From positions 1 through 34,400 of the forward strand of contig NZ_WJFC01000136.1 in assembly GCF_009725235.1 (NCBI RefSeq): DNA of 34,400 bases. The letters run 5' to 3'. Made by a program: the position numbers and the translations under genes. Positions 1 through 34,400 of this stretch are shown here, piece after piece (positions within the stretch are counted from its first letter, which is position 1; each line of letters opens with the position of its first letter). The notes under the pieces are model-generated. The model made no database searches. It had not been told where the DNA came from and was given only the letters and a program-made list of their open reading frames with translations. The DNA comes from Scytonema sp. UIC 10036. Its GTDB lineage: Bacteria; Cyanobacteriota; Cyanobacteriia; Cyanobacteriales; Nostocaceae.

Positions 1-608
1 AGTCTCCTCATCCCCTCTTCCTTCAAGCGTTTCCAAGTTGTTAGACAAACTGTTCCACCAGTGGGAATGCTAAATCCTACTTGCCAATCGGGGTTTGTAA
101 AATCTGGAGTCAGGGTGTTTCCTGTTAAACAGCAGGCTTGTACCTGTGGAGTGAGTCCTGCTATAGCTAAAAGGTGAAATAATCCATGTGCCAAATATGC
201 GACGACAGCAGATGGCTCATGACTGGGTAATTCTTCTATGCGGCTGAGGTGTTCGTTAAGTAACTCATACAGTTCTTCTTGAGGTTGCTCGCTTAACGCC
301 TGACACAGTACCACCTCTGCTAAATACTGACTAGCTGCAAGTTTTCCCAAATTTTTTGCCAGTCCTGGGTAACTTTTTATAGTTTGGGCTTGAGTAATTT
401 TGTCAAGCGATCGCCCTTTAGCAATCAATAACTCATTCACCACAAACATTCCACTTCGACCACCCAAACTAGAGTTGTGCTTGCGCGATCCGGGAGCAAC
501 AGCGCGAATCAGACCAAATTCTCGTGTCAAAATTGTCACTAGCCTATCTGATTCTCCTATCGCTTGGGTTTTCAAATTAATTCCAGTCGTTTTATAAGTT
601 TTACTCAT
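1..608 (-). CDS. recO: DNA repair protein RecO, 3' end cut off by the window edge
   Basis: About 202 codons are visible, running off the left edge. RecO helps RecR load RecA on SSB-coated single-stranded DNA in RecFOR recombinational repair. The N-terminus has the RecO OB-fold pattern: [20 protein letters not shown], then a run like [20 protein letters not shown], followed by a helical part around [18 protein letters not shown] at 606-608 is the natural start, because the family's conserved 'T.GI.LK....GE.DRLV' segment follows at once. RecO proteins are usually 240-300 residues, so roughly the last quarter is missing. The gene lies 110 bp downstream of deoC on the same strand and is probably co-transcribed with it. 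Family assignment is from recognised motifs and is fairly sure. Confidence 0.88.
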
Positions 609-718
609 TTGTACGAGTGTCCTCTGTCATTTGCTCTTTGTCATTTGTCAAGTGTCCTTTGTCCTTTGTAAAAAGATGAGTAACCAATGACTAATGACCA
701 ATGACTAATGACCAATGA
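609..718. repeat. Heptad-repeat foldback between deoC and recO
   Basis: The gap holds degenerate 7-base repeats. The left half has units like GTCCTTT/GTCATTT and the right half has units like CAATGAC/TAATGAC (three near-identical 14-base CAATGACTAATGAC periods at about 684-718). The halves are partly complementary, so the region can fold back on itself. The same element occurs in inverse orientation at 8430-8537. Such short tandem heptads are common between genes in filamentous cyanobacteria. There are no spacers, so it is not CRISPR. Confidence 0.75.
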
Positions 719-1399
719 CTACTTGTTACCATCCAGCCTATCGCGCTGTCGGAGCAATTCAACACTCCGCGAGGTTCCCAACCGAGTAGCTCCCTCTAAT
801 ATCAAGTCTAAAGCTTGTTCAATAGTGCGAATTCCCCCAGAGGCTTTAATTCCTACCCTTTCTCCTGCGACTTGTTTCAAAAGTCTCACATCTGCCAGTG
901 TTGCACCGCCATTCCAACCCGTACTGGTTTTCAGAAATGCCGCCCCAGCATCCATAGCAAGTTCTGCAGCCAGTTTTTTTTCATCATCCGTCAGCAGGTT
1001 GGTTTCCAAAATAACTTTTATTGTTTGCCCAGTTTCTTCACAAATCTCAGCAATTTCCCGATGCACGTCATCACTTTTGCCAGCTTTAAGCCATCCCAAG
1101 TTAATCGTGACATCTAACTCTGTTGCACCATTTTCCACAGCTTCTTGAGCTTCATACAATTTAGTCGCTGAAGTCACCGCGCCTGTAGGAAAGCCAATGA
1201 CTGTACAGACTTTAGGCTGTTTGCCCTGCAAAAGTTCTGCTGCTTGTCTGACGTGTACTGGGTACACACAAACCGCCGCAAAATGAAATCTGTCTGCTTC
1301 TTCACACCATTGCTCTACCTGCTCTGGAGTAGCTGTTGGCATCAACAAAGCATGGTCAATGAATGGCGCAATATCAATGTCTGTATAATCTGCTGCCAT
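719..1399 (-). CDS. deoC: Deoxyribose-phosphate aldolase
   Basis: A 226-residue class I aldolase that splits 2-deoxyribose 5-phosphate into glyceraldehyde 3-phosphate and acetaldehyde in cytosolic deoxynucleoside catabolism. Family signatures are clear: [17 protein letters not shown] near the N-terminus, VIGFPTGA (about 68-74), LDVTIN with Asp96, the Schiff-base lysine Lys157 in AFLKTSTGW, and KASGGIRT with Lys185. Length matches the family. ATG at 1397-1399 gives the expected N-terminus. It precedes recO on the same strand, a gene order I recall from other cyanobacteria. Nothing is missing or broken. Confidence 0.96.
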
Positions 1400-1854
1400 T
1401 GCTTTTTTCAGTACTCAATTATTAACCTTTATAAAGAAATTTAAAACTCTTTAGATAAATTAAATCATAATTCTTATGAATTTCCGCTAAAGCTTTTTCT
1501 TTTACTTAGTATAATCTATAACTCAATGACCTCTAGAGCGCCATAGGCTTAGAAACCCGATTTATTTCATAAGCCAAGTTTTTGTACTACCAATTTTTCC
1601 TTACACTAACTGCGTTAATCAATACTAAAAATTGTACCGGGTCTTTTCTAATGTAGTATATTTGACTTTCAATTGTTAGAGGCGCTGAGAAGTTAAAAGT
1701 ACTTTCTACTACTATAGCAATCCTATTTGATTTCAGGAATGCACCTAGGGTGGGGACTGCTAGCCCTGTCAAGGTGACGCATAAAATTTTGATTCAGGTG
1801 CATTCCTCATCTTTCTCCTCTGCGTACTCTGCGTACTCTGCGGTTCAAATGCCT
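1400..1854. other. Intergenic region, AT-rich, with short repeats
   Basis: No convincing gene is seen in these 455 bases. It would hold the deoC promoter (deoC reads leftward) and the 3' flank of the methyltransferase gene. It contains the 1735-1807 inverted-repeat element and, at about 1817-1846, a 9-base tandem repeat (CTGCGTACT, three degenerate units) of a kind common in cyanobacterial intergenic DNA. A 61-codon open frame here overlaps the repeat and has no family resemblance. Confidence 0.6.
1735..1807. repeat. 73-bp element bounded by 12-bp perfect inverted repeats
   Basis: AGGAATGCACCT at 1735-1746 is exactly complementary to AGGTGCATTCCT at 1796-1807, enclosing 49 bases that carry a smaller AGGG/CCCT pair. 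It could be a miniature mobile element or a structured intergenic repeat. No target duplication is obvious at its ends. Confidence 0.5.
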
Positions 1855-3000
1855 TTATGTTCCACTTCCTAAAAAACCCAAAATAGTTTGAGCTAAAGCC
1901 TTTGAAGCTAAATAAGGAACACCATTACCAATTGTTTTAAACATATTCGTTAGTGACATAGTGTTTGGCAGTGAAAAACTTGCAGGCAAAGACTGAATTG
2001 CTAAAGCTTCAGCAACAGAAATTCGCCGCATTTTGTAAGGATGTAAATGTACCTCATTGTTGCCGTAGCAAGCTGTGGGAGAATAGCGCCATCTGTGAAG
2101 GCGTTTGTAAGATTTTCTCGAATCATCTCCTTCATCAATAGTAGCGAATTTTTTGATACCTGCCCTTGGTTGAAAATAGTGCAGAGTATTGGGATGGTTC
2201 AGCACATCATTTTTTTTAAACCAGTACTCAACAGTGAGTTCTTGAGGAATACCATCAGGGCAGGGCAAAACAGAGCCTTCTTGAAAGGGTTCGGAACGGC
2301 TCCAGTTATAGGAAAAAACTTTTTCTTTGGGGTACACAATATATTTTTCCCACGGAAAACTCTCTGCGGGAAGGAATTTTTCCCTATTTAATTCTATCCC
2401 CAAACTCTTAGTTAACTCAAGTTGAAATCCGAGGAGAATAATTCTTTCTCTATCTTGCGGAACACCATATTCTATGCTATTTACTAACCTTTCTGTTAGT
2501 ACATAACCAGCTTGGGTTAAATTTTGCTTCAGCCCTTCAAAAAACAAACGATGTTTTTTTGTCCTCCACAAACCCTTAACATTCTCAAACAGAAAAAAAT
2601 CTGGTAAAGCCCTACAAATTAATTCAACATAAGCAGCCGAAAGTTTGCCATTATCTCCAAATTGCCCTCTATTTTTTCCACCAATAGAAAAATCAGGACA
2701 AGGAGGACCACCAATAAATCCCACCACAGTGTTGTTTGCTTGACGGCAATCAGCCACCAATTCACGTAAGCGCAAAATTCCTGCTTCTTCAGTCAGTTGT
2801 GTAACATCGCCTTCTTCCCCTTGATGATATTCGTATTCTGGCGATGAAAGGTTGAGATTAGAACGTGAATAGCGGTATGCCTCCATGAAAGGAGAGAAAA
2901 TTTCATTCACATAAACAATATTGAAACCACTCGTTTCAAAACCTAAATCTAGAAAACCCGAACCAGCAAAAAAGGAAAATATTCTGGGACTAAAATTCAT
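1855..3000 (-). CDS. DNA (cytosine-5-)-methyltransferase
   Basis: A 381-residue C5 methyltransferase that transfers methyl from S-adenosylmethionine to a cytosine in a specific DNA site. Motifs are in canonical order: motif I FSFFAGSGFLDLGFE (8-22), motif IV GGPPCPDFS with catalytic Cys101, motif VI ENV (139-141), motif VIII GVPQDRERIILLGF, and motif X TIGNGVPYLASKAL near the C-terminus. The variable target-recognition region lies between VIII and X. PCPDFS replaces the more usual PCQxFS. ATG at 2998-3000. It is divergent from the unknown gene at 3063, with only 62 bp between starts, an arrangement typical of type II restriction-modification pairs. It could instead be an orphan methyltransferase. 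The recognition site cannot be read from sequence. Confidence 0.93.
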   Translation of the reverse strand: MNFSPRIFSFFAGSGFLDLGFETSGFNIVYVNEIFSPFMEAYRYSRSNLNLSSPEYEYHQGEEGDVTQLTEEAGILRLRELVADCRQANNTVVGFIGGPPCPDFSIGGKNRGQFGDNGKLSAAYVELICRALPDFFLFENVKGLWRTKKHRLFFEGLKQNLTQAGYVLTERLVNSIEYGVPQDRERIILLGFQLELTKSLGIELNREKFLPAESFPWEKYIVYPKEKVFSYNWSRSEPFQEGSVLPCPDGIPQELTVEYWFKKNDVLNHPNTLHYFQPRAGIKKFATIDEGDDSRKSYKRLHRWRYSPTACYGNNEVHLHPYKMRRISVAEALAIQSLPASFSLPNTMSLTNMFKTIGNGVPYLASKALAQTILGFLGSGT

Positions 3001-3062
3001 TTAACAACTGTGACACGCTTTGATAAAATTTAATGACATTTTTTACTTTATCTATTTTTATT

Positions 3063-3584
3063 ATGTCCCCATCCGACTGGGAAAAATTATTGTCTGATAG
3101 CAAAAAAACAGTTGAAATAGTTTGTAAAGGCTTAAGAAATCGTGGTATCAATGCTGGAGAGCCTGTTATGACAGAATTTGGTACTGATGAAGACATTCCG
3201 GTTTATAGCAGCGATGGACAACAAAAGTTATTTTGGATCTCTGTAAAAAGCGTGGCAAGCCGAGTTGAAGATTACCGTGTGCTACCTTTTGGTTACAAAG
3301 CTTGGATGTGTGGTGAAGTTGAAAGTAAACAGTGGGTTAATCCACCATCTGCAATTATTTGGTATTGTACAGAGACGAGGCTTGCGTGGGGTGTAATACC
3401 TCCAAGACGGTTGAGTACCCGTTGGTTTATTTTTCCCGATCGTTGGGGAGCAGTTGTAGACAAGCGCAAAACAAGGCTGTTGGGTAGTACAATATACATC
3501 TACCCTAGCTGGCTTGTGTTACCTGACAACACTGTGAGCAAAGATGAAATCATCGCTTATATTCAGAGGTTAGTTCAGCAATAA
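3063..3584 (+). CDS. Uncharacterised protein; candidate restriction endonuclease partner of the methyltransferase
   Basis: 174 residues from ATG 3063; an in-frame ATG at 3033 would add ten hydrophobic residues. Neither start has a good ribosome site, but MSPSDWEKLLSDSKK reads as a natural helical N-terminus. I do not recognise the family. It has a mixed alpha/beta look with many aromatic residues: EFGTDEDIPVYSSDGQ, then FWISVKSVASR, then WMCGEV and WYCTETRLAWGVIPPRR. An acidic residue followed by a beta-strand ending in 'SVKS' is loosely like a PD-(D/E)xK nuclease core with the second acid replaced. Divergence from the C5 methyltransferase suggests a modification-linked role. That function is inference from position, not from a recognised domain. 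Confidence 0.6.
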   Translation: MSPSDWEKLLSDSKKTVEIVCKGLRNRGINAGEPVMTEFGTDEDIPVYSSDGQQKLFWISVKSVASRVEDYRVLPFGYKAWMCGEVESKQWVNPPSAIIWYCTETRLAWGVIPPRRLSTRWFIFPDRWGAVVDKRKTRLLGSTIYIYPSWLVLPDNTVSKDEIIAYIQRLVQQ

Positions 3585-3687
3585 TTTAGATACTATTGTA
3601 TTAATGTGAATGAAGAATATTGGAATGAGACATTTTGTACCATCAAATAAGGTATACGAGACAGTTAACTAATAAGGAACTTTAACT

Positions 3688-3936
3688 ATGTCTGAACCTT
3701 TTGTAGACCTTGATGAAATTTTCAATCTAGCTGTTCAAGAAACTCAAGAACTGATGAAACACGGGTTTGATTTAAGCGATCCCTGTTTTGTGACTTCATT
3801 GGAATGGTATGCCAATAAATATCCAGAGATAGCGGAACGCTGCAATCAAGCTTTACTAGAACTTATAGATAAGCAAGCTGCTAATTTTCCAAGGCGGGTA
3901 ACTGTCCCTTCTGAAATTGATGTAGATGGATTTTAA
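3688..3936 (+). CDS. Small conserved-looking hypothetical protein
   Basis: 82 residues, acidic and helical, with no signal peptide or membrane segment. It starts at ATG 3688 with a good ribosome site (AAGGA at 3674-3678). The first half (MSEPFVDLDEIFNLAVQETQ) is an acidic helix; the second carries EWYANKYPEIAERCNQAL and a basic FPRRV near the end. I do not recognise the family. It follows the candidate restriction gene by 103 bp on the same strand, so it could belong to the same module as a small regulator or accessory protein, but nothing in the sequence proves it. Confidence 0.6.
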   Translation: MSEPFVDLDEIFNLAVQETQELMKHGFDLSDPCFVTSLEWYANKYPEIAERCNQALLELIDKQAANFPRRVTVPSEIDVDGF

Positions 3937-4137
3937 ATATTAATACATATGAGGAATTAGAAGCTGAGTTAGAAACAATGTTTATATATAGAAGGAAAAC
4001 ATGAAAGCGATCTGTAAACTATTGATAAAGGGCAATGGACGTGCATTGTTGATAATCTTCACATTCTGGAATCAATTGGCAGCAAACATATAACCTACGA
4101 GTACGGTTCTAATTGCGGTAAGTTATATTTTACGTGA
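3936..4137 (+). pseudogene. Possible decayed gene remnant
   Basis: Two short coding-like stretches follow each other in different frames: an acidic helix (TYEELEAELETMFIYRRKT, 3945-4004) and a stretch reading DKGQWTCIVDNLHILESIG then HITYEYG (4024-4137, ending in TGA). Together they look like one small gene broken by a frameshift and stops. The family is not recognised. It could equally be chance open frame in AT-rich DNA. Confidence 0.25.
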
Positions 4138-4209
4138 AAAAGTTTGATACTGCGTCTTTACAAAGAATTGCTATGACCTACAATTGAACTCGGTCTAGGT
4201 TCATAGGAT

Positions 4210-4830
4210 TTACGGTAATTGTTGTTGTATGGATAGCCAAGTATACATTTCTTCATCTAATTTAAATTGATTATTTTGTGATAATAACTGGATAACTAAT
4301 AACTGATTCTTGATTTGCCTTAATTGTCTAACTTCCTCTATTAAGGTGGCAAACTGTTGTTGATTTTGAGTTAGCTCTTTGTACTTATTTGCCATTACAT
4401 CTTTCCAATGTAAAGCTATGCACAATGCTTCTTTAGGTGAAAATTTTAGATTATTTAAGAACCAATTAACAATGCAAGCTCCATCTAGAATTGGATCGCC
4501 AGGAATATAGCCCATTTTCGAGATTGTATATGCTCTGAGCATCATGGCATCAAGTGAAAAAGAATATTTCATATTAGGATGGGTTGCAGCCAAAAAATCA
4601 TAAACAGAAATTGCTACTTTTGCCCAATCCAAATTGGGTGGTTCTTGTTCCCCGAAAGAACTCACAGTTCCTCTTGCCTTGTCAGCTGCCACAATAGCCA
4701 ACCCATCCCAATTAAAATTTTCTGGTATTTGCTGTTTTCCTTGCCAAACACTTTTTAGCCAATCTTGTACTTGAGTCGCCTTTTGTTGTGTGAGGCTATT
4801 TAATAACTTTGTAGCTTCCTCTTCACTCAT
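4210..4830 (-). CDS. Uncharacterised protein, last gene of the GTPase unit
   Basis: 206 residues, soluble and largely helical. ATG at 4828-4830 is preceded on its strand by AGGAG about 12 bases upstream. The N-terminus is an acidic helix with MSEEEATKLLNSLTQQKATQ. The middle carries KYSFSLDAMMLRAYTISKMG and GDPILDGACIVNWFLNNL. The C-terminal third is Q/L-rich and coiled-coil-like (QNQQQFATLIEEVRQLRQIK). I do not recognise the family. It sits 19 bp behind the 126-residue gene and 29 bp after that comes the GTPase block, all on one strand, so it is probably translated from one transcript with them. Its role is unknown. Confidence 0.7.
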   Translation of the reverse strand: MSEEEATKLLNSLTQQKATQVQDWLKSVWQGKQQIPENFNWDGLAIVAADKARGTVSSFGEQEPPNLDWAKVAISVYDFLAATHPNMKYSFSLDAMMLRAYTISKMGYIPGDPILDGACIVNWFLNNLKFSPKEALCIALHWKDVMANKYKELTQNQQQFATLIEEVRQLRQIKNQLLVIQLLSQNNQFKLDEEMYTWLSIQQQLP

Positions 4831-4849
4831 AAAAGTTACTTTCTCCTAC

Positions 4850-5230
4850 TTAGTCGGCAGTATTGACACCTTTAGCCTTGAAAGCGTTTCTTCCAATTTC
4901 TAAACTACTTAAACTTGGTTGGTAGTGTCCACTATGATTGTTGATATTGAGCAAGTAGTAATAGCCGTCAAAGCCAGTAATATCTGCCTCACCCGCAGCT
5001 AGAACAGGTTCCCCATTTGTTAGAACAGTGTGAGATATTTCCTGCCCTTGTACATATTTTGGCACTATAAACAATTCTCTTTCTTGAGTCACTGCCCATT
5101 TTACTGTTCCTGCATTGATTGCTGTTTCAAAGTCGCGATCGCTAACCGTAATTGGTCTAACTTTGAGTTTCCTCGCTGTCGCCAATTCTACAGTCAAGCG
5201 ATCGCTCAATTGATTGGTAAAAATTTGCAC
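4850..5230 (-). CDS. Uncharacterised protein with a polymorphic-toxin-like C-terminal motif
   Basis: 126 residues with a GTG start at 5228-5230, nine bases downstream of the GTPase stop. The second half carries ISHTVLTNGEPVLAAGEAD, then LLNINNHSGHYQPS and an amphipathic end (SLEIGRNAFKAKGV). From memory, the 'ISH.VL..G.PV.AAGEA' and 'NNHSGHY.PS' strings resemble segments near the C-termini of some polymorphic-toxin or filamentous haemagglutinin proteins. No catalytic domain is evident and there is no signal peptide. Whether it is an effector, an immunity-like protein or a housekeeping partner of the GTPase cannot be decided. The open frame and tight packing make the gene itself fairly sure. 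Confidence 0.68.
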   Translation of the reverse strand: MQIFTNQLSDRLTVELATARKLKVRPITVSDRDFETAINAGTVKWAVTQERELFIVPKYVQGQEISHTVLTNGEPVLAAGEADITGFDGYYYLLNINNHSGHYQPSLSSLEIGRNAFKAKGVNTAD

Positions 5231-5239
5231 AACCTTCCA

Positions 5240-6694
5240 CTAAGCAGCAGTCAGTTCAGTTTCAGAGACTTCTGGCACAAGACGCTTTACGCCTTGCTTA
5301 ACAAAGCCCTGTAAGAAACTGATTTGCTGGCTTTGCTGAAACACCCTTTGTAAATTTTGCCCCAACTTATCAAGATTTAACGCAGTTCCAGAATTTGTAG
5401 CTATTTCCTGCTGTTGGAAATATTCAACTAAACTTAATCCCGCCAATCGGGTTAGGTAAGCTGCACTGACTCCTTGTACTAAACCGCCTGCGACAAAAGT
5501 GACAGCATTACTCTTGAGCACGATACCAATTGCTTTGGAAGAAAGTTCCACTAAACCCAGTTTTACCATCAAACTTCCCATTGTTCCCGCTACAGTTTGT
5601 GCTTGTTCCAAGGAAAGTTTTTGGTGGTAGATTCCACCCAAATCCATAACCATTTGGGCATTAATTGCCGCTGTTGCCAGAACATCAAGCGCTGGAACCG
5701 GGTTAGCAAATGCCGCTGCTGCTGCTATCCACTGATATTGTTCAATAATTGGTACGCTGCGATCGCGTCTGATACCATTAAGTAAATCTTTCGCTTCCGC
5801 TTTCAGCAACAACGCTTTCCTCATAGTGGTTCCCCATACGAGTTGCTGTGCTTGCTGTGCCAAAAGTTCACCCAAGTACTGGGTTAACTCTTGAACATCT
5901 GGAGCTGGTACCTCCAGCCATTCTTGTATAGAACCATCTTCTTGGTGTTTGCGTACTTTGATAGCAAGAGGAGATACCGCAGTTGCTACTACAGATAAGG
6001 GTACACGCTGTTTTAGGGACTGCAAGATGCTGACACGTTCATCTGGCAAATACCGATCTTGTTTGTTAAAAACCAAGATTGTGCTTTGGTTTGCACCCTT
6101 TAATTGCTGTAGGGCTTGAAATTCAGTATCTGTTAAATCCCCATTTGTTAGGAATAGAACGATATCAGATTTTTGTGCTTCTACAAAAACATTGGCATCT
6201 GACTTCTCGCCTGCTTCTAAAAACAAAGGAGATGTCTCTTGGAAATGTAGGGATGATATGTATCCTGTCTCTACATTTTGCTCAAGCACCTCAATCAAAG
6301 TCGTTTTACCTACTGACTTGGCACCAGTAACAGTGGCTAGAATCTGTTGCCTATCTAACTCGGCAGTGAGATTTGCAACTTGCTCTTGTTGTAGAGAAGC
6401 GATATGTCGCATCTCCACAGAGTTTTCTGCTTCTTGTGTTAGTTGGTTAACCACAGATTGGGTTTTTGCAATAGTAACCTCTACTGTTTCCCTATCTACA
6501 GGCATACCATTTAGCAGTTGGGAACTATCCTTGGGACGGTTGTTCTTGAACAGCCACAAACCGCCGCCAACTGCTAAGAGACTCAGTAAGCCAAATTCAC
6601 CCATCTGTACCAATGAATCTTGCAAACTGTCTAACATCCAAAGGGAAAAGGACAGTCCCAATCCTCCCACTAAAATTGGTCGCCGCAACTTCAC
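5240..6694 (-). CDS. Membrane-anchored GTPase with C-terminal DUF697 domain
   Basis: 484 residues; GTG start at 6692-6694 with GGAG about ten bases upstream. Two hydrophobic segments (about 6-25 and 34-49) anchor the N-terminus. A helical linker follows to about 118, then the G domain: P-loop GAKSVGKTT (124-132), a sheet around SDIVLFLTNGD, and NKQD (210-213) for guanine specificity. The last 170 residues match DUF697 in my reading, with WIAAAAAFANPVPALDVLAT, then QMVMDLGGIY and Ala/Gly-rich amphipathic helices. Similar GTPases occur throughout cyanobacteria; their cellular role is unclear but they are thought to act at membranes. It heads a three-gene unit with the two following proteins. 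Confidence 0.87.
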   Translation of the reverse strand: MKLRRPILVGGLGLSFSLWMLDSLQDSLVQMGEFGLLSLLAVGGGLWLFKNNRPKDSSQLLNGMPVDRETVEVTIAKTQSVVNQLTQEAENSVEMRHIASLQQEQVANLTAELDRQQILATVTGAKSVGKTTLIEVLEQNVETGYISSLHFQETSPLFLEAGEKSDANVFVEAQKSDIVLFLTNGDLTDTEFQALQQLKGANQSTILVFNKQDRYLPDERVSILQSLKQRVPLSVVATAVSPLAIKVRKHQEDGSIQEWLEVPAPDVQELTQYLGELLAQQAQQLVWGTTMRKALLLKAEAKDLLNGIRRDRSVPIIEQYQWIAAAAAFANPVPALDVLATAAINAQMVMDLGGIYHQKLSLEQAQTVAGTMGSLMVKLGLVELSSKAIGIVLKSNAVTFVAGGLVQGVSAAYLTRLAGLSLVEYFQQQEIATNSGTALNLDKLGQNLQRVFQQSQQISFLQGFVKQGVKRLVPEVSETELTAA

Positions 6695-6849
6695 AAATCT
6701 AGTTCTCCGTAATCTTTGGACCGATTCTTCTTAAGAATAGCTCACAAGCCCGCTTCTCCAAACTCCATTGGCGAATGCACCAATTTTTCTTTACATTCAG
6801 CAACTTGCACATCAAAAACTAAATCGTAAGAAAAAAGCTAATCCCTTAG

Positions 6850-6911
6850 AAAAGTCCGGGAACTTGATTTCTTGTTTCCCCCCTTTCCAAGGGGGGATTA
6901 AGGGGGGTAAA
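6850..6911. repeat. G-run intergenic repeat, copy A
   Basis: Contains AAAGTCCGGGAAC, then CCCCCC and two GGGGGG runs ending in GGGGGGTAA. Copies are present at 18774-18830 (partial) and 26762-26820; the latter shares the longer AAAAGTCCGGGAAC start. The C-runs pair with the G-runs, so each copy can fold. The family is dispersed and non-coding. Confidence 0.7.
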
Positions 6912-6918
6912 CAATACA

Positions 6919-6948
6919 AATCCCTACAATCATACAATTGTAGGGATT
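6919..6948 (-). terminator. Hairpin downstream of the initiator tRNA
   Basis: A perfect 12-bp stem, AATCCCTACAAT / ATTGTAGGGATT, with a 6-base loop starts 15 bases beyond the tRNA 3' end. On the minus strand it is followed by the T-rich stretch TTTGTATTGTTT. It fits a factor-independent terminator for the tRNA. The plus side is also T-rich, so it could work in both directions. Confidence 0.65.
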
Positions 6949-6962
6949 CGTTTATTTTAATT

Positions 6963-7282
6963 TGGTAGCGGGAAGTGGATTTGAACCACTGACCTTCGGG
7001 TTATGCTTACCATCTACAGCTTTCACTGCCTGGATTAACCAGTTTGTGGTCTGGACTGTCCCTTCATCCTCGCCTTTACGTTAGGATGCCTGCCTACCAG
7101 TCTCTACACCTTCCCCATCTCTAGGGCTTGGTTCGGGATTACCGCGCTAATGGCTTCCCCGAGTTTGACAGGTAATCGCACACAAGTTTCCTCGTGTACC
7201 GCCCACTGCAAGACTCACTTTTAAGCGTTTAGCTTGTCTTACGTCTCGAGCCCGACGAGCTACCAGGCTGCTCTATCCCGCG
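6963..7282 (-). tRNA. Initiator tRNA-Met (CAU) interrupted by a group I intron
   Basis: Exon 1 (7249-7282, 34 nt) starts CGCGGGATAGAGCAGCC and ends in the anticodon-stem strand GGGCT. Exon 2 (6963-7005, 43 nt) starts CATAACCCGAAGG, carries the T-arm GGTTCAAATCC, and ends CCCGCTACCA with CCA encoded. Joined they give a 77-nt tRNA. The initiator character is shown by the three G-C pairs closing the anticodon stem (GGG/CCC) and the unpaired C1-A72 at the acceptor end. The intron sits between U33 and C34, just before the anticodon. Group I introns at the initiator tRNA are known in some cyanobacteria, for example Synechocystis. The mature tRNA starts translation with formyl-Met. Confidence 0.95.
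7006..7248 (-). ncRNA. Group I self-splicing intron in the initiator tRNA
   Basis: 243 nt. Exon 1 ends in U and the intron ends in G, as group I splicing requires. On the minus strand conserved core pieces are visible: AATCCCGAACCAAGCCC (P4/Q-like), GTGTAGAGACT (R-like; plus-strand 7099-7109) and GACAGTCC (S-like; plus-strand 7053-7060). AGACT and AGTCC form P7. There is no room for a homing endonuclease and no open frame inside, unlike the Synechocystis copy that I recall encoding one. Confidence 0.9.
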
Positions 7283-7414
7283 TCGCTTCGTCTTCTTCTT
7301 CAGTATAGCAACAGATTTAAAAATTTGACAAGTCCAAATAAAAATTTTTTGGAAAAGTCTGGGGAGCGGGTGCCAGAGGTGGAAAAAGAATGCAATAACA
7401 CCACTCAGTTAACA

Positions 7415-7440
7415 CCCTAACCCCTAACCCCTAACCCCTT
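7415..7440. repeat. Heptad tandem CCCTAAC
   Basis: Between three and four copies of CCCTAAC lie at the 3' end of the asparaginase gene and touch its stop codon. It resembles telomere-like DNA by chance; in this setting it is another short intergenic heptad repeat. Confidence 0.7.
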
Positions 7441-8392
7441 ACAACAATGACAATTCTCCCATAACTTCTAAACGCTTATACTTACCGAAGTTCATAAACT
7501 TTTCCGACATGGCATCCGCTACGCTAGGAGTAATCCAGCCTAACTGCTGAAGTATATGAATGGCGGCGGCGTATTTTGCCCGCTTTGCTCCATCAATAAC
7601 TTTAATTGCCAGTCCCATGCCTTCACCGAGCCTGCCAATGCACTGTACTCCTTCAGCACCAGATTTACTAACCAGTTCGCCTGGACTTAAGCGCATTAAT
7701 TCCGTGTCAAATTCTCCTTCTCCTGCTACCATGACTGGATGATGGGTCATGGCACGGACTATGCGCTCCATATCTAAACTGCTACGAGAAGCTAGGTGAG
7801 CATACAGTGCTGCCATTTGCCCAAGTTGTAATAAGTAGGTGGGCGCACCACAATCGTCATGGGCGCTGATAAATTCTTCGGATGGCATTCGCAGCAATTC
7901 CGATACTTTACTCAGAATCAATTGCTGCACTGGGTGTTTGCGCTGCAAATAGTTATTGAGAGACCAATTACACTGCTGACAAACAGCTAGCATTCCAGCG
8001 TGTTTACCAGAGCAATTGTATTCCAGAGGGCTGCGTTTGCCTTCAGGAATAGGGCATTGGAGTGCTGAAGGGTCTACATCAGCCCGCCAAAGAATATTAA
8101 ATGCTTGTCGTACTTGCTCTATCGTTCCCTTGTGGGAACTGGTAATAATTGCTAGGTCTTTGTCGCTGAGGTCATAGCGTTCTAGCGTACCGGCACTAGT
8201 CACAGCGAGTGCTTGAAACGGTTTTAGTGCTGAACGAACAAATGTACTTGTTTCAGCATTACCAGCAACCGATAGAACACGTCCGCGATTGTCACAGATC
8301 GCGGCTTGGACTATGTGCTTTGACTCTATAATGCCTTCTCGCAGTAACCTAACTTCTAGTGCGGTGGCTTGTGTTCGTTTTCCCATTGTCAT
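7439..8392 (-). CDS. L-asparaginase of the Rhizobium (asparaginase II, PF06089) type
   Basis: 317 residues; hydrolyses L-asparagine to aspartate and ammonia in the cytosol. It belongs to the thermolabile family, unrelated to E. coli AnsA/AnsB. By comparison with the Rhizobium etli enzyme, the catalytic Ser/Lys tandems are visible as RSALKPFQ (Ser54, Lys57) and SSHKGT (Ser86). The metal-site residues are NCSGKHAGM (Cys127, Lys130) and DDCGAPT (Cys181), and KSGAEGV lies near the C-terminus. ATG at 8390-8392, with a second ATG two codons on. It is separated from CGLD27 by the heptad repeat at 8430-8537. Complete and of family length. Confidence 0.92.
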   Translation of the reverse strand: MTMGKRTQATALEVRLLREGIIESKHIVQAAICDNRGRVLSVAGNAETSTFVRSALKPFQALAVTSAGTLERYDLSDKDLAIITSSHKGTIEQVRQAFNILWRADVDPSALQCPIPEGKRSPLEYNCSGKHAGMLAVCQQCNWSLNNYLQRKHPVQQLILSKVSELLRMPSEEFISAHDDCGAPTYLLQLGQMAALYAHLASRSSLDMERIVRAMTHHPVMVAGEGEFDTELMRLSPGELVSKSGAEGVQCIGRLGEGMGLAIKVIDGAKRAKYAAAIHILQQLGWITPSVADAMSEKFMNFGKYKRLEVMGELSLL

Positions 8393-8429
8393 GGGTAAAA
8401 ATATACCATAATTGTGTCAATTGTCCTCA

Positions 8430-8537
8430 GTCATTGGTCATTGGTCATTAGTCATTGGTCATTGGTCATTGGTTCTTAGTTTTAAATTTTTTACAAAGGA
8501 CAAATGACAAAGGACAAAGGACAATTGACTAATGACT
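8430..8537. repeat. Heptad-repeat foldback, inverse copy of the 609-718 element
   Basis: GTCATTG/GTCATTA units fill 8430-8474, and CAAAGGA/CAAATGA/CTAATGA units fill 8495-8537, separated by an AT-rich loop. The halves are partly complementary. Order and sequence match the reverse complement of the 609-718 repeat. Confidence 0.75.
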
Positions 8538-8539
8538 AT

Positions 8540-9040
8540 TTAAACTAAGTGCCAAACTATAGTACCAGCAACGAACAACACAGCCAAGCCAGCAAAAGAA
8601 ATTTGTAATCTCTGAAGAATGGGTTTGATGGAGTAGGTCACTATCAGTCGATCGCGTGTTACGATTTCCTGTGGTTTTGTCCAGGTTTGACCGTCGTACC
8701 AACCAGACTCTTCGTAAAAAATAATCGGACTCATAAGGCGATCTCGTACATAAGACCAACCCAAATATAACCGCGTCAGTACTAATATGACTCCGACACT
8801 TGCTCCTGCGGCACTACTAAGAATAAATTGTACCGTGTGCTTGTGTGGAGCAAAACTTGCCGCCGCTATGGGTCCTGCTACTATTGACGATAAACCCCAA
8901 ACGATCGCGATTTTAGTGATATACTCGCTCCAATTCAAGGTACAGTCACGAAATAGCCAGGACGATTTTAATTCTTCGTACTCATTGAGCGGTTGTTGTT
9001 CTGTAGGTACTGGGCAATTTGAGACCGAAGATTTTATCAT
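8540..9040 (-). CDS. CGLD27 / Ycf36-family membrane protein (DUF1230)
   Basis: 166 residues. The family is conserved in cyanobacteria, algae and plants ('conserved in green lineage and diatoms'); its plant member affects photosynthetic performance, but the biochemical role is not settled. Visible features: the family start VPTEQQPLNEYEELKSSWLF, a first membrane segment around 44-62 (IVWGLSSIVAGPIAAASF), a second around 74-92 (SSAAGASVGVILVLTRLY), the conserved core YEESGWYDGQTWTKP with DRLIVTYSIKPIL, and a third membrane segment at the C-terminus (LAVLFVAGTIVWHLV). It lies 36 bp behind rsfS on the same strand and is probably co-transcribed with it. Confidence 0.92.
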   Translation of the reverse strand: MIKSSVSNCPVPTEQQPLNEYEELKSSWLFRDCTLNWSEYITKIAIVWGLSSIVAGPIAAASFAPHKHTVQFILSSAAGASVGVILVLTRLYLGWSYVRDRLMSPIIFYEESGWYDGQTWTKPQEIVTRDRLIVTYSIKPILQRLQISFAGLAVLFVAGTIVWHLV

Positions 9041-9076
9041 GTTGGCTAACTCCCACCGTCTGATTTACAAAGCTGG

Positions 9077-9538
9077 TTACTCCAGTTCACGCGATTTTGT
9101 CGTGGATGTTGTATAATCTATACGTTCTGCGTGTCCCCAGAACGCTTCTAAATTATAAAATTCCCGTTCCTTGGGAAACATAACATGAACAATAACTTCG
9201 CCGTAATCCAATAGCACCCATGTTGCTTCTGATTTCCCTTCTGTCCGCAAAGGGCGTCTTGACCAGTCAGTTTCTAATTTATCTTCCACGGCATCGGCTA
9301 TCGCCCTAACCTGTACCCTGGAGTAGCCTGTCATCATGACGAAGTAGTCCGCCAAGTAAGAGACATCTCCTATCTTAAGTATCAGAATATCGCCTGCTTT
9401 GCGGTCAGACCCTGCTTCAGCTATAGTCCAAGCCATCTTTCCACTCACATCGTTATCATCTATGAGTGGGCTTAGAGCTGAACTGTTTGTTACTGTGACA
9501 GATTGTCTTGGGAAATTTGTTTGAAAAGAATCAGTCAT
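9077..9538 (-). CDS. rsfS: Ribosome silencing factor RsfS (Iojap family)
   Basis: 153 residues. RsfS binds ribosomal protein uL14 on the free 50S subunit and blocks joining with 30S when nutrients are low. Core motifs are present: [19 protein letters not shown], then [26 protein letters not shown], then [20 protein letters not shown] and [15 protein letters not shown]. The family core is about 110 residues; the first 35 residues here are a Ser/Thr-rich extension of the kind seen in cyanobacteria. ATG at 9536-9538 overlaps the upstream gene by eight bases, suggesting coupled translation. Confidence 0.95.
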
Positions 9539-9800
9539 TAAACCTCATCTGCTGTATCTTTTTAGTAAGATTTTTTACAATAACTGTCAAACGGTCGAGA
9601 ATTGGAATGGATTTGCAACTGTGAGACTTGGTTTTTTTGAATACTAACAAAAAAACAGGTGTCTGTGCATTATGCTCTACACCTAACAGCCAACGATTGC
9701 CATCGTTGGAGAAACCAATGACGCCTTGCAATGACTCGCCGAATGAATCAAACCAGAATTTTCCAGTCAAACTTTGAGAGTGCAGTCGCAGGTCAACCAC
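9531..9800 (-). CDS. Small hypothetical protein translationally coupled to rsfS
   Basis: 89 residues from a GTG at 9798-9800; no ATG is available between it and the upstream in-frame stop. It begins [20 protein letters not shown] and has [20 protein letters not shown] in the middle, a beta-rich pattern, with a basic C-terminus. There is no signal peptide or membrane segment. I do not recognise the family. Its stop overlaps the rsfS start (ATGACTGA), which supports it being a real gene in that operon rather than chance. The GTG start lies close to a HIP1-like GCGATCGAT site. Confidence 0.5.
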
Positions 9801-10118
9801 AAAGCGCGATCGATATTATTCACATCAAATGTATCTATACCTAGGATAGCATTCAGAGTCTTGACATAACAAATGCAAATGGAGGCGATCGCCAAATCCT
9901 GTTGATTGTTGACTGTCAACAGTTAACAGTTAGCAAACAACAGCCCATTGCAATAGCCGTGACCGTTGGCAAATCAGGATAGTAAGGCTGTGTAGAGTGT
10001 ACCCTGTCGTGGAGGAAATTAGCCCTACTTTTTAGATGCTATGGTGTCGCATACTATCTGATTTGCAATTCCTGGTCTGGCTATTAAAATTCACAATGAT
10101 ACAAATGCTTCTGATGTG
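9801..10118. other. Intergenic region with a structured foldback
   Basis: No gene is seen in these 318 bases between two minus-strand genes. It holds a HIP1 site near 9883-9891 (GGCGATCGCC), a short AACAGTT tandem repeat around 9918-9935, and the 97-base foldback described separately. It should also contain the promoter of the rsfS operon. Confidence 0.6.
9969..10065. other. 97-base foldback, possible structured RNA or miniature element
   Basis: GCAAATCAG-G-ATAGTA (9969-9984) pairs with TACTATCTGATTTGC (10052-10065 plus one base) with a single bulge. Between the arms a GGCT/AGCC pair and an ATGC/GCAT hairpin are possible, so a branched fold can be drawn. It is downstream of the glycosyltransferase start-distal end and upstream of the rsfS unit. 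Function is unknown. Confidence 0.4.
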
Positions 10119-11390
10119 TCACACTTCCTGTTCCGACACAATTTTTGGCTCAATCACTGAATTCTCATCTGTCAGCGAGTAAAACAGATATTCATACTGG
10201 CTTAAGGCTTGCTCAAAAGAATATTGCTCAACAGCAAATTTACGACTGTTATATCCCAAAGTTTTGACTTTTTCTGGATGTTGATACAAATCTAAAATTG
10301 CATCTGCTAAAGCTTGTGGATCTTCTGGAGGGACAATCACCCCGCCGCCACTTTGTTTAATAGCTCTTGCTGCCGTACCATTTTTAGGAACAGAAGCAAT
10401 CAATGCCCTACCACTAGCCAGTAAAACTTGAATTTTCGAGGGCATATTGAAGGAAATCACATTTTTCTTCTGCACAACCAAACCTACGTCAGCCGCAGCC
10501 AACATTTCTGGCAAAGCTTCGCGGGGCTGAAAAGGTAGTAGTAAAACGTTATTTGCGCCAAACGCACGACAAGCATTCTGCAATCGCTGTAAACCTTTCT
10601 CCTCACCAACAATGACAAAAGCAATCTCTGGAATATGGCGCAGCATAGCAGCCGCTTTGACAACAGTTTCCAAACCTTGGGTGAGCGCGATATTACCAGA
10701 ATATGAAATAACAAATTTGCCCTCTAAGTTGTGTTTTGCGCGGAAAGCGTTATTTTCTTTAGACAGAGGACGAATAAAGTTGGTATCAACCCAGTTAGGA
10801 ATTTGGACTATTTTTCTTCCTGGTACGCCTTTAGCCTGCAAGTTATCCACAAAACCGTCAGCGATGACACTGATTTTGGTAGCACTTGAGTAAGCAAATT
10901 TTTCTAGTAATGCAAACGTTCTAATAAGCCATTTGTTCTTCAACAAACCAACGTGAACAGCCGCTTCTGGCAGTATATCCTGGAGATTTAAGACAACGGG
11001 GCAGCTGTGCAGTACGCCAAGAAGAGCAGTTGGCAAACAACTAGGTAGAGACGGAGAAGTCGAAAGAATAACGTCTGGACGCCAACCGAACAGCGCAGGG
11101 AAGAAACTTGTGAATACGTAGCTTGCATCCAGTAACATTCTATCCAGCAGATTAGGCTGCGGACGAATCCAGACATAACTCCGTTGAATTTCAACCCCAT
11201 TTTTGTACTCGGTTTGGTACCATTTGCCCCGATAGTCCTTGTAGATCTGACGTTCCGGGTAGTTGGGCATAGCGGTAACGACACGCACTTGGTGTCCGCG
11301 CTTAACCAACCCCTCAGCGAGTTCAGTCATCAAGGGAGCGATACCAATCGGTTCTGGGTAATAGTTGTACGAGTAAATCAAAATACGCAT
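10119..11390 (-). CDS. Family 4 glycosyltransferase (WcaI/WbuB-like)
   Basis: 423 residues with a GT-B fold. The N-terminal half begins MRILIYSYNYYPEPIGIAPL, the acceptor-side signature of WcaI/WbuB-type enzymes, then GLVKRGHQVRVVTAMPNYPE and the WRPDVILSTSPSLP region. The C-terminal half binds the nucleotide sugar: KFVISYSGNIALTQGLETVV, then FVIVGEEKGLQRL, then the 'P....MPSKIQ..LASGRALIA' stretch and GGGVIVPPEDPQALADAI. It transfers a sugar to a growing polysaccharide or lipid-linked oligosaccharide in the cytoplasm. Together with the sugar transferase 740 bp upstream it suggests exopolysaccharide or envelope glycan synthesis. Complete, ATG at 11388-11390. Confidence 0.92.
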   Translation of the reverse strand: MRILIYSYNYYPEPIGIAPLMTELAEGLVKRGHQVRVVTAMPNYPERQIYKDYRGKWYQTEYKNGVEIQRSYVWIRPQPNLLDRMLLDASYVFTSFFPALFGWRPDVILSTSPSLPSCLPTALLGVLHSCPVVLNLQDILPEAAVHVGLLKNKWLIRTFALLEKFAYSSATKISVIADGFVDNLQAKGVPGRKIVQIPNWVDTNFIRPLSKENNAFRAKHNLEGKFVISYSGNIALTQGLETVVKAAAMLRHIPEIAFVIVGEEKGLQRLQNACRAFGANNVLLLPFQPREALPEMLAAADVGLVVQKKNVISFNMPSKIQVLLASGRALIASVPKNGTAARAIKQSGGGVIVPPEDPQALADAILDLYQHPEKVKTLGYNSRKFAVEQYSFEQALSQYEYLFYSLTDENSVIEPKIVSEQEV

Positions 11391-11781
11391 AATAAGTTAT
11401 TCTTGTACTCCTAGTCTGAAGAACCCTGGTGTCTTTTAATGACAACATTTGCTTGTGACCTGTTTCCGCACGTCATACGTGCTTAACTAAAATTTTCGCT
11501 TCAGAATTATTCAAATGTCAGTTCTTTTTGGTGAAGATTAAGTAAAATTTTATGCTTAATTTCTGAGGTACGTAAGGATTTTAGAGTTAATAATATTTTG
11601 TCTTTATAGTTTTTAAATAGTGTATATACTTAGAGATAAATTTTATTTCTTTAAGATAGAACCCCGATTTAAAAATGGAATAAATAGCGTAAAAACAATG
11701 GATTTCAGGCTAAATTTTGGAAAAATCTTTGGATTTTGACGGAGAAAAGTTAGACCCCAATACTGCAAGGGCTGAGCAAAT

Positions 11782-11965
11782 TGTAGGTTGGGTTGAACAA
11801 TAGTGAAACCCAACAAATGTCTGTCAATGTTGGGTTTCGTTCCTCAAACGCCAGTAAAGGTGCGGAGGGAAACCCTCCTATGGCGCATTCGCGCCACGCA
11901 CACGGTTCAGGGCTGGCTCCCCAACCTACGTGTTTTCGCATTTTTAGGCATAACTGACAAGTATT
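11782..11965 (+). repeat. Foldback repeat (TGTAGGTTGGGT family), copy 1, interrupted
   Basis: It begins TGTAGGTTGGGTTGA and has the internal hairpin AACCCAACA / TGTTGGGTT. After the interruption it resumes with CCCAACCTACG and ends GACAAGTATT. It matches copy 2 (21458-21569) once bases 11848-11919 are removed. Confidence 0.85.
11848..11919. repeat. 72-nt two-hairpin element inside copy 1
   Basis: The inserted segment has two perfect hairpins: GGAGGG-AAA-CCCTCC (11864-11878) and TGGCGC-ATTC-GCGCCA (11881-11896). It interrupts the repeat exactly where copy 2 reads CTCAA-CCCAACC without a gap. No target duplication is clear. Confidence 0.65.
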
Positions 11966-11970
11966 AAGTT

Positions 11971-12003
11971 AGACCCCCGACTTCTTAAAGAAGTCTGAGG
12001 TCT
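11971..12003. repeat. Hairpin repeat AGACCCCCGACTTCTT, copy 1
   Basis: AGAC(C)CCCGACTTCTT pairs with AAGAAGTCTGAGGTCT around a short AA loop. A related copy lies at 28871-28903. It is a dispersed intergenic hairpin; function unknown. Confidence 0.6.
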
Positions 12004-12040
12004 GGAATTAGTAACTTTAGCTGAGTACAGACAATAAAAA

Positions 12041-12075
12041 AACACGGAGAAAAATACTGAAAATTCCTCCGTGTT
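12041..12075 (-). terminator. Terminator of the STAS-sugar transferase gene
   Basis: AACACGGAG / CTCCGTGTT stem of nine pairs around a 17-base AT-rich loop. On the minus strand it is followed directly by a run of T (seen as A's at 12035-12042 on the plus strand). It sits 59 bases after the gene's stop. Confidence 0.75.
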
Positions 12076-12133
12076 CCTAGTATTCCTAGTATAAAGCTTG
12101 CTAGTGAGGGCTAAATTCGATATGACTAATTGT

Positions 12134-13156
12134 TCAAACAGCCCCACTGTTTTTGTTAAACAGAATAATGACTGTTCTAAAAATCAGCTTCAAATCGTAC
12201 ATAAAACTCCAATTCTTCTGATACTGTAGATCCATACGAATGACATCCTCAAATTTACGGATAGTAGAACGACCATTAACTTGCCATTCTCCAGTCATTC
12301 CAGGTTTGACGTCCAAACGCTGCCATTCTGGAACCTCATAACGCTCAACTTCGTCTGGTGTAGGTGGTCTAGTTCCTACTAAACTCATATCTCCTTTTAG
12401 GACATTCCAAAATTGTGGTAGTTCATCTAAACTAGTACGCCGTAAAAAACGACCTACTTTGGTAACTCTTGGATCGTTGTCTATTTTAAAAAATGCTCCT
12501 TGTACCTGATTTTGCTTTTCTAGTTCAGCTTTGCGAGCTTCAGCATCAATGTACATGGAACGAAATTTCCAAATCTGAAAGCGCTGTCCCATCCAACCAC
12601 AACGGGTTTGACAGAAGAAAATCGGACCTGAACTATCGAGCCTAATAGCAAGCGCAATAGGAACCAACAAAATCCCTGTAATTAACAAACCAATTAATGA
12701 CCCCACAATATCTGTAAACCGTTTCATCCAAGAACGGACAGAAGGATGGGTAGCGGGTAGTTGCTCTTCTAATTGGCGGTTGAGCGATGGAGTTTCCCCT
12801 TGAGACTCTAGGTTGAAAACTTTGTCTAACCCTGTAAGATTAAGTACTGCAGTGACCTGCGGGGTCACGTTGCGAAGTGTAAATTTAATATTTTTTTCTT
12901 GAGCTATTTTGAGGTTACTGACTAAAGCGCCTAAACCACTACTATCCATGAAAATAGTTTGATGAAAATCAATGATAATTTCCATTGGGCTGGGAGTTCG
13001 TTCAGTTATCTCTTGGCAGGTTTGCTTAAAAGCTACAGCCTCTAGCACACTTAATCGTGTAGGTACCTGCACAATTGCCGTGTCATTTGAAAACATTACG
13101 GGAAAATTCACCTCTTTGGGTTGGCTAGTCATGAAGCCCTGCACTTTCATTGCCAT
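12134..13156 (-). CDS. STAS domain fused to a polyprenyl-phosphate sugar transferase
   Basis: About 340 residues; I prefer ATG 13156 (MAMKVQGF), while a TTG at 13174 would add six residues. The first 115 residues form a STAS (anti-sigma-factor antagonist) domain, with [20 protein letters not shown] carrying the DSSG serine that is phosphorylated in SpoIIAA-like proteins. The rest is a bacterial sugar transferase: [12 protein letters not shown] and a membrane segment (about 150-170), then [39 protein letters not shown], and [12 protein letters not shown]. Such enzymes place the first sugar phosphate on undecaprenyl phosphate at the inner membrane. The fusion suggests phospho-switch control of polysaccharide initiation. 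Complete, with a terminator behind it. Confidence 0.93.
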
Positions 13157-13202
13157 GTCTATATAATTTGCCAAACATATTGTGTTCTAGCAAATAGTCA
13201 CT

Positions 13203-13219
13203 ACTGATAGTTTATCAGT
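13203..13219. promoter_or_regulatory. Palindrome in the promoter region of the STAS-sugar transferase gene
   Basis: ACTGATA-GTT-TATCAGT is a perfect 7-bp inverted repeat about 47-63 bases upstream of ATG 13156. It could be an operator for a dimeric regulator or a leader hairpin. No known site is recognised. Confidence 0.35.
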
Positions 13220-13506
13220 GGTAAAAATTACTAATTACTAGAGAGTTAGTTGAGAGGGGTTATCGTTAGGAACGATTCACAATAGAACAAGAAGTTATTT
13301 AAAGTATGAGGTTTGAAGAATAAAGGATGATACAAGCATAAAGGATAAAAAAACGAAGTCTGAATTACTTTATACTTCAACTTCCACTTCTTTATTCTTT
13401 ACTTTTGTCTTAAATTCATACTTCATGCCTTATACTTCATACTTCTTTCATGAAACACATTCTTGTCCTTGTGCCAACGAAGGCGCATACACATTGCTAA
13501 CATCAC
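13220..13506. repeat. AT-rich intergenic DNA with degenerate heptad repeats
   Basis: No gene is seen before queE. Between about 13310 and 13446 are degenerate units such as AAAGGAT/ATAAAGG on the left and ATACTTC/TTATACTTC on the right; the two sides are partly complementary, another foldback of heptads. The queE promoter must lie within or after this. Confidence 0.55.
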
Positions 13507-14304
13507 ATGACTGCTAAAACTACTCTTACACCTACCGCACGCCTCATAGAAATTTTTTCTGCCATACAAGGAGAAGGACTGAATGTAGGAACACGCCAGA
13601 TCTTTATTCGCTTTGCTTTGTGTGACTTGCGCTGTCACTTTTGTGATAGCACTCATACTTGGAATGCACCCGCCACTTGTAGGATAGAACGGACTCCCGG
13701 ATTGCGTGACTTTGAAACTTACTCCAATCCCGTTCCACTACCTATGTTACTCCAGTGGGTCGAGTGGCAAAATTTGCCTTTCATACATGATACTATCAGC
13801 CTAACAGGAGGCGAACCCCTTCTGCACGCATCATTCTTGCTAGAGTTCTTGCCTCAAGTGCGTTCTGTTACGGGTTTGCCAATATACTTGGAAAGTGGCG
13901 GACACCGTCCAAAACAACTAGCGACAATATTACCCTATTTAGATTCGGTAGGGATGGATTTTAAATTGCCGAGTACTAGTGGCGAAAGTTACTGGCAAGA
14001 ACACGCAGAATTTCTCCAACTCTGTTACACCTCAAAAGTAGAAGTTTTTGTTAAGCTAATTGTTTCTCAAACAACTAACCCCTCAGAATTAGAACGTTCT
14101 GCAGAATTAGTGGCATCTGTCGATCCATCGATCCCGGTCTTTTTACAACCCGTTACTCCCGTAGAATCTTCTCTAAAATTGACAGATAAACCTCAACTTG
14201 CGCCTTCTCCAGAACAAGTTTTAACTTGGCAAGCTTTGATGAAGCGACTAGTTAAGCAAGTACGGGTGATACCTCAGACTCACAAAATGCTGAATCAGCT
14301 TTAG
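13507..14304 (+). CDS. queE: 7-carboxy-7-deazaguanine synthase QueE
   Basis: 265 residues. A radical-SAM enzyme that converts carboxytetrahydropterin to 7-carboxy-7-deazaguanine in queuosine/preQ0 synthesis. The N-terminus has the substrate-binding EIFSAIQGEGLNVGTRQIF, then the iron-sulfur motif ALCDLRCHFCDSTHTW with Cys39, Cys43 and Cys46 (CX3CX2C spacing; QueE forms vary from the usual CX3CX2C only by insertions). SLTGGEPLLH is the SAM-binding GGE motif, and GMDFKLPS is a later strand. ATG at 13507 gives the expected start. No ribosome site is obvious. Neighbouring genes are unrelated. Confidence 0.94.
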   Translation: MTAKTTLTPTARLIEIFSAIQGEGLNVGTRQIFIRFALCDLRCHFCDSTHTWNAPATCRIERTPGLRDFETYSNPVPLPMLLQWVEWQNLPFIHDTISLTGGEPLLHASFLLEFLPQVRSVTGLPIYLESGGHRPKQLATILPYLDSVGMDFKLPSTSGESYWQEHAEFLQLCYTSKVEVFVKLIVSQTTNPSELERSAELVASVDPSIPVFLQPVTPVESSLKLTDKPQLAPSPEQVLTWQALMKRLVKQVRVIPQTHKMLNQL

Positions 14305-14430
14305 TTGATGGTTAGTGGTTAGTGGTTACTAGGGGCGCAATGCCTTGCGCCCGTACATAGTTAGTGGTTAGTGGTATTTACAAATTTGGTATCTTACCAC
14401 TAACAACCAACAACCAACAACTAACTAATT
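14305..14430. repeat. GTTAGTG / CAACAAC short repeats with a GC hairpin
   Basis: GGTTAGTG units flank a perfect hairpin, GGGCGCAA-TGCC-TTGCGCCC (14333-14352), and are followed by the complementary ACCACTAACAACCAACAACC. The whole can fold back. The hairpin could slow transcription leaving queE but has no T-run. Confidence 0.6.
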
Positions 14431-14563
14431 CATAAAGAAGCTATCAAGTAGAAACTTTATTTTGTGAAATTTTGATGTTATAAATAGTAGATTTTAAAAG
14501 ACTTAACCTATTATTAATACGGAAGACCGATGCTAAAAAAAGCAAGTTTCTAAAAATGTGACC

Positions 14564-16033
14564 ATGATTCAAATAAAACATCTACTTTCTGCCATCGGTT
14601 GCTCGTTTATCGTATCTACTCTGAGCATCATAGGGTTTACATCATCAGCACACGGTATTTCCTTAGCCAGCACTCTTGCTCTTCCTGGAGAAAGTACCGA
14701 TTTATTCCCGTTTCAAGGCAACAGTGCTAATATTAATCGTTTGGGATATTTCTCCGATCTCTATTACGATCGCCATAACAAAGTCTACTACGCATTAGGC
14801 GATCGCGGTCCTGGGGGTGGAGTTATCTCCTATAAAACACGATTACAAAAATTTACTCTAGATATTAACCCAAACACTGGAGCCATATCCAACTTTAAGG
14901 TACTAGAGACCATTTTGTTTACTAAAGATGGTGAAAATTTTAATGGTTTGAATCCTGAAAAACTCAATGGCAACCCAGGAAATTTAGGTCTTAGTTTCGA
15001 TCCAGAAGGATTTGCCATTGCACCAAACGGCAACTTCTACATTTCTGATGAATACGGTCCTTCAGTCTATGAATTCAAACCAGATGGTTCTTTTGTAAGA
15101 GCATTTGCAACACCACAAAATCTTCTACCTAAAGAAGCTGATGGAGATCTCAACTTTGTTGATGGGCGTCCAACCATTACCAATGGTCGCCAAGATAACA
15201 GAGGATTTGAAGGGCTAACTCTTAGCCCAGATGCCAAAAAACTTTATGCTTTGCTACAAGATCCTCTAGTGAACGAAGGTTCACCAGATGGAAGACGCAG
15301 TCAGAATTTAAGACTCGTAGAATTTGATACAGCAACAGGACAAAACACGGCTCAGTATATTTATGAAGTTGAAAGCCTAGCAAGTATTAACGATCGCATT
15401 CCCGGAACAAATGATGATTTTGGACCAAATTCCCAAGGGCGTAATATTGGCATCAGCGCTATTACAGCCCTGAACGAGCGAGAATTCTTAGTGCTAGAGA
15501 GAGATAATCGCGGGTTTGGGGTAGAAGATCCATTAGGAGAACTACCTGTTAGCAGCAAACGCGTTTACAAGATTAACCTAACGGACGCAACAGATGTAAG
15601 TGGGATTAGTTTAGCAGGAACCAACACTTTACCCACAGGTATTAAATCGGTGAGTAAAACTTTATTCTTAGATATTGCTGAATCTCTGAAAACAGCAGGA
15701 CAACCAATACCAGAAAAATTTGAGGGTTTGGCAATCGGTCCCCAACTGAGTGATGGCTCTTACGCGCTTTTATTGGGAACTGATAATGACTTTAGCGTGA
15801 CCCAAAATGATAGCGATGTTCAATTCGATGTTTGTACTAACGGTGTTCAAGTCGCAATTGACAGTGACTGTCCAAATGATAGTTCTCTAATTCCTGCGTA
15901 CCTATATTCATTTAAGGTAAGTTCTTCTGAGTTGGGCAAATTTATTCCACCCCAAAAAGTACCCGAACCAACAGCAACTGTTGGACTAGTGTTGCTTGGT
16001 CTGAGTAGTACACTACTAAAGCGCCGCAAATAA
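14564..16033 (+). CDS. Exported phytase-like esterase domain protein with PEP-CTERM sorting tail
   Basis: 489 residues from ATG 14564 (a GTG two codons earlier is possible). The N-terminus is a signal peptide: basic MIQIKH, a hydrophobic core around FIVSTLSIIGF, and cleavage near SSAHG. The body matches the 'esterase-like activity of phytase' family (PF13449), with YYALGDRGPGGG, then SFDPEGFAIAPNGNFYISDE, then NRGFEGLTLSPDAKKLYALL and the later FLVLERDNRG and PEKFEGLAIGP. The C-terminus is a PEP-CTERM signal: VPEPTATVGLVLLGLSS followed by basic LKRRK, recognised by exosortase. So it is exported and processed at the cell surface. The substrate is unknown. Confidence 0.92.
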   Translation: MIQIKHLLSAIGCSFIVSTLSIIGFTSSAHGISLASTLALPGESTDLFPFQGNSANINRLGYFSDLYYDRHNKVYYALGDRGPGGGVISYKTRLQKFTLDINPNTGAISNFKVLETILFTKDGENFNGLNPEKLNGNPGNLGLSFDPEGFAIAPNGNFYISDEYGPSVYEFKPDGSFVRAFATPQNLLPKEADGDLNFVDGRPTITNGRQDNRGFEGLTLSPDAKKLYALLQDPLVNEGSPDGRRSQNLRLVEFDTATGQNTAQYIYEVESLASINDRIPGTNDDFGPNSQGRNIGISAITALNEREFLVLERDNRGFGVEDPLGELPVSSKRVYKINLTDATDVSGISLAGTNTLPTGIKSVSKTLFLDIAESLKTAGQPIPEKFEGLAIGPQLSDGSYALLLGTDNDFSVTQNDSDVQFDVCTNGVQVAIDSDCPNDSSLIPAYLYSFKVSSSELGKFIPPQKVPEPTATVGLVLLGLSSTLLKRRK

Positions 16034-16035
16034 GT

Positions 16036-16104
16036 TTTCGCGATTGGTAATCAGTGACAAATGACTGGTTACTCTGGTCACTGGTCACTGGTTACTCGTC
16101 ACTG
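16036..16104. repeat. GGTCACTG / GGTTACTG short repeats
   Basis: Degenerate seven- to nine-base units (GGTTACTC, GGTCACTG) fill the gap between two convergent genes. Similar TCACTGG units occur at 28988-29005. Confidence 0.55.
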
Positions 16105-16749
16105 TTAAAAAGCGCCCTCTTCTAAATTTTTAGATTTTGCCTTTGCTTTATTAGCACTGCGCTTGAGGGAAGAAAGCCTTGCTTCAAATTTAGACCGTTG
16201 CCGTTTGCTAGGAGTTGTATCAATTAAAGTTTTTAAAGCACTACCCAAGCTTTTATAGGCGTTGGGAAGGGTATAGCCAAAACGAGTTGCTAGGGCAATA
16301 GCCTTCTCATCAGCTTCTACTAATTCTTTTAATTGCTTCTCACCATTATTTTTTTGGTATAGCCGCCAGCCAGATACTCCGCATAAAGCCAAAGCCAGTA
16401 CCAGCAGCAAGCCATCTTGAACCCACAGTTCGCCAACAGCGCCGCCCAAACCAATTGCAAGGGCTGCCATTTCCCAACCGTCTTTGGGAATCGTATCATT
16501 TTGAATGCGAGCGACTTCATGCCAGAATAACAGGTTGCGCTGATCCATTGCCAGTGCATCCCACTTAGCCAAGTCAATTTGAATTTCTACCTGGTCTTTA
16601 CCAATTTCTTCAGAACGAATCAGGGGTGGGTTTACCTCAGTCGTACCTTCAACTGTAACCCAGCTCTGTAATTCTGGCGGTAACAAGCCTTTTAACCGCC
16701 TGAGTTCGCTCATTTCTGCTCTAGCAGTAGAGGTTGCATAAGATGTCAT
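16105..16749 (-). CDS. DUF3318-family protein
   Basis: 214 residues, a family I know only from cyanobacteria and of unknown function. It starts TSTARAEMSELRRLKGLLPP, then has a beta-rich part. LLFWHEVARIQNDTIPKDGW resembles a degenerate metallopeptidase helix (HE) but lacks the full HExxH. Two hydrophobic segments follow at about 98-115 and 117-130 (GLLLVLALALCGVSGW), and the C-terminus is strongly basic and Lys-rich (RSANKAKAKSKNLE). This suggests a membrane protein with a cytoplasmic basic tail. ATG at 16747-16749. The next gene upstream on this strand is 77 bp away and may be co-transcribed. Confidence 0.82.
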   Translation of the reverse strand: MTSYATSTARAEMSELRRLKGLLPPELQSWVTVEGTTEVNPPLIRSEEIGKDQVEIQIDLAKWDALAMDQRNLLFWHEVARIQNDTIPKDGWEMAALAIGLGGAVGELWVQDGLLLVLALALCGVSGWRLYQKNNGEKQLKELVEADEKAIALATRFGYTLPNAYKSLGSALKTLIDTTPSKRQRSKFEARLSSLKRSANKAKAKSKNLEEGAF

Positions 16750-16825
16750 ATTATCCAGCAGGTTGAAAACTTCAGTATATAGAGAGTATCACTTTGGAGT
16801 ATAGCGATTTCACCAGCAAATCGGC

Positions 16826-17383
16826 TCAGTCGTTAGGAAAACTTCCACGTCTTTTTCGGGCTTCCATTGCCTTTTCCAAAACGTCTAGCAATCCAGGAGC
16901 TTGTTCTTGAATGCTCAGCAAAATTCTCTCACCAAGTTCTACATTCCCCGGATCTTGACCTGTTTCCATCACTTCTGTTAAGCGGGGTACTGCGACACTA
17001 TCTACAAGCTGGATTAATCCGTGCAAACAACGGTTAAACTGTTTTTCTGTCAAAATTGAATCCTCTAGAGGAAACTCAATAATGGCACGAATTTCACCAT
17101 CTGATGGGTCATACTCCCATTGCAACATTTTGGTCTCCCAAGAAATGGAAAGCATCGTTTGCAGTATGGCGGCTTTGTAGGGATGCTCTTGGATTCCCGA
17201 TAGCACTTGGGGAGCAAAGAGACGGAAGAACCTTCCTTCTTCATCCAGTTGAACAACAATAAGAAAGTCCTCTAAGTTATCACTTTCTACTCCTGTAATA
17301 ATACGGTCATCTTCTTCATCAATACGGTATTCCCAACCAAGGTTGTCTAAATACTTGGCGATTTGCTGCAGATTTGCTGCCAT
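16826..17383 (-). CDS. YbjN-like (type III secretion chaperone-like fold) protein
   Basis: 185 residues, acidic, cytosolic. The first 140 residues have the alpha/beta pattern of YbjN/CesT-like proteins: an N-terminal helix (LQQIAKYLDNLGWEYRID), then strands DFLIVVQLDEEGRFFRLFAP, then a helix around YKAAILQTMLSISW, then WEYDPSDGEIRAIIEFPLED. The C-terminal helix region ends in basic ARKRRGSFPND. ATG at 17381-17383 has GAGG upstream. Such proteins are often chaperones or binding adaptors; the specific role here is unknown. Upstream of DUF3318 on the same strand. Confidence 0.78.
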   Translation of the reverse strand: MAANLQQIAKYLDNLGWEYRIDEEDDRIITGVESDNLEDFLIVVQLDEEGRFFRLFAPQVLSGIQEHPYKAAILQTMLSISWETKMLQWEYDPSDGEIRAIIEFPLEDSILTEKQFNRCLHGLIQLVDSVAVPRLTEVMETGQDPGNVELGERILLSIQEQAPGLLDVLEKAMEARKRRGSFPND

Positions 17384-17562
17384 AAAAGCCTCATAAGTTC
17401 AATGGAGCCTGCGTTACCAGACCTAGTTTAACCTGCCAGGGTCAAGACGTAGAACGCTATTGTTACCTTCTGTTTTATTGACTCCTGTTCTCTACGCACA
17501 AGGGTCTGTCAAATAAATGACACTAAAATGACAGAAACCCATCTTTGTGAAGGCGGGTTGTT

Positions 17563-17583
17563 CCCAAAAGCTCATTTTTTGGG
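17563..17583. terminator. Terminator-like hairpin in a divergent promoter region
   Basis: CCCAAAA / TTTTGGG with a seven-base loop, followed by ATTTTCG. It lies between two divergent gene starts, 86 bases before the hydrolase ATG, so it could end a short leader or small RNA read rightward. No small-RNA family is recognised. Confidence 0.35.
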
Positions 17584-17668
17584 ATTTTCGCGTCTACGCC
17601 TGGTAGAAGCTTGAAATTAGCTGTAACTTCTAGTTAAATAAAAGCGGTTTTCAACAAATCTATGAATT

Positions 17669-18667
17669 ATGTCTAATTATACCACCGTAATAAATGCCAT
17701 CATTCAACGAACGAAAGCTTTTGAAGATGACCTCCCAATAAAGAATAATGCTTGCCGCTCAAAATTCTTTTTTCACCCGCATCCAACTTCCAAGGTTTGC
17801 CTTTTCTTTCACGGATTTACCGCTGGTCCTTACCAGTTTGAACCAATTGGAAAAGCATTATTTGACGCTGGTTATAATGTTTTAGTTCCCTTACAGCCCG
17901 GTCATGGAGCTGCAGGACATTGGGATGGCAATAATCCCCCCCCTCTTCCTACAGAGGTAAAAGTTTATCAAGAGTTTGCACTTTATTGGTTAGCGGTTGC
18001 ACGAACTTTAGGGGAACAAGTCATGATAGGAGGACTCTCCACAGGAGGAAATTTAGCCGCTTGGTTATCTCTAGAACGTCCCCAAGAAATTAACAAAGCT
18101 TTACTGTTTGCTCCTTATATTAGTGGGACTAATTCACTTGTAGATTTATTTGTAGAAGTTTTACCAATTTATATTGAATGGTTAAATAAAGATAATCCTG
18201 GGAATTTTGGCTATAAAGGTTTTCGTGTTCCGGCTTTGCGGATTTTTTTAGAGATGGGTGAAGAAACGCTCAACAGGGTGAAAACTCAACCTATTGCACC
18301 AATATTTACGATTGTTGCGGAAAGCGATTGCACAATCGAGCGAGAGGAATTACAAGATTTGTTCAAAAACACACTTCAACATCAACCAAAATCTTGGTAT
18401 TTCTCTGTTGAAAAAATTTTTGATATTCCTCACACCATGATGACTAAATCTGAGGGTAATCAATACCAAGATTTACTCATTACTATCGCTAAAGCTTATA
18501 TTGAAAGCGATATTACTTGGTCTGAGTTGATGGCAATCGGTCATCAGATACTGCAAGGAAAAACTTTTGAAACTGCTGTTGAAACCCTAAATTTAACTCA
18601 ACGAGTTTCTTCAGATTTGTCGGTTTTGTTAGCAGTAATAAATAAGAAAATAATTATTGATGCTTGA
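17669..18667 (+). CDS. Alpha/beta hydrolase (serine hydrolase, lipase/carboxylesterase type)
   Basis: 332 residues. The fold is shown by FFHGFTAGPYQFEPIG (the HG oxyanion turn), GYNVLVPLQPGHG, the nucleophile elbow MIGGLSTGGNLAAWL with the catalytic Ser in GLSTG, an acid in TIVAESDCTI, and the catalytic His in DIPHTMM. So a Ser-Asp-His triad is visible. The last 50 residues (SELMAIGHQILQGKTFETAV) extend beyond the usual hydrolase core. There is no signal peptide, so it is cytosolic. The substrate cannot be deduced. ATG at 17669 gives the only sensible start. Confidence 0.9.
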   Translation: MSNYTTVINAIIQRTKAFEDDLPIKNNACRSKFFFHPHPTSKVCLFFHGFTAGPYQFEPIGKALFDAGYNVLVPLQPGHGAAGHWDGNNPPPLPTEVKVYQEFALYWLAVARTLGEQVMIGGLSTGGNLAAWLSLERPQEINKALLFAPYISGTNSLVDLFVEVLPIYIEWLNKDNPGNFGYKGFRVPALRIFLEMGEETLNRVKTQPIAPIFTIVAESDCTIEREELQDLFKNTLQHQPKSWYFSVEKIFDIPHTMMTKSEGNQYQDLLITIAKAYIESDITWSELMAIGHQILQGKTFETAVETLNLTQRVSSDLSVLLAVINKKIIIDA

Positions 18668-18684
18668 TAGGAAGCCTATTAATC

Positions 18685-18770
18685 TAATACCAAATTTTTA
18701 CCCCTCCTAACCTCCCCTTATAAAGGGTAATACCAAATTTTTACCCCTCCTAACCTCCCCTTATAAAGGG
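18685..18770. repeat. 43-bp perfect tandem duplication
   Basis: Bases 18685-18727 and 18728-18770 are identical, each beginning TAATACCAAATTTTTACC and ending TTATAAAGGG. The second unit runs directly into the G-run repeat copy B. Confidence 0.85.
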
Positions 18771-18773
18771 GAG

Positions 18774-18830
18774 GGACTTAAATTTCCTGTTTCCCCCCTT
18801 TATAAGGGGGGATTAAGGGGGGTAAGGGTG
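18774..18830. repeat. G-run intergenic repeat, copy B
   Basis: A CCCCCC run pairs with GGGGGG; the shared core GGGGGGATTAAGGGGGG is followed by TAAGG. Related to copies at 6850-6911 and 26762-26820. Confidence 0.7.
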
Positions 18831-19017
18831 GTGACTGAGGTATCCAAAACTTTAGATTGCCCTAAATCCACGCCATATGCTAAAAGATGGGAAACCCGCC
18901 CACAGCAGTGGTTCGCCTTAAAAAGGGGGATGAATGAAAATATTTTCCTCTTTTTAAGGGGGGCTAGGAGATCTTGATACAAGGATAGATGAAAAAACAT
19001 CTCTAACGAATAGAATT

Positions 19018-19449
19018 TCAATTTTTTGGTGGATGCCAACCAGCTGATACCCAATAACTGCGAACTTCTATTGCATCCGGATCGTCACTCAGATGTAAGA
19101 CTACAACTGTTGCCCGACCAGTTGGTGTTTTACCAACAATACACAAACCATCTTCACTCCAGTAAAAATGTTCAGACCATACTTGAGTGCGTGGGTTAAA
19201 AAGCTCGATCTTCTCTGCCGTTTCCGGATCGACCCCTGTAGTTTTATCACTTTTGTAGCCATTACATAAAGGACAAGCTAACCACAAATTGGATTCGTCA
19301 TTACTACCACCTTTGGAAATTGGGATAATATGTTCAATTTCCAAACGAGCCATGACTAGATGCTGAGGACTTAAGCAATAACCACAGCGATTGCGGGCAT
19401 CTTTCCGAACACGACGTTCTATTTCAATAGGAATGTAACTGCGAGCCAT
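19018..19449 (-). CDS. HNH endonuclease
   Basis: 143 residues with a zinc-supported HNH nuclease. Cys22 and Cys25 in RNRCGYCLS and Cys59 and Cys62 in ACPLCNGYKSD bind structural zinc. LEIEHIIPISKGG carries Glu39-His40, the metal-binding catalytic pair; Asn54 follows in ESNLWLACP, and Asn63 completes the motif. The C-terminal part has an extra strand-rich tail (VWSEHFYWSEDG, RATVVVLHL). No target sequence or cofactor can be read from it. It starts at ATG 19447-19449, five bases behind the 120-residue gene, which is transcribed first. The pairing suggests a module. Confidence 0.93.
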   Translation of the reverse strand: MARSYIPIEIERRVRKDARNRCGYCLSPQHLVMARLEIEHIIPISKGGSNDESNLWLACPLCNGYKSDKTTGVDPETAEKIELFNPRTQVWSEHFYWSEDGLCIVGKTPTGRATVVVLHLSDDPDAIEVRSYWVSAGWHPPKN

Positions 19450-19454
19450 TGCTA

Positions 19455-19817
19455 TTAATTCAAAGGAGGTTTCAATCCCCGTTCAACAGCTACTTTCAAA
19501 GCTTTTGCTTTACGCACCAAGCCTCGTCGGTAGATCTGCATTAATTCATCTAATTTTCTCACATCTGGTTCATTAAGTTGACCCTCCCGATTCCGTGCTA
19601 AGAGATCGCTCAAAGACTCTTGCTGTTGAGGAAGCATTTGTAGATCGCACAAAGCCAAAACCTGCTCATTAGGCAGTGACTCCACAGGTAATTCAGTAAT
19701 GGCGCGGTCAATGAATTCTACTAATACATCTTCAAGTCGCCGATGGGTAAGGGCAGCAATTTCTCTTAGCTGCTGTGCTAGCACCTCAGGAAGTTCTATA
19801 GTAACAATTTCTGCCAT
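19455..19817 (-). CDS. Small partner protein of the HNH endonuclease
   Basis: 120 residues, helical, acidic. It begins MAEIVTIELPEVLAQQLREI, a beta-strand plus helix pattern like ribbon-helix-helix antitoxins, then HRRLEDVLVEFIDRAITELP. A second half with QQESLSDLLARNREGQLNEP and LMQIYRRGLVRKAKALKVAV ends in a basic helix. I recall this gene-plus-HNH pair as common in cyanobacterial genomes, where the small protein is unnamed. It could be a DNA-binding regulator, an inhibitor of the nuclease or a scaffold. The order and 5-bp spacing support one operon. Confidence 0.82.
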   Translation of the reverse strand: MAEIVTIELPEVLAQQLREIAALTHRRLEDVLVEFIDRAITELPVESLPNEQVLALCDLQMLPQQQESLSDLLARNREGQLNEPDVRKLDELMQIYRRGLVRKAKALKVAVERGLKPPLN

Positions 19818-20002
19818 TTTTTACCAGCTTTGTCTTTTAACTTTCATTATAAACAAGAGTTTGCACGAGTATATAAAAGGTTTAAACTCACAGATCCTCG
19901 AGTTGTTAAATACTAGCAGTGCTGGGGAATACTGAATGAGGCGCAAGGGTTGATATTAACCAATGCTAGCCAATAACCTAATTTAGCAACTAGGAGAACG
20001 TT

Positions 20003-21385
20003 ATGATACCAGTAACAGCAACATTTTTACTTGCCGATTGGATTGTCAAGGGATTGGCAGATGGAACTTTGGAACGAGTTGGAGGTGTGATTCGGTATGT
20101 GGCAACAAAACAGGTTGCTGCTTGGTTAAGAGATGCTCAACTAAATTCTTCTTCCTCCTCAAATAATCTCCTGAACTTAATATTGTCTGGAGCAAACGCA
20201 GTTGGTTCGGTAGCTAATGCAGCTATTACAGGCACAGGACTTTCAGATGTCAATCAAAAACTAATTGGAGTAGAACAAGCAAGTTTAAGTAATCTTGTTA
20301 TTTCAGGAGGGAACTTATTAGCAACAGCTGTTAGTGCGGCTGTGACAGGAAAAGAACTTGCTGATGTCAATCAGCGGTTGGGTGGCATTGAAAATCAGTT
20401 AGGGGCTGTAGAGCAAAGTCTACAACTTACTCAAGGGATTTTGCAAGTAACTACTGCTGCAAGTATGCTTAATCTTGGTATCTCGGTAATGGGTTTTACT
20501 GTAATAGCACAGCGTCTTAAAGAATTAGAACAACGTCTACACCAAGCAGAAGAACTTTTAAATAAAATTAATCGTAAAATAGACCTTGGCTATTATGCTA
20601 ATTTTCGTGCTGCCCTAGATTTAGCTGTTAACGCTTTTACAATGAGCAAACCAGAAAATCGCAGAAGCAGTGCTCTACAAGCTATTAACCGCTTCTTAGA
20701 AGCAGAACATATTTATACTGACTATACAGATACAGAACTAGAGCAAAAGAGCCAAATTGCTGACGAATATCTGCTATCATTATCTTTAGCTTATCTTGCT
20801 GAAGCACGTTGCTATTTAGAATTAGAAGAACATGAAACGGCGCTTCACCGCTTCCAGGAAGGGGCAAATGTTTTGCGATCGCGGATTCAAAAATACGTGG
20901 AACTTTTGTTAACCTCCAATCCATCTGCATATCTACTACCTGAGTTTAAAGGTCAAATTGATTTGCGGAGATTGACTCGAATTTATCAATGGCTCGATCC
21001 TAATTTGGATGAAAATGCTGTATTTGATATGCAACGTGAAAATCTGATTAAGCTAGTGCAAGACCCCAATCAATGGATAGACTCGCTACCAGCCGCAATT
21101 TTAACTCGTGTTGAAGTTAAAGGAGGTTGGTTCGGTCCAAATAAAGATGATTTGAAGCAAGAGGCTTACAAACGGCTGCCTCAAATTTTGGAAGTCGTAG
21201 AATCTATGGTTGAAACAAATCGCCGTTTTGAGGCATATCAGTTAGAAGTACAAGCGATCGCACAATTAGGAATAACTTTCCATGAATGGCTGAAATTAAC
21301 TCCCACTACAGAAGAAAAACCAAACAAAGCAAATTTAATGTTCATCATTCCAAACCAACCAATCTATCTGAAATTAGCCAGCTAA
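20003..21385 (+). CDS. Uncharacterised protein with a 39-residue internal duplication and TPR-like region
   Basis: 460 residues; ATG 20003 has AGGAG at 19992-19996. I do not recognise the family. Residues 1-45 form an amphipathic helix region (LADWIVKGLADG). Residues 56-91 and 95-130 repeat with an exact 39-residue spacing: NLILSGANA...ITGTGLSDVNQKLIGVE against NLVISGGNL...VTGKELADVNQRLGGIE. A third hydrophobic stretch lies at 153-170, then a coiled coil (LKELEQRLHQAEELL). Residues 200-310 are helical repeats of tetratricopeptide type (LSLAYLAEARCYLELEEHET). The design (Ala/Gly-rich hydrophobic helices plus coiled coil) is reminiscent of alpha-helical membrane-active proteins, but that is only an impression. 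Stands alone; terminator about 200 bases downstream. Confidence 0.72.
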   Translation: MIPVTATFLLADWIVKGLADGTLERVGGVIRYVATKQVAAWLRDAQLNSSSSSNNLLNLILSGANAVGSVANAAITGTGLSDVNQKLIGVEQASLSNLVISGGNLLATAVSAAVTGKELADVNQRLGGIENQLGAVEQSLQLTQGILQVTTAASMLNLGISVMGFTVIAQRLKELEQRLHQAEELLNKINRKIDLGYYANFRAALDLAVNAFTMSKPENRRSSALQAINRFLEAEHIYTDYTDTELEQKSQIADEYLLSLSLAYLAEARCYLELEEHETALHRFQEGANVLRSRIQKYVELLLTSNPSAYLLPEFKGQIDLRRLTRIYQWLDPNLDENAVFDMQRENLIKLVQDPNQWIDSLPAAILTRVEVKGGWFGPNKDDLKQEAYKRLPQILEVVESMVETNRRFEAYQLEVQAIAQLGITFHEWLKLTPTTEEKPNKANLMFIIPNQPIYLKLAS

Positions 21386-21457
21386 CGCTAAAAAGCTTGT
21401 TTCTGGAATTTGAAGACGATGCCGAACACAATCCAATAGTGCTCGGATAAGAATTTT

Positions 21458-21569
21458 TGTAGGTTGGGTAAACCTGTGGGGAAACCTAACAAATATCTGT
21501 AAATGTTGGGTTTCGTTCCTCAACCCAACCTACATATTTTCGGATTTTTCGGCTTAACCGACAAGTATT
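21458..21569 (+). repeat. Foldback repeat (TGTAGGTTGGGT family), copy 2, uninterrupted
   Basis: Ends are inverted: TGTAGGTTGGGT at the left, ACCCAACCTACA at 21521-21532. Inside is a second stem with TGTTGGGTT. A tail of 37 bases ends in GACAAGTATT. It gives the uninterrupted form against which copies 1 and 3 can be read. Confidence 0.85.
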
Positions 21570-21587
21570 GGAACACAATCGGCAAAC

Positions 21588-21617
21588 AAAAGGTGCAGTT
21601 ATTAAACTGCACCTTTT
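21588..21617 (+). terminator. Strong terminator hairpin
   Basis: AAAAGGTGCAGTT / AACTGCACCTTTT is a perfect 13-bp stem with an ATTA loop, followed by GTTTAACTTTTATTTT. It ends rightward transcription of the 460-residue gene, with the repeat in its 3' untranslated region. Confidence 0.8.
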
Positions 21618-21757
21618 GTTTAACTTTTATTTTGATGTAGCGGCAATTTAGGTAGATTCTTACCCAAACAATTATGTTATAAAAATTACTAAAATTTATA
21701 TATACTAAGTATTACCCGTATTTTAAAAACGTCTGTCTTCGCTTGTTGCTCCGTTAG

Positions 21758-24700
21758 ATGACTATGTTTTGCAATTCCCCTCCAAAACTGAACAATCAAG
21801 AACAGGTAATAACTTTTACGCCTTTGATTGTTACTCCTGACACACCACTTGCTAAGGCAATCGCTCTCATGAGTAACGCACAAGCAACGCGTATCTCAAA
21901 AGATACAGTCTCTGCTCCACATGACTTATTCGCTGATGCTCGTGCTAGTTGTGTATTGATTGTGGAAGACAATCAACTGGTAGGAATTTTTACTGAGCGA
22001 GATGTGGTGCGCTTGATTGCTAATGGACAAAAGATTGCGGGAGTTGCGATCGCTGATGTTATGACTCACTCTGTTGTTACCCTAAAACAATCGGAGTTCA
22101 CCAATCTTTCTGTAGCACTCAGCTTGTTTCAGCATTACCAGATACGTCATCTCCCCGTTCTAGACGATGATGGGGCGGTGATTGGCTCGATCGCTCAAGA
22201 AAGCTTGCTGCAATATCTGGCTGCTCGAGTAGAGAGCGAGCAAATTCTTCGGAACAAGCAAATAGAAGCGCTGCGCCAAAGCGAATATCGCTACGCAACT
22301 CTTGCATCTGCTGCACCTGTTGGTATTTTTCGTACTGATGTGAAAGGAAATTGTATGTACGTAAACGACCGATGGTGTGAGATCGCCGGACTGACATCGG
22401 TAGAAGCAATAGGAATTGGTTGGGTCAAAGCATTGCACCCCGATGACCAAGCTCTCATTTTTGAAGAATGGAACCGTTCTGTCCGAGAAAAAGAACCATT
22501 TCGTTTGGAATACCGATTTCAGCGCTCAGATGGTAAAGTCACTTGGGTGTTTGGTCAGGCTGTGGCAGAACAAGGAGCAAATGGGCAAACGACAGGTTAC
22601 ATAGGTACGATTACTGATATTAGCGATCGCAAACAGGCACAGACGGACTTACAAAACTTGGTTGAGGGAGCAGTAGCCGTCACAGGTCACGACTTTTTCC
22701 CTGCTTTAGTCAAGTATATAGCAGCTGCCTTAGACGTGGATTACGTAGTAGTTGCCAAACTAGAAGGCAATTCCCTTACTACTTATGCGCTCTGTGCAAA
22801 TGGACAAATTCAGCCCAACATTTCTTTCTCAATAGAAAATACTCCCTGTGCTCAATCGATGGCAAACGGAATGTTTTGCTGTGCTGAAGGCGTGCAACAA
22901 CTATTTTCCAGTGTTGAACTTCTAAGTGCCCTTGAAGCGGAAAGCTATCTTAGTATTGCCCTGATAGACATTCGCGGTAATGTTATTGGTAATTTAGCCA
23001 TACTAGACAAGAAACCACTCACAAATATCCCACGAATTACGGCAATACTTCAGATTTTTGCTGCCAGAGTCAGCGCTGAACTAGAACGCCAACAAGCAAT
23101 GGAAGCTTTGTGTCGGCTGAATCAAGAACTTGAACTGAGGATAGAACAACGGACTTCTGCTTTACGTGAAAGTGAAGAACGCTGGCAGTTGGCACTTCGA
23201 GGTAGCAATGACGGTATCTGGGATTGGAACTTGAAAACCAATCAAGTTTTTTTCTCAACTCAATGGAAAGATATGCGGGGTTTTACGGAAGATGAAATTG
23301 GTGACAATCTTGAAGAATGGTTGAGCCGAATTCACCCCAGCCATCGCGATCGCGTCATAAAATCCATTAAAGAGCATTTTGCTGGCAAAACTCCCTTTTT
23401 CCAAGAAGAGTACCAGGTAGAACAGAAAGATGGCTCCTATATGTGGGTATTGGATCGGGGTCAAGCGTTGTGGGATGAGGAAGGCAACGCTATTCGCATG
23501 GCTGGTTCGGAAACTGATATTACCGAACGCAAGCAAGCAGAAGAAATTTTGCAACACCAGCTAGCAGCAATTGAAGCAGTTATTGATGGCATCGCTATCT
23601 TAGAAGGCGAGACTTACACCTATTTAAACAAAGCACATTTGGAACTCTTCGGGTACGAAAGCCCTGAAGAATTAGTCGGTAGCACCTGGAAAAAATTGTA
23701 CTCTCCTGAAGAAATCAGCCGTTTTGAACAAGAGGTGTTTCCTACACTGATGCAGCAGCGCTATTGGCAAGGAGAAGCAACTGGAACTCGAAAGGATGGC
23801 AGTACCTTTGCGGAGGGATTATCTTTAACGATGACAGAAAGTGGAGACTTAATCTGTGTGTGCCGGGATATCAGCAAGCGAAAGCAAGTTGAGGAGCAAC
23901 TCCGGCGCATGAACGAGCAACTGAATCTGGCAAATGCCGAACTGCATCAAGCAACCCGCCTCAAAGATGAGTTTCTTGCTAATATGAGTCACGAACTGCG
24001 GACTCCCCTCAATGCCATTTTAGGAATGTCAGAAGGATTACAGGAAGAAGTGTTTGGTCAGCTCAACGATCGCCAGAAACACGCCATAGCCACCATTGAA
24101 CGCAGTGGAAAACACCTCTTGGAATTGATTAACGATATTCTCGATTTGTCGAAAATTGAGTCTGGCAAATTAGAGTTGCAAACTGCTCCTGTTGCCGTTA
24201 ACTATCTGTGTAAATCCAGTGTGGCATTTGTTAGGCAACAAGCAATTAAGAAGAACCTTCAACTGACTGTAGAAGTCCCAAACGACTTACCCGAAATTGT
24301 CGTCGATGAGCGGCGTATCCGCCAGGTGCTGATTAATCTGCTGAACAATGCAGTGAAGTTTACCCCATCAGGAGGCAGTGTCAAGCTGGTAGTGCAACCC
24401 AAGGAACAGCAAGAAACCATTGTTCTTTGCTTTTCAGTGATTGACACTGGAATTGGTATTCCTCAAGAGGAAATGAGTAAACTGTTCCAGCCCTTTGTAC
24501 AGATCGATAGTAGCTTGAATCGCCAGCATACTGGAACTGGGCTGGGTTTAGCCTTGGTACGCCAACTTGTAGAATTGCATGGAGGTACGGTAGCAGTCAC
24601 AAGTGAAGTGAGCCAGGGAAGTTGTTTTACAGTGTGCTTGCCGTATGTTAGATGTTTTACCTCACTCTTCACACCTACTTCGCAAGCTCTTAATTACAGC

Positions 24701-25489
24701 ACCCTGTTAGATAAGAACTCACAGGTGCTGATTGTTGAGGATTCGAGCGTCGCTGCTGAACAAATCGCCCGGTATCTGAGCGAACTGAATATGGACGCTG
24801 CTATTTATGACAAAGGTGAAGGGGCGATCGACGCAGCACTCCGCATTCAACCATCGCTCATCTTTTTGGATCTCTTATTGCCCAACCTATCTGGATGGGA
24901 AGTCCTCAAACAACTCAAAGCACACCCACAAACAAAAAATATTCCTGTCGTGGTGATTTCCTTAGTGGATGAGCGATCGCAGGCGTTATCCTTGGGGGCT
25001 GCTGAGTACCTAGTGAAACCAATGACTCGCGAAAAGTTCCGCTATACTTTAGATAAAGTTCAGCATCCAGAACAGTTCCCGGCAACTGCACTGATTATTG
25101 CTCCAAATCCCCCAATTGAAGCGACTTCCCCTCCCTTAATCTTACTGGCAGAAGACAACGAAGCGAATATAGCAACAATCTCTAGCTATCTTGGCGCTAG
25201 AGGATATCGGCTGATTGTAGCAAGAAACGGGCGAGAAGCCGTGTCCCTTGCCAAAGCACAACACCCCGATCTGATTATCATGGACATTCAAATGCCGGGA
25301 ATGGATGGGTTGGAAGCAATGCGTTTGCTTCGTGCTGATGGGAAGTTTCTTCATACCCCGATTGTTGCGCTGACTGCGTTAGCCATGCCTGGAGATCGGG
25401 AAAACTGTATATCAGCAGGAGCAAATGAATATTTGACCAAACCTGTAAAACTGAAACTTTTAGTAGAGACAATCAAACACTTAATATAG
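21758..25489 (+). CDS. Hybrid sensor histidine kinase: CBS pair-PAS-GAF-PAS-PAS-HisKA-HATPase-REC-REC
   Basis: 1243 residues, no membrane segment, so cytosolic. Order: two CBS domains (20-165, with VLIVEDNQLVGIFTERDVVR), PAS (172-297, ending DISDRKQAQ), GAF (299-450), coiled coil, PAS (465-592), PAS (600-714), HisKA (735-800) with phospho-accepting His745 in NMSHELRTPLNAILG, and HATPase (845-962) with N box NLLNNAVKF, DTGIGIP and TGTGLGLALV. Two receivers follow: Asp1038 in FLDLLLP and Asp1176 in IIMDIQMPG, with the KP lysines present. The GAF lacks the Cys-His pair of bilin-binding GAFs. CBS domains suggest adenine-nucleotide sensing. ATG 21758. Followed 11 bp later by a second kinase. Confidence 0.93.
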   Translation: MTMFCNSPPKLNNQEQVITFTPLIVTPDTPLAKAIALMSNAQATRISKDTVSAPHDLFADARASCVLIVEDNQLVGIFTERDVVRLIANGQKIAGVAIADVMTHSVVTLKQSEFTNLSVALSLFQHYQIRHLPVLDDDGAVIGSIAQESLLQYLAARVESEQILRNKQIEALRQSEYRYATLASAAPVGIFRTDVKGNCMYVNDRWCEIAGLTSVEAIGIGWVKALHPDDQALIFEEWNRSVREKEPFRLEYRFQRSDGKVTWVFGQAVAEQGANGQTTGYIGTITDISDRKQAQTDLQNLVEGAVAVTGHDFFPALVKYIAAALDVDYVVVAKLEGNSLTTYALCANGQIQPNISFSIENTPCAQSMANGMFCCAEGVQQLFSSVELLSALEAESYLSIALIDIRGNVIGNLAILDKKPLTNIPRITAILQIFAARVSAELERQQAMEALCRLNQELELRIEQRTSALRESEERWQLALRGSNDGIWDWNLKTNQVFFSTQWKDMRGFTEDEIGDNLEEWLSRIHPSHRDRVIKSIKEHFAGKTPFFQEEYQVEQKDGSYMWVLDRGQALWDEEGNAIRMAGSETDITERKQAEEILQHQLAAIEAVIDGIAILEGETYTYLNKAHLELFGYESPEELVGSTWKKLYSPEEISRFEQEVFPTLMQQRYWQGEATGTRKDGSTFAEGLSLTMTESGDLICVCRDISKRKQVEEQLRRMNEQLNLANAELHQATRLKDEFLANMSHELRTPLNAILGMSEGLQEEVFGQLNDRQKHAIATIERSGKHLLELINDILDLSKIESGKLELQTAPVAVNYLCKSSVAFVRQQAIKKNLQLTVEVPNDLPEIVVDERRIRQVLINLLNNAVKFTPSGGSVKLVVQPKEQQETIVLCFSVIDTGIGIPQEEMSKLFQPFVQIDSSLNRQHTGTGLGLALVRQLVELHGGTVAVTSEVSQGSCFTVCLPYVRCFTSLFTPTSQALNYSTLLDKNSQVLIVEDSSVAAEQIARYLSELNMDAAIYDKGEGAIDAALRIQPSLIFLDLLLPNLSGWEVLKQLKAHPQTKNIPVVVISLVDERSQALSLGAAEYLVKPMTREKFRYTLDKVQHPEQFPATALIIAPNPPIEATSPPLILLAEDNEANIATISSYLGARGYRLIVARNGREAVSLAKAQHPDLIIMDIQMPGMDGLEAMRLLRADGKFLHTPIVALTALAMPGDRENCISAGANEYLTKPVKLKLLVETIKHLI

Positions 25490-25500
25490 CGATCCTGATT

Positions 25501-26571
25501 ATGGGAACTGCACCTACAATTTTGATTATCGATGACGAACCCGATAACTTTGATGTGATTGACACATTATTAGATACCGAAGGCTATCAATTAAGCTATG
25601 TCTCTAATGGAGAACAAGCCCTTGCTCTACTAAAGGCATTTCAGCCCGATGTGATTTTATTAGATGTGATGATGCCTCAAATGAATGGCATTGAATTTTG
25701 CCAAAAATTCAAGTCTCATCCTCAATGGAAGCACATTCCAGTGATTATGGTAACCGCGTTGACTGCGAAAGAAGATTTATCCAAGTGTCTAGCATTAGGA
25801 GCGGACGACTTCATTAGCAAACCTGTTAACGGAGTAGAACTGCGTTCTCGCGTAAAATCAATGTTGCGTATCAAGAAACAATACGATACGTTGCAAGAAA
25901 CTCTGCGCTTGCGAGAAAATCTCTCTGAGATGATTGTACACGATCTGCGGAATCCACTTACTACAATCATCATGGCTACAGAAATTTTAGGAATGGCTAA
26001 ATTTTCCCCTGAACTCCTGCAAAAAAAAACCGATGCGATCGTTAGATCGGCAAGACAATTACAATCATTAATTGATAATTTGCTGCTCATGGCAAAATTA
26101 GAATCAGGCAAAATGATTCTTCAACGAACAGAAGTTGATTTGTTTGCTATTTGTTATTCAGCAATTTCCGATCTGGAAATATTTGCCGAGCAAAAAAAAC
26201 TAAAACTGGTTGTAAGCTTACCTGCAATTGGTGGTAGTGTCAGCGTAGATCTCAATTTGTTTCGTCGAGTTCTTGACAATCTACTGTTCAATGCCATTAA
26301 ATTTGCACCTTACAATAGTGAAATTATGTTGTGTGCTGATTATCCAAAACCAGGTCGAGCAAGAATTCAGGTAGCTGATTCAGGACCGGGAGTTAAAGAA
26401 GAATTGCGCCAAAAGATTTTTGAGAAATACGAAATTGGTACTCCGATGAAAGAAGTATCTCAAATTGGGTTGGGGCTAGCTTTTTGTAAAATGACTGTTG
26501 AAGCGCATGGGGGTTCCATTAAAGTGGAAAAAAACGAGCCAAAAGGGGCAATTTTTACTGTAGAGATTTGA
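25501..26571 (+). CDS. Receiver-histidine kinase (REC-HisKA-HATPase), phosphorelay partner
   Basis: 356 residues. A receiver comes first (TILIIDDEPDN, phosphorylatable Asp55 in VILLDVMMP, KP at FISKPVN), then a short coil, then HisKA with His147 in EMIVHDLRNPLTTI, and a HATPase with NLLFNAIKFAP, DSGPGV and IGLGLAFCK. It has no output DNA-binding domain and no sensory domain. Such REC-kinases are usually fed by a phosphorelay and signal onward by phosphotransfer. The 11-bp gap after the big hybrid kinase argues for one operon and for the upstream receivers or kinase acting on Asp55. No downstream DNA-binding regulator is seen next to it. Confidence 0.92.
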   Translation: MGTAPTILIIDDEPDNFDVIDTLLDTEGYQLSYVSNGEQALALLKAFQPDVILLDVMMPQMNGIEFCQKFKSHPQWKHIPVIMVTALTAKEDLSKCLALGADDFISKPVNGVELRSRVKSMLRIKKQYDTLQETLRLRENLSEMIVHDLRNPLTTIIMATEILGMAKFSPELLQKKTDAIVRSARQLQSLIDNLLLMAKLESGKMILQRTEVDLFAICYSAISDLEIFAEQKKLKLVVSLPAIGGSVSVDLNLFRRVLDNLLFNAIKFAPYNSEIMLCADYPKPGRARIQVADSGPGVKEELRQKIFEKYEIGTPMKEVSQIGLGLAFCKMTVEAHGGSIKVEKNEPKGAIFTVEI

Positions 26572-26709
26572 TCTGTCATGCAAGACGTTTTTGGATGAGT
26601 AAATTATACCAATTATATTTATTAAAATAAAACATTGAGATGCTGCTCGGTTAAGGTTAAAAATACGAAAATATGTAGGTTGGGTTGAGGAACGAAACCC
26701 AACATTTAC

Positions 26710-26851
26710 GGGAGCATCCCGTTTTTGCGTAAAGAGCAAACCCCACTAGCCCTCCCCTTACAAAAGTCCGGGAACAAGAATGATTTCCCCCCTTGCTAAG
26801 GGGGGATTAAGGGGGGTAAAAAATGTGAATTGACAAAATTGGGATGCTCCC
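26710..26851. mobile_element. 142-bp MITE-like element with 8-bp target duplication
   Basis: Both ends read GGGAGCATCCC inward: 11 identical bases, with 16 of the first 18 matching. Flanks ACATTTAC (26702-26709) and ACATTTAC (26852-26859) are identical and represent one copy of the sequence found once in repeat copy 2. No transposase is encoded, so it would depend on one elsewhere. The insertion-sequence family is not identified. Confidence 0.85.
26762..26820. repeat. G-run intergenic repeat, copy C, inside the MITE-like element
   Basis: Starts AAAAGTCCGGGAAC, shared with copy A at 6850, then a CCCCCC run and GGGGGGATTAAGGGGGG. It makes up nearly half of the element. Confidence 0.75.
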
Positions 26852-26952
26852 ACATTTACAAGCATTCTTTGAATTTTTCCACAGATTTACCCAACCTACA
26901 AAAATTGGGAATGCAGACAGGTGGGCTGCTGCAGAGCGAGTAGACAGAGCAC

Positions 26953-27015
26953 TAGAGGCTCCGCCTCTAATAAGGCATTCCCAGCCTCAGGCTGGGAACG
27001 AGGGAGGCTGGGAAC
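26953..27015. repeat. GC-rich hairpin repeats
   Basis: TAGAGGC-TCC-GCCTCTA (26953-26969) and TTCCCAGCC-TCA-GGCTGGGAA (26978-26998) are perfect hairpins, followed by a second GGAGGCTGGGAACGAG unit. The pattern is a familiar intergenic repeat of Nostocales; function unknown. Confidence 0.7.
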
Positions 27016-27069
27016 GAGAGCGGGGGGTCTGTTCACTTAGCCATCAAAACTTGTGTGGAAGGGGTGTCA

Positions 27070-28764
27070 TTAATTAATCCTAAACACTGACTCAACAGTT
27101 GACATAATAGAGTCTCGTGCATCTTTCAAAGTCTGGGCTATGGGATGCTTTGTCTGCAAAAAGACTCGCGCACAATTGCGCCCTGGCATTCCAGAAATGG
27201 AACCACCTGGATGAGTCCCCGCACCTGTCAGGAACAAGTTTTCAATTGGTGTTTTGTAGTTCGCTATTTCTGGCAAGGGACGGAAAAATACCATTTGATC
27301 TAAAGTCATATCAATGTGGTAGTAATTCCCCTTATAAGCACCCAATCTTTCTCCTAATTCAGCTGGACTTTCTACACGGCGTGCAATTATTGCGTCTTTC
27401 ACATTTGGTGCGTATTCTGCTAATTTGTCAACCACTCTATCTGCAACTTTGTTCTTGAGTTCATCTGTCCAACCCGTACCCTTTAATCCAGTACCATTTG
27501 CATTTGCAACTTGATATGGGGCAAAAAACTCAATCCATACAGTGTGCTTTCCTGGTGGTGCCATTGTCGGATCTAACACTGTTGGCACAACGACATACAT
27601 GGATGGATCGGAATCTGGAATTTCTCCCAAGGTACATTTACTATGAGCTTGCTCTACATGGGCGATAGAATCAGCAATTAATACGGAACCAATGAGATAT
27701 TCATCCCTATGTTGGTAGCGTTCAAAGCGCGGGGCTTCATTTAAAGCTAAGTCTATCTTGAGGATAGTTTCGTTGTTATTCACAATGCGACGTTCTAATC
27801 TTTCTTTTAAATTAGGATCGGCAGCATTGATATCCCTTGTATCTACTAATTGTAAAAAGACTCGCTGAGCGTCAATATTAGAGATGACTCCATGTTTAGC
27901 ACGATACTCTGTACCGTTCTCGAGTTGGACGCCGACTGCACGACCATCATCGATCAAAATCTTCTTAACTTGGCTATCTGTTAAGATAGTACCGCCCTGA
28001 CTTGTTACCAAATTGACTAGAGCTTGTACTAATGCCCCAGTACCGCCACGAGGTCTTGCCATACCGGGGTCGTGACGCATTGCCATCATAATTGCACCAA
28101 TGGCAATGGTTTTTTGTGAGGGCGGCGCACCTAATTCAGCAGCGAGTCTTGCAAGAGGTGCTTTCAAAAATTCTGAATCAAACCACTCATTGAGAAGATC
28201 TTCCGCACTGGTCATCATGTTGCGAACGAAGTCCAGCGTTTTGTTAGCAGAACCGATAACTGAAAATAAGTCTTTTATTTTTGCGATATCGTAGTTGCCT
28301 AAAATATCTAATATTGATTTTGGTGGTGCGTTAAACATGGGAATCATTGCACCAAGTGCTCGCTGCCAATACTTTGTATACTCTGCGTATTTTTTGGCAT
28401 CGCGATCGCTATAACGAGCAATTTCTGCACAAGTTTTTTCTAGGGACTTATGACCTAAGAAGTACTTCCCGTCAGGATGGGGGCAGAAAACAACTGGATC
28501 GCACTCTAAATATTCTAAACCATACTTGTGTAACTCTAATTCTTCTACAACTGGCCCCAAATGAATAAACTCGTGGTCAATAGCACACAAGTTAAATTTA
28601 AATCCTGGTGCTTCCTTCGGCAAACACTCCTCGGTTGTTGCCGCACCACCGGGAACAGAACGCTTTTCCAGTAACAAGACGCTGTAACCCGCTTTTAACA
28701 AGTAAGCAGCACAAACTAACCCATTGTGTCCTGCTCCAATAATTACAACATCATACGTTTGCAT
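27070..28764 (-). CDS. crtO: Beta-carotene ketolase CrtO
   Basis: 564 residues. CrtO adds a 4-keto group to beta-carotene, giving echinenone and, with two rounds, canthaxanthin. It is a flavoprotein related to phytoene desaturase, unlike the di-iron ketolase CrtW. The FAD-binding N-terminus reads VVIIGAGHNGLVCAAYLLKAG with LLEKRSVPGGAATTEE following. Throughout it matches the Synechocystis CrtO sequence as I remember it (CAIDHEFI.LGPV, LNEWFDSE, RPRGGTGALVQALV, VWIEFFAPY, RRVESPAELGERLG). The C-terminus carries NLFLTGAGTHPGGSISGMPG, the second dinucleotide-binding motif. Length fits. ATG at 28762-28764. Downstream are repeats, upstream a palindrome at 28810. Confidence 0.95.
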   Translation of the reverse strand: MQTYDVVIIGAGHNGLVCAAYLLKAGYSVLLLEKRSVPGGAATTEECLPKEAPGFKFNLCAIDHEFIHLGPVVEELELHKYGLEYLECDPVVFCPHPDGKYFLGHKSLEKTCAEIARYSDRDAKKYAEYTKYWQRALGAMIPMFNAPPKSILDILGNYDIAKIKDLFSVIGSANKTLDFVRNMMTSAEDLLNEWFDSEFLKAPLARLAAELGAPPSQKTIAIGAIMMAMRHDPGMARPRGGTGALVQALVNLVTSQGGTILTDSQVKKILIDDGRAVGVQLENGTEYRAKHGVISNIDAQRVFLQLVDTRDINAADPNLKERLERRIVNNNETILKIDLALNEAPRFERYQHRDEYLIGSVLIADSIAHVEQAHSKCTLGEIPDSDPSMYVVVPTVLDPTMAPPGKHTVWIEFFAPYQVANANGTGLKGTGWTDELKNKVADRVVDKLAEYAPNVKDAIIARRVESPAELGERLGAYKGNYYHIDMTLDQMVFFRPLPEIANYKTPIENLFLTGAGTHPGGSISGMPGRNCARVFLQTKHPIAQTLKDARDSIMSTVESVFRIN

Positions 28765-28809
28765 AGTTGATTTTTAGCCACTAGATTTATTCCAAAGAAT
28801 ACAAAATTC

Positions 28810-28830
28810 CGAGTGACCTTTCATCACTCG
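28810..28830. promoter_or_regulatory. Palindrome upstream of crtO
   Basis: CGAGTGA-CCTTTCA-TCACTCG, a perfect 7-bp inverted repeat, is 46-66 bases upstream of the crtO start. It could be an operator or leader hairpin. No known regulator site is recognised. Confidence 0.35.
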
Positions 28831-28870
28831 TGAGTTATAAAAATTAACCTTTAGAGATATATTGAGACTG

Positions 28871-28903
28871 AGAACCCCGACTTCTTCAAGAATTCGAGGT
28901 TCT
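28871..28903. repeat. Hairpin repeat AGAACCCCGACTTCTT, copy 2
   Basis: Left arm AGAACCCCGACTTCTT, right arm AAGAATTCGAGGTTCT. Related to the hairpin at 11971-12003, and a decayed start (AGAACCCCGATTT) is visible near 11659. Confidence 0.6.
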
Positions 28904-29000
28904 GAATACAGTTAAGGTTAACCCTTAATATTATTAAACCTAGAAGCTGCTTTCAAAAAGTCAATTTCCCAATTTTAAACCCCTATTCACTGGTCACTAC

Positions 29001-29741
29001 TCACTGTGCAGAAGGTAGATTTTTTACATAAGCTTCTACCAAAAGTCTTAGGCTTTCTTTTTGTACTTTCATCTCTTTCACACGTAAAGCCATATCATCA
29101 AATACAAAATATGGTAAAGCGAGCAGTTCTTTTACCTTTTCCATTAAAGCAACAACTATATCTAGAGCAATCCCTTCTCCCTCAGTGCAGTTGAAATTTT
29201 CTAGCATCACGGGTTTATCTTGAGTGCGAGGACTAACCATTGCTGCAAAACATATCGATTGAGTCTTGCCTCGATCTTGTACCAGGATTTTTCCATTAAA
29301 TGTCATCTTACCACTTCCTGGCAGATAAATCTGTATTTCTTGCGGCTTAAGGGTAACAATTCTATCATCTACATTCAAATAAAAATCTTGCATTTGACTG
29401 CGAATGTAGTTAGACTTCAAAGCATTGTTGATATCTGCTTCTGTCAACACAACACGAGCAGTCGCATTAACTGGCTTATTAAGTTCGACTTGACCAAATA
29501 GAGCACTTAGAGGATTAACGGAAACACCGTCTGTTTGCAGTACTAATTCCTGTAAGCGGATGTTTTTTATAACTAGCCCCCGACCTGCAACCGAGACTCC
29601 ATCAACTTCTCCCTGAATTATCTTTAGCAGGTCAGTTTGTACATCTACTTCTATTTTGTCAACACTATCCATCTGCTGAGATAGCGTTTTTTCAGCTACT
29701 TGTGACAGCATTTGTTCTTCAATCTTTTGCTGTTCTAACAT
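29001..29741 (-). CDS. DUF2993 (LmeA-like lipid-binding) protein
   Basis: 246 residues. The family includes mycobacterial LmeA, which binds phospholipid and helps envelope biogenesis; cyanobacterial members are common and uncharacterised. Visible: IEVDVQTDLLKIIQGEVDGV, then GRGLVIKNIRLQELVLQTDG, then the conserved NPLSALFGQVELNKPVNAT, then a beta-sheet region ending in LPYFVFDDMALRV. There is no N-terminal signal peptide in the copy read here (it begins MLEQQKIEEQMLSQVAEK), so it may be cytosolic or peripheral. ATG at 29739-29741. It lies about 90 bases behind a CYP110 gene on the same strand and may share its transcript. Confidence 0.88.
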   Translation of the reverse strand: MLEQQKIEEQMLSQVAEKTLSQQMDSVDKIEVDVQTDLLKIIQGEVDGVSVAGRGLVIKNIRLQELVLQTDGVSVNPLSALFGQVELNKPVNATARVVLTEADINNALKSNYIRSQMQDFYLNVDDRIVTLKPQEIQIYLPGSGKMTFNGKILVQDRGKTQSICFAAMVSPRTQDKPVMLENFNCTEGEGIALDIVVALMEKVKELLALPYFVFDDMALRVKEMKVQKESLRLLVEAYVKNLPSAQ

Positions 29742-29829
29742 AAATTCACTATTTCCTACCCTACATCTCTTATTGCCTAATTTAGACGCTGATACTTGGA
29801 GGTGTATCTACATGAAGATATAGAAAATT

Positions 29830-31173
29830 TTATTTGGTGCTAATATTTTTTATAATCATCTTAACACCACCAGAAGGAACAATAGTAATTCCCCTACGGA
29901 CTGGATGAACTGGATGATTGTCAGCAAGTGCTAATTGAAAGCGCGACAAAATTGTTGCTAACACTAATTTTAGTTCGTACATGGAAAATGCTGTACCGAT
30001 GCAGCCGCGATAACCTCCACCAAAAGGCAAATATTCATAAGGCGAAAATTTCTGAGCTAAAAATCTTTCGGGCAGAAATTTTTTGGGGTCTGGGTAAGTT
30101 TCAAGACGCTGATGTGCTAAGTAGATACAGGGAACTAAAACTGTCCCCGACTCATATTTCTGACCAGCAATTTCTACTTTATCTTTAACCATTCTTGGCG
30201 TACATATCAAGGCAATAGGATGCACTCTCAAAGTTTCTTGACAAACAGCACTCAGGTAGGAAAGTTGAGTAATATCTTCGGGATTGGCTCTATTGTCTAG
30301 TCTATTTAATTCTTCTAACAACTTATCTTTAACTTGTGGGTGAGAGTGAATTAAATAAAAGACCCAAGTTAAAACAGCAGCTGTGGTTTCATATCCTAAA
30401 AGTAATAGTGAGACTAATTGGTCGCGTAACTCAATATCTGTCATTTTTTGTCCATCTTCGTCACTCGCTGACATTAATAGGCTAAGAACGTCTGTGCGAG
30501 AACTGCTGTCTAAATTCTCATTTTCTAATCGGCGTTCGGAAATTTCTGCATAAATCAGTTGATCGATTTCTTCAATCCGTTTTTTGTAATTCCCCCAAGG
30601 ACTCCACGCACCTAAATCTTTTTGAAGTGGAGGAAAGAAAAATAAAGTAGAGTATAATGGTTTTGTGATATCTTCTAATAATGAAGTAAGTCGTTCTCTT
30701 AGTTTTTGATAGCGTTCGCCTGGACGAAGACCAAATACAACTTGCAAAATAATTTGCAAAGTAATATCTGGCATAATTTTTTGCATGGAAACTCTCGTCC
30801 CTATTTGCCAGTTTTGTGTGGCTTCTTCGGTAATTTTACAAATAGCTTGACCGTAAGTTTTCATGCGATCGCCATGAAAAGGTGGCATTAATAACTGACG
30901 CTGTCGATTGTGCGATCGCCCTTCTTGCAACACTATAGAATTTGAGCCAAACAAGGGTTCAAAAACATGAGTTGCTTTCTTAAAATCTAACTCTTTAGCT
31001 GGTACTGCGAAGCACTCTGCAATGGCTTGAGGATGACTAAAAAATACCACAGGTGGAGAATTAAGTCCTAATACTCTGACTGAGAAAGGGTCGCCATATC
31101 GAGCAGCACTATCTTCTAGAAATTTTATAGGATTGACTATTAATTGTAATGTCTGTAGTAAGGGGAATTTCAT
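29830..31173 (-). CDS. Cytochrome P450, CYP110-like, with a shortened N-terminus
   Basis: 447 residues from ATG 31173 (an upstream in-frame TTG at 31191 would add six). P450 landmarks: PPFHGDRMKTYGQ, the I-helix LLLLGYETTAAVLTW (Gly-Tyr-Glu-Thr-Thr), ETLR in the K helix, PERFLAQKFSPYEYLPFGGG, and heme-ligand FGGGYRGCIG with Cys397 (numbered from the TTG). These heme monooxygenases act on fatty acids or terpenes in cyanobacteria. It lacks the Pro-rich start (about eight residues, as in the paralogue at 32760) and instead has a GCGGGCT hairpin repeat just upstream. A stop codon in the repeat closes the frame, so the real start may have been lost or replaced. Confidence 0.9.
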   Translation of the reverse strand: MKFPLLQTLQLIVNPIKFLEDSAARYGDPFSVRVLGLNSPPVVFFSHPQAIAECFAVPAKELDFKKATHVFEPLFGSNSIVLQEGRSHNRQRQLLMPPFHGDRMKTYGQAICKITEEATQNWQIGTRVSMQKIMPDITLQIILQVVFGLRPGERYQKLRERLTSLLEDITKPLYSTLFFFPPLQKDLGAWSPWGNYKKRIEEIDQLIYAEISERRLENENLDSSSRTDVLSLLMSASDEDGQKMTDIELRDQLVSLLLLGYETTAAVLTWVFYLIHSHPQVKDKLLEELNRLDNRANPEDITQLSYLSAVCQETLRVHPIALICTPRMVKDKVEIAGQKYESGTVLVPCIYLAHQRLETYPDPKKFLPERFLAQKFSPYEYLPFGGGYRGCIGTAFSMYELKLVLATILSRFQLALADNHPVHPVRRGITIVPSGGVKMIIKNISTK

Positions 31174-31204
31174 AAACAAAAAATGTCCCAAAATTTCTTG
31201 TGGT

Positions 31205-31221
31205 GCGGGCTTCTAGCCCGC
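31205..31221. repeat. Hairpin repeat upstream of the first CYP110 gene
   Basis: GCGGGCT-TCT-AGCCCGC is a perfect 7-bp hairpin, 32 bases before the ATG. It resembles a widespread cyanobacterial repeat (GCGGGCTGGAAGCCCGC type, from memory). Confidence 0.6.
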
Positions 31222-31314
31222 TACTAGTATAGGACAAGCGAGGACGCTCCGCAGTTACCTCAACGGGGACTTTGGCGGTTTACATCCCTCACTTGTGCAA
31301 CTCTGATGAATCTT

Positions 31315-31608
31315 TTATGGAATGCGAACGTTTGTTCTCCATTCACGGCGATCGCCTGTAAAGCGGACAAAGGGACTACCTTGTTGTTCAATCAAAGTAC
31401 CGCTGCAATTACTTGATCCAGCGAAAGTTACTTTGATATTGTCCATATTCCAGTTGTCACCGGTATCAAAGACGCTCGATTTCCCAGACTTAAAACGCAC
31501 TCCAAAGGTTTGAATATCACCCAAACGTGTTCCATTCGGTAATTCCATCGTTCGAGTATTCCAGGTATTGTTTCCCCAACCTTGACCGTTACTACAGGAT
31601 TTCCGGTG
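31315..31608 (-). pseudogene. C-terminal fragment of an unidentified protein
   Basis: A minus-strand open frame of about 97 codons, with no start codon near its 5' end, begins after a TAG at about 31609. It reads GQGWGNNTWNTRTMELPNGT, then FGVRFKSGKSSVFDTGDNWN, then RFTGDRREWRTNVRIP and a stop. The Trp-, Asn- and Gly-rich beta pattern and complete C-terminus look like the end of a larger secreted protein, cut off at its 5' side by the CHAT gene. The family is not recognised. It might also be a genuine short protein from the internal ATG at 31546-31548. Confidence 0.5.
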
Positions 31609-32628
31609 ACTCTACAGATAGCTTTAGAAGGAGAGCGTCCCTATTTTGAATGTACTGGTCATTTACCTCCAGCTTCAGAGTTATATTTAGCATACAATCA
31701 ATGGCAAACGGCTTATCGCCAAAGCTTAGATAGAAATTTGCGAATTAAGTTTCCTTCAACACAAGTTACTAATATTAGCAAGCGAGAATTATTCAAAGAA
31801 TGTGATGAAAATACAGCTCATTTACAAACTCATGTTAATTTATGGCTGAATTCTCAATTATTTCGCCCTATAAAAGAGCAATTACTAGAAAAATTAAATC
31901 CTAACGAACTGATTCGTATACTCTTGCAAACAGAAGATAATCAAATACGGCGAATCCCCTTACAACTTTGGAATTTTTTTGAACGCTATCCTCAAGCAGA
32001 ACTTGCTCTTTCCTCAACTACCTATGAGAGAAAATCAAAACCTAAATCTTCAAAATCTTATATTAAGATACTAGCCATCTTAGGAGATAGTACTGGTATT
32101 GATACGCAAAAAGATAGAGTTTTACTCGAACAATTACCCAATGCTGAAGTCAAATTTTTAGTAGAACCGCAACGTCAAATGCTAAATGATGAGCTTTGGG
32201 TGCAAACGTGGGATATCCTCTTTTTTGCTGGTCACAGTTTTACTCTATCAGAGCAAGAAATTGGCTATTTTCGGCTCAACCAAACTGATAGTTTAACTAT
32301 TGCTGAGTTGAAGAATGCGTTGATAAAAGCTATCGAACAAGGATTGCATCTAGCGATTTTTAACTCCTGCGACGGGTTAGGTTTAGCAACTAATTTAGCA
32401 GATTTGCATATTCCCCAAATGATTGTGATGCGCGAACCAGTACCTGACAAAGTAGCACAGGAATTTTTAAAGAACCTTTTGAGGGAATTTTCCACTGGTA
32501 AGCTTTTATATCAATCGGTACGTGAAGCACGTATGAGACTGCAAGGTTTAGAAAACGAGTTTCCTTGTGCTAGTTGGCTACCAGTTATTTGTCAGAACCC
32601 ATCAGAAACTCCCTTCTGGTGGTGTTGA
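31582..32628 (+). CDS. CHAT-domain caspase-like protein
   Basis: About 340-348 residues. No ATG is available at the start: TTG 31582 or GTG 31606 (with AGGA about eight bases before it) are candidates; I favour the GTG. CHAT proteins are caspase-fold cysteine proteases or their relatives, often in stress or defence pathways. The catalytic dyad is visible: His218 in DILFFAGHS and Cys263 in AIFNSCDG (counted from TTG). The N-terminal half (CTGHLPPASELYLAY, RIPLQLWNFFERYP) and the core (MIVMREPVPDKVAQEFLKNL) match the CHAT module of long cyanobacterial proteins. Those normally continue after 'VICQNP' into CHASE2 or NTPase modules; here it stops within ten residues, so it may be truncated. Confidence 0.87.
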   Translation: MTVTTGFPVTLQIALEGERPYFECTGHLPPASELYLAYNQWQTAYRQSLDRNLRIKFPSTQVTNISKRELFKECDENTAHLQTHVNLWLNSQLFRPIKEQLLEKLNPNELIRILLQTEDNQIRRIPLQLWNFFERYPQAELALSSTTYERKSKPKSSKSYIKILAILGDSTGIDTQKDRVLLEQLPNAEVKFLVEPQRQMLNDELWVQTWDILFFAGHSFTLSEQEIGYFRLNQTDSLTIAELKNALIKAIEQGLHLAIFNSCDGLGLATNLADLHIPQMIVMREPVPDKVAQEFLKNLLREFSTGKLLYQSVREARMRLQGLENEFPCASWLPVICQNPSETPFWWC

Positions 32629-32759
32629 TAAACTGAATTTAAGTAGAGAGGCGCAAAAAATTGAAGTATGTAATGAAAAGTAAATTTGGCTGAAAACCTT
32701 TTATCTTCTGCCATCTGTCTTATCATAACAACAATTTTTAATGCCAACCTACTTGGAGC

Positions 32760-34109
32760 TTAAACTTGATGAGGACTTATGACTGCCATTTCTATGGGAC
32801 GATGGGGACCTGTAACTAATCCACGGCGCTTTGGTTTGATATCATTTTTGGTGACTAACGCCAAGTCAAGTTGAGACAGAATGGTTGCTAACACCACTTT
32901 CATCTCAAACTGAGCAAATGCAGTACCAATGCAGCGTCTGACACCACCGCCAAAAGGTAAATACTCGTATGGAGAAAATTGCCTTTCTAAAAAACGTTCT
33001 GGTTTAAACAGCTTGGGTTCGGGATATAAGTCCTCTCGCTGATGAGTGAGGTAAATTGATCCAAGTAGAATTGTACCGGGTTTGAGGTCGTAACCGCACA
33101 TAGAGACAGGGGTTTTGACTACCCTTGGAAAGGTCAGCATTCCTACTGGGTAAATTCTGAGGGTTTCACAGCAAACAGCATTGAGGTAAGGTAGCTTCAA
33201 CAGTGTACTATAGTCGGTGAGATCGCTTAACGAATCGAGTTCTGCTTGCAGTTTTTCTTTGACTTCAGGTAGTTTGTGAATCCAGTATATTGCCCAAGTT
33301 AAGCCTGTTGCGGTTGTTTCATGACCGGCTATCAGTAAGGTCATCAACTCGTCGCGTAATTCTTCATCCGTCATCGGCTGACCATCTTCATCTGTAGCAG
33401 CCATGAGCAAGCTAAGGATATCTGTGCGCGATGCATCTGGTTGTTCTCTTCGTTCTTGAATTTCCTCTTGTAGCAATTGGTGTGCTTTTGCTCGATTGCG
33501 AAGAAATTTTCCCCAAGGGCTTTGCGGTCCTAAATCTTTTTGTAAGGCAGGAAAATAAAGTTGAAGAACTCTTATGGGAGTATTTTCACGTTCATCTAAC
33601 AACAAACATAACGTTTTTTCTATTTCTTCTGCGCGATCGCTATTATACAATCCAAACACAGCTTGCATGATAACTCGCAAAGCAATGGCTTGCATTGCAT
33701 TTCTAACAGAAAATGGCTTATCTATTTGCCATTGACTCATAACTTCTTCAGTGACTTGACTCATCACTTGTCCGTAAACTTTCATTCTGTCACCGTGAAA
33801 CGGAGGCATTAATAATTGCCGTTGTCTTCGGTGTGCTTCTCCGCTTAAGGTAATTACGGAATTCTTCCCAAGCATTGGTTCAAAAACAGTATTCCAATCG
33901 CTAGGTGCTTCAAATTCTTTGGTATCACTTGTTAATATTTGTTGTAGCGCTTGAGGGTTACTGACAAAAACAACTGGTCGCATCAAGTTTAGTGTAAAAA
34001 TGTCACCATAGCGTTTGGCACAGGCTTCCATTTGCCCCATGGGGCTGAGAATCCAATGTAGAATTTGGATAAGACCTGGAGTTCGGACAGTGTTTGGTAA
34101 TTTTCTCAT
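32760..34109 (-). CDS. Cytochrome P450, CYP110-like
   Basis: 449 residues from ATG 34109; a GTG at 34124 would add five. Same layout as the paralogue at 29830: PPFHGDRMKVYGQ, the I-helix TLLIAGHETTATGLTW, ETLR, PERFLERQFSPYEYLPFGG, and FGGGVRRCIG with the heme-ligand Cys (398 from the GTG). The N-terminus LPNTVRTPGLIQILHWIL keeps the Pro-containing start lost in the first copy. It is a soluble or peripheral heme monooxygenase; substrate unknown, though fatty acids, alkanes and carotenoids are proposed for CYP110. A HIP1 site overlaps the start region. Electron donors are not encoded here. The 131 bases after its stop hold nothing recognised. Confidence 0.94.
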   Translation of the reverse strand: MRKLPNTVRTPGLIQILHWILSPMGQMEACAKRYGDIFTLNLMRPVVFVSNPQALQQILTSDTKEFEAPSDWNTVFEPMLGKNSVITLSGEAHRRQRQLLMPPFHGDRMKVYGQVMSQVTEEVMSQWQIDKPFSVRNAMQAIALRVIMQAVFGLYNSDRAEEIEKTLCLLLDERENTPIRVLQLYFPALQKDLGPQSPWGKFLRNRAKAHQLLQEEIQERREQPDASRTDILSLLMAATDEDGQPMTDEELRDELMTLLIAGHETTATGLTWAIYWIHKLPEVKEKLQAELDSLSDLTDYSTLLKLPYLNAVCCETLRIYPVGMLTFPRVVKTPVSMCGYDLKPGTILLGSIYLTHQREDLYPEPKLFKPERFLERQFSPYEYLPFGGGVRRCIGTAFAQFEMKVVLATILSQLDLALVTKNDIKPKRRGLVTGPHRPIEMAVISPHQV

Positions 34110-34316
34110 ATTTTGCGATCGCACTCACTTTTTTGCCAATGCAATTCACTTTAGATAAACATTTTTTTTTAATTTGATAGATTGGCTACCTATCGGAATT
34201 CTATTTTATTTGTAAAGTTTTTGAGGTTGGTGCAATTCTAGCGAGTAATGACTGTACGTTCGCTCCGGATTGAAAGGGAGAGAGGAATTAATGCTTGACT
34301 GGGTAAAATTACTAAC
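34110..34316. other. Upstream region of the second CYP110 gene
   Basis: AT-rich, no gene. It must contain the promoter of the P450. Two weak inverted repeats are visible: GATAG/CTATC around 34177-34195, and GTTGT/ACAAC around 34322-34341, which lies mostly in the next coding fragment. Confidence 0.5.
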
Positions 34317-34400
34317 TTAAGGTTGTTGTACTTCACAACTAGTTAATCCCTTAGCTCTTTTTATAAACTTCTCATCAAAAGTATAAAATTGTGTATGATT
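34317..34400 (-). CDS. C-terminal end of a possible PIN-domain protein, cut by the window edge
   Basis: A minus-strand open frame enters from the right edge and ends at TAA (34317-34319). Its last residues read QFYTFDEKFIKRAKGLTS then CEVQQP. The 'TFD.KF.KRA' string is typical of the C-terminal strand-helix of PIN-domain (VapC-like) ribonucleases, where the Asp helps bind metal. Only 27 codons are visible, so the assignment is tentative. The rest lies beyond the window. Confidence 0.4.
   Translation of the reverse strand, partial: NHTQFYTFDEKFIKRAKGLTSCEVQQP

Follow-up and report, generated by a model that had tools for sequence, protein, structure and literature searches.

In the 34,400-nt stretch of Scytonema sp. 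UIC 10036 DNA analyzed here (NZ_WJFC01000136.1, positions 1 to 34,400; the window), we identified a 142-bp element that, with a probability of roughly 93%, is best explained as a non-autonomous MITE whose ends are those of ISKra4-family insertion sequences, which was moved by their transposase and had acquired its G-run interior at an earlier stage. The basis of this reading is observed, namely the ends of the element, the target duplications, the paralogous empty sites, the insertion sequences that have the same ends together with an ISKra4 transposase, and a second composite copy. With it, a family of cyanobacterial MITEs obtains a concrete partner enzyme in ISKra4, and the nesting of three repeats can be put in order. 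The features of the window that the argument needs are as follows.

11781..11847, minus strand: second uninterrupted copy of the outer repeat, more diverged, with ACATTGAC at the site
21452..21561, minus strand: uninterrupted copy of the outer repeat, serving as a paralogous empty site in which ACATTTAC stands once
25501..26571, plus strand: neighboring gene, response regulator/histidine kinase, reading towards the element
26647..26906, plus strand: copy of the outer foldback repeat, split by the element
26702..26709, plus strand: left copy of the 8-bp target duplication, ACATTTAC, belonging to the outer repeat
26710..26851, no strand assigned: MITE, 142 bp, with no listed ORF of at least 90 aa inside
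26710..26727, plus strand: left terminal inverted repeat, in which bases 1-11 make a small terminator-like hairpin with a T-run after it
26740..26821, plus strand: G-run repeat that makes up the element core and is also scattered over other places, there lacking GGGAGCATCCC ends
26834..26851, minus strand: right terminal inverted repeat, matching the left one at 16/18 positions
26852..26859, plus strand: right copy of the 8-bp target duplication, ACATTTAC
27070..28764, minus strand: neighboring gene, FAD amine oxidoreductase family, reading towards the element

The element starts with GGGAGCATCCC (26710-26720) and finishes with GGGATGCTCCC (26841-26851), and its inverted ends pair over 18 nt with 89% complementarity, so that the 142-bp unit with inverted ends and identical flanking 8-mers described in the initial annotation is indeed present. 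Within the window the exact 11-mer GGGAGCATCCC occurs at the two element ends only, and with up to two mismatches there are 6 matches against 4.0 expected; it is the exact pair alone that is remarkable. The element was also proposed to have inserted into an older foldback repeat. When the flanks are joined, leaving out the element and one ACATTTAC, they align without a gap to 21452-21549 on the minus strand (98 bp, 87.8% identity), and likewise to 11781-11847 (67 bp, 77.6%). Because the alignment is gapless to both copies, the outer repeat is interrupted solely by the element and one 8-mer, and 21452-21549 and 11781-11847 are, by these alignments, paralogous empty sites. We conclude that the 142-bp element is a real MITE with ISKra4-type ends that was inserted after the outer repeat.

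The insertion sits between two convergent genes. Judged by its best matches the window is of cyanobacterial origin; the gene at 27070-28764 has 84% identity in Nostocales cyanobacterium HT-58-2 (G005) and 92% in G040 and G085. No orthologous empty site was found in the two closest relatives, G040 and G085, where window 21394-27063 is absent at the matching place; G085 has about 258 bp in place of it, and G040 has about 2.1 kb of different sequence in place of window 19863-27068. The segment missing in both relatives contains two histidine-kinase genes between inverted copies of the outer repeat (21452-21561 and 26647-26906). At some distance from the element, window 7036-7232 on the minus strand matches the Rfam group I intron, and ARAGORN with introns allowed predicts a putative tRNA-Ser(cga) around it at approximately 6963-7282; with introns off, it predicts none.

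The same kind of end is widespread. Scanning a sequence collection with the pattern GGGAGCATCCCNNTTTTG returned at least 109 stretches, 103 of them cyanobacterial by record title and 6 from other bacteria, and the viral scan returned 5. At 114 pattern loci with 118 matched ends, an inverted partner end was sought within 4 kb; for 35 of the 118 ends the 8-bp flanks differed by no more than one base, and for 25 of these they were identical (one element counted from both ends), and a recheck at 9 bp added 10 further perfect duplications, which leaves 83 ends, some at contig edges, that have no perfect 8- or 9-bp duplication. Counts of the exact 11-mer far exceeded those of a reversed-pattern control in G040 (28+32 vs 1), G085 (31+41 vs 1), G024 (42+42 vs 3) and G008 (42+54 vs 1), and the other six of the ten genomes gave 5-21 exact matches vs 0-3 for the reversed pattern. 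From G040, G085, G008 and G024 we took 95 stretches round ends, mostly closely spaced exact end pairs. For G040, which has 60 ends, the sample comprised ten close pairs plus 20 single ends; for G085, with 72 ends, it was ten pairs plus 20 single ends, for G008, with 96 ends, 20 stretches, and for G024, with 84 ends, 15 stretches. A partnered element was contained in 72 of the 95 stretches, and no partner end was found in the remaining 23 (for single ends, 400 bp were covered per side). The ends thus act as boundaries in other copies too, and many same-ended elements exist in cyanobacteria. Their length is not fixed near the 140 bp named in the initial annotation, the 72 elements ranging from 49 to 437 bp. 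The smallest passenger collected is a 49-bp element of G024 (L332, 301-349); its ends are exact, and its 9-bp duplication is perfect.

Among the 71 elements with flanks in these four genomes, perfect target duplications of 8 bp were found in 34, of 9 bp in 8 and of 7 bp in 1; 28 had no exact duplication of at least 6 bp, and none had one of 10-12 bp. Comparing left with right flanks of different elements puts the chance rate at 2e-4 for 8 bp and at 0 for 9 bp, so that the proposed MITE-like behavior, with 8-bp duplications recurring in other copies, is borne out, with 9 bp as an additional length. Across the 34 perfect 8-bp target sites A+T is 71%. As for the particular subtype in the window, its copies are the window element itself and, in G276, a full-length one and a truncated one. 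The subtype appears rare, because its exact 19-base left end was present in 0 of 388 class-wide genomes, a sample evidently without G276, which has that end. Of the plasmid records, 6 matched the window element, none over 80% of its length; the element at L261 gave one partial match there, and the one at L069 gave none.

Each element end consists of a small hairpin and a T-run, and of the 4 terminator-like sites in 26450-27200, a stretch for which 0.8 would be expected (sd 1.2), 3 lie within the element or overlap it. The element strand also folds better than all of 200 shuffles (z -3.64). These properties would suit a dispersed palindromic repeat that is kept for a role in the host, for instance as a terminator between convergent genes, with the flanking 8-mers being incidental. 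We give this reading hardly any weight, as the 42 of 71 copies with perfect flanking duplications contradict it and convergent gaps are not favored. The 25 elements whose duplication has no more than one mismatch and which have ORFs to their left and right fall into 16 tandem, 5 divergent and 4 convergent gaps, compared with 48 tandem, 17 divergent and 22 convergent among 87 control gaps, and thus there is no sign of a preference for convergent gaps in this set. A terminator or convergent-gene function at the level of the family was considered and rejected, there being no enrichment at convergent gaps.

If the preferred reading of a non-autonomous MITE is right, its enzyme has to come from elsewhere; it has no transposase of its own, and the initial annotation had already concluded that one would be needed in trans. 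Four insertion sequences with these ends and a perfect 8- or 9-bp duplication were found. The first, L052 (also collected as L179), from Nostoc sp. 'Peltigera membranacea cyanobiont' 210A, is a 1772-bp element with the same ends and a perfect 8-bp duplication, ACAACAAC, and its 274-aa frame matches NCBIfam NF033572 (ISKra4 family transposase) above the cut-off (E 3.3e-74). An extra 140-aa frame without a family match lies between the transposase and the right end of this element (L052, 5236-5658). The second, L178 from Scytonema hyalinum, is 1198 bp long with the ends GGGAGCATCTC/GGGATGCTCCC and a perfect 9-bp duplication, CATTGGTTG; L178 and L179 both score above the NF033572 cut-off. The third, L100 from Hormoscilla sp. 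GUM202, is an exact-ended element of 1218 bp; its 9-bp duplication, AATCAGCAG, is perfect, and its 321-aa frame passes the same cut-off (E 4.3e-74). The fourth, L087, from the same metagenome-assembled genome as L100, is 1558 bp long, and here too the ends are exact and the 9-bp duplication perfect; its transposase frames are broken and its ISKra4 score is below the cut-off. The range of duplication lengths is common to the insertion sequences and the small elements, with 8 bp in L052 and the window, 9 bp in L178, L100 and L087, and both lengths among the small elements. Because insertion sequences that contain ISKra4-family transposase sequence have the same ends, and four of these also have perfect duplications, the question of the enzyme has an answer, and ISKra4 insertion sequences probably supply the moving enzyme for the window element as well.

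The search for the ISKra4 family (NF033572) covered ten genomes and 14 control genomes, and it gave a match in 7 of the ten, above the cut-off in 2, and in 2 of the 14 controls, above the cut-off in none. At L180, a 1069-bp element with exact ends, the ISKra4 transposase is interrupted and 6/8 flanking bases are alike; at the remaining places among the 19 ISKra4 places, many of which are fragments, no convincing end pair was found. The transposase appears to be split over two frames in some of these elements. In L052 the overlapping frames at nt 59-343 and 235-1209 stand in a -1 relation, with an A6 run at 308 inside the overlap, in L178 the frames at 133-312 and 213-1169 stand in the same relation, and in L100 a 51-codon stretch (67-219) lies ahead of a 339-codon frame (165-1181). 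A homologue search returned 2548 proteins, and among the 120 listed, several are named as cyanobacterial ISKra4 family transposases.

It could also be argued that a transposase of another family with similar end recognition moves the element and that ISKra4 elements share the ends by ancestry or by chance. In keeping with that, the closest relatives have many exact ends, yet the full ISKra4 transposase is missing from them, G040 having no ISKra4 match and G085 only a fragment (model positions 308-420), and some longer spacings occur in which no ISKra4 gene was identified. Among them are L036, an end pair 422 bp apart with no identified gene, and L391, with exact ends 3280 bp apart; both are without a duplication. 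L391 was rejected as a single element, as it has host genes between its ends and no duplication, and it is probably two separate elements. However, among the distant pairs examined, all the longer elements with a perfect duplication (L052/L179, L087, L100 and L178) contain ISKra4 transposase sequence, as does L180, and we therefore consider a different enzyme improbable.

The interior of the element has a history of its own. The G-run copy noticed inside the element is present at 26784-26821, with relatives in the window at 6875-6912 (3/38 mismatches) and 18790-18827 (4/38). In G040 and G085 the window element gave 25 and 8 matches, respectively, all of the core only (element positions of about 28-119), the ends being unmatched. 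Sixty-two of 292 relatives of G040 match it with an E of 1e-9 or lower (no more than two candidates were scored in each genome), and the listed places in these relatives begin at position 28 or later and stop by 131, except for two in G276. None of 48 core loci (two of them the same place) was enclosed on both sides, at a distance of up to about 80 bp, by ends that were exact or had one mismatch, and L349 alone had two-mismatch end sites on both sides. At L351, L352, L356 and L361, the G-run core is located next to another repeat, one that has GTGTACACACAAGT-like ends, or within it, and the core seems to nest in several repeat families.

The two exceptional places in G276 are composites. One, L346, is full-length, 84% identical to the window element over 1-142, and has TCAAAAGT on both sides as a perfect 8-bp duplication; the other is truncated. 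Between the window and the full-length G276 composite, the left ends are identical at 18/18 positions and the right ends at 16/18, the cores at 71/82 with 3 gap columns, and the linkers at 7/12 on the left and 10/12 on the right with 1 gap column. A class-wide search of 388 genomes with the G276 element found the composite in G276 only. Since a second composite with its own perfect 8-bp duplication exists in another genome, the G-run repeat was, most simply, already inside the element when it jumped to the window site, having been acquired by an ancestor of the element. The nesting order first put forward, foldback repeat first and G-run inside the element, is thus kept and refined as to when the G-run entered. 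Conversely, the G-run repeat may have jumped into the element when the latter was already at the window site, as the repeat is dispersed independently, and the same place could conceivably have been used in two independent captures, given that the left linkers are alike in just 7/12 positions. We think this very unlikely in view of the homologous composite that shares the junctions at another site in another genome and the truncated composite elsewhere in that genome.

More broadly, single-linkage clustering of 123 distinct interiors gave 12 clusters, one of which, with 91 members, may merge unlike cores. The window interior groups with that of G276 alone, and 7 of the 12 clusters include a member with a perfect duplication. 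Therefore, one end set carries interiors without detectable mutual similarity. The core of a G024 element also matches 11 plasmid records from other bacteria (cyanobacteria for the most part), and its first 18 positions are covered in none of them. Counting exact ends only, this core coincides with listed ends within 60 bp at 18 of 20 merged places on three contigs in G024, and a core in G040 does so at 28 of 40 merged places, which counts against free exchange of interiors. As a tentative and somewhat doubtful extension, it can be imagined that GGGAGCATCCC ends are a general vehicle, where the ISKra4-type transposase moves any DNA between them, and separate lines have repeatedly captured different dispersed palindromic repeats, spreading and nesting them, the G-run core of the window and the G024 core being such captures. 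If true, such interior swapping would go some way towards explaining why nested palindromic repeats fill up cyanobacterial genomes.

The pathway to the present arrangement, under the reading of a MITE mobilized by ISKra4 elements, can be envisioned as follows. An ancestor of the element would already have contained the G-run repeat as its interior. A full-length insertion sequence would make the ISKra4-type DDE transposase and supply it in trans; the enzyme would recognize GGGAGCATCCC-type ends and move the DNA between two of them. The target strands would be cut 8, sometimes 9, bases apart, the element joined, and the gaps repaired to give the duplication. In the window, the insertion would have landed in ACATTTAC of the older foldback repeat between the convergent genes.

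The element belongs to an already known kind, a MITE with insertion-sequence ends, here with a composite interior. A literature search that left most subscription papers outside its coverage pointed to no publication on these ends, also among work on Nezha, ISNpu3, ISMich2 and ISKra4, and, with the same coverage, the end sequence itself turned up in one unrelated paper only. According to passages of PMC3942029, the ISKra4 family (p-MULT 4) comprises the groups ISAzba1, ISMich2 and ISKra4, and in the ISMich2 group the transposase lies in two frames in a -1 relation; a duplication length for these groups is absent from those passages. The window element resembles the family in that its ends are also found on full-length elements with an ISKra4 transposase and perfect 8-9 bp duplications, and it differs in being geneless; L052 and L178, judged by their open frames only, resemble the ISMich2 group as portrayed there, having the transposase in two overlapping -1 frames. 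Nezha is a cyanobacterial MITE (BBRC 2008, by its title as cited in PMC10969869), proposed in a passage of PMC3049150 to be mobilized by ISNpu3-like elements, and it is similar, by that description alone, in being a cyanobacterial MITE with a proposed insertion-sequence partner. The 147 complete or partial MITEs of Anabaena sp. 90, of 77-541 bp (from passages of PMC3542288), are likewise cyanobacterial and are compared here by description; the same passages report no evident similarity to the inverted repeats of that genome's insertion sequences (type II), whereas the family of the window element has partner insertion sequences.
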